Origin: Formosimonas limnophila
GTDB taxonomy: Bacteria; Pseudomonadota; Gammaproteobacteria; Burkholderiales; Burkholderiaceae
NCBI RefSeq assembly: GCF_014652675.1
Contig: NZ_BMZG01000004.1
Location: forward strand, 833-64,832
Direction: 5' to 3'
DNA: 64,000 nucleotides
The notes below the pieces were generated by a model that was not told where the DNA came from, did no database searches, and saw only the letters and a list, made by a program, of their open reading frames with translations. A program made the translations under genes and the position numbers. Within the stretch, counting starts at the first letter, position 1. Each line of letters opens with the position of its first letter. Shown in pieces: positions 1-64,000 of the stretch.

Positions 1-590
1 GATTGAAACCGATGCATATGGCCGCTACCATATTGAAGGCATAAACCCAGGTCAATGGGCGCGTGGCAGTAACTTCATTGTGAAGGTTGATGTGGCTACT
101 ATCCCTGAGGGCGCTGTTTCTACAACGCAAAACCCATTGGTTAAACGCTTGACTCAAGGTTTGCCTGGCTTGTTTAACTTCGGTTTCCGTATGCCGTTTA
201 ATACCTATGAACCAGGCAAACCGCTGTCGTACCAGTGATGCTCTCAGCGGATGGTTTGTTTGAGTATGACCGCTTTGATTTGTTGGACGCAGGACGTAAG
301 AAGCTGGCTGATTTGGCTAAGCATTTATTGGAAGACTCGAAGACACAAAAAGGGTTGAAAGTATCCGCTTACACTGATCGTTTGGGTTCGGCTGCCTATA
401 ATCAAAAGCTCTCAACGAAACGAGCTGAAACCATTAAAGCATTTTTAGTGAGCCAAGGCATTGATGAGAGCTTGATTACCATTAAAGGCACGGGGGCAGT
501 CAGCCCTTGGTTCAATGTCCAGGACCTAAAAATGACAAGCTGATTCAATGCTTGGCACCTAATAGGAGGTTTGAGGTGGCGTTGCATTAA
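1..590 (+). pseudogene. Surface protein C-terminal part with OmpA-like domain, broken by two frameshifts; 5' end outside window
   Basis: Two reading frames carry one protein. The first (from base 2) ends in SYQ and a stop at 236-238; the next frame opens immediately with MLSADGLFEYDRFDLL and runs as an OmpA-like peptidoglycan-binding domain (DAGRKKLADLAKHL, YTDRLGSAAYNQKLS, RAETIKAFL). Adding one G at 235 would join them. A second single-base loss near 505-512 moves the expected end into another frame, where LIQCLAPNRRFEVALH and a stop at 588-590 are readable. Such proteins anchor the outer membrane or an adhesin to peptidoglycan. The upstream part (GRYHIEGINPGQWARG) looks like a beta-sandwich repeat of a large surface protein. 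It may be a true pseudogene or an assembly error. Confidence 0.75.
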
Positions 591-707
591 GAGTGCAAGT
601 GCGACCTGACCTGCCTTTAGTCAGAGAACAGCGTGGTTGATCATGGGATTGTCTTTCATGAAAAATCTTTCAATGGCATCATGCATGATCTTTGTCAGTT
701 TGACGTG

Positions 708-745
708 AAAAAAACGCCACATGCTTAAAGCATGTGGCGTTTTTG
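708..745. terminator. Bidirectional rho-independent terminator
   Basis: A-run, 13-base stem (aaacgccacatgc / gcatgtggcgttt), short loop, then T-run. It sits between the convergent broken OmpA-tail gene and the thiolase gene and could serve both. Confidence 0.85.
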
Positions 746-762
746 GTTTAAGTCAGTTGAGT

Positions 763-1959
763 TTAGAGACGTTCAATAATGCCTGCTGCTCCCATGCCTG
801 TACCCACACACATTGTGACCATGCCATAGCGGCCACCCGTACGCTTGAGGCCGTGCAGTACTGTGGCCGCGCGAATCGCACCCGTTGCACCGAGTGGGTG
901 ACCCAGAGCAATTGCGCCACCGAGAGGGTTGATTTTGCTCATATCCATATCGAGGTCTTGGATGACCGCGAGTGCTTGTGCGGCGAAAGCCTCATTCAAC
1001 TCAATCCAGTCGATGTCGGATAACTGCAAACCTGCAACTTTTAATGCGGTTGGGATGGCAAATTTTGGACCAATACCCATGATTTCGGGCGGCACACCAC
1101 GAACGGAGAACGATACGAAACGACCTAGGGGCGCGAGATTGTGTTCTTTCAACATGCGCTCTGACACGAGAATCAATGCACCTGCGCCGTCTGACATTTG
1201 CGAGGAGTTGCCTGCCGTGACGCTGCCTTTGGCTGCAAATACGGGTTTGAGTTTGCCCAAGCCTTCGGCGGTGGTATCAGAACGAGGGCCTTCATCCTGA
1301 GAAACGGTGAAGTTTTTGTTTTTCAACTCGTGAGTAGATAAATTCAAGCCTATGTCTGTCACGTTATAAGGTGTGATTTCTGCGTTGAAATAACCAGCCG
1401 CTTGTGCAGCGAGTGCGCGGCGATGTGATTCTGCGGCGAAGGCGTCTTGCGCTTCGCGAGAGATATTCCATTGTTTGGCGACGTTTTCAGCGGTCAGACC
1501 CATGCCGTAGGCGATGCCAACGTTTTCGTCCTTGGTGAAAATCTCTGGGTTCATATCGGTCAGGATGGCATTCATTGGCACCATGCTCATGGACTCTGCG
1601 CCACCTGCAATCATCACATCGGCTTGCCCTGTGCGAATGCGATCAGCAGCCATTGCGAGCGCTGTCACGCCAGAAGCGCAATAGCGATTGACGGTCACAC
1701 CACCGATGGTGTTGGGCAAACCTGCAAACAACACGCCCATGCGTGCCATGTTCAGGCCTTGTGGGCCTTGTGGAATGGCACAGCCAATGATGGCGTCTTC
1801 GATGAGTGCGGGGTCAAGATTAGGTACTTGTGCTACGGCACTGCGCAATACGTGCGCGAGCAAATCGTCTGGGCGGGTGTTTTTAAACACGCCGCGTGGT
1901 GCTTTACCTACGGGGGTGCGGGTTGCCGCGACGATGTAGGCTTCTTGTAATTGAGTCAT
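763..1959 (-). CDS. fadA: Acetyl-CoA acyltransferase (3-ketoacyl-CoA thiolase)
   Basis: Thiolase of 398 residues, the usual length. It cleaves 3-ketoacyl-CoA with CoA to acetyl-CoA and a shortened acyl-CoA, the last step of beta-oxidation, in the cytoplasm. Visible catalytic groups: nucleophile Cys94 in NRYCASG, His354 in GHPLGATG and Cys384 in MCVGTGMGAAG; NEAFAA is also present. It lies 113 bases downstream of the bifunctional dehydrogenase/hydratase on the same strand and is the last gene of the fad block, followed by a strong terminator. Family certain; the exact paralogue (FadA versus another thiolase) is inferred from its fad neighbours. Confidence 0.93.
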   Translation of the reverse strand: MTQLQEAYIVAATRTPVGKAPRGVFKNTRPDDLLAHVLRSAVAQVPNLDPALIEDAIIGCAIPQGPQGLNMARMGVLFAGLPNTIGGVTVNRYCASGVTALAMAADRIRTGQADVMIAGGAESMSMVPMNAILTDMNPEIFTKDENVGIAYGMGLTAENVAKQWNISREAQDAFAAESHRRALAAQAAGYFNAEITPYNVTDIGLNLSTHELKNKNFTVSQDEGPRSDTTAEGLGKLKPVFAAKGSVTAGNSSQMSDGAGALILVSERMLKEHNLAPLGRFVSFSVRGVPPEIMGIGPKFAIPTALKVAGLQLSDIDWIELNEAFAAQALAVIQDLDMDMSKINPLGGAIALGHPLGATGAIRAATVLHGLKRTGGRYGMVTMCVGTGMGAAGIIERL

Positions 1960-2072
1960 TTAAATCTCTCCAAATTCGTTGAGTGAGGCGGGCATTGCCC
2001 ACCAGTGCTACAGTCAAGAGGTCAGTGGTGGGCTATCGAAAGCGCAGACTTCGCCACTAGACCTCGGTGCGA

Positions 2073-4466
2073 TTAGTTTCGCACTGGTTTGCCCGTAGAC
2101 AACATGCCCATGATGCGTTCTTGGGTTTTTGGTTTGCCCAATGCGTCGATGAAGTGCTCACGTTCTAGTTTGAGCAACCATTCTTCGTCAATGACCGTGC
2201 CTGCTTCAACGCCGCCGCCAGCAAGGATGTTTGCCACGCGGGTGGCAAGTTCGCCGTCATAAGCACTGATGAATCGGCCGTCGCGCATGTTGGCGATGAT
2301 CGATTGCAACGTTGCTTGGACAGATGGTCCAGCCGCAGTGATGGCCACGCCCGCTAAAGGTGGGCGATAACCCGCATCAGCCAGTGATTTGGCGGTGTTT
2401 TTCGCCACGTGCAGCAACTCGTGTACGTTGAATACCACGGTGTCTGAGGCGGTGAGATAGCCCATTTCACGCGCTTCGAGCGCAGATTTTGAGACTTTGG
2501 CCATGGCGACGTTTTGGAACCATGGTTTGACGAATTCGGTCAAATTAGAGAAACCATAAGCACCACCGTCACGTGAGGCGCGCAGTGCTGCTTCTTTTAA
2601 ACCACCACCTGCAGGTACGAGGCCAACGCCTAGCTCAACCAAACCCATGTAAGTTTCGAGGTGTGCTACACGGTGTGCACAGTGAATGGCTGTTTCAACA
2701 CCACCACCCAATGCCAAACCAGCTAACGCCGCAACAACAGGTACTTGTGCATATTTAAGACACATCGCGGTATCTTGAAATTTTTTCACAAAAGGCTCAA
2801 CCGCTTTCGCGCCGCCTTGCATGAACAATGGCATCGCAGCTTGTAAATCCGCACCCGCAGAGAATGGCCCACCTGTCAAAGATGCAGGTTGCCAAATGAC
2901 CAAACCGCTAAAGTCTTTTTCGGCAATGCTGACGGCACGTTGCAAACCATCGAGCACATCTGGGCCGATGGTGTTCATTTTGGTTTTGAATGATGCGATG
3001 AGCACGCCGTCGTTTTGATGCCATAGGCGAATAGAGTCATTCTCCTCGACTGTCACGCCTGCGGTTTTTGGATCGGCTGCATTTTCACCGACGAGCGCGG
3101 CTGGGAATGCTTGGCGAGCATACACGGGTAAGCTTGAGCGTGGTGTATAGGATTTTTGAGCGGGGGCGTATGAGCCTGCTGGCGTGTGTACGCCACCTAC
3201 TTCGCTCACCCACGCTGGCAATGGTGCGTTGGACAATGCTTTACCCGCCGCGATGTCTTCTGAAACCCAGTCAGCGATTTGCTTCCAACCTGCAGACTGC
3301 CAAGTCTCAAATGGGCCTTCGTTCCAGCCAAAGCCCCAACGAATCGCAAAGTCAACGTCACGCGCATTGTCGGCAATCGACTCTAAATGCAGGGCAATAT
3401 AGTGGAACACATCGCGGAAAATCGCCCACAAAAACTGTGCTTGAGGGTGATCAGTTTCACGCAGTAATTTAAAGCGCTCCGTCGCTGGACGTTTGAGAAT
3501 GCGTGCAACCAGCTCGTCCGCTTTGGCGCCGCCGGTGACGTATTCGCCCGTGGCTGGGTTGAGCACTTTGATTTCTTTTCCTTCTTTTTTGTAGAAACCA
3601 GCGCCTGATTTTTGACCCAGTGCGCCTTTTTCAACCAAGGCTTTGAGCACTGCGGGTGTTGTGTACTGTGCTGCGAACGGGTCATCCTTGAGGTTGTCTT
3701 CCATGGTTTTGATGACGTGTGCCATCGTGTCCAAGCCGACCACGTCGGCGGTGCGGAAGGTGGCTGATTTGGCGCGACCAAGTTTTGAGCCTGTCAAATC
3801 ATCGACGACATCAAATGATAAACCGTATTTTTCGGCTTCGGCAATCACCGCCAAAATTGAGAACACACCAACGCGATTGGCGATGAAGTTGGGGGTGTCT
3901 TTTGCACGAACCACGCCTTTGCCCAGTGTGCTGGTGGCGAATGATTCAAGTTTGTCTAATGTCTCAGCATCGGTTGTCGCAGTCGGAATCAACTCAACCA
4001 AGTGCATGTAGCGCGGCGGGTTGAAAAAATGCACACCGCAAAAGCGTTTTTTGAGCTCGTCCGAAAAGCCATTTGATAATTCGGTGATCGACAGGCCTGA
4101 AGTATTCGATACAAAAATCGCGTGAGGTGCCAAGTGTGGCGAGACTTTTGCGTACAGGTCATGTTTCCAATCCATGCGCTCGGCGATGGCTTCAATGACC
4201 AAATCGCACTCAGCCAGTTTGGATAAATCAGTTTCGTAGTTCGCCGCTTCGATGTAGGCGCCATGGGCAGCGTTGCCCAATGGTGCAGGTGAGAGTTTTT
4301 TAAGGCCTGCCAATGCTTTATCGACGATGGCGTTTTTTGAACCTTCTTTATCTGCCAAGTCAAACAACATGACGGGTACTTTTGCGTTAACTAAATGCGC
4401 AGCGATTTGCGCACCCATCACGCCTGCGCCGAGCACGGCGACTTTGCGAATTACTAAGTTACTCAT
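2073..4466 (-). CDS. fadB: Bifunctional 3-hydroxyacyl-CoA dehydrogenase / enoyl-CoA hydratase
   Basis: 797 residues from the ATG at 4466, which has an AAGGA ribosome site; a weaker in-frame start lies 21 bases upstream. The N-terminus has the NAD-binding motif VAVLGAGVMGAQIA, followed by the dehydrogenase C-terminal domains (FFNPPRYMHLVEL, TPNFIANRVG). The crotonase-like hydratase domain is C-terminal (roughly 480-690: GPFSAGADL, ALGGGVETAIHC). This order is the reverse of E. coli FadB and is common in betaproteobacteria. It hydrates enoyl-CoA and oxidises 3-hydroxyacyl-CoA, feeding the thiolase downstream. The gene symbol is by function. Confidence 0.92.
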   Translation of the reverse strand: MSNLVIRKVAVLGAGVMGAQIAAHLVNAKVPVMLFDLADKEGSKNAIVDKALAGLKKLSPAPLGNAAHGAYIEAANYETDLSKLAECDLVIEAIAERMDWKHDLYAKVSPHLAPHAIFVSNTSGLSITELSNGFSDELKKRFCGVHFFNPPRYMHLVELIPTATTDAETLDKLESFATSTLGKGVVRAKDTPNFIANRVGVFSILAVIAEAEKYGLSFDVVDDLTGSKLGRAKSATFRTADVVGLDTMAHVIKTMEDNLKDDPFAAQYTTPAVLKALVEKGALGQKSGAGFYKKEGKEIKVLNPATGEYVTGGAKADELVARILKRPATERFKLLRETDHPQAQFLWAIFRDVFHYIALHLESIADNARDVDFAIRWGFGWNEGPFETWQSAGWKQIADWVSEDIAAGKALSNAPLPAWVSEVGGVHTPAGSYAPAQKSYTPRSSLPVYARQAFPAALVGENAADPKTAGVTVEENDSIRLWHQNDGVLIASFKTKMNTIGPDVLDGLQRAVSIAEKDFSGLVIWQPASLTGGPFSAGADLQAAMPLFMQGGAKAVEPFVKKFQDTAMCLKYAQVPVVAALAGLALGGGVETAIHCAHRVAHLETYMGLVELGVGLVPAGGGLKEAALRASRDGGAYGFSNLTEFVKPWFQNVAMAKVSKSALEAREMGYLTASDTVVFNVHELLHVAKNTAKSLADAGYRPPLAGVAITAAGPSVQATLQSIIANMRDGRFISAYDGELATRVANILAGGGVEAGTVIDEEWLLKLEREHFIDALGKPKTQERIMGMLSTGKPVRN

Positions 4467-4580
4467 GGTTGTCCTTTTCACATCCAATTAAAATCAAATA
4501 CAGCAACATGACCCATTCAAAATCATGCTGCTGTTGGTAGAGGAAATACGGCGGGGATGAACACCCACCAAACAAATGTT

Positions 4581-5000
4581 TTACTGACGGTACCAAGTCT
4601 GTGTACGACCGATACCCATCACAGAGCCACGCACGGCAAGCGTGTTGCCGTTGTCGGTGAGGGAAACGGTGTAGGTTTTGTCGCTTTTTGGGTCCATGAT
4701 TTTGCCGCCACCGTATTTGTTACCGCCTTCGGATTGCACGTTCCACATAATGGTTTTGCCCGAAACATTTTGACCTTTGAGCTTGCCTTCGCATGCGTTG
4801 CACACATTGCCCGATGGATTGTTGAGTAGCTGAACGATGCGACCGACGTATTTACCATCTTCAAGAGTGATTTTCACCAATGACTTTGGCTTGCCCGTGG
4901 CATCATCAATGGTGCGCCAAGTGCCGACTGGGTCAGCCATAGCTGCCAAGGAAAGAGTTAAACCTGCGGTGAGTAACCCTAATTTTGCGAATAATTTCAT
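4581..5000 (-). CDS. DUF2147 family exported protein
   Basis: 139 residues beginning MKLFAKLGLLTAGLTL with a clear Sec signal peptide, cleavage expected after SLAAMA. The rest matches the DUF2147 pattern (DPVGTWRTIDD, GRIVQLLNNPSG, GGKIMDPKSDKTY, RGSVMGIGRTQTW), a small beta-barrel-like secreted domain of unknown function. The start at 5000 has a GGAG ribosome site (caggagac). It lies inside the beta-oxidation block between the acyl-CoA dehydrogenase and the bifunctional enzyme on the same strand, so it is probably co-transcribed. A link to lipid degradation is suggested only by position. Confidence 0.85.
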   Translation of the reverse strand: MKLFAKLGLLTAGLTLSLAAMADPVGTWRTIDDATGKPKSLVKITLEDGKYVGRIVQLLNNPSGNVCNACEGKLKGQNVSGKTIMWNVQSEGGNKYGGGKIMDPKSDKTYTVSLTDNGNTLAVRGSVMGIGRTQTWYRQ

Positions 5001-5132
5001 TTTTTGTCTCCTGTGGGTGAAAGGGTGTTGCGGGTACTGCCATGAATGGATGTGGATGTGAAAGAACCACATGACTTCAATGTGTTGCTCAGCTGCTTGG
5101 TTGACCCAAGCCGCATGATATACCTTTGATGA

Positions 5133-6914
5133 TTAGAACCACTCGTCTTTCATGTCGGCCAGTGTGGCATTACCTGCGCGCGCCTGACGGATGTAGCCAG
5201 CCGTTTCGGGCAAGAGTTTGGCAAAGTAAAAACGAGCCGTTGCGAGTTTGGCTTTGTAGAAGTCGTCTGTGGATTCTTTTTCCAAGGCCACTTTCGCCAT
5301 TCGTGCCCAAAAGTAAGCGAACACCATGTGGCCAACCACTCGTTGATACGGTACGGATGCTGCGCCGACTTCGTCCTGGTTGGTCATGGCTTTCATGCCG
5401 ATTTCCATCGTGAGCTTTTCGACTTTGACGGCAATGTCACCAAGCGGGTTGATGAATTCTTGCATTTTGGCATCGACTCCGTGCTCTTCGACGAATGAAC
5501 GAACTTGCTCACCGAATTTTTTCATCTTCGCACCCATGTCTGACAAAATTTTGCGACCAAGCAAGTCCAAAGCTTGAACGCCGTTCGTGCCTTCGTAGAT
5601 TTGAGTGATACGAGCATCGCGCACGTATTGCTCCATGCCCCATTCGGCGATGAAGCCGTGACCACCATAAACTTGGACGCCGTGGTTGGTACATTCAAAG
5701 GCATTGTCCGTGATGAATGCTTTGACAATCGGTGTGAGCAATGCCACTAAATCAGCCGCCTCTTTGCGGACAGATTCGTCTGGATGAGACAGCTCTCGGT
5801 CAATTTGCAAGGCGATCCAGTATGTGAAGGCACGAGCACCCTCAGCATAAGCGCGTTGCGTGAGCAACATGCGGCGAACATCTGGGTGTACCAAAATCGG
5901 GTCGGCTTCTTTTTCGGGATGTTTTGCGCCAGACAGTGCGCGCATCTGGATGCGCTCTTTCGCGTAATTGCGAGCGTTTTGATACGAAATTTCCGTCAAA
6001 CCCAAACCTTGCATACCTACGCCTAAGCGTGCGGCATTCATCATGACAAACATGGCTTGTAAGCCTTTATTTGGTTCGCCAACCATCCAGCCAAGAGCGC
6101 CATCTAAGTTGATCACGCAGGTTGAGTTGCTGTGAATCCCCATTTTGTGTTCAATCGAACCGCATGAAACGGGGTTTCGCGCGCCAACTGAACCATCAGC
6201 ATTGGGTAAAAACTTAGGTACGACAAATAGCGAAATACCTTTCGTGCCAGTCGGTGCGCCAGGCAGACGTGCCAAAACGAGGTGGATGATGTTTTCCGCC
6301 ATGTCGTGCTCGCCACTGGAGATGAAGATTTTTGTACCAGTGATTTTGTAGCTACCGTCGTCTTGTGGGTCGGCCTTAGTGCGCAAAATACCGAGGTCTG
6401 TACCGCAATGAGGTTCAGTCAAACACATCGTGCCAGTCCACTCGCCTGAAGCCAGTTTCGCCAAATAGGTGTTTTTTAATTCATCTGTGCCGTGTGCGTG
6501 TAAAGCTTCGTAAGCACCGTGTGACAAACCCGGATACATCGTCCATGCGATGTTTGCTGAATTGAGCATTTCATACAGTGCGTTATTCAGCGAAATCGGT
6601 AAGCCTTGGCCTCCGTAAGCTGGATCGCAAGACAGTGATGGCCAGCCTGCCTCGACGTATTGCTGATAGGCCTCTTTGTACCCTTTGGGCGTGGTGACGA
6701 CGGTGTCGTTCCAGTGGCAGCCTTCTTGGTCGCCTGATTGGTTGAGAGGGAAAATGACTTCAGAGGCAAATTTTCCCGCCTCTTCGATGACAGCGTTGAT
6801 GGTGTCTGCGTCGATCTCAGCGTGGGCTGGCATCGCTTGTAATTCAGCTTCTACGTTGAGTAACTCGTGCATCACGAATTGCATGTCGCGCAGTGGTGGA
6901 ATATATGAACCCAT
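5133..6914 (-). CDS. Acyl-CoA dehydrogenase with long C-terminal extension
   Basis: 593-residue FAD flavoenzyme that oxidises acyl-CoA to trans-2-enoyl-CoA, the first step of beta-oxidation. Motifs: CLTEPHCGTD (flavin/substrate region, about 164-173), GVQVYGGHGFIAEWGMEQ (412-429) and the catalytic glutamate Glu441 in IYEGTNGVQALDLLG. Length and the extra C-terminal helical domain fit the subfamily of about 600 residues common in proteobacteria, larger than the classical 380-residue type. The gene lies 32 bases downstream of the TetR regulator on the same strand, suggesting one transcript. The chain-length preference cannot be read from sequence. Confidence 0.93.
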   Translation of the reverse strand: MGSYIPPLRDMQFVMHELLNVEAELQAMPAHAEIDADTINAVIEEAGKFASEVIFPLNQSGDQEGCHWNDTVVTTPKGYKEAYQQYVEAGWPSLSCDPAYGGQGLPISLNNALYEMLNSANIAWTMYPGLSHGAYEALHAHGTDELKNTYLAKLASGEWTGTMCLTEPHCGTDLGILRTKADPQDDGSYKITGTKIFISSGEHDMAENIIHLVLARLPGAPTGTKGISLFVVPKFLPNADGSVGARNPVSCGSIEHKMGIHSNSTCVINLDGALGWMVGEPNKGLQAMFVMMNAARLGVGMQGLGLTEISYQNARNYAKERIQMRALSGAKHPEKEADPILVHPDVRRMLLTQRAYAEGARAFTYWIALQIDRELSHPDESVRKEAADLVALLTPIVKAFITDNAFECTNHGVQVYGGHGFIAEWGMEQYVRDARITQIYEGTNGVQALDLLGRKILSDMGAKMKKFGEQVRSFVEEHGVDAKMQEFINPLGDIAVKVEKLTMEIGMKAMTNQDEVGAASVPYQRVVGHMVFAYFWARMAKVALEKESTDDFYKAKLATARFYFAKLLPETAGYIRQARAGNATLADMKDEWF

Positions 6915-6946
6915 GTTTTTGTCTCCAATTGTGCGCGACGGTTGTG

Positions 6947-7594
6947 TTACGTCACGCGTCGATATTGTTTAAGAATGCGTTCGAACACTTGGCGAACCAG
7001 TGCGGAACCATTTTCGCGTTTCATCAGTCGATTGTGCTGATGAAAAACCAAAGCGACACCATACAACTCAAAAATCACCAACTCCACAGGCGTGTCCGAC
7101 ATCAACTCGCCTGTTTCGATGCTTTGGTTGATGGATTTGTATAACTCCTTCTCCCAAGCTGAAATCATGGCGACCAACTCATCTCGAACTGGGCCTGGGC
7201 GATCATCGTATTCAACTGCGCCGGATATGTATAAGCACCCTGACTCTGCCTCTGCATTTAAGCGGTTGAACCAATTGCCCAAAATAGCCTTGAGGCGAGC
7301 TAGGCCTCGTGGCTGTGTGACCGCTGGTTTAAGGACTTCTGCCAAAAAGCGATGTTCATACTCTTTGAGTGTTGCAATCAAAAGTTCTTCTCGTGAGCCA
7401 AAGTGGGAAAACACCCCGCTTTTGCTCATGCTCAGACGGTCAGCCAAAATGCCGATTGTCACACCCTCTAAACCATCTCGTGCTGCTACTTCTAAGGCGA
7501 CATCCAAAATTGCCATGCGGGTTTGCTCGCCTTTGCGCACAGCTGTTCGTGTGGGCTGGCGTTCGACGGGTGTCGAATGAGTTGTGTCGCTCAT
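6947..7594 (-). CDS. TetR family transcriptional regulator, probable controller of the beta-oxidation genes
   Basis: 215 residues; the start at 7594 (MSDTTHS) has a GGAG site, with an alternative start 12 bases upstream. The N-terminal helix-turn-helix is clear (TRMAILDVALEVAARDG, ILADRLSMSKSGVFSHFGSREEL), followed by a TetR C-terminal ligand domain. It lies directly upstream of the acyl-CoA dehydrogenase. A palindromic site just before its start (7610-7629) closely resembles one upstream of the enoyl-CoA hydratase (8660-8679), so it likely represses its own operon and that gene and is released by an acyl-CoA. The ligand is an inference from context. Confidence 0.88.
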   Translation of the reverse strand: MSDTTHSTPVERQPTRTAVRKGEQTRMAILDVALEVAARDGLEGVTIGILADRLSMSKSGVFSHFGSREELLIATLKEYEHRFLAEVLKPAVTQPRGLARLKAILGNWFNRLNAEAESGCLYISGAVEYDDRPGPVRDELVAMISAWEKELYKSINQSIETGELMSDTPVELVIFELYGVALVFHQHNRLMKRENGSALVRQVFERILKQYRRVT

Positions 7595-7609
7595 CGGTTT
7601 CTCCAAACA

Positions 7610-7629
7610 AAATCGAACGTTCGTTCTAT
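7610..7629. promoter_or_regulatory. Candidate TetR operator upstream of the regulator/fad operon
   Basis: Palindrome centred on cgaacgttcg, 16 bases upstream of the TetR start. Read on the minus strand it is aatagaacgaacgttcgatt, matching 15 of 20 positions of the site at 8660-8679. Confidence 0.6.
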
Positions 7630-7764
7630 TTTCAACAAAAGTATATCTCGTGTCAATAGGTTAGCACAAAAAAACTGTGTTTTTGTCGAAAAAGTGCGTG
7701 TGTGCGTTTTTATTGTGAGTACAGAGTCAACCTATAGCGTCGTGCTGAAACTCTGAGCAGGGTT

Positions 7765-8520
7765 TTACTGGAAGTTTGGTTGACGCTTCTCAAAAAATGC
7801 GGTCATGGCTTCTCGTGAGTCAGCACCACGGAGTAACTGACCAAAGCTGAGTAGCTCAGCATCCATCGCATCACGCAACGCATCCGCATTTGCCGCCTTG
7901 AGCAGCGTTTTGGTAGCGCGCATGGCTTGTGGTGATTTTTCTGCCAAATGTCGGGCTTGATGCTGGGCATAGCGCAGGACTTCAACGTGGGGCATGATGC
8001 GGCTGGCAATGCCCATTTCCAAAGCTTCTTGTGCGTTAAAAAATTCACCAAGCATCAGTTTTTCCGCGCTGCGTAAATACCCTGTTCGCTGTGTGAGCAG
8101 TAAGCTGGAACCCGCTTCTGGACAGAGTGCGAGATTGATAAAAGGCAACTGAAATTTTGAGTCATCGGCCACAACGACAAGGTCGGCGTGTAGCAACATG
8201 GTGACACCGACACCGACAGCAACGCCGTTAACCGCAATGACCAGTGGTTTTTTTAAGTCTCGCAGAGCGAATAAAAATTGCACCACGGGTGCATCATTGC
8301 TGGTGACGGGGTTCTGTAGAAAGTCTTGTAAATCATTGCCCGCACAAAACATGTCTATCAGACCATGTAGCAAAATCACACGGACGCTGTTGTCCGCATC
8401 GTAGCTTTTAAGCGTTTCTGCCATGGTTTGGTACATGGCTGATGTGAGGGCGTTTTTCCGTTCAGGGCGGTTGATTTGTATGTAGCCAATGCGCTCGTCG
8501 ATATGAGTGATGATGTTCAT
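7765..8520 (-). CDS. Enoyl-CoA hydratase/isomerase family protein
   Basis: 251-residue crotonase-fold protein, the usual length for a stand-alone enzyme. The start at 8520 (MNIITHIDERIGYIQINRP) has a GGAGA site and begins where the family normally begins; the in-frame extension to 8643 lacks family features. Motifs: RKNALTSAMY, oxyanion-hole region FCAGNDLQDF, and VNGVAVGVGVTMLLHADLVV. It lies upstream of the TetR regulator on the same strand but with its own operator-like palindrome. Likely acts on enoyl-CoA in fatty-acid breakdown; exact substrate unknown. Confidence 0.88.
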   Translation of the reverse strand: MNIITHIDERIGYIQINRPERKNALTSAMYQTMAETLKSYDADNSVRVILLHGLIDMFCAGNDLQDFLQNPVTSNDAPVVQFLFALRDLKKPLVIAVNGVAVGVGVTMLLHADLVVVADDSKFQLPFINLALCPEAGSSLLLTQRTGYLRSAEKLMLGEFFNAQEALEMGIASRIMPHVEVLRYAQHQARHLAEKSPQAMRATKTLLKAANADALRDAMDAELLSFGQLLRGADSREAMTAFFEKRQPNFQ

Positions 8521-8659
8521 GCTGTCTCCGTTTTGGAAATTATGAATGATGGCTTGGTAACGGCAATCAAAGTGCCAAACGATTTTTTTTGAGGCGACTT
8601 TTTCATCAGTTTGCTCATCATGTATGACAACTGGATGACTCAAAGTTACATGATGAAAA

Positions 8660-8679
8660 AATAGAATGATCGTTCTTAT
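8660..8679. promoter_or_regulatory. Second candidate TetR operator, upstream of enoyl-CoA hydratase
   Basis: Near-perfect palindrome agaatgatcgttct (8663-8676) inside aatagaatgatcgttcttat, about 140 bases upstream of the hydratase start. It shares the aatagaa.ga.cgttc core with the site before the TetR gene. Confidence 0.55.
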
Positions 8680-8680
8680 C

Positions 8681-8949
8681 TATGGGGCAGTGTAATTTCA
8701 GTCATCCTGCTTGTCAAACATTAGTCAAAAATCACAAGGATTTTGCCCATGTTCAATACTTAATTTATCGCATGAATGATGACTCAAATCTGAAAAATCC
8801 AAGCTGGATGATGACGTGTCTGTTTGTTTTCTAGTAAAATCGCGCCGTTGTGCTGCATCATGCCCATTATGTTGGTGTATTGTGTCGCCAAGGTGGCTTT
8901 GGGCTTGGCTCCAAAGTCTGATACTGCTTTTTTATTAATGGAGGTTGAT
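8681..8949. other. Intergenic region upstream of aqpZ
   Basis: No convincing gene. An open frame runs from 8824 into aqpZ, but its first 42 codons have no aquaporin homology. The region should hold the aqpZ promoter; I cannot assign its boxes with confidence. Confidence 0.5.
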
Positions 8950-9672
8950 ATGAATAAATTACTCGCTGAGTTTATCGGTACTTTTTGGTTGGTTTTGGGT
9001 GGTTGCGGTAGCGCGGTTTTGGCTGCGGCGTTTCCTGAGCATGGCATTCACTTTGTGGGTGTATCGTTCGCTTTTGGTTTGACTGTGTTGACCATGGCTT
9101 ATGCTGTGGGTCATATTTCGGGCGGTCACTTTAACCCTGCTGTGACTTTTGGCTTGTGGGCGGGTGGTCGTTTTGCGACTAAAGACATCGTTGGTTACGT
9201 CGTGGCGCAGGTCGTGGGGGCGATTGCTGGTGCTGCAGTTTTGTACTGCATCATCAGTGGTAAGTCTGGTTTCGCTGGTTTGGCGACTTCTGGTGCGGGT
9301 GTATTTGCGACGAATGGTTACGGTGAGTTGTCACCTGGTGGTTTTAGCATGATGTCGGCATTGATCGCTGAGTTTGTGATGACAGCGGCATTTTTATTTA
9401 TTATCATGGGTGCTACACACAAAGACGCGCCTGCAGGCTTTGCGCCAATCGCCATTGGTTTGGGTTTGACTTTGATTCACTTGATTTCGATTCCTGTGAC
9501 CAACACTTCAGTTAACCCTGCACGTTCAACAGGTGTTTCAGTGATTGCTGCGATGTTTGGTAATGGCGCATCGGTTGGTCAATTGTGGTTGTTCTGGTTT
9601 GCGCCGATTGCGGGTGGTATCGCGGGTGCGTTGCTGTATCGCGTGACCAAATGCGAAAAATCTGCCAAATAA
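8950..9672 (+). CDS. aqpZ: Aquaporin Z
   Basis: 240-residue water channel of the inner membrane with six transmembrane helices and two half-helices. Both NPA boxes are intact: Asn62 in HFNPAVTFG and Asn189 in SVNPARSTG. His177 and Arg192 fit the narrow water-selective filter rather than a glycerol channel. The start at 8950 has a strong ggagg site five bases upstream and matches the family N-terminus ([12 protein letters not shown]). Followed by a terminator, so monocistronic. Distinct from the second MIP channel in the arsenic operon at 15725. Confidence 0.95.
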
Positions 9673-9686
9673 GAAATGATGTTGTA

Positions 9687-9718
9687 AAAAAACCTCCACT
9701 GATGTGGAGGTTTTTTAT
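9687..9718 (+). terminator. Terminator of aqpZ
   Basis: aacctccac / gtggaggtt stem with four-base loop followed by six T. Confidence 0.88.
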
Positions 9719-9721
9719 GCG

Positions 9722-10130
9722 CTATTTTCTTTGGTGTGATGGGTGCAGATTTTTGCTCAATATCAGTGCCAGAATCGGACGGCCGAGAGAGTCATTCGAG
9801 ACCAAATGGACGCCCAGTTCGGAAATTTTTTGCAATAACTGTTTGCGGCGTGGATTAATTGTTCCGTAAAAAAAGCACGTCAATATCCTGTGGCACATTT
9901 GTCGGAATACAACTCATTACAGGCATATAACCCATCGGTACAAAATCAATGTGTTCGGCTTTTTTCTTTAGCGATGCTAAAGGTTCGCTGTGCGTGGCAA
10001 ACAAGATGTTGAGAGCACCAGGACGAATGACGCCGTGCTCGACAGAGGTGGTGTGGCCGAGTGATTCAGCCGCGTTGACAAACAGAGCCATTTCGCGCTG
10101 AAAAGCGGAGAAATGAATATGATGAAACTA
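9722..10130 (-). pseudogene. Remnant of a family-1-like glycosyltransferase
   Basis: Reading leftwards, an N-terminal piece FHHIHFSAFQREMALF continues as NAAESLGH, ALNILFATH and QDIDVLF. Then a run of seven A (9868-9874; T on the coding strand) shifts the frame. With one T fewer, the reading continues YGTINPRRKQLLQKISELG, matching the DIDVLFYGS.N.RR pattern of glycosyltransferase-like proteins. A stop at 10128-10130 lies just before the recognisable N-terminus, and the protein ends after only about 130 residues (stop at 9722-9724), so the C-terminal donor-binding half is missing. It overlaps nothing essential and abuts the esterase gene. Clear decay, although the identity is from pattern recall. 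Confidence 0.6.
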
Positions 10131-10138
10131 AGGGTTCC

Positions 10139-10699
10139 TCATGAAGACAAAAACGTCATTAAGTCATGGAGCTGACCGCCAAAGTCGTTGAGCGCGTGGT
10201 CTCCGCCTTCAACGATGATTTGTTGCGCCCCTTTGAAAAAAGCCCGCATTTGCCAAGGGTTGAGTACTTCATCGCCCATTGCCACAAGCAATAAATAACG
10301 TGACAAATCGGTGACTTCTTCAGTTTCATAATGCTTGAGTTCAGCCAGGTAGCGGATGGCGTCTGATGGTGTGATTTCTTCAACGTTGTATCGCGTTTGC
10401 AGGCTGGCTTGTTTGAGTTCGTTCCATGGGGTGAGGGCTGGGTTGATCGTGGCGCAGCGAAAATGGTATTTTTCGGCCAAATGAATGGCGTAAAAACCAC
10501 CGAGTGAAGAACCACAGACAGTGTCAATCGCGTGCTCCTTGATGAGCTTTTCGCACAGTTTGATCGAGTCCTTCGGGGATATGGGTAACTGCGGCATCAC
10601 GGGTGCGCTCAAACCATGGGTTTTACAGTAGTCCGCAATCGCCACAGCTTTTGGTGACTTAGGGGTGGAGCGAAAACCATGCAAGTACAAAAGTTTCAT
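10139..10699 (-). CDS. YqiA/YcfP-like alpha/beta hydrolase (esterase)
   Basis: 186 residues from the ATG at 10699 with an AAGGAG site. N-terminus MKLLYLHGFRSTPKS is typical of the YqiA group. The nucleophile elbow GSSLGG puts Ser65 as nucleophile; GDEVLNPW and EGGDHALNDF supply the likely acid and histidine. Family members hydrolyse short acyl esters in the cytoplasm; the natural substrate is unknown. It is 49 bases downstream of mpl on the same strand. Confidence 0.88.
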   Translation of the reverse strand: MKLLYLHGFRSTPKSPKAVAIADYCKTHGLSAPVMPQLPISPKDSIKLCEKLIKEHAIDTVCGSSLGGFYAIHLAEKYHFRCATINPALTPWNELKQASLQTRYNVEEITPSDAIRYLAELKHYETEEVTDLSRYLLLVAMGDEVLNPWQMRAFFKGAQQIIVEGGDHALNDFGGQLHDLMTFLSS

Positions 10700-10748
10700 G
10701 AAAAATTCTCCTTGTTCTGCGCACCACATGAGTTTGGGTGGGCAATGA

Positions 10749-12113
10749 TTATTTTAGTGCATCCAATAATTTTTGATGTACGCCGCCAAATCCGCCATTG
10801 CTCATGACCAGTATATGATCGCCCGATTGTGCGACTGCCTTGACGGCATTCACCAACTCATTGAGGTCGCTAAATGCGCGCGCTTTATCTCCCAGCGGCG
10901 CCAGTGATTCAGCCAAGTCCCAGCCGAGCGCGTCTTTGCCATCGCCGACTGCGCCGTAACCGAATATCAAATCGGCTTGTGTCAATGAGTCAGGCAGCTG
11001 TGCTTTCATGACACCAAGTTTCATGGTGTTCGAGCGGGGTTCCAGTACGGCCAAAATCCGTGCTGTACCGACGCGTTTACGCAGACCCGCAACCGTGAGT
11101 GTGATGGCAGTGGGGTGGTGGGCGAAGTCGTCGTAGACGGTGATGTTGTTGACCACACCTTTGATTTCCATGCGGCGTTTAACCATCTCGAATCGGGAGA
11201 ATGCCTCAATCGCGTGACGTGGCTCAACGCCAACATGACGCGCGGCCGCGATGGCGGCCAGTGCATTCAATCGGTTGTGTTCGCCTGTGACGTTCCATTG
11301 GACGCGGCCTTGCAGTTCGCCCTTGAGCAATACATCAAATGAATCATCACTGCCCACGTTGCTGATTTGCCAGTCGCCCAAACCATTACCAAAGCGTGCC
11401 ACATCGGTCCATACGCCACGAGACAAGGTTTCGTCCAAAGCGGCTTCATGCGCATTGGAGACAATCAAACCATTGGCTGGGATGGTGCGCATGAGGTGGT
11501 GAAACTGCGTTTGAATCGCGTTTAAGTCAGCGAAAATGTCTGCGTGGTCAAACTCAAGATTGTTCAAAATTGCAGTGCGTGGGCGGTAATGCACGAATTT
11601 ACTGCGTTTATCAAAAAACGCCGTGTCGTACTCATCGGCTTCGATGACAAAAAAAGGGTCATCGGTCAAACGCGCCGAAATGCCAAAGTTATTTGGCACG
11701 CCGCCAATCAAAAAGCCAGGGCTTAAACCCGCATCTTGTAAAATCCACGCCAGCATGGATGAGGTGGTGGTTTTGCCGTGTGTGCCTGCGACGGCGAGTA
11801 CCCATTTGTCACGCAGGACGTTTTCACCGAGCCATTGTGGACCTGAAATATAAGGCAGACCTTGATTTAGAATCGCCTCCATCAGCGGGTTACCACGCGA
11901 GACGACATTGCCAATCACGTATAAATCAGGCTTTAAGTCAGTTTGTGACGCATCAAAGCCGCTGATGAGCTCAATGCCTTGCGCTTCGAGTTGTGTGCTC
12001 ATGGGCGGGTAAACGTTGGCGTCGCAGCCAGTGACTTTGTGACCTGCTTGTTTGGCGATGGCCGCGATGCCACCCATGAATGTGCCGCAAATACCTAAGA
12101 TGTGAATGTGCAT
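10749..12113 (-). CDS. mpl: UDP-N-acetylmuramate:L-alanyl-gamma-D-glutamyl-meso-diaminopimelate ligase
   Basis: 454-residue Mur-ligase-family enzyme for peptidoglycan recycling: it joins the recovered tripeptide to UDP-MurNAc with ATP. The N-terminus MHIHILGICGTFMGG is the Mpl-specific version of the Mur motif; the ATP loop GTHGKTTT is at 110-117; ADEYDTAFFDKRSKF, EFDHADIF and the ligand-binding TGEHNRLNALAA are all present. The start at 12113 fits the family; the in-frame extension upstream does not. Upstream gene order with the esterase suggests co-transcription. Confidence 0.94.
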   Translation of the reverse strand: MHIHILGICGTFMGGIAAIAKQAGHKVTGCDANVYPPMSTQLEAQGIELISGFDASQTDLKPDLYVIGNVVSRGNPLMEAILNQGLPYISGPQWLGENVLRDKWVLAVAGTHGKTTTSSMLAWILQDAGLSPGFLIGGVPNNFGISARLTDDPFFVIEADEYDTAFFDKRSKFVHYRPRTAILNNLEFDHADIFADLNAIQTQFHHLMRTIPANGLIVSNAHEAALDETLSRGVWTDVARFGNGLGDWQISNVGSDDSFDVLLKGELQGRVQWNVTGEHNRLNALAAIAAARHVGVEPRHAIEAFSRFEMVKRRMEIKGVVNNITVYDDFAHHPTAITLTVAGLRKRVGTARILAVLEPRSNTMKLGVMKAQLPDSLTQADLIFGYGAVGDGKDALGWDLAESLAPLGDKARAFSDLNELVNAVKAVAQSGDHILVMSNGGFGGVHQKLLDALK

Positions 12114-12266
12114 AAAACCCAACCAGTGATGTAATTTAGAGAGGTGAGACGTGTGTTTCACCTCGTTTTTTTAAGATGGTCGGTATTTTAACTTACTTTG
12201 ATTGGCTCGCTGTGGCAAAGACGCACAAAACCAGCGGCTTTTATTTGGTTTGTCCTGAATTGGTTT

Positions 12267-13310
12267 TTAAACAATCCCAGCAAATTTCCACGACAGCGTC
12301 TCGCCCGCATTGAGCGGAATCAGTTTTTGTCCTTCAATGTACGGTAATTCGCTGGGTACTTGCCAATCTTCTTTAACCAGTCGGATTTTTCGTGTATTCA
12401 CAGGCAAACCATAAAACGCTGCGCCGTGGATGCTGGAGAAGGCTTCGAGTTTATCGAGGGCACCCGCTTGCTCAAAGGCGGTGGCGTACAGCTCCATCGC
12501 GTGTAATGCTGTGTAGCAGCCTGCGCAACCGCAGGCGGTTTCTTTGGTGGGTTGCGCGTGTGGTGCGCTGTCTGTACCGAGGAAAAACCGTGGGTTGCCA
12601 GATGTGGCCGCTCCAATCAGTGCTTCGCGGTGTGACTCACGTTTGAGAATCGGTAAACAGTAGTAATGTGGTCTGATGCCGCCAGCCAGCATGTGGTTGC
12701 GGTTATACAGCAAGTGATGAGCGGTAATTGTGGCTGCGATACCATCCTCTGATGTGGCCACGTACTCAGCTGCTGCGCGGGTGGTGATGTGCTCCAGCAC
12801 GATTTTGAGCTTCGGATAGCGAGCGCGTAAAGGGATGAGTACTTTGTCGATGAATACGGCTTCGCGGTCAAATATGTCCACGTTGGCATCCGTCACTTCA
12901 CCGTGCACCAGCAGTGGCAACCCAGCACTTTGCATCATCGACAATGCCCCATCACAATGATCCAGTGACGTCACACCTGAGTCGGAGTTGGTCGTGGCTC
13001 CTGCTGGGTAGAGTTTGACTGCTTTGACGGCGTTGGCTGACACGGCGCAGTTGATGTCGCCCGCATTGGTCTTGTCGGTGAGGTACAGCGTCATTAACGG
13101 CGTGAAATCGACATGTTCTGGTACATGCTCCATGATGCGCGTGGCGTAGTCTTGTGCCATGGTACGATTGGTCACAGGTGGTTTCAGGTTGGGCATGACG
13201 ATGGCGCGTGCGAACTGGTTTGCGATGTGCGGTACGGTGTGGGCGAGTGCCTCACCATCGCGCAAATGGACGTGCCAGTCGTCTGGCTGAATGATGTCGA
13301 TAGAGGTCAT
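12267..13310 (-). CDS. pyrC: Dihydroorotase
   Basis: 347-residue zinc amidohydrolase of pyrimidine synthesis that closes carbamoyl-aspartate to dihydroorotate. Metal ligands are visible: HVHLRD at 13-18, the lysine to be carboxylated (Lys99 in VKAVKLYPAGATT), HGEV, EHITT and TDSAPH. Length and motifs fit the class II (E. coli PyrC-like) enzymes. Single gene, flanked by about 100 bases before mpl and a 255-base gap to the divergent oxidase gene. Confidence 0.96.
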   Translation of the reverse strand: MTSIDIIQPDDWHVHLRDGEALAHTVPHIANQFARAIVMPNLKPPVTNRTMAQDYATRIMEHVPEHVDFTPLMTLYLTDKTNAGDINCAVSANAVKAVKLYPAGATTNSDSGVTSLDHCDGALSMMQSAGLPLLVHGEVTDANVDIFDREAVFIDKVLIPLRARYPKLKIVLEHITTRAAAEYVATSEDGIAATITAHHLLYNRNHMLAGGIRPHYYCLPILKRESHREALIGAATSGNPRFFLGTDSAPHAQPTKETACGCAGCYTALHAMELYATAFEQAGALDKLEAFSSIHGAAFYGLPVNTRKIRLVKEDWQVPSELPYIEGQKLIPLNAGETLSWKFAGIV

Positions 13311-13565
13311 GGGATTCCTGAGGTTTTTGACGTTTTATGAGACTCGTTGAGCGGTGTTTTTTGAGAGTGTTCGGTCAAAGGTTTCATCACGGGGCGCGTG
13401 ATTTTACCACAGTGATTTTTATGGCTGGCTTACATGTGTGGTTGGCGAATATATTTTGATTTTTTGCTCGATTTTTCTAAGGAAATAGCAGTATGATTCT
13501 TACGAAATTACGTTGCTGCCTTGCCTTTTTTAACCCTGTGTCTCAAATCATCCCCAGAGTTCATC

Positions 13566-14711
13566 ATGATTATCACCACTATAGAAGATCTTCGCCAATT
13601 GGCACAGAAGCGTGTGCCTCGCATGTTTTATGACTATGCTGATTCAGGTTCTTGGACCGAGTCAACGTACCGAGCCAATGAATCAGACTTTCAAAAAATC
13701 AAGTTTCGCCAGCGTGTCGCTGTCAATATGTCTGGTCGCACCACTGCCAGCACAATGGTGGGGCAACCAGTCAGTATGCCTGTGGCGATTGCGCCGACGG
13801 GGTTGACTGGTATGCAACATGCTGATGGCGAGATTCTGGCGGCGCGAGCGGCTAAGGCATTCGGTATTCCGTTCACGTTGTCCACCATGAGTATTTGCTC
13901 GATTGAAGACATTGCGACAAAGACGGACAACCACCCTTTTTGGTTTCAGCTTTATGTGATGCGAGACAAAGCGTTTATCGAGCGGTTGATTGAACGAGCG
14001 CGGGCGGCGCATTGCTCGGCGTTGGTGCTCACGTTGGATTTGCAGGTATTGGGGCAGCGTCACAAAGACATTCGAAATGGTTTGTCTGCGCCACCGAAGC
14101 TCACGATGGCGAATATCCTAAATATGGCCACCAAACCCCGTTGGTGCTGGGGTATGCTCAATACAAAGCGGCGATTTTTTGGCAACATTGTCGGGCATGT
14201 GAGTGGCACTGGAGATATGGGCTCTTTGTCTGACTGGGTCTCTGGTCAATTTGATCCTGAGCTGAGCTGGTCTGATGTGGCATGGATTAAAGAGCGTTGG
14301 GGCGGTAAACTCATCGTCAAAGGCATTTTGGACGAAGAGGATGCTCGACTTGCCGTGCAGCACGGGGCAGATGCGATTGTGGTGTCTAACCATGGTGGCC
14401 GTCAGCTTGATGGGGCGATGTCGTCGATTCAGGCGCTGCCAAGGATTGTGGACGCCGTCGGGCAAGACATCGAAGTACACATGGACGGTGGGATTCGCAG
14501 CGGGCAGGATGTGCTCAAGGCGATGGCACTGGGGGCGAAAGGCACGTACATTGGCCGACCGATGTTGTACGGCCTGGGGGCCATGGGGGAGGCGGGTGTG
14601 ACGCGGGCATTGGAGATTATTCACAAAGAGCTTGATTTAACCATGGCGTTTTGTGGGCGGACAGAGATGGCTGCGGTGGATAAAGAGATTTTGTTGCGTG
14701 GGACTTACTGA
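13566..14711 (+). CDS. lldD: FMN-dependent alpha-hydroxy-acid oxidase/dehydrogenase, probable L-lactate dehydrogenase
   Basis: 381 residues, full family length. The ATG at 13566 is chosen because the family begins with this IEDLRQLAQKRVPRMFYDY segment; the frame upstream to 13521 is unsupported. FMN and active-site motifs: VAIAPTGLTGMQHADGE, VLTLDLQVLGQRHKD, and SNHGGRQLDG with catalytic His276 and Arg279, then HMDGGIRSGQD. Members oxidise L-lactate, glycolate or mandelate at the membrane. L-lactate is the most likely substrate, but paralogues cannot be told apart by eye. Confidence 0.88.
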   Translation: MIITTIEDLRQLAQKRVPRMFYDYADSGSWTESTYRANESDFQKIKFRQRVAVNMSGRTTASTMVGQPVSMPVAIAPTGLTGMQHADGEILAARAAKAFGIPFTLSTMSICSIEDIATKTDNHPFWFQLYVMRDKAFIERLIERARAAHCSALVLTLDLQVLGQRHKDIRNGLSAPPKLTMANILNMATKPRWCWGMLNTKRRFFGNIVGHVSGTGDMGSLSDWVSGQFDPELSWSDVAWIKERWGGKLIVKGILDEEDARLAVQHGADAIVVSNHGGRQLDGAMSSIQALPRIVDAVGQDIEVHMDGGIRSGQDVLKAMALGAKGTYIGRPMLYGLGAMGEAGVTRALEIIHKELDLTMAFCGRTEMAAVDKEILLRGTY

Positions 14712-14758
14712 AGTTGCTAAAACGCCAAAAGGTTTCGCGATTTAGTCTCGCTAGTTTG

Positions 14759-14790
14759 AAAAGCGCCCCATGATGGGCGTTGTTTTATTG
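14759..14790 (+). terminator. Terminator after lldD
   Basis: agcgccc / gggcgtt stem with short loop followed by tgtttt; it lies 48 bases after the lldD stop. Confidence 0.7.
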
Positions 14791-14822
14791 CCATACCTCC
14801 ATCTTTCAACTATTATTGAAAT

Positions 14823-15152
14823 ATGGAAACTAAAGCCACTGTTCTCGCTCTCTCCGCACTCGCTCAAGAGTCGCGCTTGTCTATCTTTAAACTGCTGGTA
14901 CAAGCTGGTCCCAGCGGTTTGCCCGCAGGCAAAATCTCAGAAGAAACAGGCATTTCGCCCTCATCGCTATCCTTTCACCTCAAAGAATTGTCCCATGCCG
15001 ATATGGTCACTTCTCGCCAAGATGGGAGATTTGTCATCTATGCCGCGAATTTTTCGACCATGAATGCGTTGTTGCAATACCTCACTGACAATTGCTGTGG
15101 TGGCAATCCCTGTATGACCAACAGCGATGTGCAGTGCACTTCTCAAAACTGA
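14823..15152 (+). CDS. arsR: ArsR family arsenic-responsive repressor
   Basis: 109-residue winged-helix repressor. Helix-turn-helix region: LPAGKISEETGISPSSLSFH then LKELSHADMV. The sensing cysteines are not in the classical DNA-helix ELCVCDL position; instead the C-terminus carries adjacent Cys91 and Cys92 followed by Cys97 (NCCGGNPC) and Cys105, as in ArsR types that bind As(III) through C-terminal cysteines. It heads a tight operon with arsC (18-base gap) and a MIP channel, which it should repress until arsenite binds. Confidence 0.93.
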   Translation: METKATVLALSALAQESRLSIFKLLVQAGPSGLPAGKISEETGISPSSLSFHLKELSHADMVTSRQDGRFVIYAANFSTMNALLQYLTDNCCGGNPCMTNSDVQCTSQN

Positions 15153-15170
15153 TTATCATAAAGGTTCGCT

Positions 15171-15716
15171 ATGCTCAATGTGCTCATCCTCTGTACACAC
15201 AACTCAGCGCGCAGTGCGCTCGGCGAAGCCATGCTCAATCACTGGGCGCGTGAGCGCGATGTCGCGGTCAAAGCCTACAGTGCGGGCAGCGCACCTTCTG
15301 GCCGTACCAACCCTCATGCACTGGCTGTTTTAGCGCAGGCGGGTATCGATGTCTCATATTTGCGCAGCAAAAATTGGGATGAGTTTTCGCAAAATGACGC
15401 ACCCAATATCGACATCGTCATCACGGTGTGCGATTCGGCGGCGGGCGAGGTCTGCCCGTTGTTTCAAGGGGGCGCGCATCAAGTCAAAGTGCATTGGGGT
15501 TACCCTGACCCGTCCAATACGGTGGGTGACGACACGGCCAAACACGCCGCGTTTGAGGTCACGCGCCAAGCCATCGGCTATCGGATGTTGATGTTGCTCG
15601 ATTTTTTTGAGAGCTTGACGGACAAACCTGAGGATGACAATGCGCTCAAACAGGCATGGCAAGCATTGCCCAAAGACGTGCGTTTGGCACAGTTAACCCA
15701 CGTTTTGAAAAAATGA
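15171..15716 (+). CDS. arsC: Arsenate reductase, low-molecular-weight phosphatase type
   Basis: 181 residues. The N-terminal P-loop CTHNSARS has nucleophile Cys8 and Arg14; Cys87 and Cys95 in VCDSAAGEVC can relay the disulfide, and YPDPS supplies the general acid Asp. This is the thioredoxin-linked LMW-PTPase-like family, not the glutaredoxin-linked plasmid R773 type. It reduces arsenate to arsenite in the cytoplasm. The C-terminus is longer than the minimal 130-140-residue form. The arsR stop is 18 bases upstream and the channel gene 8 bases downstream. Confidence 0.94.
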   Translation: MLNVLILCTHNSARSALGEAMLNHWARERDVAVKAYSAGSAPSGRTNPHALAVLAQAGIDVSYLRSKNWDEFSQNDAPNIDIVITVCDSAAGEVCPLFQGGAHQVKVHWGYPDPSNTVGDDTAKHAAFEVTRQAIGYRMLMLLDFFESLTDKPEDDNALKQAWQALPKDVRLAQLTHVLKK

Positions 15717-15724
15717 GCGATTAA

Positions 15725-16384
15725 ATGAAACGATTGTTTTTCGCAGAAACTTTTGGCACAGCCTCATTGCTCGCCGTTGTGATTGGTTCGGGCATCATGG
15801 GCGAGCAACTGGCGGGTGGCAACGTGGCGGTTGCGCTGTTGGTCAATACCATTGCCACCGTGTTTGGTCTTTATGTGCTGATTACTACGCTTGGATCAGT
15901 CAGCGGCGCGCACTTTAACCCTGTCGTGTCACTGGTGATGTGCCTGCGCGGTCAGTTATCAAAGCGTCACACGTTGCTTTATTGGTGTGCACAAAGCATC
16001 GGCGCTGTACTCGGCGCGATGCTGGCACATGCGATGTTTGATTTGCCGATTGGGCAGGTGTCACACCATGTGCGTGATGGCTTGAGTTTATTTGTGAGCG
16101 AAATCATTGCCACGGCTGGTTTGCTGTTTGTGATTTTGCGCTTTCCCTCATCGCAAGTGGCCGCTGGTGTAGCATGTTACATCGGGGCGGCGTATTTATT
16201 CACAGCGTCTACATCGTTTGCCAATCCTGCGGCGGTGCTGGGGCGCATGTTTACCGATACGTTTTCGGGTATTGCGCCGCAGTCGGCGGTGATGTTTGTG
16301 GTGGCGCAGGTGATTGGCGCGTTGTTGGGTTGGCTCTTGGCAAAGACTTTGACGGCACGTCATGAGCGAGGTGAGAGAGATTAA
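15725..16384 (+). CDS. aqpS: MIP family channel of the arsenic operon (AqpS-like)
   Basis: 219-residue aquaporin-family membrane protein with six predicted helices. The first box is NPV rather than NPA (Asn65 in HFNPVVSLV) and the second is Asn167 in FANPAAVLGRMF, a pattern seen in arsenic-operon channels. In Sinorhizobium meliloti AqpS replaces the ArsB pump and lets arsenite produced by ArsC leak out. The gene follows arsC by 8 bases, no arsB or acr3 lies nearby, and a terminator follows. Function in arsenite release is inference from that precedent. Confidence 0.85.
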   Translation: MKRLFFAETFGTASLLAVVIGSGIMGEQLAGGNVAVALLVNTIATVFGLYVLITTLGSVSGAHFNPVVSLVMCLRGQLSKRHTLLYWCAQSIGAVLGAMLAHAMFDLPIGQVSHHVRDGLSLFVSEIIATAGLLFVILRFPSSQVAAGVACYIGAAYLFTASTSFANPAAVLGRMFTDTFSGIAPQSAVMFVVAQVIGALLGWLLAKTLTARHERGERD

Positions 16385-16391
16385 ACAAATT

Positions 16392-16423
16392 AGAAACCAG
16401 CTTCATGTGATGCTGGTTTTTTT
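16392..16423 (+). terminator. Terminator of the ars operon
   Basis: aaaccagc / gctggttt stem with ten-base loop and a seven-T run, directly after the channel gene. Confidence 0.85.
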
Positions 16424-16503
16424 GGCTGTGTTGTCACTGTGCATTGCCCCACACGTTGAGTTTCGCTACACTGCGAAGGTTTTGAACCTAAATGATAAAT
16501 ACT

Positions 16504-17295
16504 ATGTGCCAACTGCTTGGAATGAATTGCAACACCCCGACTGATATTGTGTTCTCTTTTGAGGGTTTCACACAGCGGGGTGGGCTTACCGACCACCACA
16601 CGGATGGTTGGGGTATTGCGTTTTTTGAGGGCAAGGCGGCGCGGTTGTTCATTGATCATCAGCCGTCGATTCATTCGCCGATTGCGCAGTTGGTGCGTAC
16701 CTATCCGATTAAATCGCTCAATGTGATTGCCCACATCCGCAAAGCCACGCAAGGTGACGTCAATCTCGAAAATTGCCATCCGTTCATGCGCGAGATGTGG
16801 GGTTTGCAGTGGGTGTTTGCGCACAATGGTAATTTGATTGACTTCAATCCACAGTTCACAGGTGTGTATCACCCCGTTGGCACAACGGATTCTGAGGCGG
16901 CATTTTGCCTCATCATGCAAAATCTGAGAGCCAAGTTTCCCCAAGCCACCGCATTGCTACCACCTGCGCCGCATGAAGTAGATGAGGCGCTGCGTGTGAT
17001 TGTCAAAGAGATTGCGCAATTTGGTACGTTTAATTTTTGCCTCTCCAATGGTCAAGCCATGTGGGCGTACTGCTCGACAAATCTGTGCTACATCGTGCGC
17101 GAGCATCCATTCACCACCGCCCACCTGCTTGACGCGGATGTCGCGATTGATTTTGCTGAGCACACCACACCAGACGATCGCGTGGCGGTTATTGCCACAC
17201 AACCACTCACAGACAACGAAGTGTGGCACAAAATGGTGGCCAATGAATTCATTCGATTCTCGAATGGCAAGCCGCGGGCTCATGCGCTATTGTGA
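16504..17295 (+). CDS. Class II glutamine amidotransferase (YafJ-like)
   Basis: 263 residues. The start at 16504 makes the sequence MCQLLGMN, placing the catalytic N-terminal cysteine at position 2 as required for an Ntn hydrolase; the alternative ATG 12 bases upstream would bury it. Other family motifs: FTQRGGLTDHHTDGWGIAFF, HIRKATQGDVNLENCHPF, FAHNGNL and GTTDSEAAF. It hydrolyses glutamine, but this stand-alone class has no known acceptor substrate. Convergent with the Lrp gene. Confidence 0.9.
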   Translation: MCQLLGMNCNTPTDIVFSFEGFTQRGGLTDHHTDGWGIAFFEGKAARLFIDHQPSIHSPIAQLVRTYPIKSLNVIAHIRKATQGDVNLENCHPFMREMWGLQWVFAHNGNLIDFNPQFTGVYHPVGTTDSEAAFCLIMQNLRAKFPQATALLPPAPHEVDEALRVIVKEIAQFGTFNFCLSNGQAMWAYCSTNLCYIVREHPFTTAHLLDADVAIDFAEHTTPDDRVAVIATQPLTDNEVWHKMVANEFIRFSNGKPRAHALL

Positions 17296-17314
17296 TGCTC
17301 TATTGAACAGCCTA

Positions 17315-17773
17315 TTAGTCTTTCACTGACTCCATGACAATAAACGTCGAGGTCTGCTTCACATGCGGCAGTGTGGAAATTTTGTCGGCAAAAATTCGTC
17401 GGTAGTCGGTCATGTTGACACTGCGCACCTTTAATAAATAATCAAAATTCGCGGCAATCATGTGGCATTGCTCAATCTCTGAGATTTTTGCCACCTCTCG
17501 ATTAAACGCTTCCAACGCGGGTGCGCTGGTGCTGTTCATGGTGACTTGGACGAATGCCATGTTTTCACCGAGCAGTAAATGATCGTCGATGATGGCGGTG
17601 TAGCCCTTGATGATGCCTTTTTTCTCAAGGTGTTTGACTCGCGCGGCGCAAGCGGTTGCTGACAAACCCACCATGTCAGCAAGGCGACTATTGGGGATGC
17701 GGCCGTCTTGGCGCAGGTGTTTGATGATGTTTAAATCCAATTTGTTGAATTCACTATATATATCAGTTTTCAT
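17315..17773 (-). CDS. Lrp/AsnC family regulator, probably of putA
   Basis: 152 residues: N-terminal helix-turn-helix (LDLNIIKHLRQDGRIPNSRLA, DMVGLSATACAARVKHLEKKG) and a C-terminal RAM ligand-binding domain (FVQVTMNSTS, YLLKVRSVNMTDYR). It is divergent from putA across 129 AT-rich bases. Divergent Lrp-type genes (PutR) activate proline catabolism in several proteobacteria whose PutA lacks its own repressor domain, which is the case here. Confidence 0.9.
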   Translation of the reverse strand: MKTDIYSEFNKLDLNIIKHLRQDGRIPNSRLADMVGLSATACAARVKHLEKKGIIKGYTAIIDDHLLLGENMAFVQVTMNSTSAPALEAFNREVAKISEIEQCHMIAANFDYLLKVRSVNMTDYRRIFADKISTLPHVKQTSTFIVMESVKD

Positions 17774-17902
17774 GATTAAATCACCTATAAAGTAGTTATT
17801 AAAAAATTAAAAAATATGATAATTGGCTGAAAATAGACGATAAATGATTTTAGCATCCGTTAAAATTTTTAAATAATTTTTGCACTACCAAAGGATGCTG
17901 CC
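17774..17902. promoter_or_regulatory. Divergent lrp-putA control region
   Basis: 129 bases, strongly AT-rich with several A/T tracts, typical of Lrp binding. The putA start has an AAGGA site (ccaaaggatgctgcc). Individual promoter boxes are ambiguous because the region is so AT-rich. Confidence 0.6.
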
Positions 17903-20900
17903 ATGTTGCCCCAACACCGTTTGACCATTGCCCAAGCCTTGATGATGTCAGAGTCTGACGCTTTGGCACGATTTGAACCGCTGATTCCGTCATTAGAGCA
18001 TCGAGCCGCCATCACTGAGCGTGCAGCGCAGCTCATTAAAGACATTCGGGCAGAGCAAAATCCAAGCTTGATGGAGTCGATGCTCGCTGAGTATGGTTTG
18101 TCAACCGATGAAGGCGTCGCTTTGATGTGTTTGGCTGAAGCCATGCTGCGCGTGCCTGACTCAGCGACGGTGAATGAGCTGATTGAGGACAAAATCGCGG
18201 CGGCCAATTGGGCAGGGCACAAAGGTCAGTCTCCTTCGACATTGATCAATGCGTCCACATGGGGTTTGATGCTCACGGGAAAAATTTTATCAGCTGATGA
18301 AACCAGTGGGGTTTTGGGGACGTTGCACGGTTTGGTGAAACGTTTGTCAGAGCCTGTGATTCGCACGGCCATCGGTGAAATGCTCAAACGCTTGGGCACA
18401 CAGTTTGTGTTGGGCGAGACCATTGAGCTTGCGTTGAAAGAGGCCCGCAAACAAGAAGCGCGTGGTTACACGTATTCGTACGATATGCTCGGTGAAGGGG
18501 CAAAAACCGAAGTTGACGCGCTGCGTTATTTTGCTTCTTATCGCAGCACCATTGAGACCTTGACGCCATTGTGTACCCATGACACCGTGAAGGGCAATCC
18601 AGGTATTTCGGTCAAGCTTTCAGCGCTTTATCCGCGCTACGAGCATGCCAAAAAAGCCGATGTGATGGCTGTCTTGGTGTCGCGAACATCTGAGCTGGCC
18701 AGATTGGCGGCGCGTGCGAACATGGGGTTTAATATTGATGCGGAAGAAGTCGAGCGGCTCGATACTTCCCTCGATGTGATTGAGGCGGTGCTGCGTGACG
18801 AGGCCTTGCGAGGCTGGGATGGTTTCGGCGTGGTGGTGCAGGCTTATGGCAAACGCGCACCCGCGGTTTTGGACTGGTTGCACCGATTGGCTACCGAGTT
18901 AGACAGAAAAATCATGGTGCGTTTGGTCAAAGGGGCATATTGGGATGCTGAGATCAAACGTGCCCAAGTGCTTGGCTTGGACGAGTTTCCTGTCTACACG
19001 CACAAGGCAAATACCGACGTGGCTTATCTCTCCTGTGCGCAGCAATTGCTCACGATGCATGAGCGCATTTATCCACAGTTTGCTACACACAATGCCCATA
19101 CTGCGACGGCGATTTTGCAATTCGTGGGTGAGCAAGCCATATCGTTTGAGTTCCAGCGCTTGCACGGTATGGGCGAAGCGGTACACGATGAAATCATGCG
19201 TCAATACCAGGCGCGTTGCCGCATTTACGCGCCCGTTGGTGCGCATCGCGACTTGCTCGCATACCTCGTGCGACGACTGTTAGAAAATGGTGCCAATGGC
19301 TCGTTCGTCCACCAAATGGCGAATGAAGACGTGCCTGCAGAGCTGGTGGCGGCGGATCCTTGGTTGATCGTTGAGCAGTTGCGCGGTGTGACGTCAAATG
19401 GCGTGGTCAGGCCATCTGACTTGTTTGCACCGTCACGTCGAAACTCTAAAGGCTGGGATTTAACTGACCCCTTGACCTTGGCTCAACTACCGCATCATCA
19501 ACCATTTTTTACTGATTCTGCTATCTTAAACGCGGCACATGATGTGGTGATTCGCAATCCTGCGGATTTAAATGATGTGGTGGGTACTGTGAAGAGCGCA
19601 TCCACTGAGGACGTTCAGGCGGCGATTGCTCGAGCGGTGGCAGCTCAGGCTGGTTGGACGAATACACCAGTGACCGAACGCGCGTACTGCTTGAATCGTT
19701 TGGCCGATTTGTATGAAGCGAATGCGCCGCAGCTTTTCGCACTGCTCACGCGAGAAGCGGGTAAAACGTTGGCCGATGCCGTTGCTGAGTTGCGTGAGGC
19801 GGTGGATTTTTGTCGTTATTATGCAGTGCAAGCGATGGACTACAGCCATGCGCCTGCGCGTGGCGTGGTGACGTGCATTTCACCGTGGAACTTCCCGTTG
19901 GCGATTTTTACAGGTCAAATTGTCGCGGCTTTGGTCACGGGCAATACCGTATTGGCCAAGCCTGCAGAGCAAACACCATTGATTGCGCAGCGAGCGATTG
20001 AACTCATGCACCAAGCGGGTGTGCCGCATGATGCGGTGCAGCTTTTGTGTGGTGACGGCGCTGTGGTTGGCGCGGCAATGACAGTAGATGTTCGTATTAA
20101 TGGCGTGGTGTTCACAGGTTCGAGTGTGACGGCGAAATTGATTCAAAACAACATGGCCAAACACTTGGCACCCGATGCCATGTTTATTGCCGAGACGGGC
20201 GGGTTAAATGCCATGATTGTGGATTCATCGGCCTTGCCTGAACAAGTGGTGCGTGATGTGATGGCATCTGCTTTTCAAAGCGCTGGGCAACGCTGCTCGG
20301 CCTTGCGGATTTTGTACGTGCAAGAAGACGTGGCACATGATGTGATTGAAATGATTGCTGGGGCGATGGATTTACTCGCAGTCGGTAACCCTTGGCAACT
20401 GGAGACTGATGTGGGGCCGGTGATTGATCTGGATGCACAACGTGAGTTGAACGAGTATCTGAAAAACTGCGACATCATCAAAACCGTGCCCGTGCCGAAC
20501 GCTGGCTACTTCGTTGCCCCAACCATGGCGCGCGTGCAAGGGATTGAGGCGATGGGTAAAGAGATGTTTGGCCCGATTCTGCATGTGGCCACATTTAAAG
20601 CGCATGAGTTAGAACAAGTGGTGCAAACCATCAACAACAAAGGTTATGGTTTGACTTTGGGTGTGCACAGTCGCATTGAATCACGCGTCGATGCGGTTTG
20701 TGCTCAGGCACATATTGGTAATATTTATGTCAATCGCAATCAAATCGGCGCGATTGTTGGTAGTCAGCCATTTGGTGGTCATGGTTTGTCAGGGACTGGC
20801 CCGAAAGCGGGTGGTGCATTGTATCTGTCGAAATTTGTACGTGGCACATCCAACGCTGCCGTGATGGATGTAACAAAAGCCGAGCGTATTGCCCGAATCA

Positions 20901-21394
20901 CTGCCGCCATCTCTCCTGAAGCCAGCCAAGTGTGGCAACAGGTATTGGATGCCACGGCTGCCTTAAATCTTTCGACCATCAGTTTACCTAGCCCGACAGG
21001 TGAGTCCAATGACTATCGCATCATTCCACGTGGCACGGTGACTTGCTTGGGCGGTGCGTCTGAGTTTGATTTGATGCATCAAGTACTTGCTGCCTTGCTG
21101 TGCGGTAACCGTGTGCAAGTGCTCAGTGATGCTGCTTGGCTAAAGGAGCTTCAGCAAGTGGGTCATATCGAGTTGGTTCGTGAGCTGGGCTTAGATGCTG
21201 TGGATGCTGTTGCATTATTTGCTGATGCATCAGCGCAGCGGCAGTGGCAAAAAACATTGGCCGAACACGAAAGCTTAGTGATTCCGCTTATGACTGAGCT
21301 CACCGATGTTGCGGCTTTGGTACATGAGGTGCACGTGTGTACGGACACCACTGCGGCAGGTGGTAACGCACAGTTGCTGGCGCACTCTGTGTGA
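17903..21394 (+). CDS. putA: Bifunctional proline dehydrogenase / L-glutamate gamma-semialdehyde dehydrogenase
   Basis: 1163 residues. The proline dehydrogenase barrel is N-terminal to about 480 (GYTYSYDMLGEGAKT, GISVKLSALYPRY, VRLVKGAYWDAEIKRAQ, FATHNAHTA). The aldehyde dehydrogenase follows from about 540 (TCISPWNFPLAIFTGQ, NTVLAKPAEQTPL, FIAETGGLNAMIVDSSALPE, catalytic Cys798 in SAGQRCSALRI). About 170 further C-terminal residues form the extra domain seen in long PutA proteins. The N-terminus has no ribbon-helix-helix DNA-binding domain, so this PutA should not repress its own gene. Together the two activities oxidise proline to glutamate using FAD and NAD. Confidence 0.95.
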   Translation: MLPQHRLTIAQALMMSESDALARFEPLIPSLEHRAAITERAAQLIKDIRAEQNPSLMESMLAEYGLSTDEGVALMCLAEAMLRVPDSATVNELIEDKIAAANWAGHKGQSPSTLINASTWGLMLTGKILSADETSGVLGTLHGLVKRLSEPVIRTAIGEMLKRLGTQFVLGETIELALKEARKQEARGYTYSYDMLGEGAKTEVDALRYFASYRSTIETLTPLCTHDTVKGNPGISVKLSALYPRYEHAKKADVMAVLVSRTSELARLAARANMGFNIDAEEVERLDTSLDVIEAVLRDEALRGWDGFGVVVQAYGKRAPAVLDWLHRLATELDRKIMVRLVKGAYWDAEIKRAQVLGLDEFPVYTHKANTDVAYLSCAQQLLTMHERIYPQFATHNAHTATAILQFVGEQAISFEFQRLHGMGEAVHDEIMRQYQARCRIYAPVGAHRDLLAYLVRRLLENGANGSFVHQMANEDVPAELVAADPWLIVEQLRGVTSNGVVRPSDLFAPSRRNSKGWDLTDPLTLAQLPHHQPFFTDSAILNAAHDVVIRNPADLNDVVGTVKSASTEDVQAAIARAVAAQAGWTNTPVTERAYCLNRLADLYEANAPQLFALLTREAGKTLADAVAELREAVDFCRYYAVQAMDYSHAPARGVVTCISPWNFPLAIFTGQIVAALVTGNTVLAKPAEQTPLIAQRAIELMHQAGVPHDAVQLLCGDGAVVGAAMTVDVRINGVVFTGSSVTAKLIQNNMAKHLAPDAMFIAETGGLNAMIVDSSALPEQVVRDVMASAFQSAGQRCSALRILYVQEDVAHDVIEMIAGAMDLLAVGNPWQLETDVGPVIDLDAQRELNEYLKNCDIIKTVPVPNAGYFVAPTMARVQGIEAMGKEMFGPILHVATFKAHELEQVVQTINNKGYGLTLGVHSRIESRVDAVCAQAHIGNIYVNRNQIGAIVGSQPFGGHGLSGTGPKAGGALYLSKFVRGTSNAAVMDVTKAERIARITAAISPEASQVWQQVLDATAALNLSTISLPSPTGESNDYRIIPRGTVTCLGGASEFDLMHQVLAALLCGNRVQVLSDAAWLKELQQVGHIELVRELGLDAVDAVALFADASAQRQWQKTLAEHESLVIPLMTELTDVAALVHEVHVCTDTTAAGGNAQLLAHSV

Positions 21395-21429
21395 TAAAAA
21401 CAATTCCTTATGGTTGATGGGATGCTTGA

Positions 21430-21473
21430 AGCGTTGCGGTGGATAACGGTTGTTTATCCATGCAAAGCGTTTT
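21430..21473 (+). terminator. Possible terminator after putA
   Basis: Imperfect hairpin gcgttgc...tggataa / ttatcca...gcaaagc followed by gtttt; weaker than the other terminators in the window. Confidence 0.4.
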
Positions 21474-21567
21474 AAACTGACAGCCTTGCTGTTTGGATAG
21501 ACAAATGGCACGGCGGTTTATTTTAATGAGGTGCAAACACCTTATGATTTTTTAACTGGAGAGACAC

Positions 21568-22749
21568 ATGAATTTTAAATATTTAACCCTCACAGCTGCA
21601 TTGATTGGCAGCTTGACCTTGGCCGCCTGCGGTGCAGGTAACAAAAAGGCCGATGGCGTAGCCAGCAGCAACGTGATTAAGATTGCCACAGCATCGCCGA
21701 TGAGCGGTGGTCAATCAACTGTCGGTAAAGACAATGAAAGCGGCGCGCGTTTGGCTGTCGAAGAAATAAACGCTGCAGGTGGTGTCGATATCAGTGGTAA
21801 AAAATACACCATTGAGTTGGTAGTTGAGGACGACGCAGGCGATCCGAAGCAGGGCGCGACTGTCGCACAAAAAATCGCTGATGACAAAAGCATCTCTGCG
21901 GTGGTCGGTCACTACAACTCAGGTGTGACAGCTGTGGCACAACCGATTTATGCCAAAGCCAATCTCGTCGCACTCACCGTCAGCAGCAACCCAGACATTA
22001 CCCTCAAAGGTGTCAAAAATGACGCAGGCTTGACCATGGTTTATCGTTTGGCTGGCCACGATGGTATGCAAGGCCCAGCCTTGGCAACCTTCGCTCAGAA
22101 AAAAGGCTTTAAAAATATCGCCATTGTTGATGATGCGACCGCTTATGGCAAAGGCTTGGCCGATCAGGTTGATAAAAAAGCCAGGGAACTCGGTGTGACT
22201 GTTGCTGAGCGCGAATCGGCAACCGACAAAACCACGGATTTCAAAGGCATTTTGACCAAGCTCAAAGCCAAAGGTGTGGATGCCATTATGTGGGGTGGCT
22301 ATGATGACACGGCGGCGACATTGGCCAAACAAGCTCGTGAGTTGGGTATCACAGCCACCTTCCTCATGCCAGATGCAGTGTGCACGGACAACTATCTGAA
22401 ACTCGCGGGTGCAGCTGCTGAAGGCACGATTTGCTCAGCGACCAGCCAGCCATTGGCTGATATGAAGGAAGGTGCGGCATTCAAAGAGCGTTTTGAAAAA
22501 CGCTTCCCAGGTCAAGCCATCCAAGCCTACGGTCCTTTGTACTACGATGGCGTTTATGCTGCCGTGGCTGCGATTAAAAAAGCAGGTTCTACTGATGCTG
22601 TAAAAGTGGCTGAAGCCATGAAAGGTTTGAGTCTGACTGGTTTGAGTGGCACGATTGCTTTTGATGACATTGGCGAGCGCAAAGATGCCGTGATCACGAT
22701 GTCTGAAAGCAAGGGTGGTAAGTTCGTCACCGTTGATCAAGTGAAATAA
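21568..22749 (+). CDS. Branched-chain amino acid ABC transporter substrate-binding lipoprotein
   Basis: 393 residues with a lipoprotein signal (SLTLAACG, lipidated Cys21) and a LivJ-type periplasmic binding fold: KIATASPMSGGQSTVGKDNE, GARLAVEEINAAGGV, VVEDDAGDPKQG, VGHYNSGVTAVAQPIY. It should capture leucine/isoleucine/valine or a related amino acid in the periplasm. A GGAGA site precedes the start. No permease or ATPase gene is adjacent; a strong terminator follows, so its transporter partners must be elsewhere. Confidence 0.92.
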   Translation: MNFKYLTLTAALIGSLTLAACGAGNKKADGVASSNVIKIATASPMSGGQSTVGKDNESGARLAVEEINAAGGVDISGKKYTIELVVEDDAGDPKQGATVAQKIADDKSISAVVGHYNSGVTAVAQPIYAKANLVALTVSSNPDITLKGVKNDAGLTMVYRLAGHDGMQGPALATFAQKKGFKNIAIVDDATAYGKGLADQVDKKARELGVTVAERESATDKTTDFKGILTKLKAKGVDAIMWGGYDDTAATLAKQARELGITATFLMPDAVCTDNYLKLAGAAAEGTICSATSQPLADMKEGAAFKERFEKRFPGQAIQAYGPLYYDGVYAAVAAIKKAGSTDAVKVAEAMKGLSLTGLSGTIAFDDIGERKDAVITMSESKGGKFVTVDQVK

Positions 22750-22770
22750 CTGATTTCATGTGGTGCTTCA

Positions 22771-22801
22771 CGCCACGGCAGAAATGCCGTGGCGTTTTTT
22801 T
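22771..22801 (+). terminator. Terminator of the binding-protein gene
   Basis: Perfect ten-base stem cgccacggca / tgccgtggcg with a GAAA tetraloop and seven T. Confidence 0.93.
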
Positions 22802-23066
22802 ATATGGCATGCTTGAGTAACGCCTCATCGATGTACCCATGTCGTGGGCGGTTCGCGAGTGTTTGCGAATGTATTTGTGCTCGTAAATCTAAATTGGCAT
22901 GGCATTTTCGCTGGCTTTTGCTTAAAGCAAGGGCTTTTTATCAGCATTTCTGTGTTCTTTGAGGGTGTCGCGGTTATAATCATTGCTAATTTTTTATCTC
23001 ATCTGATGATTAATAGGTTCAGTGCTCTTTTGATACTGAGCCTTCGTTTTTTTAGGAATCAAATCA
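22802..23066. other. 265-base region before pgpA without a recognisable gene
   Basis: An open frame from 22844 crosses into pgpA out of frame but shows no family features. In many proteobacteria thiL precedes pgpA; no thiL remnant is evident. It presumably contains the pgpA promoter. Confidence 0.5.
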
Positions 23067-23567
23067 ATGCAAACTCGTTTTCAATGGATTTTGGTGCATC
23101 CAGCCGCCATCGTGGCTCAAGGTGCTGGCTCAGGTCTGCTTCATCCTGCGTCAGGTACTTGGGGAACATTGGTTGGGTGGTTGCTGTTTAGTTTTTTGTA
23201 CACGAACGGGATGACCGCTCCTTGGGTTTGGGTAATATTTTTAGCGGTCACATTCATCATTGGTGTGTGGGCTTGTCATATCACAGGTAAACAACTGGGG
23301 GTGCATGATGACTCGTCTATTGTTTTTGACGAAATGTGGGCCATCTGGTTGGTGATGTTGTTTGTTATACCACTCAGCATTTGGTGGCAGTTATTGGCAT
23401 TTGGGTTGTTTCGTTTGTTTGATATTTGGAAGCCTTACCCCATTCGCATCGTTGATGGTAAATGGCACAACGGACTGGGCGTGATGGTCGATGATGTGTT
23501 GGCGGCGTTTTATGCTTTGCTGTCATTCTCCGTGCTCTTCAATGTTTATAAATGGATCACAGCATGA
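23067..23567 (+). CDS. pgpA: Phosphatidylglycerophosphatase A
   Basis: 166-residue inner-membrane enzyme that removes phosphate from phosphatidylglycerophosphate to make phosphatidylglycerol. Family features: GSGLLHPASGTWGTLVG, acidic metal-binding segment HDDSSIVFDEMWAIW, RLFDIWKPYPIR and GLGVMVDDVLAAFYA near the C-terminus. Four hydrophobic segments are visible. Its stop overlaps the next start by four bases (ATGA), indicating translational coupling with the PncC-like gene. Confidence 0.94.
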   Translation: MQTRFQWILVHPAAIVAQGAGSGLLHPASGTWGTLVGWLLFSFLYTNGMTAPWVWVIFLAVTFIIGVWACHITGKQLGVHDDSSIVFDEMWAIWLVMLFVIPLSIWWQLLAFGLFRLFDIWKPYPIRIVDGKWHNGLGVMVDDVLAAFYALLSFSVLFNVYKWITA

Positions 23568-24112
23568 TGAGCGTAGATTTAACCCCAGCGATTAACGTGC
23601 TGGCCGAGTCACTAAAAACACTCGGCTGGCAAATGGGCACCGCAGAGTCGTGCACAGGTGGTGGTATTGCTTATTATTTAACTGAGGTCCCTGGTTCTTC
23701 GGCGTGGTTTGCGGGCAGCGTGGTGTCCTACAGTAATGCTGTTAAACAAGATGTACTGGGTGTAACTTCGCATGATTTGATGGATTATGGTGCGGTGAGT
23801 GAGCAGGTGGTGGCGCAGATGGCGCAAGGGGCGTTGCGGGTCTTGAACATCGACTGTGCGGTGTCTGTGAGTGGTATCGCAGGGCCAGGTGGTGCAACGC
23901 CGCGTAAACCATTGGGTATGGTCTGCTTTGCGTGGAGTTGGCGTGATGCACACGGTACCAGCCATGCCCGCACAACGACCAAGCAATTTACAGGGGATCG
24001 CCACTCGATTCGTGTGCAGACGGTTGAGTATGCGATTTTGGGCATGCAGCGTTTGTGCGATGCTTTTGGCTCGGGCGACTGGTATTTTGAAAGTTTTGAG
24101 CGAGATGACTAA
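23564..24112 (+). CDS. pncC: CinA C-terminal domain protein, nicotinamide-nucleotide amidase
   Basis: 182 residues: the stand-alone CinA C-terminal (PncC/YgaD) domain that deamidates nicotinamide mononucleotide for NAD recycling. Motifs: [40 protein letters not shown], and [20 protein letters not shown]. The ATG at 23564 overlaps the pgpA stop by four bases; an in-frame ATG 12 bases upstream is less likely. It is coupled to the YkgJ-like gene downstream by an 8-base overlap. Confidence 0.93.
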
Positions 24113-24374
24113 TCTAGCGTGTCGCTCGGGTTGCGCTGCTTGCTGTATTGCGCCCTCTATTAGCAGCCCCATTGTTGGCATGCCCAATGGTAAGCCAGCA
24201 GGCGTGCCTTGTGTGGCGCTCGATGAGCAGCTGCGCTGTCGACTATTTGGTGATGAGCGTCGGCCAAAAGTGTGCGGCAGCTTGCAGCCATCTATTGAAA
24301 TGTGCGGGAACGAGCAGCAAGGACGTGCGTACGCGATTACTTACTTAACCCGTCTGGAATTGGCGACTTCATAG
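24105..24374 (+). CDS. YkgJ family cysteine-cluster protein
   Basis: 89 residues whose start overlaps the end of the pncC gene. The cysteine-rich pattern CRSGCAACC, then [26 protein letters not shown] and MCGNEQ match the small YkgJ/UPF0153 metal-cluster family, probably binding zinc or iron-sulfur. Function unknown. Third gene of the pgpA-pncC operon by overlap. Confidence 0.85.
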
Positions 24375-24736
24375 AAAAAACACGCAGAACGGCCATACTA
24401 CTTTGTGCAAAGCCTTGTTTTTTAGCGAAAGTTTGTTGATAAACTGTTGCGGCTTTTCTCTAAAAAAACTACATGAATAACTCAATTTTACTGTGCGATT
24501 TACACTTGCAGGGGGGATTTTTATTCATTGTTGTATTTCATGACTCAACATAAAAAATGATGTACAAAAGAAGCCCAGATAAACTAATCAATACAAAACG
24601 CACAAAATAAGTCCATATAATCGGGCATACACAACGTTTGGCGTGTTTTGCTTAAAATATGGCGTATATGGTTATTGCCCCCTCAGTTAACTTTAATTGA
24701 TAATAAGTAAGAGTTATCAAACAAAAGGAGATGTAA
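24375..24736. other. AT-rich 362-base intergenic region
   Basis: No gene seen. The composition is more AT-rich than the neighbouring housekeeping genes, and the region precedes the reductase/AraC pair. It probably contains the reductase promoter; an AAGGAG site lies just before the 24737 start. Confidence 0.5.
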
Positions 24737-25807
24737 ATGGAATTGGTTTTTGATCAGAATAAACCCGTACTTGTTACGGGCGCAACAGGTTATGTTGCAG
24801 GTTGGGTTATTGAACGCTTGCTCACTTTGGGGTTGACCGTTCATGCGGCTGTGCGCAATCCCAATGATGTCAAAAAAATAGCGCATTTGGATGCCTTAGC
24901 TAAAAAACACACGGGCAATATTCGCTATTTTAAAGCCGACTTGTTAAATCATGGCGATTACGATGAGGCCATGAAGGGGTGTCAGGTGGTGTTTCATACA
25001 GCCTCACCTTTTGTCTTGAATGTTCAAGATCCACAAAAAGATTTAGTCGACCCAGCGGTCTTGGGCACTCGCAACGTTCTTGAGTCCGTTAATCATTGTC
25101 CATCTGTTGAACGCGTGGTTCTCACCAGCAGTTGTGCCGCTATTTATGGTGATAACATCGATGTTGCGAATACCCCTAACAATATTTTGACCGAAGAGAT
25201 TTGGAACACCAGTTCTTCGCTGCAACATAACCCTTATTCATACTCTAAAACATTGGCGGAGGCCGAGGCATGGAAAATGGCTGAAACTCAAAACCGTTGG
25301 CGTTTGGTGGTAATTAATCCGTCCTTAGTCATTGGGCCTGGTATAAACCCTAATGCAACATCCGAGAGTTTCAATCTGGTTCGTCAATTTGGTGATGGTC
25401 GAGCCAAAATGGGCGTGCCTAAGTTATATATTGGTGTTGTCGATGTCCGTGATGTCGCCGATGCCCATGTCCGTGCCGCTTTTTTGCCAAACGCCCAAGG
25501 ACGACACATTTTATCGGGTCATGACACCAACCTAGCTGAAATGGCGGCGTGTTTATTGCCTAAGTTTGGTAATAGCTACCCGATCCCCAAACGCATTTTG
25601 CCCAAATGGTTGGTTTGGCTTGTGGGCCCTTTGGCGGACAAAACCTTCACCCGTGAAATTATTCGTCGAAACGTCAACATCCCTTGGCGCGCGGATAATA
25701 GCAAAAGTCGACGTGAGCTCTGCCTAACATACCGTTCGTTAAACGACTCCATGAACGAATTTTTTGAACAGCTCGTACAATCAGGGCAGTTAAACGCCAA
25801 AAAATAG
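24737..25807 (+). CDS. NAD(P)-dependent reductase of the dihydroflavonol-4-reductase-like extended SDR family
   Basis: 356 residues. Nucleotide-binding motif VTGATGYVAGWVIERLL near residue 13, then TASPFVLNVQDPQKDLVDPA, GTRNVLESV, VLTSSCAAIYGD, active-site NPYSYSKTLAEAEAW and NPSLVIGPG. This group reduces aldehydes or ketones such as flavanonols, cinnamoyl compounds or methylglyoxal; bacterial members rarely have a known substrate. An AAGGAG site precedes the start. The AraC regulator gene follows 30 bases later on the same strand and may control it. Confidence 0.88.
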   Translation: MELVFDQNKPVLVTGATGYVAGWVIERLLTLGLTVHAAVRNPNDVKKIAHLDALAKKHTGNIRYFKADLLNHGDYDEAMKGCQVVFHTASPFVLNVQDPQKDLVDPAVLGTRNVLESVNHCPSVERVVLTSSCAAIYGDNIDVANTPNNILTEEIWNTSSSLQHNPYSYSKTLAEAEAWKMAETQNRWRLVVINPSLVIGPGINPNATSESFNLVRQFGDGRAKMGVPKLYIGVVDVRDVADAHVRAAFLPNAQGRHILSGHDTNLAEMAACLLPKFGNSYPIPKRILPKWLVWLVGPLADKTFTREIIRRNVNIPWRADNSKSRRELCLTYRSLNDSMNEFFEQLVQSGQLNAKK

Positions 25808-25837
25808 TAAATCGGTGCGCAAACTGAACATAACAAC

Positions 25838-26833
25838 ATGAAAGTAATGAGCCACTTCCTCGTACAACCCAGTTGGCGCTTAATTATCACCGACTTGGGC
25901 TTAAATGTGGGGCATGTACTGCGCTCGGCACAACTTCCTGCGGATTTATTCAGCCGAGAAGAGGCCTACCTCAGTACGGCTCAATATTTCAAGTTATGGC
26001 AAGCCACTGGACAACTGGTGGGCAATGCCAATGACCTCCCTTTGAGGATTGCCCAATCAGTTGCGATTGAGTCTTTTAGCCCACTTGTATTTGCGTGCAT
26101 GTGCAGCGCAAACTTAAACGTTGCCCTAAAACGCTTGGCCGAATTTAAAAGTCTACTCGGACCAATGACGCTGCATGTCGAGGAAGATGAGACGCATACA
26201 TGTGCCCAACTTCGCTTTTGTCATACCGAAACACCTGTGCCCACAATTATTGCAGCAACGGAATTGGTATTTTTCACGCAACTGGCTCGTATCGCGACCC
26301 GTCAAATGATTGTGCCGTCAAGCCTAGCTTTGCAAGAGCTGCCCAGCGATTTAACGCCTTACACCCAGTATTTCGGTCGTCCAATTGAACCAGGCACTGA
26401 CATAACAATCGCATTTTCAAAAGTGGATGCCGAGTGCCCTTTCTTGACTGAAAATTCGCCGGTGTGGCAGTTTTTTGAACCCACTTTGCGAAAGCAGCTA
26501 AGTGAATTGACGCAACACAGCACAACTGCAGAAAGAGTTAAAAGTGTTTTATTGGAACTGCTACCAACTGGGCGCAGCAGCATAGATGCCGTTGCCAAAA
26601 CCTTAGCCATGAGCGTGCGTAGTCTGCAACGTCATCTACACAGTGAAAATCTACATTTTCAGGAGGTTTTGCACCAGACCAGAAAAGATTTGGCGCAACA
26701 CTATCTCAAAAAAAGCCATATTTCTTTGAATGAAATTGCTTATTTACTGGGTTTTCACGACAGTCAATCCTTTGCCAGAGCTTTCAAGAAATGGCAAGGT
26801 CAAACGCCATTGGCTTTTAGAAAACAAAAATAA
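25838..26833 (+). CDS. AraC family transcriptional regulator
   Basis: 331 residues. The N-terminal AraC-binding-type domain (LRSAQLPADLF, YFKLWQATGQLVG, IAQSVAIESFSPLVFAC) is followed from about 240 by two helix-turn-helix motifs (SIDAVAKTLAMSVRSLQRHL, ISLNEIAYLLGFHDSQSFAR then AFKKWQGQTPLAFR). This architecture is the OruR/ArgR-like group. The ATG at 25838 is used; an ATG three codons later is equally possible. Likely activates the upstream reductase gene. The inducer is unknown. Confidence 0.9.
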   Translation: MKVMSHFLVQPSWRLIITDLGLNVGHVLRSAQLPADLFSREEAYLSTAQYFKLWQATGQLVGNANDLPLRIAQSVAIESFSPLVFACMCSANLNVALKRLAEFKSLLGPMTLHVEEDETHTCAQLRFCHTETPVPTIIAATELVFFTQLARIATRQMIVPSSLALQELPSDLTPYTQYFGRPIEPGTDITIAFSKVDAECPFLTENSPVWQFFEPTLRKQLSELTQHSTTAERVKSVLLELLPTGRSSIDAVAKTLAMSVRSLQRHLHSENLHFQEVLHQTRKDLAQHYLKKSHISLNEIAYLLGFHDSQSFARAFKKWQGQTPLAFRKQK

Positions 26834-26914
26834 ATTCATAATTTTGATTTAAGTAAAGAGATTACACTGGCATCATGCAAAATAGTCATAACATTAATTT
26901 TTGGAACATCGAAT

Positions 26915-27454
26915 ATGAAACTCATTAAATGGCTTGTGGCTCTGGCCGCATTGGCTGGTTTAACGCTTGCGGGGTGTGAGGCTTTGAACACTGATAAAAC
27001 GTTCCGTGTGAATCAAGCACAGTTACAAAAATTAGTGAATCGAAACTGGACCACCATAGCAGAGAAGTTGGCACAGTACAATGTGACCATTGCAGCACCC
27101 ACAATCAACTTGCAGCCCAATGAGCAGCGCATTGGTGCCGATTTTGATGCTTATATTGATTTGGGGCTGATCAAGGTTGAAGGTGTCATGTCTGTTTCTG
27201 GGATTCCTGCGTACAGTGAGTCAAAAGGTGCCGTGATGCTCAATAACTTGCGTGTGGATAATTTCGATGCCAAAAACCTTCCTGATGCTTTGGTGAAGTC
27301 TCAAGCTCAAAAAATGATTGGTAAAAAGTTTGGCGTGGATATTCCGCTGTATGAAATTTCGCCTGAAAAATTGTCTTTTGCAGGGAAAAAATGGATTCCA
27401 CAAACCATCAACGTCGAGCGAGACGGTTTAGAAATCATCCTGCAGCCAAAATAA
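26915..27454 (+). CDS. DUF1439 lipoprotein (YceB-like)
   Basis: 179 residues. Lipoprotein signal MKLIKWLVALAALAGL ending in LAGC (Cys21). The mature part matches DUF1439 proteins such as E. coli YceB: VNQAQLQKLVNRNW, PTINLQPNEQRIGADFDAYI, ISPEKLSFAGKKWIP. Probably tethered to the outer membrane; these proteins belong to the TULIP-like lipid-binding fold, but the function is unproven. A terminator separates it from the convergent rppH gene. Confidence 0.87.
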   Translation: MKLIKWLVALAALAGLTLAGCEALNTDKTFRVNQAQLQKLVNRNWTTIAEKLAQYNVTIAAPTINLQPNEQRIGADFDAYIDLGLIKVEGVMSVSGIPAYSESKGAVMLNNLRVDNFDAKNLPDALVKSQAQKMIGKKFGVDIPLYEISPEKLSFAGKKWIPQTINVERDGLEIILQPK

Positions 27455-27482
27455 TCACCCATGAATCCATCAGATCACGCAT

Positions 27483-27517
27483 AAAAAATCCGCCCAAAAA
27501 ATGAGCGGATTTTTATT
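27483..27517. terminator. Bidirectional terminator between DUF1439 gene and rppH
   Basis: aaaatccgc / gcggatttt stem flanked by A and T runs; it fits both convergent genes. Confidence 0.82.
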
Positions 27518-28038
27518 TACTCTGCTAACTGACCATCGGGTGGAATGTGTTGCGGCAAAGGGCGTTTGTGGAACAATAAACGAGCCAGTTCCTCCAATGC
27601 TTGCTGATACACACCACGCTTGAAGTCGATGACTTCATCGAGTGGAATCCAATAGTCATTCCAGCGCCAAGCATCAAACTCAGGATGTTCTGAGGCACGT
27701 AAATTCACGTGATGATCGCGACCAACAAGTCGCAGCAAAAACCAAATCTGCTTTTGACCACGGTAATGATTGCGAAAATCGCGTTTAACCCAACGGGTCG
27801 GAACATCGTAGCGCAACCAATTTCGGGTACGTCCAATGACTTTAACGTGTTCGGGCAATAAGCCTGTTTCCTCATACAGTTCGCGCAACATGGCTTGCTC
27901 AGGGGATTCGCCGTGGGCAATGCCCCCTTGGGGAAACTGCCATGCGTGTTCACGGATGCGTTTACCCCAAAAAACCTGATTGCGTGAGTTGACCAGAATG
28001 ATGCCGACATTGGGGCGATAACCTTCTTTGTCGAGCAT
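27517..28038 (-). CDS. rppH: RNA pyrophosphohydrolase
   Basis: 173-residue Nudix enzyme that converts 5'-triphosphate mRNA ends to monophosphate and so triggers RNase E decay. N-terminus [17 protein letters not shown] and the Nudix box [20 protein letters not shown] are complete, with [17 protein letters not shown] before it. Length is typical for betaproteobacterial RppH. Divergent from proS with 104 bases between, an arrangement also seen in other Burkholderiales. Confidence 0.95.
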
Positions 28039-28142
28039 TTTTTCCTCAATAAATGATTTACAATAGCGAGATTATATAGCGATTCACACAACTGTGAACT
28101 TCAAATTTCCCTTCAAATACACTAACCGAATATCGAGCCCGC

Positions 28143-29885
28143 ATGAAAGCCAGTCAATTCTTTATCTCCACTCTCAAGGAAGCCCCAGCAGAAGCAGAAA
28201 TCATCAGTCACCAGCTCATGATGCGCGCAGGCCTCATCAAACGCATTGGTAGTGGTATTTATAGCTACATGCCGATTGGCTTGCGCAGCGTACGTAAAGT
28301 TGAACAAATCGTTCGCGAAGAAATGAATAAAGCGGGCGCCATGGAGTTGCTCATGCCCGCAGTGCAGCCTGCCGAGTTGTGGCAAGAATCTGGTCGCTGG
28401 GAACAATACGGCCCAGAATTGCTGCGTTTGAAAGATCGTCATAACCGTGATTTTGTTGTTGGCCCGACCCATGAAGAAGTCATCACCGACTTGATTCGCC
28501 GCGATGTCAAAAGCTACAAACAGTTGCCTGTTAACATGTATCAAATCCAAACAAAGTTTCGCGACGAGATTCGCCCGCGCTTCGGCGTGATGCGTGGTCG
28601 TGAGTTCATCATGAAAGACGCCTACTCATTTGATAAAGATGTTGATGGCATGAAGGCATCGTATGACAAAATGTTCAACGCTTACACTGCGATTTTCAAA
28701 CGCCTCGGCTTAAACTTTCGTGCGGTCGCGGCAGACAATGGCTCTATCGGCGGCGATGGCTCGCACGAATTCCACGTCATCGCAGAGACTGGTGAGGACG
28801 ACATCGTGTATAACCCCAATAGTGACTATGCAGCGAACATCGAGGCGGCCGAAGCCGTTGCTCTCATCGCTGAGCGTGCGGCGCCGACACAAACATTGAC
28901 CAAGACTCACACGCCAAGTAAAGGCAAATGCGAAGATGTCGCCGAGTTTCTGGGGGTGCCGTTGGATAAAAATGTTAAATCCATTGTTTTGGCGGTAGAC
29001 ATCGAAAACCAAGAAGACGACAGTGCTACTCAAATTTTTCTCGTATTGCTGCGTGCAGACCACACACTCAATGAAATCAAAGTGTCCAAATTGGCTGGTT
29101 TGTCAAACTATCGCATGGCGACTGAAGCCGAAATCGCCACCGCTTTTAACACCACTCCAGGCTACATAGGCCCCGTCGCCACTGCACAAAAAGTCACGAT
29201 TATTGCTGATAAGACTGTTGCGAACATGTCTGACTTCATCTGCGGTGCGAATGAGGTCGATTACCACCACGTCGGTGTCAACTGGGGGCGTGACTTGCCC
29301 GAACCCGACCTCATCGCTGACGTACGCAACGTCGTCGCTGGCGACCCCGCACCTGATGGTAATGGCACAGTGGGCATTTGCCGAGGCATCGAAGTTGGCC
29401 ACGTATTCCAGCTCGGCACGAAATATTCTGAGGCAATGAAAGCGACATTCCTCGGTGAAAACGGCAAACCGCAGCCATTCGTCATGGGTTGCTACGGTAT
29501 TGGCATCACGCGAATTCTCGGTGCGGCCATCGAGCAAAATTTTGACGCCAAAGGCATTCTTTGGCCACAATCCATCGCCCCATTTGAAGTGGTGATTTGC
29601 CCTGTTGGTGCGGATAAGTCAGAGGTGGTACGTGAGGAGGCGGATAAACTTTACCACTCACTCATCCAAGCTGGTGTGGACGTGATCATTGATGACCGTG
29701 GAGAGCGACCTGGTGTGATGTTTGCTGATTGGGAATTGATTGGCGTGCCTCATCGCTTGACCATAGGTGATCGTGGCTTAAAAGAGGGTTTGGTTGAATA
29801 CCAAAATCGTCGTGACACAGAAGCGACGAAAGTGCCTGTGCTTGAGATTCATGCGCATGTGTTGGCACAGATGAGCGTAGCCTAA
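28143..29885 (+). CDS. proS: Proline--tRNA ligase
   Basis: 580-residue class II synthetase of the bacterial type with an inserted YbaK-like editing domain (about 225-400), which removes mischarged Ala-tRNA(Pro). Class II motifs: [48 protein letters not shown] (motif 2) and [11 protein letters not shown] (motif 3). The C-terminal anticodon-binding domain contains [20 protein letters not shown]. Full length, no anomalies seen. Confidence 0.97.
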
Positions 29886-29953
29886 CGGCTTTGATGTGGA
29901 GCGCTTTTGAACGATACCATTGTCTGCCGGGAATGAGCAAGGGAAAAGGCTGT

Positions 29954-30547
29954 ATGGACTGGTTTCTGCGCATCGGTGTGATACTGATGTTTTTTTTGAG
30001 TGGCATCACACAGGCTGGTTATCAGAAAGAAGAATACTTGGCCGACTCTGTGAGTACGCTGCTGCGCCAATCGGTCTCTGCCCAAATGCCGCAACAACGC
30101 CCCTTTATGTCCGAGCGTGACGAGCAGAATTTTTATCTTTGGCGCAGTGTCATGAGTCAGCGGATGGCGCGGTATGTCTCGCAGCCGTCTCTGCGTCACG
30201 CGATACTCGATGCTGTTGATTATGAAGCGCGCCGTGCTGGTTTAGAGCCAGCATTAGTGCTCGGCGTCATTACCGTCGAAAGCCAGTTTAAGCCTGTCGC
30301 TACGAGCCCTGTTGGTGCACGTGGCTTGATGCAGGTGATGCCGTTTTGGGCCAAAGCGATTGGGGATGGCGATGCGCGGCGGCTTTATCAGTTGCGTGTG
30401 AATGTGCGTTTTGGGTGCGTAATTCTGCGACATTATTTGGAAAAAGAGCGCGGCGATCTTGTCCGTGCTTTAGCTCGCTACAATGGTAGCCTTGGTCAAA
30501 CGGCTTATGCAGAGAAAGTGTTGCTGTCAGCACGTCAGTGGAGATGA
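29954..30547 (+). CDS. Lytic transglycosylase domain protein
   Basis: 197 residues with a signal peptide (MDWFLRIGVILMFFLSGITQA). Catalytic motif GVITVESQFKPVATSPVGAR with the essential glutamate, then GLMQVMPFWA and the Slt-type ARYNGSLGQTAYAEKV. It cleaves peptidoglycan in the periplasm, forming 1,6-anhydro-muramyl ends. Starts at 29891 and 29933 are in frame, but 29954 gives the cleanest signal peptide and has an aagg site. It follows proS on the same strand, possibly co-transcribed, and ends at a terminator. Confidence 0.88.
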   Translation: MDWFLRIGVILMFFLSGITQAGYQKEEYLADSVSTLLRQSVSAQMPQQRPFMSERDEQNFYLWRSVMSQRMARYVSQPSLRHAILDAVDYEARRAGLEPALVLGVITVESQFKPVATSPVGARGLMQVMPFWAKAIGDGDARRLYQLRVNVRFGCVILRHYLEKERGDLVRALARYNGSLGQTAYAEKVLLSARQWR

Positions 30548-30564
30548 TTTTTTAGTGCGCTCTT

Positions 30565-30592
30565 AAAAAACCTGTCTCAAGGACAGGTTTTT
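30565..30592. terminator. Terminator after the transglycosylase gene
   Basis: aaaaacctgtc / gacaggttttt stem with short loop; flanking A and T runs make it usable for both convergent genes. Confidence 0.85.
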
Positions 30593-30600
30593 ACATCCAT

Positions 30601-31188
30601 TCATTTTAGAGCATTTTCAATTTCGACAAATGTGCGGGCAACATCGGTGTGATGTGCGACACCCAGCTGTCTGGCGATTTGTGCCGCAGAGACAATACCT
30701 CGCACGATTTCATTGCCTTGTTGTTCCTCTAACACCAGTGTGTGTTGACGGCCTGATTGGCGAAGGGTTTGTAGTATGTGGCCAACTTTGGCTTTGGCAA
30801 GATCATTGTAATGGACGAAAAATAATTGATCACTGGCTGTCATCACGTCGTAGACTGTGACGTCTTGGTGGCGGCCACCTCGCTGTTGTAAAACACGCAT
30901 GGGCTTCTCGCCTAAAATATCTGATGCTGTGACAATACCGACCACTTGAGCTTTTGAATTGGTGACCAATAGTGAACGTATGCTGAATGAAATCATTTTT
31001 GCGTTCGCATCGTCAATATTGGTATCGGAATCAATGGTAATGGCGGGCGTGTGATGAAAGTCTGTCATGACTTCAATCGCTGATGAGTGCAAGTTAACAT
31101 CACTGATGTTATTTTTTGGGGCTTGAGCATAGACAGCGATGCCCTTTAGGTTAATCTCGGTAAGTGCGGAAAATTGCTCAATGGACAT
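30601..31188 (-). CDS. CBS domain protein
   Basis: 195 residues from the ATG at 31188 (MSIEQFSALTEI), which has an AAGG site; an in-frame extension to 31398 is basic, unstructured and unlikely. Two CBS motifs are readable: FHHTPAITIDSDTNIDDA with SLLVTNSKAQVVGIVTASDIL, and DVMTASDQLFFVHYNDLAKA with HTLVLEEQQGNEIVRGIVSA. CBS pairs bind adenosyl nucleotides. No catalytic domain is attached, so it is probably a regulatory subunit or sensor of unknown partner. Located between a transglycosylase and fadD. Confidence 0.85.
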   Translation of the reverse strand: MSIEQFSALTEINLKGIAVYAQAPKNNISDVNLHSSAIEVMTDFHHTPAITIDSDTNIDDANAKMISFSIRSLLVTNSKAQVVGIVTASDILGEKPMRVLQQRGGRHQDVTVYDVMTASDQLFFVHYNDLAKAKVGHILQTLRQSGRQHTLVLEEQQGNEIVRGIVSAAQIARQLGVAHHTDVARTFVEIENALK

Positions 31189-31332
31189 GTTGTAACCTTC
31201 GTCTGGTGATTGATTGACCCGAATGATGCAAAGCCATGCATACCTTCGGCGTTTGTTGTTGTGAGCGTATTGTAAACCTATTTTTTTTGAGTGTTTTCTT
31301 CTTTTATTGATTTGGCCTAATGTGCTTTGATT

Positions 31333-31369
31333 CAAAAAAGCCCGCCTGATTGCGCAGGGGGCTTTTTTA
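31333..31369 (-). terminator. Terminator of fadD
   Basis: aaaaaagccc / gggcttttt stem with about 15-base loop, positioned 20 bases after the fadD stop; the A-run on the plus strand serves as U-run for the minus transcript. Confidence 0.75.
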
Positions 31370-31387
31370 AATTTGATGTAGTATGGG

Positions 31388-33055
31388 TTATTGTCCACGC
31401 AAATCTTTACGCAGAATCTTGCCTACATTGGATTTTGGCAAGTCTGTTCGGAACTCAACATACTTAGGACGTTTGTAGTTGGTAAGGTATTCCTTCATGA
31501 ACTCAAGCAACTCAGTCTCAGTCAGGCTATTGTCTTTCTTCACGACAAAGATTTTGACGGCTTCACCCGAATGCTCATCGGGTACACCGATGGCTGCGCA
31601 TTCGAGGACTTTGGAGCAGCGGACAGCAACATCTTCAATTTCGTTTGGATAAACATTAAAGCCTGAGATGAGAATCATGTCTTTCTTGCGGTCAACGATT
31701 CTGACAAAGCCAGACTCTTCCATAATGCCGATGTCACCTGATTTGAAGTAACCATCCGAAGTCATGACTTTAGCGGTTTCATCAGGGCGCTGCCAATAGC
31801 CAGCCATAACTTGCGGGCCGCGAATGGCGATTTCACCCGTCGCACCGATGGGCAGATGATTGCCGTCATCAGCGATGATGGCAACATCAGTTGATGGCAG
31901 TGGTAAACCAATTGAACCGTTGAACTCACGACTGCCCACTGGATTAATGGTCGCCCCAGGGCTGGTTTCTGACAGACCATAGGCTTGGCAAATCGTAACG
32001 CCCGTTATTTTCTTAAATCTTTCAGCCACCGCTGATTGGACGGCCATGCCGCCACCTAAAGCGATTTTGAGGCTGGAGAAATTCAGTCTCTCAAAATCAG
32101 GGTGGTTCATGAGTGCTGTGAACAGGGTGTTGACAGCAGGCAGTAATGCGAAGGGATATTTAGACAGCTCTTTGATAAACGCTGGAATATCGCGCGGGTT
32201 GGTGATGAGGAGCAGGTGACCGCCGACGTGTGCACAGTATAGGGCGCACGCGGTGAGGCCAAATATGTGGTACATGGGTAATGCGCCGACGAATACGGTG
32301 CCGTCTTCGCCGTCTGTTTGTAGCTCTTTGCCGCACCATGCATCGACTTGGAGCACATTGGCGATGATGTTGGCATGGGTCAATGTGGCACCTTTTGCAA
32401 CACCTGTTGTACCGCCAGTGTATTGCAAAAATGCGAGATCATTGTGTTCTAAGTGCACAGGGGTGAGCTTGGCATTGATGCTTTGACTGAGTACAGATTT
32501 GAAAGAAATGGCGTTGTCGAGTTTCCATGCGGGCACCATTTTTTTGATTTTACGTACGACAAAGTTAACAACATGGCCTTTAAGGCCGAGCATGTCGCCA
32601 AGTGTGGCGACGATGGTGTGTTTGAGTTGCTTGAGGTTGGGCAATGATGCTTGCAGTGTGGCGGCGAAGTTCTCAAGGATAAAGATAGCTTTTGCGCCAG
32701 AGTCGTTCAATTGGTGTGTTAATTCTGTCGCAGTGTAGAGAGGATTAACGTTAACCACACAGTAGCCTGAGCGCAAAATAGCGGCAACCAAAATCGGGTA
32801 TTGCATACAGTTTGGCATCATGATGGCGACACGGTCACCTTTTTTCAGACCCAGTTGCTGCAGCCATGCACCAACGTTTTCGGAGTGCTTGGCCCACTCG
32901 GCATAGGTCATGTCTTTGCCCATCGATGATGTCGCGATGCGATGAGCGTACCTCTCGAATGCCTCTTCAAACATGCCTGCGATTGACGCATATTTGTCAA
33001 TATTAATGGTGGCAGGAATGCCAGCCTCATAGGACTTGAGCCAGGGTTGGTTCAT
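31388..33055 (-). CDS. fadD: Long-chain fatty acid--CoA ligase
   Basis: 555-residue acyl-adenylate-forming enzyme that activates fatty acids to acyl-CoA at the inner membrane. AMP-binding signature YTGGTTGVAKGATLTHANI, then AYGLSETSPGATINP, GEIAIRGPQVMAGYW, GYFKSGDIGIMEESG and the C-terminal lysine segment KSNVGKILRKDLR. N-terminus (MNQPWLKSYEAGIPATI) is that of the FadD group. It supplies the substrate for the beta-oxidation block at 763-8520. Confidence 0.94.
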   Translation of the reverse strand: MNQPWLKSYEAGIPATINIDKYASIAGMFEEAFERYAHRIATSSMGKDMTYAEWAKHSENVGAWLQQLGLKKGDRVAIMMPNCMQYPILVAAILRSGYCVVNVNPLYTATELTHQLNDSGAKAIFILENFAATLQASLPNLKQLKHTIVATLGDMLGLKGHVVNFVVRKIKKMVPAWKLDNAISFKSVLSQSINAKLTPVHLEHNDLAFLQYTGGTTGVAKGATLTHANIIANVLQVDAWCGKELQTDGEDGTVFVGALPMYHIFGLTACALYCAHVGGHLLLITNPRDIPAFIKELSKYPFALLPAVNTLFTALMNHPDFERLNFSSLKIALGGGMAVQSAVAERFKKITGVTICQAYGLSETSPGATINPVGSREFNGSIGLPLPSTDVAIIADDGNHLPIGATGEIAIRGPQVMAGYWQRPDETAKVMTSDGYFKSGDIGIMEESGFVRIVDRKKDMILISGFNVYPNEIEDVAVRCSKVLECAAIGVPDEHSGEAVKIFVVKKDNSLTETELLEFMKEYLTNYKRPKYVEFRTDLPKSNVGKILRKDLRGQ

Positions 33056-33125
33056 GGTTGTCTCCTTGTAACCAATGTTTATGTTGTCTGTGAATTGTAC
33101 TTAAAAAGTGTACGGATGTGCGGTT

Positions 33126-33794
33126 TTATTGCATGGGTTGTGCTGGCTTTTTCTTTGGGCGTCCTCTTGCGGCTGGTGTGACTCGCCGCCCACCTAGCCG
33201 TGCTGCTTGCGTGAGAAACGTGGCATCACCGAGTGCCCAACCTGTTTGGACAGCATGAGACAATGTTTGTGCCACACGTTCTGAAATGCCTGCTGCGAGT
33301 AATTGCTTGTAGCTAAGTTGACGGTCAAAAGGGGTGTTGCCGAGTGACCAGTATTGAGGGTGGTCTTGGATAAAACCCAACAGAGACAATCCGATGTGGT
33401 GTGATTGGCTGGTATGTTGACTCATACCATCGAGCCAAAGATAGGCTTGTAGTACATATGGTGTGTCTTGGATGTGTGCGGTTCGATAGCGGCCTTCCCA
33501 CAATGTCCCGCTGCGCTGATACTTGGTGTTGATTTGGCGCACGTAGCGACGTCCTAGGTCTTGCATCAGTCGCCCCAGTGCTGTTTCATCGCGGGCGGTG
33601 ACCAGCAGAAATGCTGAGTGCTCAACCAATGCATAAGCATGGATATCCACGGCGTGATTCGGGGCAATGTTGCGCAAAATCGAGCACCATGATTCATAAT
33701 CTTGGGTTGAAAAGAAAACCGCTGCGCTGTTGATGCCTTGCACTTGCACCAGTTGCGCCACGCCTGGCAAATACACGCGCGCCATCCGAGCCAT
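33126..33794 (-). CDS. REP-associated Y1 transposase-like protein with altered HUH motif
   Basis: 222 residues from the ATG at 33794 (AGGGGA site). The fold pattern of the IS200/REP-associated tyrosine transposase family is clear: IHAYALVEHS, LGRLMQDLGRRYVRQIN, RSGTLWEGRYRTAHI. The usual PNHVHLL metal-binding motif reads VEHSAFLL: His59 is kept but the second histidine is alanine at 61. The tyrosine candidate Tyr84 remains. A basic C-terminal tail (RGRPKKKP) follows. Without the second histidine it is probably not an active nuclease; it may be a domesticated DNA-binding protein. No inverted-repeat element was found around it. Confidence 0.75.
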   Translation of the reverse strand: MARMARVYLPGVAQLVQVQGINSAAVFFSTQDYESWCSILRNIAPNHAVDIHAYALVEHSAFLLVTARDETALGRLMQDLGRRYVRQINTKYQRSGTLWEGRYRTAHIQDTPYVLQAYLWLDGMSQHTSQSHHIGLSLLGFIQDHPQYWSLGNTPFDRQLSYKQLLAAGISERVAQTLSHAVQTGWALGDATFLTQAARLGGRRVTPAARGRPKKKPAQPMQ

Positions 33795-33821
33795 GCTTGT
33801 CCCCTGCATTAATTTAACAAA

Positions 33822-33833
33822 ACTTGTACAAGT
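33822..33833. promoter_or_regulatory. Perfect 12-base palindrome upstream of the Y1 transposase-like gene
   Basis: acttgtacaagt, 28 bases before the start, with a related half-site (acttgt) 20 bases further out. Possible operator; no regulator assigned. Confidence 0.3.
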
Positions 33834-33968
33834 CACAATCGACTTGTCTTTTTTCTATACTTGTTATTGGGGTCAGTTTGCATTAAAGATGCGGGCACGT
33901 CAAGGTTTGGGTAAAAAAACGTTGTAGGTACTGTTTGGCTTAATGGTGAGTCTGGTGAGTCGCCGTCA

Positions 33969-34802
33969 TCATAGTCCTTGCAAAATGCCCAAAGTGACAC
34001 GCTCATGTCCCGCTAAGTCTCTGTGTGTTTGTATGCTTGAGAAGCCAGCTTGGGCAAACAAATCTCGTACTGCCTCGCCCTGTGTGAAACCATGCTCCAC
34101 GACAAAGTGTCCACCCACCGCCAAATGCGTGGCGACTTCGAGTAGTAGAGTGCGATAACAGGATAATCCATCAATGCCATCCGTCAATGCTGTTATCGGT
34201 TCAAATCGTACGTCTCCTTGGCTCAGGTGTTCATCAGCTGGTTCGATATAGGGTGGATTGCTGACAATGATATCGAACTGTGCATTGCTGCCTTGAAACA
34301 CCGAAAACCAATCACTTTCAAAGAACGATACATGCGCATCCAGTCTAGTGGCGTTCTCTCTAGCCACCATCAAAGCGGCACCGCTGACATCGACCGCACA
34401 AACGCGCCAATCAGGGCGTTCACATGCGAGAGTGATGGCAATAGCTCCTGAACCAGTACCCAAATCAAGTGCACGAATGTTTTGTGTACGGGATGGTAAA
34501 TTCAAAACTACCTCAACCAGTAACTCTGTGTCAGGGCGAGGAATTAGCACCGCAGGTGACACCAAAAAATCGCGTCCAAAAAACTCTCGTGAACCCAAAA
34601 TATAAGCCATCGGCTCACCCGATAATCGGCGTGTGACCAGGGCGTCAAGTGTCATCATCTGTGTAGTTGTTATGACATCATGGGCTCGACTGATGAGTTG
34701 TACGTGTGACAGTCCTGTGGCTACCGTGAGCAGCATACGCATCTCAAGTGTAGGTAGCACGCCCGCACGTAAGTGACTCTGGATGGTGGAGGATGGCTTC
34801 AT
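33969..34802 (-). CDS. prmC: Peptide chain release factor N5-glutamine methyltransferase
   Basis: 277 residues. It methylates the GGQ glutamine of release factors RF1 and RF2 with S-adenosylmethionine. Motifs: YILGSREFFGRDF, PAVLIPRPDTELLVE, ALDLGTGSGAIAITLA and the catalytic NPPY in VSNPPYIEP. The ATG at 34802 fits the family N-terminus; a GTG at 34841 overlapping the ttcA stop by four bases is an alternative that would add 13 residues and translational coupling. Same strand as ttcA. Confidence 0.94.
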   Translation of the reverse strand: MKPSSTIQSHLRAGVLPTLEMRMLLTVATGLSHVQLISRAHDVITTTQMMTLDALVTRRLSGEPMAYILGSREFFGRDFLVSPAVLIPRPDTELLVEVVLNLPSRTQNIRALDLGTGSGAIAITLACERPDWRVCAVDVSGAALMVARENATRLDAHVSFFESDWFSVFQGSNAQFDIIVSNPPYIEPADEHLSQGDVRFEPITALTDGIDGLSCYRTLLLEVATHLAVGGHFVVEHGFTQGEAVRDLFAQAGFSSIQTHRDLAGHERVTLGILQGL

Positions 34803-34837
34803 TTGGTTTTCGATTGCAGTTACAGCTTTAACCACGC

Positions 34838-35773
34838 TCACACAAACTGAATCGTTTGAGGGCGAATGGTGTTCAAATCATTCAACTCTAGTGGTTCTGT
34901 ACTATTTGTCCCGCAAGGTTCTTCATCAAATGCCACATCGCCTTGCTCGACTTCTGTGTCAACAGTCAACCCTTTGAAGTCAAACAATTTACCATCGAGT
35001 AGATGAGAAGGCACGACGCTGGACATGGCGGCAAACATGTTTTCCACTCGGCCTGTGAATTTTTTGTCCCACTCGTTGAGCATTGTTTTCATGGCTTGGC
35101 GTTGCAGGTTTTCTTGCGAGCCACACAGATTGCAAGGAATGATGGGGAACTGCTTGATTTGGGCGTAGCGCTCTAAATCCTTTTCTTGCACATAAGCCAG
35201 TGGTCGAATCACGACATGTTTTTTGACGTCCGAGACGAGTTTCGGTGGCATGGCTTTGAGCTTGCCGCCATAAAAAAGATTTAATAAAAATGTTTCGAGG
35301 ATGTCGTCGCGGTGGTGACCAAGTGCGATTTTGGTCGCACCGAGTTCGTCCGCCACGCGGTACAAAATACCACGGCGTAGGCGAGAACATAAGCCACAAG
35401 TGGTTTTGCCTTCTTCGATGACGCGGGTGACAATGCTGTAGGTGTTTTGCGTCTCAATGTGAAAGGGAACGCCGAGCTCTGTTAAATAAGCAGGCAAAAC
35501 TTGCTCAGGAAACCCAGGCTGCTTCTGATCGAGATTCACCGCCACGATGTCAAAATGAATCGGCGCACGCTCGCGCAGCTTGAGCAAAATATCCAGCATG
35601 GCATAGCTGTCTTTACCGCCAGACAAGCAGACCATGACTTTATCGCCATCTTCAATCATGTTGTAGTCGCCAATCGCTTCACCGACTTGGCGGCATAGAC
35701 GCTTTTCTAATTTGTTGTTTTCGAATTGGACTTTTTGTTCGGCCTTGGTGGGGAACGTTGTGGGGCTATTCAT
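34838..35773 (-). CDS. ttcA: tRNA 2-thiocytidine(32) synthetase
   Basis: 311 residues. PP-loop SGGKDS at 51-56 activates tRNA cytidine with ATP; the cysteine pairs CGLC (Cys126, Cys129) and CNLC (Cys214, Cys217) bind the iron-sulfur cluster. [19 protein letters not shown] is a further family hallmark. It thiolates C32 in certain tRNAs. Full length; the acidic C-terminal tail is lineage-specific. In many Burkholderiales ttcA lies next to folB; here the hut genes separate them. Confidence 0.95.
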
Positions 35774-35871
35774 GATGCGGACTTAAAATGGATAAAACAG
35801 GATTTTAAAGCAAAATGGCAAGGTGCGGCGCATCCTGTTGTGTGGCTTATTGGTTTTAGATGCCACGCATT

Positions 35872-36570
35872 TTAAAACCCACCCGAAAAGCGGTAACGTG
35901 TGCCTGCGTGCCACATGGTTGCGATGGACGCGACACAACCCATCGAACGTGTTTTTCGGTGTAGGACAAGGCAAGGCTCGTGAGTGCTGATATGCAAGAG
36001 TGCTGCGATGTGCTCGGGCGCAGTGATGGCTTCGATTTGGTAATCAACACCTTGCAAAGGTGCGGCCATCATGAGGTATTCGTTCGCTGTGATGCGTGAA
36101 AAGTCTTGTTTTAAGTAGTCTGGGGCGATGGCCGCGTTGACCCGGCGGTCTTCAACTTGTATGGGTATATCGTTTTCAAAATGCACGATGAGTGAATGAT
36201 AAAGAGTGCTTTTGGTTTTTAGTTCAAATAAAGCTTTGAGCGAATCGCTGGCTTTTGATTGCGACAGTTGCTGTAGCTCGCTACGGTGCTTGTGGCCTCG
36301 AGCGCGGATTTCGTCAGCGATGCTTTTGATTTCGACAAGGGTGGTCTGGTATTTTTGCTGCGCCACGTACGTGCCTGAGCCTTGAATGCGTGTGACGATT
36401 TGCTCTGCGGTGAGTTCGCGCATGGCACGATTGACCGTCATGCGCGAGACACCGAATTGTTCTGCCAGCTGCATTTCTGCGGGTATGGCTTCACCTTCTT
36501 TCCAAACGCCGTTGTGGATGGCCTCAAGGATGTGGTTTTTGATGTTTTGGTATGCGGGTAAGGTGGTCAT
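35872..36570 (-). CDS. hutC: Histidine utilisation repressor HutC (GntR/UTRA family)
   Basis: 232 residues. N-terminal GntR helix-turn-helix: IHNGVWKEGEAIPAEMQLAE, FGVSRMTVNRAMRELTAEQ, GSGTYVAQQ. The C-terminal UTRA effector domain (SLIVHFENDIPIQVEDRRVN, YLLKQ-type region, FSGGF end) binds urocanate in this family. Divergent from hutU with a palindrome matching the HutC consensus between them. Intact although the downstream hut pathway is broken. Confidence 0.92.
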   Translation of the reverse strand: MTTLPAYQNIKNHILEAIHNGVWKEGEAIPAEMQLAEQFGVSRMTVNRAMRELTAEQIVTRIQGSGTYVAQQKYQTTLVEIKSIADEIRARGHKHRSELQQLSQSKASDSLKALFELKTKSTLYHSLIVHFENDIPIQVEDRRVNAAIAPDYLKQDFSRITANEYLMMAAPLQGVDYQIEAITAPEHIAALLHISTHEPCLVLHRKTRSMGCVASIATMWHAGTRYRFSGGF

Positions 36571-36653
36571 GGTTGAGCCTCGGTTGGATCAGGACATTTT
36601 ACTGTGTTTACTGTCCATTTTTTGCAGCAAGTGCTTTTTCTCAATAAATTGTA

Positions 36654-36694
36654 TTGACAACTATATTTTGTTAAATTAAAGTTGTATATACTAT
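36654..36694 (+). promoter_or_regulatory. hutU promoter with HutC operator
   Basis: TTGACA at 36654-36659 can pair with an A/T-rich minus-10 17 bases on (36677-36682). The palindrome tgtatatact at 36684-36693 is one base from the HutC consensus TGTA-N2-TACA and overlaps the expected transcription start, as a repressor site should. Confidence 0.6.
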
Positions 36695-36711
36695 TTATTT
36701 AGGAGGTGACC

Positions 36712-38412
<1,701 letters not shown>

Positions 38413-38520
38413 AACGTGCTGACGTCAGCATGTGGCCATTCTTTTTAGGTACAAGAAATACACACAGCAGGGAAGCATAGTAGATGTCCCAGCTTTCCCA
38501 ATACAGATATAAATGGACTG

Positions 38521-39120
38521 ATGATGACCACTCACACTTTACACATTAAACCGAGTCAGCTCACGCTCAATGATTTGCGCAGCGTCTGGGCTGAGCACAC
38601 CGTGGTTTCATTAGAGGCGTCTGCCCATGAAAACATCAATATTTCATCACAGACCGTTGCGGACATCATCGCCAAAGGTGATGCGGCTTATGGCATCAAT
38701 ACAGGTTTTGGCCTGCTGGCGAAAACACGCATTGCCGATGAGGAGCTTGAAAAGTTGCAACGCAATTTAATCTTGTCGCACTCAGTCGGGACAGGTGAGC
38801 CCTTGTCAGATGGTGTGGTTCGATTGGTGATGTTGATGAAAATTGCCAGCTTGGCACGCGGTTATTCAGGGATTCGTGCCGTGGTGATTGATACCATGAT
38901 TGCGATGTTTAACGCAGGCATTATACCGTTGATACCTGTGAAGGGTTCAGTGGGCGCGTCGGGTGACTTGGCGCCGTTGTCGCACATGACATTGGCTTTG
39001 CTGGCCGTTGGTTATTCAGCGGATTTGGCTATTTGGGATATTGCGCGTCCTGCGGATTTGGCGTACAGCATAGGACACAATGCTTGTAAGACTGTGGTGA
39101 AGGCTGGCGTGGTCTTGTAA
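38521..39120 (+). pseudogene. hutH: In-frame chimera: N-terminal third of histidine ammonia-lyase joined to C-terminal tail of imidazolonepropionase
   Basis: Residues 1-161 are an ordinary HutH N-terminus, including NTGFGLLA, LQRNLILSHSVGTGEPL and the MIO-forming ASG in GSVGASGDLAPLSHM. From about 164 the sequence changes to YSADLAIWDIARPADLAYSI and GHNACKTVVKAGVV, the end of HutI (imidazolonepropionase). About 350 HutH residues and about 370 HutI residues are absent. HutH needs its helical core to form the tetrameric active site, so neither activity should survive. The frame is open across the join (about 39001-39012). This is most simply a deletion between neighbouring hutH and hutI. Confidence 0.85.
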
Positions 39121-39142
39121 ATATCGGTACGGTTTGTTTGAA

Positions 39143-39168
39143 GGGCGCGATTGATTGCGCCCTTTTTT
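39143..39168 (+). terminator. Terminator of the hut operon
   Basis: gggcgc / gcgccc stem, eight-base loop, six T, 22 bases after the chimera stop. Confidence 0.87.
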
Positions 39169-39199
39169 ATTCTGATGAGATCATGACTGATGTTATCAA

Positions 39200-39598
39200 T
39201 CACAAATACCAAGCACCCACACCAATCGCATCACAATCAGGATAAATGTCGGTTTTTTCACTGCTGATGTATGCTGCGACGATGGCTGACTTTTTGAGCA
39301 ATGTCTCGCCGATGCGATCGCACAGGGTTTCTTGCAGTTGGACGTGGGCGCCTTTGGCATGCTCGGTGATGGTGTTGCGCACGAAGTCATAATCAATGAC
39401 TTCGTTGAGTCCATCGTGCTTTGGACTGGCAGATTCACGTTTGACGAAAGCGGTGACGTTAAAGCGCATGGTTTGCGGTGCATGTTTCTCATGGTCATAA
39501 ACACCGATGGAGACTTGCAGCTCATAATCGCGGATGAAAATACAGCGACAGTGAACCAGTAAGGCTGAGAGTTCGGGGGTAATGGGGTGTGTGAGCAT
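39200..39598 (-). CDS. folB: Dihydroneopterin aldolase family protein
   Basis: 132 residues with FolB features: CRCIFIRDYELQVSIGVYDHEK, NEVIDYDFVRNTITE, HVQLQETLCDRIGETLL and a C-terminal beta strand. It cleaves dihydroneopterin to 6-hydroxymethyl-dihydropterin and glycolaldehyde in folate synthesis. It lies 25 bases downstream of the SDR gene on the same strand, an order common in Burkholderiales. A FolX-like epimerase role cannot be excluded from sequence alone. Confidence 0.87.
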   Translation of the reverse strand: MLTHPITPELSALLVHCRCIFIRDYELQVSIGVYDHEKHAPQTMRFNVTAFVKRESASPKHDGLNEVIDYDFVRNTITEHAKGAHVQLQETLCDRIGETLLKKSAIVAAYISSEKTDIYPDCDAIGVGAWYL

Positions 39599-39623
39599 GT
39601 GGATGGTCTTTTAGGTTAATCAA

Positions 39624-40421
39624 TTAAGCACGATGCGTAAACATCACGTCGCGCGCTTGTGGGGTCAAATGTTGTCCTCCATCGACCAGCAGTGTTGTGC
39701 CCGTGATGCTTTTCGCGCCAATCGCGTACAACATGGCATCAGCGATATCGGCGGGGTCTGAGGCGTGTTGCAAAATGGTTTGCTGGTGGGCTGATTGAAA
39801 GTCAGCTTCTGACTGGTCACCAGACGGTAGGCTGATACCTGGTGCAATGCCAACCACGCGCACACGTGGCGCGAGCGCTTGCGCTGCGAGTGTGGTGGCG
39901 TGTGACAAAGCGGCTTTGGATAAGGTATAGCTCAAAAAGTCAGGGTTGGGGTTGTGCAGCTTTTGATCAAGAATGTTAATGACCACACCAGTGCGTGTTT
40001 CGTTAATTTGGGCGGCAAACTGCTGCATGAGCGCGATGGGAGCGAAGGTGTTGGCTCTGAAATGTTGTTCAAACAGCGCAAGTGATAAAGGGTCTTCTTG
40101 GGTGAGTGAATCGTATTCAAACAAAGAAGCGTTGTTGACCAGTACACCAATATCTCCCAACACAGCGCGGGCATCGTTGACCAAATGATGTACAGAAAAC
40201 TCATCTGATAAATCTGCTTGCAAGGCAAAAGCCTGTCTGCCTGCCACGCGAATCTCATCAACCAGCCTCAACGCATCGTCTTGTGATTGACCATAATGTA
40301 CCGCAACGCCAAATCCCGCCTGAGCCAATGCCAAACAAAGCACGCGCCCGATGCGCCGTGCGCCACCTGTGACCAGCGCCGTGCGTGGTAAAGAGTTCGG
40401 AAAGGTGGATTTGATGGGCAT
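39624..40421 (-). CDS. SDR family oxidoreductase, pteridine-reductase-like
   Basis: 265 residues from the ATG at 40421 (MPIKSTFPNSLPRTALVTGG); longer in-frame starts have no family support. Motifs: TGGARRIGR (the double-arginine TGxxxRxG form typical of FolM/PTR1 pteridine reductases), LVNNASLFEYDSL, YTLSKAALSHAT and GIAPGISLPSG. Its neighbour folB supports a role in reducing dihydropterin or dihydrofolate. Divergent from the MidA-like gene. The usual serine of the SDR triad is replaced in NILDQKLHNPNPDFLSYTLS, as in pteridine reductases. Confidence 0.85.
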   Translation of the reverse strand: MPIKSTFPNSLPRTALVTGGARRIGRVLCLALAQAGFGVAVHYGQSQDDALRLVDEIRVAGRQAFALQADLSDEFSVHHLVNDARAVLGDIGVLVNNASLFEYDSLTQEDPLSLALFEQHFRANTFAPIALMQQFAAQINETRTGVVINILDQKLHNPNPDFLSYTLSKAALSHATTLAAQALAPRVRVVGIAPGISLPSGDQSEADFQSAHQQTILQHASDPADIADAMLYAIGAKSITGTTLLVDGGQHLTPQARDVMFTHRA

Positions 40422-40526
40422 GGTTTGCGGTAAAATGAGAAATGAAGTTTGATGAGTGCTCGAATATCTCTTGAGCGCTTGATTCACTGACACCACATTA
40501 TACCCTTTCCCGTCTGACGAAAACCC

Positions 40527-41693
40527 ATGTCTGCTTCTTTGCCCACACCTTCTGCTGCACAAATCAGCCGCAGCGCTGATTTAGTCCAACACATCATCCA
40601 ACTCATTAACGCTCATCAGGGGTGGTTACCGTTCGATGAATACATGAATGCGGCTTTGTACACACCACGCTTGGGGTATTACAGCAACGATGGTTCACCG
40701 TTTTCTGAGTTTGGCGTAAAGGGCGATTTTATCACTGCACCTTTGCTCTCGCCTTTGTTTGGCGCTTGTGTGGCGGAGCAGGCTTTGGAGGTTTTTGAAC
40801 GGATTGGCTCTAATCAAATGCTCGAAATTGGGGCGGGCACAGGGCAGTTGGCTGCCGATGTGCTCACGCATTTGGCTAAATCAGGCGTCAAGGCGCAGTA
40901 TTATATTTTGGAATTGTCTGCGACTTTGAGAGCGCAGCAGCAGGCGACTTTGGCTGACGTGGGATTTCACAATATTATTTGGTTAGATGCCCTGCCTGTT
41001 GATTTTGAGGGGCTGATTGTGGGCAATGAAGTGCTCGATGCCATGCCTGTCAAACTCGTGGGTATGAAGCTGGGTGACTGGTTTGAGCGGGGCGTTGTGC
41101 ATGAGAACGGTCAGCTGAAGTATGCAGACAGATCAACAACGGAACGGCTGCCAACCAGTGACTCTTGGCAAGCAGCACTTCGTGAGTCAGGCGCGACGTA
41201 TCTCTCAGAAACGCAACATCAGCAGGCGGCGTTTATTAAAAGTTTGGCGTTGTGCTTAAAGCGTGGCGTTGTTTTGATGATTGATTATGGTTTTCCTGCC
41301 AAGGAGCTTTACCATCCGCAACGCAATACGGGCACGTTGATGTGTCACATTCAGCATGTGGCGCATGATGACGCGCTCTATTATCCAGGTGTACAGGACA
41401 TCACAGCCCATGTGAATTTCTCTGCATTGAAAGAGGCGGGGTGTTTAGAACATTTATTTGCTGTGGGATATACAAATCAAGCCAATTTTCTCATCAACAC
41501 AGGACTTTTGAATTTGTTGTCACAGATAGAACCAGAGCAACAACGGATACACGCCAATCGCGTGAGTAAGCTACTGTCCGAGGCAGAAATGGGCGAGTTG
41601 TTTAAAGTCATGGCGTGGCAAAAAGGCTTGGGCTGGGATGAGAATGATGCATTGTTGGGCTTTGAGCGTGGAGACCGAATAGACAGTTTATAA
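40527..41693 (+). CDS. MidA/NDUFAF7-like class I SAM-dependent methyltransferase
   Basis: 388 residues of the COG1565 family: GYYSNDGSPFSEFGVKGDF, FITAPLLSPLFGACVAEQ, SAM site LEIGAGTGQLAADVL, VGNEVLDAMPV and LMIDYGFPAKELYHPQRNTG. The mitochondrial relative NDUFAF7 methylates an arginine of a complex I subunit. The bacterial role is presumably similar but unproven. Divergent from the SDR-folB pair; converges on nhaD with a shared terminator. Confidence 0.9.
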   Translation: MSASLPTPSAAQISRSADLVQHIIQLINAHQGWLPFDEYMNAALYTPRLGYYSNDGSPFSEFGVKGDFITAPLLSPLFGACVAEQALEVFERIGSNQMLEIGAGTGQLAADVLTHLAKSGVKAQYYILELSATLRAQQQATLADVGFHNIIWLDALPVDFEGLIVGNEVLDAMPVKLVGMKLGDWFERGVVHENGQLKYADRSTTERLPTSDSWQAALRESGATYLSETQHQQAAFIKSLALCLKRGVVLMIDYGFPAKELYHPQRNTGTLMCHIQHVAHDDALYYPGVQDITAHVNFSALKEAGCLEHLFAVGYTNQANFLINTGLLNLLSQIEPEQQRIHANRVSKLLSEAEMGELFKVMAWQKGLGWDENDALLGFERGDRIDSL

Positions 41694-41731
41694 TAAGACT
41701 CCAAATAAACCCAACGTGGGTGGTAAACAAT

Positions 41732-41763
41732 AAAAAAGCCTGGTCAGAATGACCAGACTTTTC
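41732..41763. terminator. Bidirectional terminator between midA-like gene and nhaD
   Basis: A-run, ctggtca / tgaccag stem with three-base loop extended by an aag/ctt pair after one mismatch, then T-run. Confidence 0.78.
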
Positions 41764-41789
41764 ACATGCTTGTTGATGCCGTTTGTGTC

Positions 41790-43202
41790 TTAAATGAAAA
41801 ACAAAAACGTGAGCAGCACGAACAACGGAATCAAAATCGCAAATGACCAAGCCATGTAGCCAAAAAACGATGGCATTTTAACGCCGCTGTGTTCGGCGAT
41901 GGCTTTGACCATGAAGTTAGGAGCATTACCGATGTAACTTAATGCGCCCATGAACACGGAGCCAGCCGAAACCGCAGCCAGTGTGCTGGCCAAACGGGTG
42001 GTCAGCTCGGTGACATCGCCACCTGCCAAATTAAAGAACACAAGGTAAGTCGGTGCATTGTCGAGAAAGCCAGACAACATCCCTGTTGCCCAGAAATAGC
42101 GCCAAACAATCGGCTCACCCGTATCAGTGTGTACGGCGGCAATCAAGCCTGCGAACGGCCCATCCAAACCTGCTTGCAACATGGTAATCACGGGGGCAAT
42201 GGTGATGAAAATCGCGAGAAATAATTTCGCCACTTCAAACACAGGACCGAAGTTGAACTGATTCTCGTCACGCACTTTCATTGCCGTGGTTTTCCACGAC
42301 AATGCGGCCATTAAAATCAAGCCCGCATCACGAACCAAATTCTGCAATGTCACTGGTGTACCGAGAATATCAAATGAGACCCCAGAATTCCACAAGCCGC
42401 TGATGAGAACGAAACCGATTGCCCCAGCAAGCCAGAGAAAGTTCAAGCCGCCATCAAACGAGATGCGTTTGGTGTCAGGCGTTGGATCCATGATGGCGGG
42501 CAACTGCTCTTCACGACGGTGAAAGTAATAACTGTCAATGGCGTAGAACAAAGGCAGCAAAATCACTGTAGAAACCAATGTATCCAACCAAATGTTTTCC
42601 AATGTCCATGTAAACGGAACACCCTTTAAAAAACCGAGAAACAACGGTGGATCACCCAGTGGCGTCAGTGAGCCACCGATATTTGCGACAAGGAAGATGA
42701 AAAACACGACGACATGCACTTTATGCCTTCGGTTGTCATTCGCGCGCAGCAGTGGTCGAATCAGCAGCATGGAGGCTCCTGTCGTGCCCATAATGGAAGC
42801 AAGCACGGTGCCGATGGCCAGTATCGCGGTGTTGAGCTTGGGGGTGCCGTGCAGATTACCTTTGATGTAAATGCCACCAGAGATAATATACAAACAGGCA
42901 ATAACAATAATGAATGGAATGTACTCCGCAACCAGCGCATGCGTCACAATGTGAATCAGCTCATTGCCCCCAAAACGCATCGCAGCTGGGACCATAAACA
43001 ACAGCATCCAAAATGCTGCAATTTTACCAAAATAATGATGCCAAAAATGCGGCGCGATCAGGGGAAATAGGGCGATTGATAGCAATATGCCGATAAATGG
43101 AATGGCCCACATCAAGCTCAGTTCGGACATGCTGCCGCCTGCGGCTAAGGCTGGGCAGGAGGCAAGAGCCAGTAAAAATAATGTGATTGTTTTTGTGTGC
43201 AT
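41790..43202 (-). CDS. nhaD: Sodium:proton antiporter, NhaD type
   Basis: 470-residue inner-membrane protein with about 12 hydrophobic segments; the N-terminus MHTKTITLFLLALASCPALA may be a cleavable signal. NhaD/ion-transporter features: IMGTTGASMLLIRPLLRAN, ANIGGSLTPLGDPPLFLGFL, SGFLDNAPTYLVFFNLAGG and GALSYIGNAPNFMVKAIAE. It exchanges cytoplasmic sodium for protons. The DAPTY/NAP segments are the transport core. Located next to two sodium- or proton-linked glutamate transporters. Confidence 0.92.
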   Translation of the reverse strand: MHTKTITLFLLALASCPALAAGGSMSELSLMWAIPFIGILLSIALFPLIAPHFWHHYFGKIAAFWMLLFMVPAAMRFGGNELIHIVTHALVAEYIPFIIVIACLYIISGGIYIKGNLHGTPKLNTAILAIGTVLASIMGTTGASMLLIRPLLRANDNRRHKVHVVVFFIFLVANIGGSLTPLGDPPLFLGFLKGVPFTWTLENIWLDTLVSTVILLPLFYAIDSYYFHRREEQLPAIMDPTPDTKRISFDGGLNFLWLAGAIGFVLISGLWNSGVSFDILGTPVTLQNLVRDAGLILMAALSWKTTAMKVRDENQFNFGPVFEVAKLFLAIFITIAPVITMLQAGLDGPFAGLIAAVHTDTGEPIVWRYFWATGMLSGFLDNAPTYLVFFNLAGGDVTELTTRLASTLAAVSAGSVFMGALSYIGNAPNFMVKAIAEHSGVKMPSFFGYMAWSFAILIPLFVLLTFLFFI

Positions 43203-43357
43203 ACATTGTCCCCATTAAAGGTTATTTTAGTCGCACTCACTGAAAAGCGAGTCGCGCATCATAACACTGTCGCGTGTGTGGTTAAAGTGCCATCATTAAA
43301 AGTTCGCACCATTTTGGTGAAATTTGCTGTCAGTTAAAATCTTATATAAACCTTGAC

Positions 43358-43388
43358 AAAAAGCGAGCAGAATTTCTGCTCGCTTTTT
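43358..43388. terminator. Terminator of gltS
   Basis: aaaaagcgagcag / ctgctcgcttttt perfect stem with five-base loop; symmetrical A and T runs. Confidence 0.9.
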
Positions 43389-43433
43389 CGTTTATCTGTT
43401 CAATTGCAGACTGGTTTTAGCCATTATCAAACA

Positions 43434-44684
43434 TTAGCTAAAAAAGCCCATGAACAAAGAAATGATGATGGCATTGATTGGGTCAATGAACAATGAACCA
43501 ACCAAAGGTACGACAAAAAATGCTTTCAAAGATGGACCATTTGCTTTGGTGAATGACTGCATGTTTGCCATCGCGTTTGGTGTCGCACCCAAGCTAAAAC
43601 CACAGTGGCCTGCAGACATCACCGCTGCATCGTAGTTTTTACCCATAACACGGAATGTGATGAAGTAAGCAAACAGAGCCATTAAGATGGTTTGTACGAT
43701 CAAGATGATAACGAGTGGACCAGCAATGCCGGCCAATTCCCACAACTTCATAGACATGAGTGCCATGGTCAAGAAGAACATCAAGGACACATTGCCGATG
43801 ATGTCAAACTGGGCAACTGGTAAAGTCCAGTTTTTTGCATCAATCACATTGCGAACGATGACTGCTACCAGCATTGGTAGTAAGTAACTTGGCAACGCAA
43901 TACTGATTTTCACACCCAACACGCCAGTCAAAAACGCTGAAAAGGCTTTTAAACCGATGTTTATAGGATCTGTAATGATATAACCGACACCAATACACAG
44001 AGCGATCAAGATAATGGCGTACAAAGATGTGTCGGTTGTGGTTGATTTGGTTTCAGAAGTTGTCTCAATGTTTTGTGGAACAGATGGGGTGTCTACCATG
44101 CTTGAGTCAAGCTTGTGGCGTTTGAGCAAACGCGATGCCACTGGACCGCCAATCAAGCAGCCAAACACCAAACCCCAAGTTGCTGAAGCAATGGCGGCAG
44201 GTGTTGCGCCAACCGCACCTGCTTTTTCGAGCAATGGGCCGAATGCCGCGGATGTACCATTACCGCCTGTCAATGAGACAGAGCCAGCAGACAAGCCGAT
44301 GAGCGGGTGAATGCCCAAAGCCGATGCCAAAGTCGTGCCCACAGTATTTTGGATAATAACCATGATCACTGCAGCTGCTAAGAAAATCATGACTGCCGTG
44401 CCGCCTTTTTTGAGTAACTCAAATGACGCCATAAAGCCGATGGTTGTGAAGAATACCAGCAGCAAAAAGTCCTGCATGTCTGAATAAAATGCGAACTTAA
44501 ATGCACCTGTTTGGTAGCCAATCAATGAAACGATTGAGAACAGCAAGCCGCCAATGACTGGACTGGGGATGAAAAAGCGCTCCAAAACGGAAATGCGTTT
44601 TTTGAGAAACTCGCCAATGACGATGAGTACAGCAGCAATCGCTACCGTCGTCGCCATATTAAGTTTAATTTCTGTTATTTCCAT
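43434..44684 (-). CDS. gltS: Sodium/glutamate symporter
   Basis: 416 residues. The ATG at 44684 (MEITEIKLNMATTVAIAA) has an AAGGA site and matches the family start; the frame stays open upstream through the duplicated leader. Motifs: FFIPSPVIGGLLFS, TTIGFMASFELLKKGG, the first signature GSVSLTGGNGTSAAFG, and SAGHCGFSLGATPNAMANM near the C-terminus. Imports glutamate with sodium across the inner membrane. It shares a near-identical 187-base promoter/leader with gltP, the next gene upstream, indicating common control. Confidence 0.95.
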   Translation of the reverse strand: MEITEIKLNMATTVAIAAVLIVIGEFLKKRISVLERFFIPSPVIGGLLFSIVSLIGYQTGAFKFAFYSDMQDFLLLVFFTTIGFMASFELLKKGGTAVMIFLAAAVIMVIIQNTVGTTLASALGIHPLIGLSAGSVSLTGGNGTSAAFGPLLEKAGAVGATPAAIASATWGLVFGCLIGGPVASRLLKRHKLDSSMVDTPSVPQNIETTSETKSTTTDTSLYAIILIALCIGVGYIITDPINIGLKAFSAFLTGVLGVKISIALPSYLLPMLVAVIVRNVIDAKNWTLPVAQFDIIGNVSLMFFLTMALMSMKLWELAGIAGPLVIILIVQTILMALFAYFITFRVMGKNYDAAVMSAGHCGFSLGATPNAMANMQSFTKANGPSLKAFFVVPLVGSLFIDPINAIIISLFMGFFS

Positions 44685-44689
44685 GATAA

Positions 44690-44877
44690 GTTCCTTTTGC
44701 GTGATGCGTTGGGGTTGGTGCTGCACTGACTCTCCCGCCACGTGTGTTTCTAATAGTGCTAAAGTCTGCTTTTTGCAGCGCATGTCCCATGCGGAGGAGG
44801 GACTGTGGATAGATGTGCTATAAAAAGCTGGTGCATTATAAAGGCTGTGCGTGTCTTTACAAGCATTGATGTGAGAC
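44690..44877 (-). repeat. Duplicated promoter/leader, copy 1 (gltS)
   Basis: About 187 bases nearly identical to 46303-46485. Contains the promoter (TTGTAA 44862-44857, 16-base spacer, TATAAT 44840-44835) and a hairpin region (arms 44814-44828 and 44768-44782) that begins at the expected transcript start. In this copy the arms have two mismatches and one G-U pair. Confidence 0.88.
44835..44862 (-). promoter_or_regulatory. gltS promoter
   Basis: Minus strand TTGTAA, 16-base spacer, perfect TATAAT; identical in copy 2. Confidence 0.8.
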
Positions 44878-44906
44878 AAAAGCGAGCCGAAGCTCGCTTT
44901 TTTATC
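44876..44906. terminator. Terminator of gltP
   Basis: aaaagcgagc / gctcgctttt stem with CGAA loop and flanking A and T runs, 20 bases after the gltP stop. Confidence 0.87.
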
Positions 44907-44925
44907 AAAACCAATCACATTATGA

Positions 44926-46296
44926 TTAGCCCATGTTGTGATGACCTTTGTCTGATTCAACATGGTGGCTCAAGGTTGCAGCAGCTTCTTCTTCAATCAT
45001 CGCCGCGCGTTTTGCTGCGTCTTCAACGGAGAGCAACTCGCCTTCCCATTTGCCGATCACAGCAGATGCAACTGAGTTACCCACTGCATTGGTTGCAGAA
45101 CGACCCATGTCGAGGAAGCGGTCAACGCCCAAAATCAACAACATACCTTCAACTGGCAAGCCAAACTGTGCCAAAGTACCTGCAATCACCACCAATGATG
45201 CTGATGGAATCCCCGCCATACCTTTAGATGTCACCATCAATGTAAACAACATGGCCAATTGCGTACCAAAATCCAAGTGGATGCCGTAAAACTGAGCGAT
45301 GAACAACGCAGCAAACGTACAGTACATCATTGAACCGTCAAGATTGAACGAGTAGCCCAAAGGCATAACAAAGCTGGAAATCTTACGGTTGACACCGAAG
45401 CGATCCAACGCGTCCAAGATTTTTGGATAGGCGGCTTCTGATGATGCGGTTGCGAACGACAAGAAAAAGGCTTCTTTGATTTCTTTGAGCAATGTGAATA
45501 CACGTTTGCCTAAGAACAAGTAGCCGACAAATACCAACAATGCCCACAGTACGAACAAAGCGATGTAGAACGTACCCATGAATTTACCGTAAGTTACCAA
45601 TACGCCCAAACCTTGTTGCGCAACTACGGTAGAGATGGCAGCAAATACAGCGAAAGGCGCTGCTTTCATCACATAACCAGTGATTTTGATCATGACGTGT
45701 GACAATTGTTCCAAAATGTCTACTAAGCCTTTGCCCACTGGACCCAACGCACCCAAAGCCACACCAAAGAAAACCGAGAAGAACACGATTTGCAGCAGTT
45801 TATTGCCCGATGCTGCATCAGCGAATGAAGTTGGAATCAATTGTGCAGTGATAAATGCGACGAAACCAGAATCTTTCACCCCTTGTGCGAAACCATCCAA
45901 TTTACCTTTACCTGCAGCGATTTGCTCAGGCGTCAATGGTTGTAATGTACTGCCAACACCTGGTTGGAACAGATTTGCAAAAATCAAACCCAAGAACAAT
46001 GACACGACAGAGGCGATGATAAACCAACCCAAAGCCTTTAAACCGACGCGGCCAACTGCTTTGCCTTGCCCCATTTGCGCGATACCAACGACCAAAGTCG
46101 AGAATACGAGCGGTGCGATAATCATTTTAATCGCACGCAAAAACAACGTCGATAACAAACCGATATACGACATATCGACATTAATCGCTTTGGTGTTGAC
46201 CAAATAACCGAAGATAATACCTAAGATCATTGCAATAATGATGTATATCGCTAAGCGACCGCTGCCGCCTTTTGATGAGCTATTCATGTTAGCCAT
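44926..46296 (-). CDS. gltP: Dicarboxylate/amino acid:cation symporter (glutamate/aspartate type)
   Basis: 456-residue DAACS-family transporter with eight helices and two re-entrant loops. Hallmarks: FLRAIKMIIAPLVFSTLVVG, the serine-rich loop SFATASSEAAYPKIL, GYSFNLDGSMMYCTFAALFI (NMDGT-like), SKGMAGIPSASLVV and DRFLDMGRSATNAVGN. The aspartate/asparagine pattern fits GltP or DctA; glutamate is favoured because gltS with the same leader lies next door. Start at 46296 has an AAGGA site. The acidic tail ends in HHVESDKGHHNMG. Confidence 0.93.
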   Translation of the reverse strand: MANMNSSSKGGSGRLAIYIIIAMILGIIFGYLVNTKAINVDMSYIGLLSTLFLRAIKMIIAPLVFSTLVVGIAQMGQGKAVGRVGLKALGWFIIASVVSLFLGLIFANLFQPGVGSTLQPLTPEQIAAGKGKLDGFAQGVKDSGFVAFITAQLIPTSFADAASGNKLLQIVFFSVFFGVALGALGPVGKGLVDILEQLSHVMIKITGYVMKAAPFAVFAAISTVVAQQGLGVLVTYGKFMGTFYIALFVLWALLVFVGYLFLGKRVFTLLKEIKEAFFLSFATASSEAAYPKILDALDRFGVNRKISSFVMPLGYSFNLDGSMMYCTFAALFIAQFYGIHLDFGTQLAMLFTLMVTSKGMAGIPSASLVVIAGTLAQFGLPVEGMLLILGVDRFLDMGRSATNAVGNSVASAVIGKWEGELLSVEDAAKRAAMIEEEAAATLSHHVESDKGHHNMG

Positions 46297-46302
46297 AATT
46301 AT

Positions 46303-46485
46303 TTCCTTTTGTGTGATGCGTTGGGGTTGGTGCTGCACTGTCTCCCCCGCCACGTGTGTTTCTAATAGTGCTAAAGTCTGCTTTTTATAGCACATGCAGT
46401 GGATGGACTGTGGATAGAATGTGTGCTATAAAAAGCTGGTGCATTATAAAGGCTGTGCGTGTCTTTACAAGCATTAATGTGAGAC
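46303..46485 (-). repeat. Duplicated promoter/leader, copy 2 (gltP)
   Basis: About 183 bases nearly identical to 44690-44877. Here the hairpin arms are a perfect 15-base inverted repeat (gctttttatagcaca at 46380-46394; tgtgctataaaaagc at 46422-46436), with the outer arm at the predicted 5' end of the mRNA. About 100 bases of leader follow before the start codon. Confidence 0.88.
46443..46470 (-). promoter_or_regulatory. gltP promoter
   Basis: Minus strand TTGTAA (46470-46465), 16-base spacer, TATAAT (46448-46443). Confidence 0.8.
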
Positions 46486-46717
46486 AGAGTAGAAAAAAAC
46501 AATAATTGTGTGTGAATTGTTGTTTTTGGCTTTCTTATCGCTGTTGTTCGTTATCTTTGCAGTTAATTGTTTCGTTTTTTTATAATGTGCAGAATAAGGG
46601 ACGGTTTGGGTGGGTTGAAGCTTTGGTTTTTTTAGGGTGGTTTTTGCACGAGTTTGGTGTTTTTTTGTGCCTAAAGACCATGATTGTGGCGTTCATGACA
46701 ATAAATAGGGACAGAAA
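46486..46717. other. Intergenic region upstream of the hydroxyacid dehydrogenase
   Basis: T- and G-rich 232 bases with no supported gene. It must hold the promoter of the 46718 gene; no clear box pair was found. Confidence 0.45.
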
Positions 46718-47668
46718 ATGACGGGTTTGATTCTTTCAAAGGCGGCTTTGAGTTACCAGCATTTTGCCGAGCAGTCTCGGATAGAAGACTTACGGGATTG
46801 GTGGGTGACAGAGTGTCTGGATGATGTGTTGTCCGCCGACGACTTGCGACGCGCCTCAGTGCGGTGGCTGTTGGCTGAACCATCTTTGGCTTTGGCGGTG
46901 TTGCCTTATTTGCCAAATTTGGTTTGGTTGCAATCGACTTGGGCGGGTGTTGAGGTGTTGCTTGCACCTTCGTTGCGGCGTGACTATACGTTAACCAATA
47001 TTCGAGGCATATTCGCACCGCTGATGAGTGAGTATGTGCTGGCACATTGCTTGGCACATGAGCGGCGCTTGTTGGCGCATGAGGCTGCCAAGAGAGAGAA
47101 ACGCTGGCTGAACGAGCACAATGGGGTACTGCGTGGCAAAACTCTATTGATTATGGGTGTAGGCTCCATTGGGATGGGCATTGCCCAAGCTGCGCGGTTC
47201 TTTGGCATGAGGGTGCTGGGGGTGGTGGGTACAGCCCGCCCGATGAGTGATGTGGATGAGGTGGGCACTTTCGTTGATTTACCAACTTTGTTGCCTCGTG
47301 CTGATTATGTCGTGAATGTTTTGCCCAATACACCTGCGACACAAAATGTGGTGGATGCGCGCTTTCTATCTCTGATGAAGTCTTCGGCGGTGTTTATGAA
47401 TGTCGGTCGTGGGCAAGCTGTCATAGAGGCCGATTTGGCAGCGGCTTTGTCGAACGGCATTATCTCGGCGGCGGTGCTTGACGTGTATCGTGAGGAGCCG
47501 TTACCTGAGCATCATGTGTTTTGGGATACGCCAAACTTGACATTGACCTCACATACCGCAGCACCGAGTTTTCCAGAGGAGGTGTTTGGGGTGTTTGCTG
47601 AGAATCATCGTCGATTTGTGGCGGGAGAGGATTTGATGTATCAGGTGAGTTTTGAGCGGGGTTATTAA
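46718..47668 (+). CDS. D-2-hydroxyacid dehydrogenase, GhrA-like (glyoxylate/hydroxypyruvate reductase)
   Basis: 316 residues. Rossmann motif LLIMGVGSIGMGIAQAARFF, catalytic arginine region NVGRGQAVIEADL, glutamate in YREEPLPEHHVFW and histidine in LTSHTAAPSFPEE, the triad of this family. The N-terminal substrate domain is divergent (WLLAEPSLALAVLPYLPNL, LQSTWAGVEVLL), as in the GhrA group. It reduces glyoxylate or hydroxypyruvate with NADPH; substrate assignment is by similarity only. Confidence 0.87.
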   Translation: MTGLILSKAALSYQHFAEQSRIEDLRDWWVTECLDDVLSADDLRRASVRWLLAEPSLALAVLPYLPNLVWLQSTWAGVEVLLAPSLRRDYTLTNIRGIFAPLMSEYVLAHCLAHERRLLAHEAAKREKRWLNEHNGVLRGKTLLIMGVGSIGMGIAQAARFFGMRVLGVVGTARPMSDVDEVGTFVDLPTLLPRADYVVNVLPNTPATQNVVDARFLSLMKSSAVFMNVGRGQAVIEADLAAALSNGIISAAVLDVYREEPLPEHHVFWDTPNLTLTSHTAAPSFPEEVFGVFAENHRRFVAGEDLMYQVSFERGY

Positions 47669-47697
47669 CTTGCCCCCTTGCACGGTTTTTTCGTCGG

Positions 47698-49242
47698 TTA
47701 GTTAGCTGATGATGTCATTGTTTGGTGTCTGGCTTGTCTGGCCAGTAGGCTACCGTCCGTTTTTTGTTTGGTTTGAATCGTTAGGCCGCGTGTCATCCAT
47801 GGTAGTTTACCTTGTGCGCCGCTGGCAAGGTAGTCGGCGGTGACGGCATGGCGAATGTCGTCGTGATTTGATTCGTCGCTACGACTCATCAGCCAATTGG
47901 CCACTTCTGTGAATAACTTCTCTAAGACGATGCTGTGGCTGCGTTGCCAGATGGTATTTAAATAGTGTGATAAATCAGCGAAACGCGCATAGGGAGACGC
48001 ACCAGCCATGATGAGTGGTAATGTTTGGTTGAAACGGCCAGAGTTGGCAATCGCGTCCCAGTATTTGGCGAAATGTTTGAAGGCGTCTAATTCGGCTTGT
48101 GAGACATCGTGATTAGAAATAATCTCGTAAGGTGGTGCCTCTGAATACACCATGCCAAATGCTTCTGTATGACGAATAATCGGCGTGCCACGCAGACGCT
48201 TTAATATACCGATCTGAATTTCATGAGCATCCCACTGATACAGTCGGTCAAACCCTTCGGCAAAGCTTGCCATGGTTTCAGACGGTAACCCCGCGATTAA
48301 GTCCACGTGCAGGTGAGCATGGCTGTGTTCGCGCAGCCAGCGCACATTCGCTTCGGCTTTGGTTAGGTCGGTCTTGCGCGAAATGTGCTTTTGCACCGTG
48401 GTGTTGAGGGTTTGAATACCGATTTCAAACTGCAAGCTGCCTGCGGGAAAAGCGGCAATCGCTTCTTTGAGTAGCTCTGGTAAATGGTCGGGAATGACTT
48501 CAAAATGGGCAAAAATCGGGTCGTCATCGTTCAATTTTTCTCTGAAAAAATCGAGGATGCGCCGTCCTGTGTCGGGCTTCAGATTAAAAGTACGGTCAAC
48601 GAATTTAAACGTGCGCGCACCGCGTTGATAAAGCGTTTCCATTTCGCGCAAAAAATGGTCTAAATCAAAAGCCCACGCGGTTTTGTCCAAGCTGGACAAA
48701 CAAAATTCGCATTTAAAAGGACAGCCACGTGAGGCTTCGACATAGATGTTGCGGTGTGCCAAATCATGATCCGTGTAGAGGTGATAGGGCGTGATGAGGT
48801 CGTCTAACTTGGCTTGCACACCGATGTGGGTTTTCATCAGTGGTTTTGGCCCATCAATCAATGACGTGAGCAGTTGGGGTAAGGTGATTTCTCCCCAACC
48901 TGTGATGACATAATCGGCCAGTTTCGTGATGGCTTGCTGATCCACTTCGTACGAGACTTCTGGGCCGCCAACGATGAGGATCGTTTGGGGTGCTGCGGCT
49001 TTGACGGCTTGCATCAACGCCAGAGTTTCATTCACATTCCAGATATACACACCAAAACCGATGATGCGTGGCGCGTCGCTTAGTAGGTCGGCCACCATTT
49101 CATCGGTTGCAGATTTAATGGTGTATTCAACCATGCGTGTGTGAGTGGCATGCTCACCAAGGTTGGCCATCAGATAGCGCAAACCCAGTGAGGCGTGTGA
49201 ATAACGGGCGTTGAGTGTGGTTAAGGTAATCATGGGTGTCAT
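47698..49242 (-). CDS. B12-binding domain radical SAM protein (DUF4080 type)
   Basis: 514 residues. An N-terminal cobalamin-binding-like Rossmann domain (about 1-135: LRYLMANLGEHATHTRMVEY, IGFGVYIWNVNETLALM, VGGPEVSYE) precedes the radical SAM core with the cluster cysteines Cys174, Cys178 and Cys181 in SRGCPFKCEFC. Further motifs: TFKFVDRTFNL, IGIQTLNTTVQKHISRKTDL, DLIAGLPSETMASF. The C-terminal DUF4080 domain is present. The reaction is unknown; homologues are widespread in proteobacteria. A second ATG three codons in is also possible. Confidence 0.87.
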   Translation of the reverse strand: MTPMITLTTLNARYSHASLGLRYLMANLGEHATHTRMVEYTIKSATDEMVADLLSDAPRIIGFGVYIWNVNETLALMQAVKAAAPQTILIVGGPEVSYEVDQQAITKLADYVITGWGEITLPQLLTSLIDGPKPLMKTHIGVQAKLDDLITPYHLYTDHDLAHRNIYVEASRGCPFKCEFCLSSLDKTAWAFDLDHFLREMETLYQRGARTFKFVDRTFNLKPDTGRRILDFFREKLNDDDPIFAHFEVIPDHLPELLKEAIAAFPAGSLQFEIGIQTLNTTVQKHISRKTDLTKAEANVRWLREHSHAHLHVDLIAGLPSETMASFAEGFDRLYQWDAHEIQIGILKRLRGTPIIRHTEAFGMVYSEAPPYEIISNHDVSQAELDAFKHFAKYWDAIANSGRFNQTLPLIMAGASPYARFADLSHYLNTIWQRSHSIVLEKLFTEVANWLMSRSDESNHDDIRHAVTADYLASGAQGKLPWMTRGLTIQTKQKTDGSLLARQARHQTMTSSAN

Positions 49243-49398
49243 TATACGCTACGGCAAAATCATCGTTCTTTTTATACTTACTCATAATGGCACTGCACTA
49301 TTTTGCGGTTTTTTCCATCGCAGTTGCGCTCATTGCGCAGCGTCAGCCAATAAATCTTTCACGCGCTATAATGGCGCACATCCTAAATGAGGAATCTC

Positions 49399-50310
49399 AT
49401 GAAACACACCTACCCAACCATTGACCAGTTCATCGGTAACACGCCCTTGGTGCGCATACAGCGCATTGGTGCGGATATCTGCTTGCCGCGCAACAATGTG
49501 ATTCTCGGAAAGCTAGAGGGGAATAACCCTGCGGGTTCTGTCAAAGATCGTCCAGCTCATTCGATGATTGTCGAAGCTGAAAAGCGTGGTGACATCAAAC
49601 CAGGTGACACCCTGATTGAGGCCACCAGTGGCAATACGGGAATTGCGCTGGCGATGGTGGCGGCGATGCGTGGCTACAAAATGATTCTCATCATGCCTGA
49701 TAATTTGTCGGTCGAGCGTCGTTTGGCCATGCAGGTGTATGGTGCGGAGTTAATCTTGACCCGTGCCGAAGATGGTGGGATGGAATACGCACGAGACTTG
49801 GCGCTCAAAATGCAGGCCGATGGCAAAGGGCGTGTGCTCGATCAGTTCGCCAATCCTGATAATCCGTTGGCGCACATACGTGGCACAGGCCCAGAGATTT
49901 GGCGCGACACGCACGGCGAAGTGACGCATTTTGTCAGCGCGATGGGCACGACGGGCACGATCACGGGTGTCTCGACCTATCTCAAGTCCCAAAACCCAAA
50001 AATCCAAATCGTCGGTGCACAACCCGCTGAAGGCTCCAGTATCCCCGGAATTCGTAAATGGCCACAAGCTTATTTACCAAAAATTTATGATGCTGCACGA
50101 GTCGATCAAGAGGTTTTGGTCGAGCAAAAAGACGCCGAAGAATTCGCACGCAGAATGGCCACCGAAGAAGGCATTTTCGCAGGTGTATCGTCGGGCGGTG
50201 CGTTGTGGAGTGCTTTAGAAATCGCAAAAACGGTGGAGAATGCAACCATTGTCTTCATCGTGTGTGACCGTGGTGATCGGTATATGTCGACGGGGGTGTT
50301 TGATGTTTGA
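49399..50310 (+). CDS. cysM: Cysteine synthase B
   Basis: 303 residues. The ATG at 49399 has a GAGGA site; an in-frame ATG four codons upstream is less likely. PLP lysine Lys49 in GNNPAGSVKDRPA, TSGNTGIALAM phosphate site and GTTGTITGVSTYLK. Makes cysteine from O-acetylserine and sulfide or thiosulfate. The CysM-specific features PAGSVKDR and the C-terminal ending CDRGDRYMSTGVF are present. Terminator directly downstream. Confidence 0.95.
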   Translation: MKHTYPTIDQFIGNTPLVRIQRIGADICLPRNNVILGKLEGNNPAGSVKDRPAHSMIVEAEKRGDIKPGDTLIEATSGNTGIALAMVAAMRGYKMILIMPDNLSVERRLAMQVYGAELILTRAEDGGMEYARDLALKMQADGKGRVLDQFANPDNPLAHIRGTGPEIWRDTHGEVTHFVSAMGTTGTITGVSTYLKSQNPKIQIVGAQPAEGSSIPGIRKWPQAYLPKIYDAARVDQEVLVEQKDAEEFARRMATEEGIFAGVSSGGALWSALEIAKTVENATIVFIVCDRGDRYMSTGVFDV

Positions 50311-50311
50311 T

Positions 50312-50339
50312 AAAAATGGGGCTTTGCGCCCCATTTTTT
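50312..50339 (+). terminator. Terminator of cysM
   Basis: aaaatggggc / gccccatttt stem with a very short loop and six T. Confidence 0.9.
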
Positions 50340-50463
50340 GCATGTGTTTAAAAAATAAAAAAATAGATGCGTTTCTACAGTCTGTGCTGTAAGTGTTCTG
50401 TCAGTGACAGTCAGTACGATGAGTCCACAAAATCAAATAAACCACTTTCATGAGGAGACAATC

Positions 50464-52455
50464 ATGAGTCAAAATCCGCAAAACATTCAGAGCGTATTAA
50501 ACGAAACACGCTCATTCGTTCCAAGCCTAAAAGCGACTAGCAGTGTGCCTGATATGGCCACCTACGAGGCGCTATGTGCTGAGGCTGTTCGTGATGAGCA
50601 GGGTTTTTGGGCACGTTTGGGGCGAGAGAACCTAGATTGGCATAAACCATTCACCCAGACGCTTGATGAGTCCAATGCACCGTTTTATCGTTGGTATGGC
50701 GATGGGTTATTAAATGCGTCTTACAACTGTTTAGATCGTCACGTACTGGCAGGTCGTGGCGATGTGACAGCGATCATCAGCGAAAGCGATTCGGGGGTAG
50801 TGACGCGTGTGACTTATGCAGAATTACTGGCTCGTGTCTGCCAAATGGCCAATGTGCTCAAAAGCCTAGGCGTGCAAAAATCCGATCGAGTTATCATCTA
50901 CATGCCGATGTCAATCGAGGGCATTGTCGCTATGCAAGCGTGCGCACGCATTGGTGCGACGCACTCTGTGGTGTTTGGTGGTTTTTCGGCCAAAGCGATT
51001 CATGAGCGTGTGATTGATGCGGGCGCTGTGTTGATCATCACTGCGGATGCACAGACTAGAGGCGGCAAACAGCTGGGGTTGAAATTGGTGGTTGATGAAG
51101 CTCTGGCATTGGGTGGTTGCGATACGGTTCGCCATGTTTTAGTGAATCAGCGTACGGAGCAGGGTTGCGATATGGTCGTGGGTCGTGATTTGGCCTTAGA
51201 ACCTCTGCTCGCGCAGCAGTCTACTGATTGTGTGCCTGAATGGGTCGATGCTGAGCATCCGCTGTTTGTTCTCTATACCTCTGGTTCAACAGGCACGCCC
51301 AAAGGTGTCCAGCATTCGACAGGTGGTTACTTGATGTGGGCGACACAGACGATGAAGTGGTCGTTTGATATTACTGCTCAGGACGTGTTTTGGTGTACCG
51401 CTGACATTGGTTGGATTACGGGGCATACGTATGTTTGCTACGGGCCGTTGTCTTGTGGTGCGACGCAATTGGTTTTTGAGGGGATTCCGACTTATCCAGA
51501 TGCGTCTCGTTTTTGGCAAATGATTGAGCGTCACCGTTGCAGTATTTTTTACACTGCACCGACAGCCATTCGCTCGTTGATTAAAGCGGCGGATATGGAT
51601 GAGCAAGTTCATCCCAAAAAATACGATTTGAGTAGTCTGCGGATTTTGGGCACGGTCGGCGAGCCGATCAACCCAGAAGCGTGGATGTGGTATCACAAAC
51701 AGGTCGGTGGCGAGCGTTGTCCGATCATGGATACGTTTTGGCAAACTGAAACGGGTGGTCATGTGATTACGCCGCTGCCTGCTGCGACACCGCTCACGCC
51801 TGGTTCTTGTACATTACCTCTGCCCGGCATTCAGGCAGCGATTGTCGATGAAACCGGCGAGGATGTCGAAAATGGTCAGGGTGGCTTACTCGTTATCAAA
51901 CGCCCATGGCCATCGATGATTCGCACCATTTGGAATAACCCAGAACGCTTCAAGGCAGGCTACTATCCCGAAGAGCTCGGTGGACGATATTACCTCGCAG
52001 GCGATGGCGCAGTGCGCCACAGCGACACCACGTATTTTCAAATCATGGGGCGGATTGACGACGTGCTCAATGTCTCAGGACACCGCTTGGGTACGATGGA
52101 GATTGAATCTGCGCTGGTGGCTCACCCGATGGTGGCGGAAGCCGCTGTCGTTGGCAAGCCCGATGAGGTCAGTGGTGAAGCCATCTGTGCGTTCGTGGTG
52201 CTCAAAAGTGCCATCCCAGAAGGTGAAGCCGCCGTTAAGCTGGCCAATGAACTGCGCGAGTGGGTGAAACACGAAATTGGCCCAATCGCGAAACCAAAGG
52301 ACATCCGCTTTGGTGATAATCTACCCAAAACGCGCTCAGGTAAAATCATGCGTCGCTTGCTACGCTCCATCGCTAAAGATGAGGCCATCACGCAAGACAC
52401 CTCGACTTTAGAAAATCCTGCGATTTTGGATCAGTTGCGTACCAGTGTGGTTTAG
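50464..52455 (+). CDS. acs: Acetyl-CoA synthetase
   Basis: 663 residues; the start at 50464 (MSQNPQNIQ) has a gaggag site. Activates acetate with ATP and CoA. Motifs: [28 protein letters not shown]-binding [46 protein letters not shown] and the C-terminal catalytic lysine, target of acetylation, in [13 protein letters not shown]. Full length. Followed by a terminator, so monocistronic. Confidence 0.96.
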
Positions 52456-52482
52456 TGCTGGTGTGATCTAATGAAATGTTGG

Positions 52483-52513
52483 AAAAGGGCGATTTGTGAA
52501 TCGTCCTTTTTTG
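52483..52513 (+). terminator. Terminator of acs
   Basis: aaagggcgatt / aatcgtccttt stem (one G-U pair) with TGTG loop and six T. Confidence 0.87.
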
Positions 52514-52711
52514 TGTTATTTAAACAAATCACGGCATTTTTCGGTTTTGCAGTAATACTAGTCAGTTATTTGCTATTGTTTGGGGCAGCATCTATACTGG
52601 CGTTATTCGGTGTGAGGGCATCTGTGTTTTTTAATTTAATCAATAGGATAAGCGGCAAAATGAAAACAAAATGTCATTGTTTTTCAACGTTTAGATATCA
52701 GGAGTCACTAC

Positions 52712-52972
52712 ATGCTAATCATTAGAATTTTGAGCACCTTGGCGTTAATCGGATCGATTCTTTGGTTTACCAAGATGCCTGACTATGAGCCAGCGATTGC
52801 GATAGTTACCTCCATAACAGCTTTAATAGCTGCTTGGTACAAGGGTCAAAAGCCAGAGCAACAAGCAACTCAAAGGCAGGGAGTTGCAGAGAATGGCGTC
52901 GGTATTCAGGCAGGCGGTAACATCACAATAGGCGAGATAAGCCTCGGTCAAAAGGCAAAAGATGCTGAGTAA
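52712..52972 (+). CDS. Small two-helix membrane protein with C-terminal GIQAGGN motif
   Basis: 86 residues, AGGAG site eight bases before the ATG. Two hydrophobic segments (about 2-20 and 28-43) are followed by a charged linker and, at 58-73, VAENGVGIQAGGNITI, then a short polar tail. The next protein carries VAEGGSGIQAGGNVTV at 10-25: 12 of 16 residues are identical, and seven of those 12 use different synonymous codons, so the match is kept at protein level. Its stop overlaps the next start (ATGCTGAGTAA), indicating coupled translation. Not a family I can name. One reading is a membrane effector recruited through the shared motif; a structural membrane anchor is another. Confidence 0.75.
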   Translation: MLIIRILSTLALIGSILWFTKMPDYEPAIAIVTSITALIAAWYKGQKPEQQATQRQGVAENGVGIQAGGNITIGEISLGQKAKDAE

Positions 52973-54014
52973 AGATCAAGACCAAAAAGTTGCTGAGGGC
53001 GGCAGTGGAATCCAAGCGGGTGGTAACGTCACGGTAGTAAATGTAGGCGTGACAGCCTCTGAAGCTCGGTCTATCGCTTTAGATGTTGCGAAAGCAACAT
53101 TCAATGAACTTACCGGCGCGGCAAAAGATACGGCCATCGCGAGAGTTGACGAAATAACGACGCAGATCATTGAAAAGCTTGAGCGGGAATTCCCAAACGG
53201 CCTTCAAAAGGCAAGAGACCCTGATTTTCAATATGCGCTCTTTACCGTTCAAAAGGAGTTTGCTCGAAGCGGAGACAAAGACCTCGGCGACTTACTTGTT
53301 GATCTCTTAGTCGATCGAAGCAAGTATGACCAGCGGGACATTCTCCAAATTGTTCTCAATGAGTCAATCGCCACCGCACCAAAGCTAACAGATAACCAGC
53401 TTGCTGCCTTGGCTGTAATTTTTTTATTCAAGTACACACAAAATTACAATGTTGGGAACCACCAGTTGTTGGGTGAGTACCTTGATAAACACGTTTTGCC
53501 ATTTGCCCAAAAGCTTTCAAAGAGCCAAGCAGGCTACCAACATCTTGAGTTCGCTGGCTGTGGAACAAGCCTAGTAGGTGATCCTTTGGAAAAAAGCTTT
53601 GGTCAAAATTATCAAGGTCTTTTCGTCAAGGGGTTTGATGAGTCTGAGATTACTAATCGCGAAATCACCGTTGGCCTCGATGCTAGGTTTTTCATTCCTT
53701 GCATCAACGACTCGTCGAAGATTCAGGTGAAGGGCCTCAATAAAAATAATGCGGAAAAGTATCTCGCAGAACAAGGGTTGTCAGACGAGGACAAGATAAA
53801 AATTCTAGCGCTATTTGACATTTCAAAGATGAATAATTATGAGATAAAAGAAATGGTGATTGCCAATCGCCCTTATATGCAGAAAGTCTTCGATATATGG
53901 AATGAATCGGCAATGCAGCATTTTAATTTGACTAGTGTCGGAATGGCCATAGGTCACGCCAATATCAAGCGCTTTAACTGTGAGTTCACAGACCTTTCGC
54001 TTTGGATTAACTGA
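52962..54014 (+). CDS. LPO_1073/Vpar_1526 family protein with N-terminal GIQAGGN motif
   Basis: 350 residues. After the N-terminal motif (GIQAGGNVTV, 16-25) comes a helical segment ASEARSIALDVAKATFNELT and DEITTQIIEKLEREF, then a conserved body: DPDFQYALFTVQKEFARSGD, KDLGDLLVDLLVDRSKYDQR, LNESIATAPKLTDNQLAALA, EFAGCGTSLVG and a C-terminal SVGMAIGHANIKRF. I recognise this as the uncharacterised LPO_1073/Vpar_1526 group by pattern; no catalytic motif is visible. It overlaps the preceding gene by 11 bases. The pair sits alone between acs and anmK and looks acquired. A role in defence or regulated cell death is only a hypothesis. Confidence 0.8.
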   Translation: MLSKDQDQKVAEGGSGIQAGGNVTVVNVGVTASEARSIALDVAKATFNELTGAAKDTAIARVDEITTQIIEKLEREFPNGLQKARDPDFQYALFTVQKEFARSGDKDLGDLLVDLLVDRSKYDQRDILQIVLNESIATAPKLTDNQLAALAVIFLFKYTQNYNVGNHQLLGEYLDKHVLPFAQKLSKSQAGYQHLEFAGCGTSLVGDPLEKSFGQNYQGLFVKGFDESEITNREITVGLDARFFIPCINDSSKIQVKGLNKNNAEKYLAEQGLSDEDKIKILALFDISKMNNYEIKEMVIANRPYMQKVFDIWNESAMQHFNLTSVGMAIGHANIKRFNCEFTDLSLWIN

Positions 54015-54093
54015 TGCATAAGAAAGTAGGTTTTGCTTTTTACTGAAACTTCATGCTCTATCTATCGCTAAAACAGCTATGTCTCATGTTGGC

Positions 54094-55200
54094 TCAAGCT
54101 AATGTGATATTGCCCAAAATTCGCGCACCACGCGCACCTGTCACAGCCGGTAAATTGCTGGTTTTGCCTTGAATTGTCTGAGCGGCTAACCATGCAAAAG
54201 CAGCGGCCTCAACATGCTCTGGCGCAATACCATGGGCGGCTGATGTTTGCACACGCACCGCTGGTAAGGCATGAGCGAGTTGTTTTATTAACTGCTGGTT
54301 GTATGCGCCACCACCACAGATGATGAGTTCGTGCAGGTTCACCGAGCTGCGGTTGATTTCGTTGAGTATGGTCTGGCAGGTCAGGCGCAGCAGCGTCGCT
54401 TGTACATCTGCGGCGGAGATGTCGTTAAAATCCGCTAAATGTTTGTATAACCACGGCAAATGAAAGCTATCTCGCCCCGTACTTTTGGGTGGGGGTTGCT
54501 GAAAGTATGGTTCATCCAACAAACGATTGAGTAAGTTCTGATGCACTGTGCCCGTTGAGGCCCATTGACCAGACGCATCATAGGTATGCCCCAGATGTTC
54601 AGAAATCCAAGCATCCATTAGAACATTACCTGGTCCCGTGTCATAGCCAAACGCATCTGCACCCACATTAAGCACACTGATGTTGGCAAAGCCGCCCACA
54701 TTCAGAATCACACGATTGAGTCTCTTATCTCGCCAAATCGCATCGTGAAATGCAGGCACCAGCGGCGCACCCTGACCGCCTGCTGCGATGTCTCGCGCCC
54801 GAAAGTCAGAGACCACCGTCAAACCTGTTTGCTCCGCAATACGGGCAGGTTGATTCAGTTGAATGGTGTAACTATGCTCGGGACGGTGGCGAATGGTTTG
54901 CCCGTGCACACCCACTGCTGCGATGGACTCATGCGCGAGCGATAGGTTTTGGCGCAATTGGTCAATGGCTTGGGCATATAAATCAGCGAGCTGGTTTGCG
55001 ACGATTTGGGCGCGGGCGATTTCGTCTGTTTGCGGCGCTTGTAATGCCAAACAGTCGGCGCGCAGAGACTCATCAAATGCAACGCTGTATGCGCCGACGA
55101 CGGATTGTTGCGTCACATCAAAGGCCACCACATCGACGCCATCTAAACTGGTACCTGACATCACGCCGAAATAAATTGAGGAGTTTGGAGGGGTGAACAT
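54094..55200 (-). CDS. anmK: Anhydro-N-acetylmuramic acid kinase
   Basis: 368 residues. Phosphorylates and opens 1,6-anhydro-MurNAc released during peptidoglycan turnover, working in the same recycling route as mpl. Motifs: YFGVMSGTSLDGVDVVAFD, GVHGQTIRHRP, SDFRARDIAAGGQGAPLVPA, NVGGFANISV, GYDTGPGNVLMDAW and CGGGAYN. The ATG at 55200 is used; one ten codons upstream lies against the glnB terminator and is unlikely. Confidence 0.94.
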   Translation of the reverse strand: MFTPPNSSIYFGVMSGTSLDGVDVVAFDVTQQSVVGAYSVAFDESLRADCLALQAPQTDEIARAQIVANQLADLYAQAIDQLRQNLSLAHESIAAVGVHGQTIRHRPEHSYTIQLNQPARIAEQTGLTVVSDFRARDIAAGGQGAPLVPAFHDAIWRDKRLNRVILNVGGFANISVLNVGADAFGYDTGPGNVLMDAWISEHLGHTYDASGQWASTGTVHQNLLNRLLDEPYFQQPPPKSTGRDSFHLPWLYKHLADFNDISAADVQATLLRLTCQTILNEINRSSVNLHELIICGGGAYNQQLIKQLAHALPAVRVQTSAAHGIAPEHVEAAAFAWLAAQTIQGKTSNLPAVTGARGARILGNITLA

Positions 55201-55213
55201 AGTTATTTTGAAC

Positions 55214-55251
55214 TCAAAAGCAAAGCCCAAGTCTAACCGACTTGGGCTTTG
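55214..55251 (-). terminator. Terminator of glnB
   Basis: Perfect 12-base stem caaagcccaagt / acttgggctttg, with a T-rich tail for the minus-strand transcript (ctttgcttttg). Confidence 0.83.
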
Positions 55252-55293
55252 TTGTCAGTGATGCTGTGTCAATTAATGACAAATGATCATCGA

Positions 55294-55674
<381 letters not shown>

Positions 55675-55864
55675 TCAACGTCTGATGGGATTGTGCCACA
55701 TTCGATTGTGATGTAAAGCACTAAACACGGTGATTTTACGGCTGTTGTGGTGCAAATTTTGCACTGTTTTGGTGCGTTTTGAATGCTGTGCTTTTCAGGT
55801 GGGCGGCAGCGGTCAGAGTTGGTACAATATCGGCCATTCACAATATGGATTATATGAGTACATT

Positions 55865-57103
55865 ATGACAGAAGCCGCGACTAACTATCCCATCACCCCA
55901 GACGTTGAAAAAGCACTCGCCATCACCAAGCGTGGCTGCGATGAGTTGCTGATTGAGGCTGATTGGGTCAAAAAATTGGCCAAAAGTGCCGCCACAGGCG
56001 TGCCTTTGCGTATTAAGCTGGGTTTAGATCCGACCGCGCCTGATATTCACCTTGGCCATACGGTTGTTCTGAATAAACTGCGTCAGTTACAGGACTTGGG
56101 TCACACGGTGATTTTTTTGATTGGTGATTTTACATCGATGATTGGTGATCCCTCTGGTCGAAATGCGACGCGCCCACCGCTCACACCTGAGCAAATTAAA
56201 GTCAATGCCGAAACGTATTACAAGCAGGCTTCATTGATTCTCGATGAGTCAAAAACCGAAATTCGCTACAACTCCGAATGGTGCGACCCTCTCGGTGCGC
56301 GAGGGATGATTCAGCTCGCGTCGCGTTATACAGTGGCACAGATGCTTGAGCGCGATGACTTCACTAAACGATATGACAGTGGTGTACCGATTTCGGTGCA
56401 TGAGTTTTTGTACCCGCTGATGCAAGGTTATGACTCTGTTGCGCTCAAATCCGATTTAGAGCTCGGCGGTACCGATCAAAAATTTAACTTACTGGTTGGT
56501 CGTGCTCTGCAAAAAGAATATGGTCAAGAGCCGCAGTGCATCCTCACCATGCCATTGCTCGTTGGTTTGGACGGCGTGGACAAAATGTCCAAATCAAAAA
56601 ACAACTACATTGGTATCACCGAGGCGCCGAGCGAGATGTTTGGCAAGGTCATGAGTATTTCGGATGAGATGATGTGGACTTGGTATGACTTGTTGTCTTT
56701 TCAATCTATTGAAGCGATTGCTGCACTCAAAGCCGAAGTTGCTGCTGGGCGCAATCCACGCGACGCAAAAGTTGGCCTCGCGCAAGAAATCGTCGTCCGT
56801 TTTCACTCACAATCAGCTGCTGAACAGGCACTGGAAGCATTTAATCACCGCGCTAAAGGCGGCGTACCTGATGATATTCCAAGTATCACCGTAGAGTCAT
56901 CACCCGCTACCTCTACACTAGGTGGGATTCTGAAAGCCGCCGGTTTGGTTGAGTCAGCCTCCGAAGCCAACCGCGCGATTGACCAAGGTGGATTCAAGCT
57001 CAATGGCGAAGTCGTTAAAGACAGAGGGCTTAAACTGCCAGCTGGCGAGTATTTGATGCAAGTCGGTAAACGACGTTTTGCAAAAGTCACATTCACTCAT
57101 TAA
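55865..57103 (+). CDS. tyrS: Tyrosine--tRNA ligase
   Basis: 412-residue class I synthetase. HIGH-type motif HLGHT at 62-66, [17 protein letters not shown], and KMSKS at 240-244; a C-terminal S4 RNA-binding domain ([33 protein letters not shown]) follows. Belongs to the TyrZ-like bacterial subgroup by the HLGHT/KMSKS combination. The ATG at 55865 fits the family; the upstream extension does not. dtd follows after 16 bases, an operon typical of Burkholderiales. Confidence 0.96.
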
Positions 57104-57119
57104 GCGACAGTCAGCCACC

Positions 57120-57575
57120 ATGATTGCTTTACTCCAGCGCGTCAAACGCGCTGCCGTCGAAGTCGATGGCAGCATCACGGGTCAAATCAATATGGGTTTG
57201 CTGGTGTTTTTATGTGCCGAAAAGAACGACACGTTTGCCATAAGTGACAAACTGCTCAAAAAAGTCCTTGCTTATCGTATGTTCAGCGATGAGCAAGGCA
57301 AAATGAACCGCAACGTGCAAAATATTGACGGCAATGGTGCTCACGGTGGCTTGCTCATTGTGTCGCAATTTACCCTCGCAGCAGACACGAATAGTGGCAC
57401 GCGCGCGAGCTTCACTCCAGCAGCCCCGCCAGATTTGGCTCGTTCGTTATATGATGAGTGGGTCAAACAAGCCCGAGTCGTTCACAGTGATGTGCAAACA
57501 GGTATTTTTGCGGCAGATATGCAAGTGTCTCTCGTCAATGATGGACCTGTGACGTTTTGGTTGCAGGTGTCTTAG
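57120..57575 (+). CDS. dtd: D-aminoacyl-tRNA deacylase
   Basis: 151 residues. Removes D-amino acids (and glycine from tRNA-Ala) by hydrolysing the ester. Signature residues: [20 protein letters not shown] with the SQF motif and, near the C-terminus, [10 protein letters not shown] containing the GPVTF cross-subunit motif. The start [17 protein letters not shown] is the family N-terminus. Downstream of tyrS, itself a known source of D-Tyr-tRNA. Confidence 0.96.
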
Positions 57576-57671
57576 CTGTATTTTGGTTTATGGGAAACAG
57601 CGTCGAGTGATCAAGGTCTCTGTTTCATATATAGCAAAAGACTCCGACGCAGTTGTCGTGAATCTTAGTGT

Positions 57672-57714
57672 GGTCATGGAGCGCGTGTTAGCGTTTGCTC
57701 CCCGTGCCATGACC
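57672..57714. other. Hairpin in the dtd-rubredoxin gap
   Basis: ggtcatgg (57672-57679) and ccatgacc (57707-57714) form a stem, with a smaller ggagc/gctcc pair inside. No T-run follows on either strand, so it is not a standard terminator. The rest of the gap shows no gene. Confidence 0.4.
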
Positions 57715-57776
57715 TGACAGATACTCTGGATGACTTCATTTCTCTAAGTTAGAAAAACGCGTCTGTGGGCTTTGAT

Positions 57777-57941
57777 TTAAAACTCCATCATCTCAAAGTC
57801 CTCTTTGCGGGCGCCGCATTCTGGGCATGACCAGTTGATTGGCACATCTTCCCAGCGTGTGCCTGGAGCGATGCCGTCTTCGGGAGCGCCTGCCTCTTCA
57901 TCATAAATCCAGCCACAAATCAAACACATCCAAGTTTTCAT
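57777..57941 (-). CDS. Rubredoxin
   Basis: 54-residue iron protein for one-electron transfer. Two CxxCG-type knuckles bind iron: Cys6 and Cys9 in [12 protein letters not shown], Cys39 and Cys42 in [13 protein letters not shown]. The start at 57941 has an AAGGA site; seven more in-frame residues upstream are unlikely to be translated. Divergent from thiD, the usual Burkholderiales arrangement. Electron partners unknown. Confidence 0.95.
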
Positions 57942-58021
57942 GCTTTTTCCTTTTTCAAGCACTCACCCACGGTGAGCAAACGAGTACAATACGATTGTAC
58001 CAAATCAAGAAAGACGACACC

Positions 58022-58915
58022 ATGAGCCGACCGATTATTCTGAGTTTTAATGCCCATGACCCGACGGGGGGGGCAGGTATCGCTGCTGATGTACTAACGA
58101 GTGCAAGCCTTGAGGCGAATGCATTTACCATACCGACGGCATTGCTGACTGGCGATTTTAGCCAGCTCGATGCGGTGTGCCCGCTTGATGCTGACTGGAT
58201 TGATGATCAGGCGCGCACATTGCTTGAGGACTCCGTGATTGATGCGATTAAGGTGGGCGTGATGCCTGACTTGAATGTGGTGCGGGTGGTCGCAGAAATC
58301 ATTGCGGATTATCCACAGGTGCCTGTGATTTTGGCGCCGTCTATCTTGGTGGCAGACGATGATGAGGATAATGACGCCGATGAGATTATCATGGCGATTC
58401 ATGAGTTGATTTTGCCAAATACGCACTTGCTCATTGCGCAAAAATCATTGCTCAAGCAGCTCGCTGAAATACGCCATGATTTTTCAAGTATTCCTGCTCA
58501 TGAATTGGCGCATGCGCACGCGCACGCTTTGATGTCGATGGGCTGTGAGTATGTTTTATTGACGGATGCAAAAGCGCCCGAGCCACAGGTGGTGCATCTG
58601 TTGTTTGGTGAAGGCGGTTTGTTGCGCTCGGACGCGATGGCGCGTTTACCGTATTCGTTTTTGGGGGCGAACACGACCTTGTCGGCCTCGATTGCGACAC
58701 TGATTGCCCATGGTCAACCGACGCCACAGGCGGTTGGTGAGGGGCTTGAGTTCACTTGGCAAACCTTACAGCATGGCATCAATATGGGCATGGGCAAAAA
58801 AATCCCCGATCGTTTTTATTGGACGCGACCAGATGATGCGGATGCCGAAAAAACCAAAACCACCGATACCGTGGGCGGTAAACGACCCACACCATCTCCC
58901 ACTACGTTGCAATAA
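58022..58915 (+). CDS. thiD: Hydroxymethylpyrimidine/phosphomethylpyrimidine kinase
   Basis: 297 residues of the ribokinase-like ThiD family, phosphorylating HMP and HMP-P for thiamine synthesis. N-terminus ILSFNAHDPTGGAGIAADVL corresponds to the SDPSGGAG-type substrate loop; PSILVAD and LGANTTLSASIATLIAHG are the later motifs. A low-complexity Thr/Pro tail extends the C-terminus. hemL begins 12 bases downstream. The substrate-loop residues differ somewhat from E. coli ThiD, so promiscuity or a related kinase activity is possible. Confidence 0.85.
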   Translation: MSRPIILSFNAHDPTGGAGIAADVLTSASLEANAFTIPTALLTGDFSQLDAVCPLDADWIDDQARTLLEDSVIDAIKVGVMPDLNVVRVVAEIIADYPQVPVILAPSILVADDDEDNDADEIIMAIHELILPNTHLLIAQKSLLKQLAEIRHDFSSIPAHELAHAHAHALMSMGCEYVLLTDAKAPEPQVVHLLFGEGGLLRSDAMARLPYSFLGANTTLSASIATLIAHGQPTPQAVGEGLEFTWQTLQHGINMGMGKKIPDRFYWTRPDDADAEKTKTTDTVGGKRPTPSPTTLQ

Positions 58916-58927
58916 TTTTCTTCTTTT

Positions 58928-60220
58928 ATGACCAATCTTAACCAAGCTTTATTTGACCGCGCCAGTTTAACCTCACCAGGGGGCGTGAATTCGCCTGTAC
59001 GCGCTTTTCGCTCTGTCGGCGGTACGCCACGCTTTATCAAACGTGCCCAAGGCGCGTATATGTGGGATGAAAACGACACACGCTATATAGACTACGTTGG
59101 CTCATGGGGGCCTGCGATTGTGGGACACGCTCATCCTGAAGTGGTGAGTGCTGTGCAAGAGGCGGCGACTCAAGGTCTGGGGTTCGGTGCACCAACCCGC
59201 GCGGAAGTCGAAATGGCCGAATTGCTCTGTACCATGCTGCCGAGTATGGCGCAAGTCCGCCTTGTGTCTAGCGGTACGGAAGCGACGATGAGTGCGATTC
59301 GTCTGGCGCGTGGGTTTACCGGGCGTGACTTATTGATTAAGTTTGAAGGTTGTTACCATGGTCATTCAGACAGCTTGCTGGTGAAAGCGGGTTCGGGTTT
59401 GTTGACTTTGGGTAACCCAAGCTCAAAGGGTGTTCCTGTGGGCGTGTCGAATAATACTTTGGTGCTGCCATACAATGATGTGCCTGCACTAAAAACCCTG
59501 TTTGCCGAAAAAGGGGATCAAATTGCCGCTGTGATTTTAGAACCGATTGCGGGTAATATGAATTTTGTTCGCGCCAGCTTTGAGTTTATGAACGCCTTGC
59601 GGGACTTGTGTACTGAGCATGGCGTGGTGCTGATTATCGATGAAGTTATGACGGGTTTTCGCGTTGGCTTGCAATGTGCTCAGGGTTTGTATGGCATTCA
59701 AGCGGACATTACCACGCTGGGCAAAGTCATCGGTGGTGGTATGCCTGTAGCGGCATTTGGCGGACGAGCAGACATCATGGCGCACATGGCACCACTCGGC
59801 GGCGTGTATCAAGCGGGGACACTGTCGGGCAATCCCGTCGCCGTTGCGGCAGGTTACACCACGATGAAGCTGATTCAGGCGCCTGGCTTTTATGAAAATT
59901 TGCGAGCCAAAGGCGCGGCGTTGCTCGATGGATTGACCCATGCAGCTCATGCTGCGGGTGTGCCGCTCTCAACTGAGTTAGAAGGTGGGATGTTTGGTAT
60001 ATTCTTCTCAGAGCAAGTGCCTAAGAGTTTCGCGGATGTGATGGCTTCGCGCGTGGACTTGTTCCCCGCTTTTTTCCATGGCATGCTCGATGAGGGCGTT
60101 TATCTCGCGCCATCTGCGTTCGAGGCTGGATTTATTTCGGCGGCGCATACGGATGACGATGTGGCGCAGACGATTGACTGTGCTAAGCGTGCATTTGCGC
60201 GTATTGCGAACCAAGTTTAA
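58928..60220 (+). CDS. hemL: Glutamate-1-semialdehyde 2,1-aminomutase
   Basis: 430-residue PLP enzyme that converts glutamate-1-semialdehyde to 5-aminolevulinate for heme synthesis. Motifs: [62 protein letters not shown] and the Schiff-base lysine Lys266 in [13 protein letters not shown]. Full length. Probably co-transcribed with thiD; a terminator follows. Confidence 0.97.
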
Positions 60221-60237
60221 TGGTTTATGAATACCTT

Positions 60238-60264
60238 TAAAGCCCATCATGTATGGGCTTTATT
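60238..60264 (+). terminator. Terminator of hemL
   Basis: aaagcccat / atgggcttt stem with five-base loop followed by attgt; moderate T-run. Confidence 0.72.
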
Positions 60265-60294
60265 GTGGCTTGCATAATATAGTGATTTAAAAAA

Positions 60295-61044
60295 ATGACT
60301 CAAAAAACGCTTCTCATCACGGGCGCGTCACGCGGCATCGGCGCGGCGACTGCCATTCGCGCAGCGCGAGAAGGCTGGCGTGTAGCGGTTCACTATCATC
60401 AAAATAGCCAAGCAGCTCAGGACGTCTGTGATGCGATTACTCATGCTGGCGGGCAAGCCGATGCATTTGCAGCGGATATGGCGAGTGAGTTCGATATCAA
60501 AAGTTTATTTGACCGTGTGCTGACTCATTATGGTCGTCTTGATGGTTTGGTGAATAACGTTGGCATCACGCCTTTACTTGGTCGCGTGGATGAAATGGAT
60601 GCGTTGCGACTGAATCAAATATTCACAACCAATATCACCAGTGCGTTTTTGTGCTGCGGTCATGCTGTGAAGGCGATGAGTACGCGCTATGGTCACGCGG
60701 GTGGTGTGATTGTGAATGTTTCCTCACGTGCTGCCCAGCTGGGCTCGGCTAATCGCTATGTGGATTATGCCGCATCAAAGGCTGCTCTCGATACGCTCAC
60801 CATTGGTTTGGCGCGAGAGGTCGCGATGGAGGGGATTCGGGTGAATGCCGTGCGCCCTGGTATGATTGATACCTGCATTCATGACAAAAATGGTGGGCGG
60901 CAGGATTTGAATCGGGTTACATCGACGATTCCGATGCAACGCATTGGAACACCAGACGAAGTGGCTTCGGCGATTGTCTGGTTGCTCTCTGAAGACTCGC
61001 GTTATTGCACTGGGACTTTTGTGGATGTGGCTGGTGGTCGGTAA
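60295..61044 (+). CDS. SDR family oxidoreductase
   Basis: 249 residues with the classical SDR core: TGASRGIGAATAIRAAREG, DGLVNNVGITPLL, NVSSRAAQLGS, YVDYAASKAALDTL (Tyr and Lys of the active site) and VNAVRPGMIDT, closing with GTFVDVAGGR. Resembles FabG-type or glucose-dehydrogenase-like reductases; the substrate cannot be inferred. No close operon partner: 102 bases separate it from the response regulator. Confidence 0.9.
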   Translation: MTQKTLLITGASRGIGAATAIRAAREGWRVAVHYHQNSQAAQDVCDAITHAGGQADAFAADMASEFDIKSLFDRVLTHYGRLDGLVNNVGITPLLGRVDEMDALRLNQIFTTNITSAFLCCGHAVKAMSTRYGHAGGVIVNVSSRAAQLGSANRYVDYAASKAALDTLTIGLAREVAMEGIRVNAVRPGMIDTCIHDKNGGRQDLNRVTSTIPMQRIGTPDEVASAIVWLLSEDSRYCTGTFVDVAGGR

Positions 61045-61146
61045 AAGAAGTGCATAAATATCTAGGGCTAAAGAGAGATGGTGATTGACAAAACCACGGG
61101 TAAGCCCGATGATGACAAAATCATATAAAAGCAGTAGGAGGCAAAT

Positions 61147-61821
61147 ATGCGTATTTTATTGGCAGAGGATGATGCCATCTTGGCCAACGGCTTGTCGCGT
61201 GCTTTGCGTGATACAGGTTATGTGGTCGATGTTGTGGGTGATGGTGAGTTGGCGGATACCGCCTTAAGTTCACAATCATGCGACTTGGTGATTCTTGATT
61301 TGGGTTTGCCGCGTATTTCGGGTTTGGATGTGTTGCGCCGATTGCGCGCGCGACACAATTCGACACCTGTGATTATTTTAACAGCAGGCGACTCGGTCGA
61401 TCAGCGTGTGCAGGGGCTTGATCTCGGTGCAGATGATTACATTGCCAAGCCGTTCTCATTGTCTGAGTTGCAAGCACGCGTGCGAGCGTTGGCGCGTAGA
61501 CATTCGGGTTTTGATCAAAGTAAAATTCAATTAGGCAAACTCACCTATGATCAGGTCTCACGGAGCACTTATGTGGATGGTGAGTTGCTCGAACTGTCCG
61601 CGCGTGAAATTAGTGTGCTCGAGGTGCTTATCAATCGGGCGGGGCGACTGGTCAGCAAAGAGCAGATTCTTGATGGTTTGTGTGAGTGGGGTGAAGAAGT
61701 CAGCCACAACGCGATTGAGGTGTATATTCATCGGCTGCGTAAAAAAATCGAAACCTCGGGTTTGTCGATTTCCACGATTCGTGGCTTGGGTTATTGCTTA
61801 GATAAACCGAAGAGCGAATGA
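61147..61821 (+). CDS. OmpR/PhoB family response regulator (TctD/QseB-like)
   Basis: 224 residues. Receiver domain with acidic pocket (LAEDDA), phospho-acceptor Asp51 in VILDLGLPRISG, TAGDS and the lysine in DDYIAKPFSL; a C-terminal winged helix (LSAREISVLEVLINRAGRLV, NAIEVYIHRLRKKIE, IRGLGYCL). A strong AGGAGG site precedes the start. The matching TctE-like sensor kinase begins at 63623, with an MFS transporter gene between them, so the system probably senses and controls uptake of an organic acid. Confidence 0.92.
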   Translation: MRILLAEDDAILANGLSRALRDTGYVVDVVGDGELADTALSSQSCDLVILDLGLPRISGLDVLRRLRARHNSTPVIILTAGDSVDQRVQGLDLGADDYIAKPFSLSELQARVRALARRHSGFDQSKIQLGKLTYDQVSRSTYVDGELLELSAREISVLEVLINRAGRLVSKEQILDGLCEWGEEVSHNAIEVYIHRLRKKIETSGLSISTIRGLGYCLDKPKSE

Positions 61822-61847
61822 GCCTGTGTGACTTAAAAAACCTAAAC

Positions 61848-61889
61848 CATGCACATCGCCTTTCATCTGATGTGCATGATGTTTTTTTA
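61848..61889 (+). terminator. Terminator after the response regulator
   Basis: Ten-base stem catgcacatc / gatgtgcatg, 11-base loop, and seven T shortly after. It separates the regulator from the transporter gene. Confidence 0.82.
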
Positions 61890-61942
61890 TATTTTGTATC
61901 TATCTCTTGTGCTGTGTTGGTCTTTGGGCAGGAGGGTTTGGT

Positions 61943-63600
61943 ATGAGACGATTGGCGATGTTGCCCATGATTCAGCGAGAGCGCAAAGTGGTTTTTGCCT
62001 CATCGCTGGGGACTGCGTTCGAGTGGTACGATTTTTATCTCTTTGGTGCACTCGCGCCGATCATGTCACGTCATTTTTTCTCAGGGTTCAGTGACTCAAC
62101 TGCTTTTATTTTTGCACTCATGGCCTTTGCGGTGGGATTTGCTGTTCGTCCTTTGGGTGGCGTTTTGTTTGGCTGTCTCGGTGATTTGGTGGGGCGCAAA
62201 CACACCTTTTTGGTCACGATTCTCATTATGGGTTTGTCCACCTTCATCATTGGGGTGTTGCCTTCTTATGCCACAGTGGGAGTGGCTGCACCGATTATTT
62301 GATCGGTTTGCGTCTTTTGCAGGGGCTGGCCTTGGGTGGCGAGTATGGTGCAGCCGCGACTTATGTGGCAGAGTACGCGCAGAATGGTCGGCGAGGTTTG
62401 TATACTGCGTGGGTTCAAGCAGCAGCACCGTTTGGTTTGTTTTTATCGTTGTTAGTGATTGTCGTGACGCGATCATGTATGGACGAGGTGGCATTTGAGG
62501 CTTGGGGTTGGCGAGTTCCATTCTTGGGTTCGATGGCTTTGTTGGTTGTGTCCATTTGGATGCGGATGCAGTTGCACGAGTCACCGGTGTTTGAGGCGCT
62601 GCGCGAAGAGGGACGTTTATCTATCGCTCCTGTCCGTGATTCGTTTGGCCAATCTGGCAATTTAAAATTGGTGTTGTTGGCATTGTTTGGTTTGACGGCA
62701 GGGCAGGGAGTGGTGTGGTACACGGGGCAGTTCTATGCCTTATTTTTTCTGACGCAAACGTTGAGGGTCGATAACGATACGGCTTACGGAATGATGGCGA
62801 TCGCTTTGTTGTGTGTTGTGCCGTTTTATATCTTTTTTGGTGCGCTGTCTGATCGTGTTGGGCGAAAGCCTATTATCATGGTGGGCTGTTTGTTGGCTGC
62901 ATTGACTTACTTTCCTTTGTTTCAAGCATTGACCCATTATGCCAATCCAACATTACAAGAAGCGCAAAATACTGCACCGATTGTGGTGAGTGCTAATGCT
63001 CAAGACTGTTCTTTCTTATTCAATCCCATCGAATCCGTTCGTTTTACCAGCTCATGTGATGAGGCGAAAAGCTACTTGTCTAAAGCAGGTTTGAGTTATA
63101 GCAATCAAAACTTAGAGGTCAATGGTCTAGCGAGTATTCAGATTGGTGATCGAGTGGTCAGGTCGTTTGATGGTGCGGCGTCCGATGCCAAATGGCAGCG
63201 TTTGAGGTTTCAATCAGAAATTCAGTCTGCCTTAAAGCAAGCGGGTTATCCAACGAAGGCCAATCCGAGTATGATAAATCAGCCGATGGTGGTGATTATT
63301 TTATTCATTTTGATGTCGTATGTAGCCATGGTTTATGGACCGATTGCGGCGATGCTGGCAGAAATGTTTCCCACACAAATTCGCTATACCTCTATGTCTT
63401 TACCTTATCACGTTGGTAATGGTTGGTTTGGCGGTTTTCTCCCCACCGTTTCGTTTGCGATTGTGGCGACGTCGGGAAATGTTTATGATGGTTTATGGTA
63501 TCCGATTGGTGTGGCACTGATGACATTGACGATCGGCGTCTTTTTTGTTCGGGAGCGGCGTGATGTTGATATTCGTCGAGTTGATTGTGATGTGATGTGA
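61943..63600 (+). pseudogene. MFS transporter of the metabolite:H+ symporter family, interrupted by a frameshift
   Basis: The start at 61943 has an AGGAGGG site. The first frame carries GTAFEWYDFYLFGALAPIM, FAVGFAVRPLGGVLFGCLGD and VGRKHTFLVTI, then stops at 62300-62302 after APII. A frame opening at 62299 continues IGLRLLQGLALGGEYGAAAT, GWRVPFLGSMALL and the remaining helices to 63600. Adding one T to the ttt at 62298-62300 would restore one protein of about 552 residues. A large periplasmic loop (about 62940-63280) between late helices is a feature of the long subfamily. Either a recent inactivating mutation or a sequencing indel. Confidence 0.82.
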
Positions 63601-63622
63601 TTTTTATGGGTGAAATAAGCAC

Positions 63623-64000
63623 ATGGCTTTGACGAAGCAAAAATCTCTATTTGGGCAGATTTTGCTGTGGATGATGATTCCACTAACGGTGTTGTGGCCG
63701 CTGTCATTTTTGGTCAGTTACAACTTGGGTCGAAATATTGCTGACGCGCCTTTTGATCAAGGTTTGAAAAACAGTGTGTTGAACTTATCGCAACAGTTGC
63801 AAAGTTCGTATTCCGAGCGATCTTTGTCATCGTGGGGTTTGAGTGTGCCTTCAAGTGATGAGCAAGATCATGTGTATTATCAAGTGGCAGTGGTAGATGC
63901 GGAGACCATCGTGGGCACGGTGTCTATGCCAGAGCCACCTTCAGATATGGTGCTCAATCGAGTGCAGTTGTACGACGCAGTGATGTACGAGGAGCCAGTT
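63623..64000 (+). CDS. Sensor histidine kinase, N-terminal part (TctE-like); cut by window end
   Basis: 126 codons from the ATG at 63623. A basic start (MALTKQKSLFGQ) leads into a transmembrane helix ILLWMMIPLTVLWPLSFLV, then the periplasmic sensor_N-type region ADAPFDQGLKNSVLNLSQQL typical of TctE/QseC-type kinases. The catalytic part lies beyond the window. It follows the MFS gene by 22 bases and pairs with the OmpR-type regulator at 61147. Confidence 0.8.
   Translation, partial: MALTKQKSLFGQILLWMMIPLTVLWPLSFLVSYNLGRNIADAPFDQGLKNSVLNLSQQLQSSYSERSLSSWGLSVPSSDEQDHVYYQVAVVDAETIVGTVSMPEPPSDMVLNRVQLYDAVMYEEPV

Follow-up and report, generated by a model that had tools for sequence, protein, structure and literature searches.

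The window analysed here is a stretch of 64,000 nucleotides from Formosimonas limnophila. Along its minus strand, the genes and signals of interest follow in the order gltP, a terminator-like hairpin, gltS, a second terminator-like hairpin and a gene for a citrate-type transporter. As a correction to the earlier note, gltS and gltP both lie on the minus strand. The gltP gene (44926–46296, minus strand) encodes a dicarboxylate/amino acid:cation symporter of 456 aa that matches PF00375 (SDF family), and the best PDB sequence match of this product was a solved aspartate transporter. Because the product fell below both the GltP and the DctA NCBIfam cut-offs, gltP is only the most plausible name for its gene. 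The gltS gene (43434–44684, minus strand) encodes a sodium/glutamate symporter of 416 aa, which matched TIGR00210 at 386.7 bits (cut-off 310.75). The two transporters thus belong to unrelated families (TIGR00210 and PF00375) and each stand behind a copy of one control region, as the earlier note had claimed. The third gene (41790–43202, minus strand) encodes a putative citrate transporter, CitMHS_2 (PF16980), and lies by synteny directly 3' of gltP in the genus mates. Additionally, the 18 bases just 3' of gltP (44906–44923, minus strand) matched, at 17 of 18 positions, plus-strand sequence where the citrate-type transporter gene begins (43178–43195); this match is inverted and A/T-rich and possibly due to chance.

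The duplicated control region

The promoter, leader, ribosome site and start codon of gltP form the original copy of the region (46293–46486, minus strand), and the derived copy lies upstream of gltS (44681–44878, minus strand). The two were 89.1% identical over 201 columns (blastn, E = 1e-63) and were the sole significant self-repeat among the window matches listed (blastn, non-self, E ≤ 1e-3). A search of the genome revealed no third copy of the leader, and the two copies stand in tandem at one locus. The homology begins with TGTC, 16 nt upstream of the -35 box, runs through the AAAAGGAA ribosome site to ATGG and ends there. Aligned base by base, the copies differed by 12 mismatches and 3 indels; the promoter and the 3' part of the leader had changed little and the middle most, with 8 of the 15 differences in 42 mid-region columns (65–106) that were picked post hoc. 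Nearly identical sequence upstream of both genes, including promoter, leader, ribosome site and start codon, was therefore borne out at 89% over about 200 bp. For the leader of 185 bases that had been proposed, the duplication held and the length did not: the repeat spans about 195 bp with the promoter, and the transcribed leader would measure about 140–150 nt, a length that depends on an inferred transcript start.

Each copy contains a TTGTAA-16-TATAAT promoter, at 46443–46470 for gltP and, by promoter scan, at 44835–44862 for gltS (both minus strand). Both sites carry 10 of the 12 sigma-70 consensus bases and were the top two of 7 promoter-like sites in 43100–46800. Since this number is no higher than chance (6.3 expected from shuffles), the promoter call rests on the duplication and on conservation in relatives. 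A TTGnnn-16-TATAATGC promoter precedes gltP in all four genus mates that have the gene (L007–L010, with both the spacing of 16 and TATAATGC kept), 144–188 nt from the ATG. In the window, 150 nt lie between the -10 box and the ATG of gltS, and 146 nt between those of gltP.

The leader might instead be coding, with both genes beginning upstream and sharing an N-terminal extension. An open frame indeed runs from a leader ATG into both genes (..KKQTLALLETHVAGE.VQHQPQRITQKE.IM), and the nine gap-free differences before the start fall on the third codon position in five cases, the first in three and the second in one. However, five of nine is little more than the three expected without selection. 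Moreover, the frame is closed 8–24 codons upstream in 4/4 genus mates, with dissimilar residues before MANxN/MATxN, and AAAGGAA stands closely 5' of the conserved start in all six sequences. On the closed frame and the conserved AAAGGAA, an extension through the leader was rejected, and we regard it as highly improbable.

Origin of the two copies and of gltS

The genus sample comprised six genomes, namely the genome under study and five genus mates, one of which is 85% complete. Orthologues of gltP, 81–85% identical, were present in four of the five mates, the fifth being the genome of 85% completeness. In all four, the citrate-type transporter gene comes immediately after gltP, across a gap too small for gltS, and gltS was found in none of the five mates, which makes it a lineage-specific insertion at a site that is empty in relatives. 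Because the promoter and its spacing are kept at gltP in 4/4 genus mates, the gltP copy of the promoter and leader is, by comparison of sequences, the ancestral one and the gltS copy the derived one.

The gltS gene was also sought in wider samples. Among 249 genomes sampled from the family, the own one included, 73 had a match at E ≤ 1e-60, and the 72 others did not exceed 46% identity. In the class sample (369 genomes), no genome besides the own one passed 1e-100, and in the phylum sample (398 genomes) eight others passed 1e-90, the best at 63% identity in a different family of the same order. Every match in plasmid records was below 60% identity, the best coming from Cetobacterium and Fusobacterium (53%). 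Being missing from the genus mates and reaching at most 46% identity in the family sample, gltS appears to have been acquired and to have come to lie behind a duplicate of the gltP control region; its source probably lies outside the family.

The gltP gene showed a distribution of its own. It was 73.9–74.6% identical to Arenimonas homologues, compared with up to about 63% in the same tblastn for the own-family loci examined outside the genus, and one partial own-family match reached 67%. Arenimonas is a gammaproteobacterial genus of the Xanthomonadales, and this closeness suggests that gltP, too, may have been transferred at an earlier time. Three genus mates had an additional, distant match of the SDF family (L011, L012 and L013; 37–49% over the matched stretch, the third being a short piece), and the own genome gave one match only to gltP.

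Leader structure and the RNA-sensor question

A metabolite-sensing RNA had been suggested for the leader. Such a cis-regulatory RNA, either a riboswitch or a protein-binding hairpin, would sense glutamate or a related signal and would have been copied for the same response of gltS. In keeping with this, long leaders precede all five gltP genes found in the genus (144–188 nt from the -10 box), and they share a short hairpin of 4 bp. The hairpin region lies 53 nt before the gltP start in the gltP leader (46318–46356, minus strand), and the same hairpin recurs in the gltS leader (44706–44744, minus strand). In the six sequences aligned, it begins 53–67 nt before the start and reads GGGG/CCCC in most and GAAG/CUUC in L010; at gltP of the four genus mates it is clear in three and remodelled in one. 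Pairing was kept in 23 of 24 cells and included two compensatory pairs. A covariance model built on the hairpin (R1) recovered its six input leaders at E-values between 1.8e-6 and 1.7e-4, with no further match under E 0.05 in the six genomes, in each of which 150 of 242–440 first-look candidates were scored. Weaker R1 matches were taken as chance: L158 and L159 lie in reading frames, L160 over a frame of the opposite strand and L161 between frames, and two further matches (E 4.8) were treated likewise.

Against an RNA sensor, however, both compensatory pairs come from L010 alone, and the two-pair level was attained by 17 of 500 shuffles, so the compensatory changes that the earlier note had proposed to seek were present in one sequence at a level that shuffling can match. 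Rfam gave no match at gathering across the window and none with E < 1 around the leaders. The two leaders folded with z of -0.56 and -1.69 relative to shuffles, of which 53/200 and 10/200, respectively, folded equally well or better. A longer hairpin at the 5' end of the gltP leader (15 bp; 46380–46436, minus strand) is species-specific: two mismatches interrupt it in the gltS copy with no compensation, and no counterpart appeared in the genus mates when their leaders were compared by alignment alone.

The search for the hairpin motif was extended to 111 gltP-type loci, 6 from the genus and 105 from outside it, after L013, which had no match, was dropped. The pattern GGG[AG]GA[GC]AC was found upstream of L007, L008 and L009 only and hence at 0/105 loci outside the genus. 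Two of the scanned stretches were of reduced value: L103 had only 91 bases, and that of L115 lies partly inside the gene because the match began only at residue 49. Similarly, a DNA search with the leader in 149 genomes returned the own genome only (0/148 others). Conservation of the leader beyond this strain, by which the earlier note proposed to judge its reading, was therefore absent from the DNA search and present in the alignment of orthologous loci, where the promoter was kept in 4/4 and the hairpin was clear in three and remodelled in one.

With no Rfam match, folding little or no better than that of shuffles and a 5' hairpin that is not kept, the idea of a metabolite-sensing RNA has found no support to date. 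We consider a cis-regulatory RNA sensor improbable; a riboswitch in the leader is possible and unproven. Slightly less probable still is the more specific version, in which the conserved gltP hairpin would be a cis-acting RNA particular to the genus. It would couple the translation of glutamate importers to a signal for amino acids or nitrogen and would have been copied whole to gltS. If this were true, the lineage would have placed the acquired transporter under the sensor that also governs gltP. The small conserved hairpin may perhaps act at the level of translation or on mRNA stability. Shared transcription and translation signals would offer a simpler reading than a riboswitch, and co-regulation of gltS and gltP appears likely.

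Route of duplication and relation to known systems

The terminator-like hairpin 3' of gltP (44879–44900, minus strand) has the core AAAGCGAGC-4-GCTCGCTTT, and the one 3' of gltS (43360–43386, minus strand) has the same stem, with unlike loops of 4 nt and 9 nt. A simple terminator scan reported the latter on the plus strand, found no intrinsic terminator inside either leader and also missed the hairpin after gltP, so that its result speaks only weakly against a transcription attenuator or T-box. Local alignment of the hairpin pair scored 33, and the best of 4974 other stretches scored 31 (0/4974 at 33). TTTTGTC follows 3' of both hairpins and, after the gltP hairpin, runs into the copied leader. 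A GCGAGC/GCTCGC stem is present downstream of gltP in 4/4 genus mates. The exact AAAGCGAGC/GCTCGCTTT stem occurs at four places in the own genome (2.2 Mb), each counted once though it appears on both strands, and two of these are the sites after gltP and after gltS. The other two hairpins with this stem lie on contigs C9 (30601–30622) and C13 (3091–3113) of the same genome (G000).

The shared stem and the TGTC junction favour duplication of the entire gltP unit in tandem. In the ancestral state, gltP would already have possessed a sigma-70-type promoter of its own, followed by a leader of about 140–150 nt. The whole unit, consisting of leader, frame and terminator, would have been duplicated in tandem at the TGTC microhomology, and gltS would then have taken the place of the second gltP frame, from the start codon up to the terminator. 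The outcome would be gltS directly after gltP, behind the second promoter, leader and ribosome site, with both transporters probably under the same control. We put the chance of this route at somewhat over one half.

The promoter and leader may instead have been copied by themselves, through short-patch duplication or template switching, with gltS arriving earlier or together with the segment; this account differs from duplication of the whole unit in the route alone. It fits the observation that clear homology ends at the start codon. No remnant of a second gltP frame was seen downstream of gltS either: a local alignment confined to the interval from gltS to its terminator recovered the terminator only. 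The common stem would then be coincidental or a terminator common in the genus, and coincidence is conceivable because terminators with this stem recur elsewhere in the genus, where the exact AAAGCGAGC/GCTCGCTTT stem is present in 6/6 genomes (1–2 places in each of the five genus mates), also at loci besides gltP. However, the exact stem occupies only four sites in 2.2 Mb, half of which belong to the gltP-gltS locus, and the TGTC junction suits tandem duplication. We therefore hold copying of the leader alone to be rather unlikely.

Taken together, we consider it probable (roughly 70%) that an acquired gltS was placed behind a copied gltP control region, with duplication of the whole unit as the likeliest route and both transporters probably co-controlled. 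The proposal in the earlier note that a regulatory region was copied for shared control was upheld for the copying, its direction from gltP to gltS and the genomic context; common expression of the two genes we infer from the shared signals. The locus would illustrate cleanly how, in nature, an acquired gene can gain a complete native control region by duplication, and relatives show the site still empty. The captured region consists of promoter, leader, ribosome site and perhaps terminator, the source gene is adjacent and has a similar role, and the two 89%-identical copies reveal which parts of the control region stayed constant.

A mobile promoter exists as several dispersed copies per genome. 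Mobile promoters and promoter propagation were reportedly treated by Matus-Garcia et al. in 2012 and van Passel et al. in 2014; PMC8049555 cites both papers, and PMC9944727 cites the first. The idea is related to the present case, the common feature being a near-identical promoter segment before two unrelated genes in one genome. In contrast, the copies at gltS and gltP are two in number and adjacent at one locus rather than dispersed. Horizontal regulatory transfer, as presented in the excerpt of PMC9944727, likewise has in common that regulatory DNA moves independently of its gene, whereas the gltS leader was copied from a neighbouring gene within one genome. Among the top-ranked titles in the open-licence literature searched, no paper on a leader shared by gltS and gltP was found.

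The excerpts of PMC11111574 and PMC5526668 describe how acquired genes capture promoters by way of duplication and illegitimate recombination. There, as here, a host promoter comes to lie directly before an acquired gene, and short microhomology with illegitimate recombination suffices. Correspondingly, gltS is new to its lineage, and the native promoter is older than gltS at the site. Compared with the cases in those excerpts, the gltS case involves a copy of the leader in full together with the ribosome site, the duplication probably took in the entire host unit, and the order of gltP then gltS is, by our reasoning, unlike the product of a single tandem duplication that joins a promoter to a gene. 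Since promoter capture by acquired genes has already been described, the gltS/gltP case would belong with this known phenomenon.
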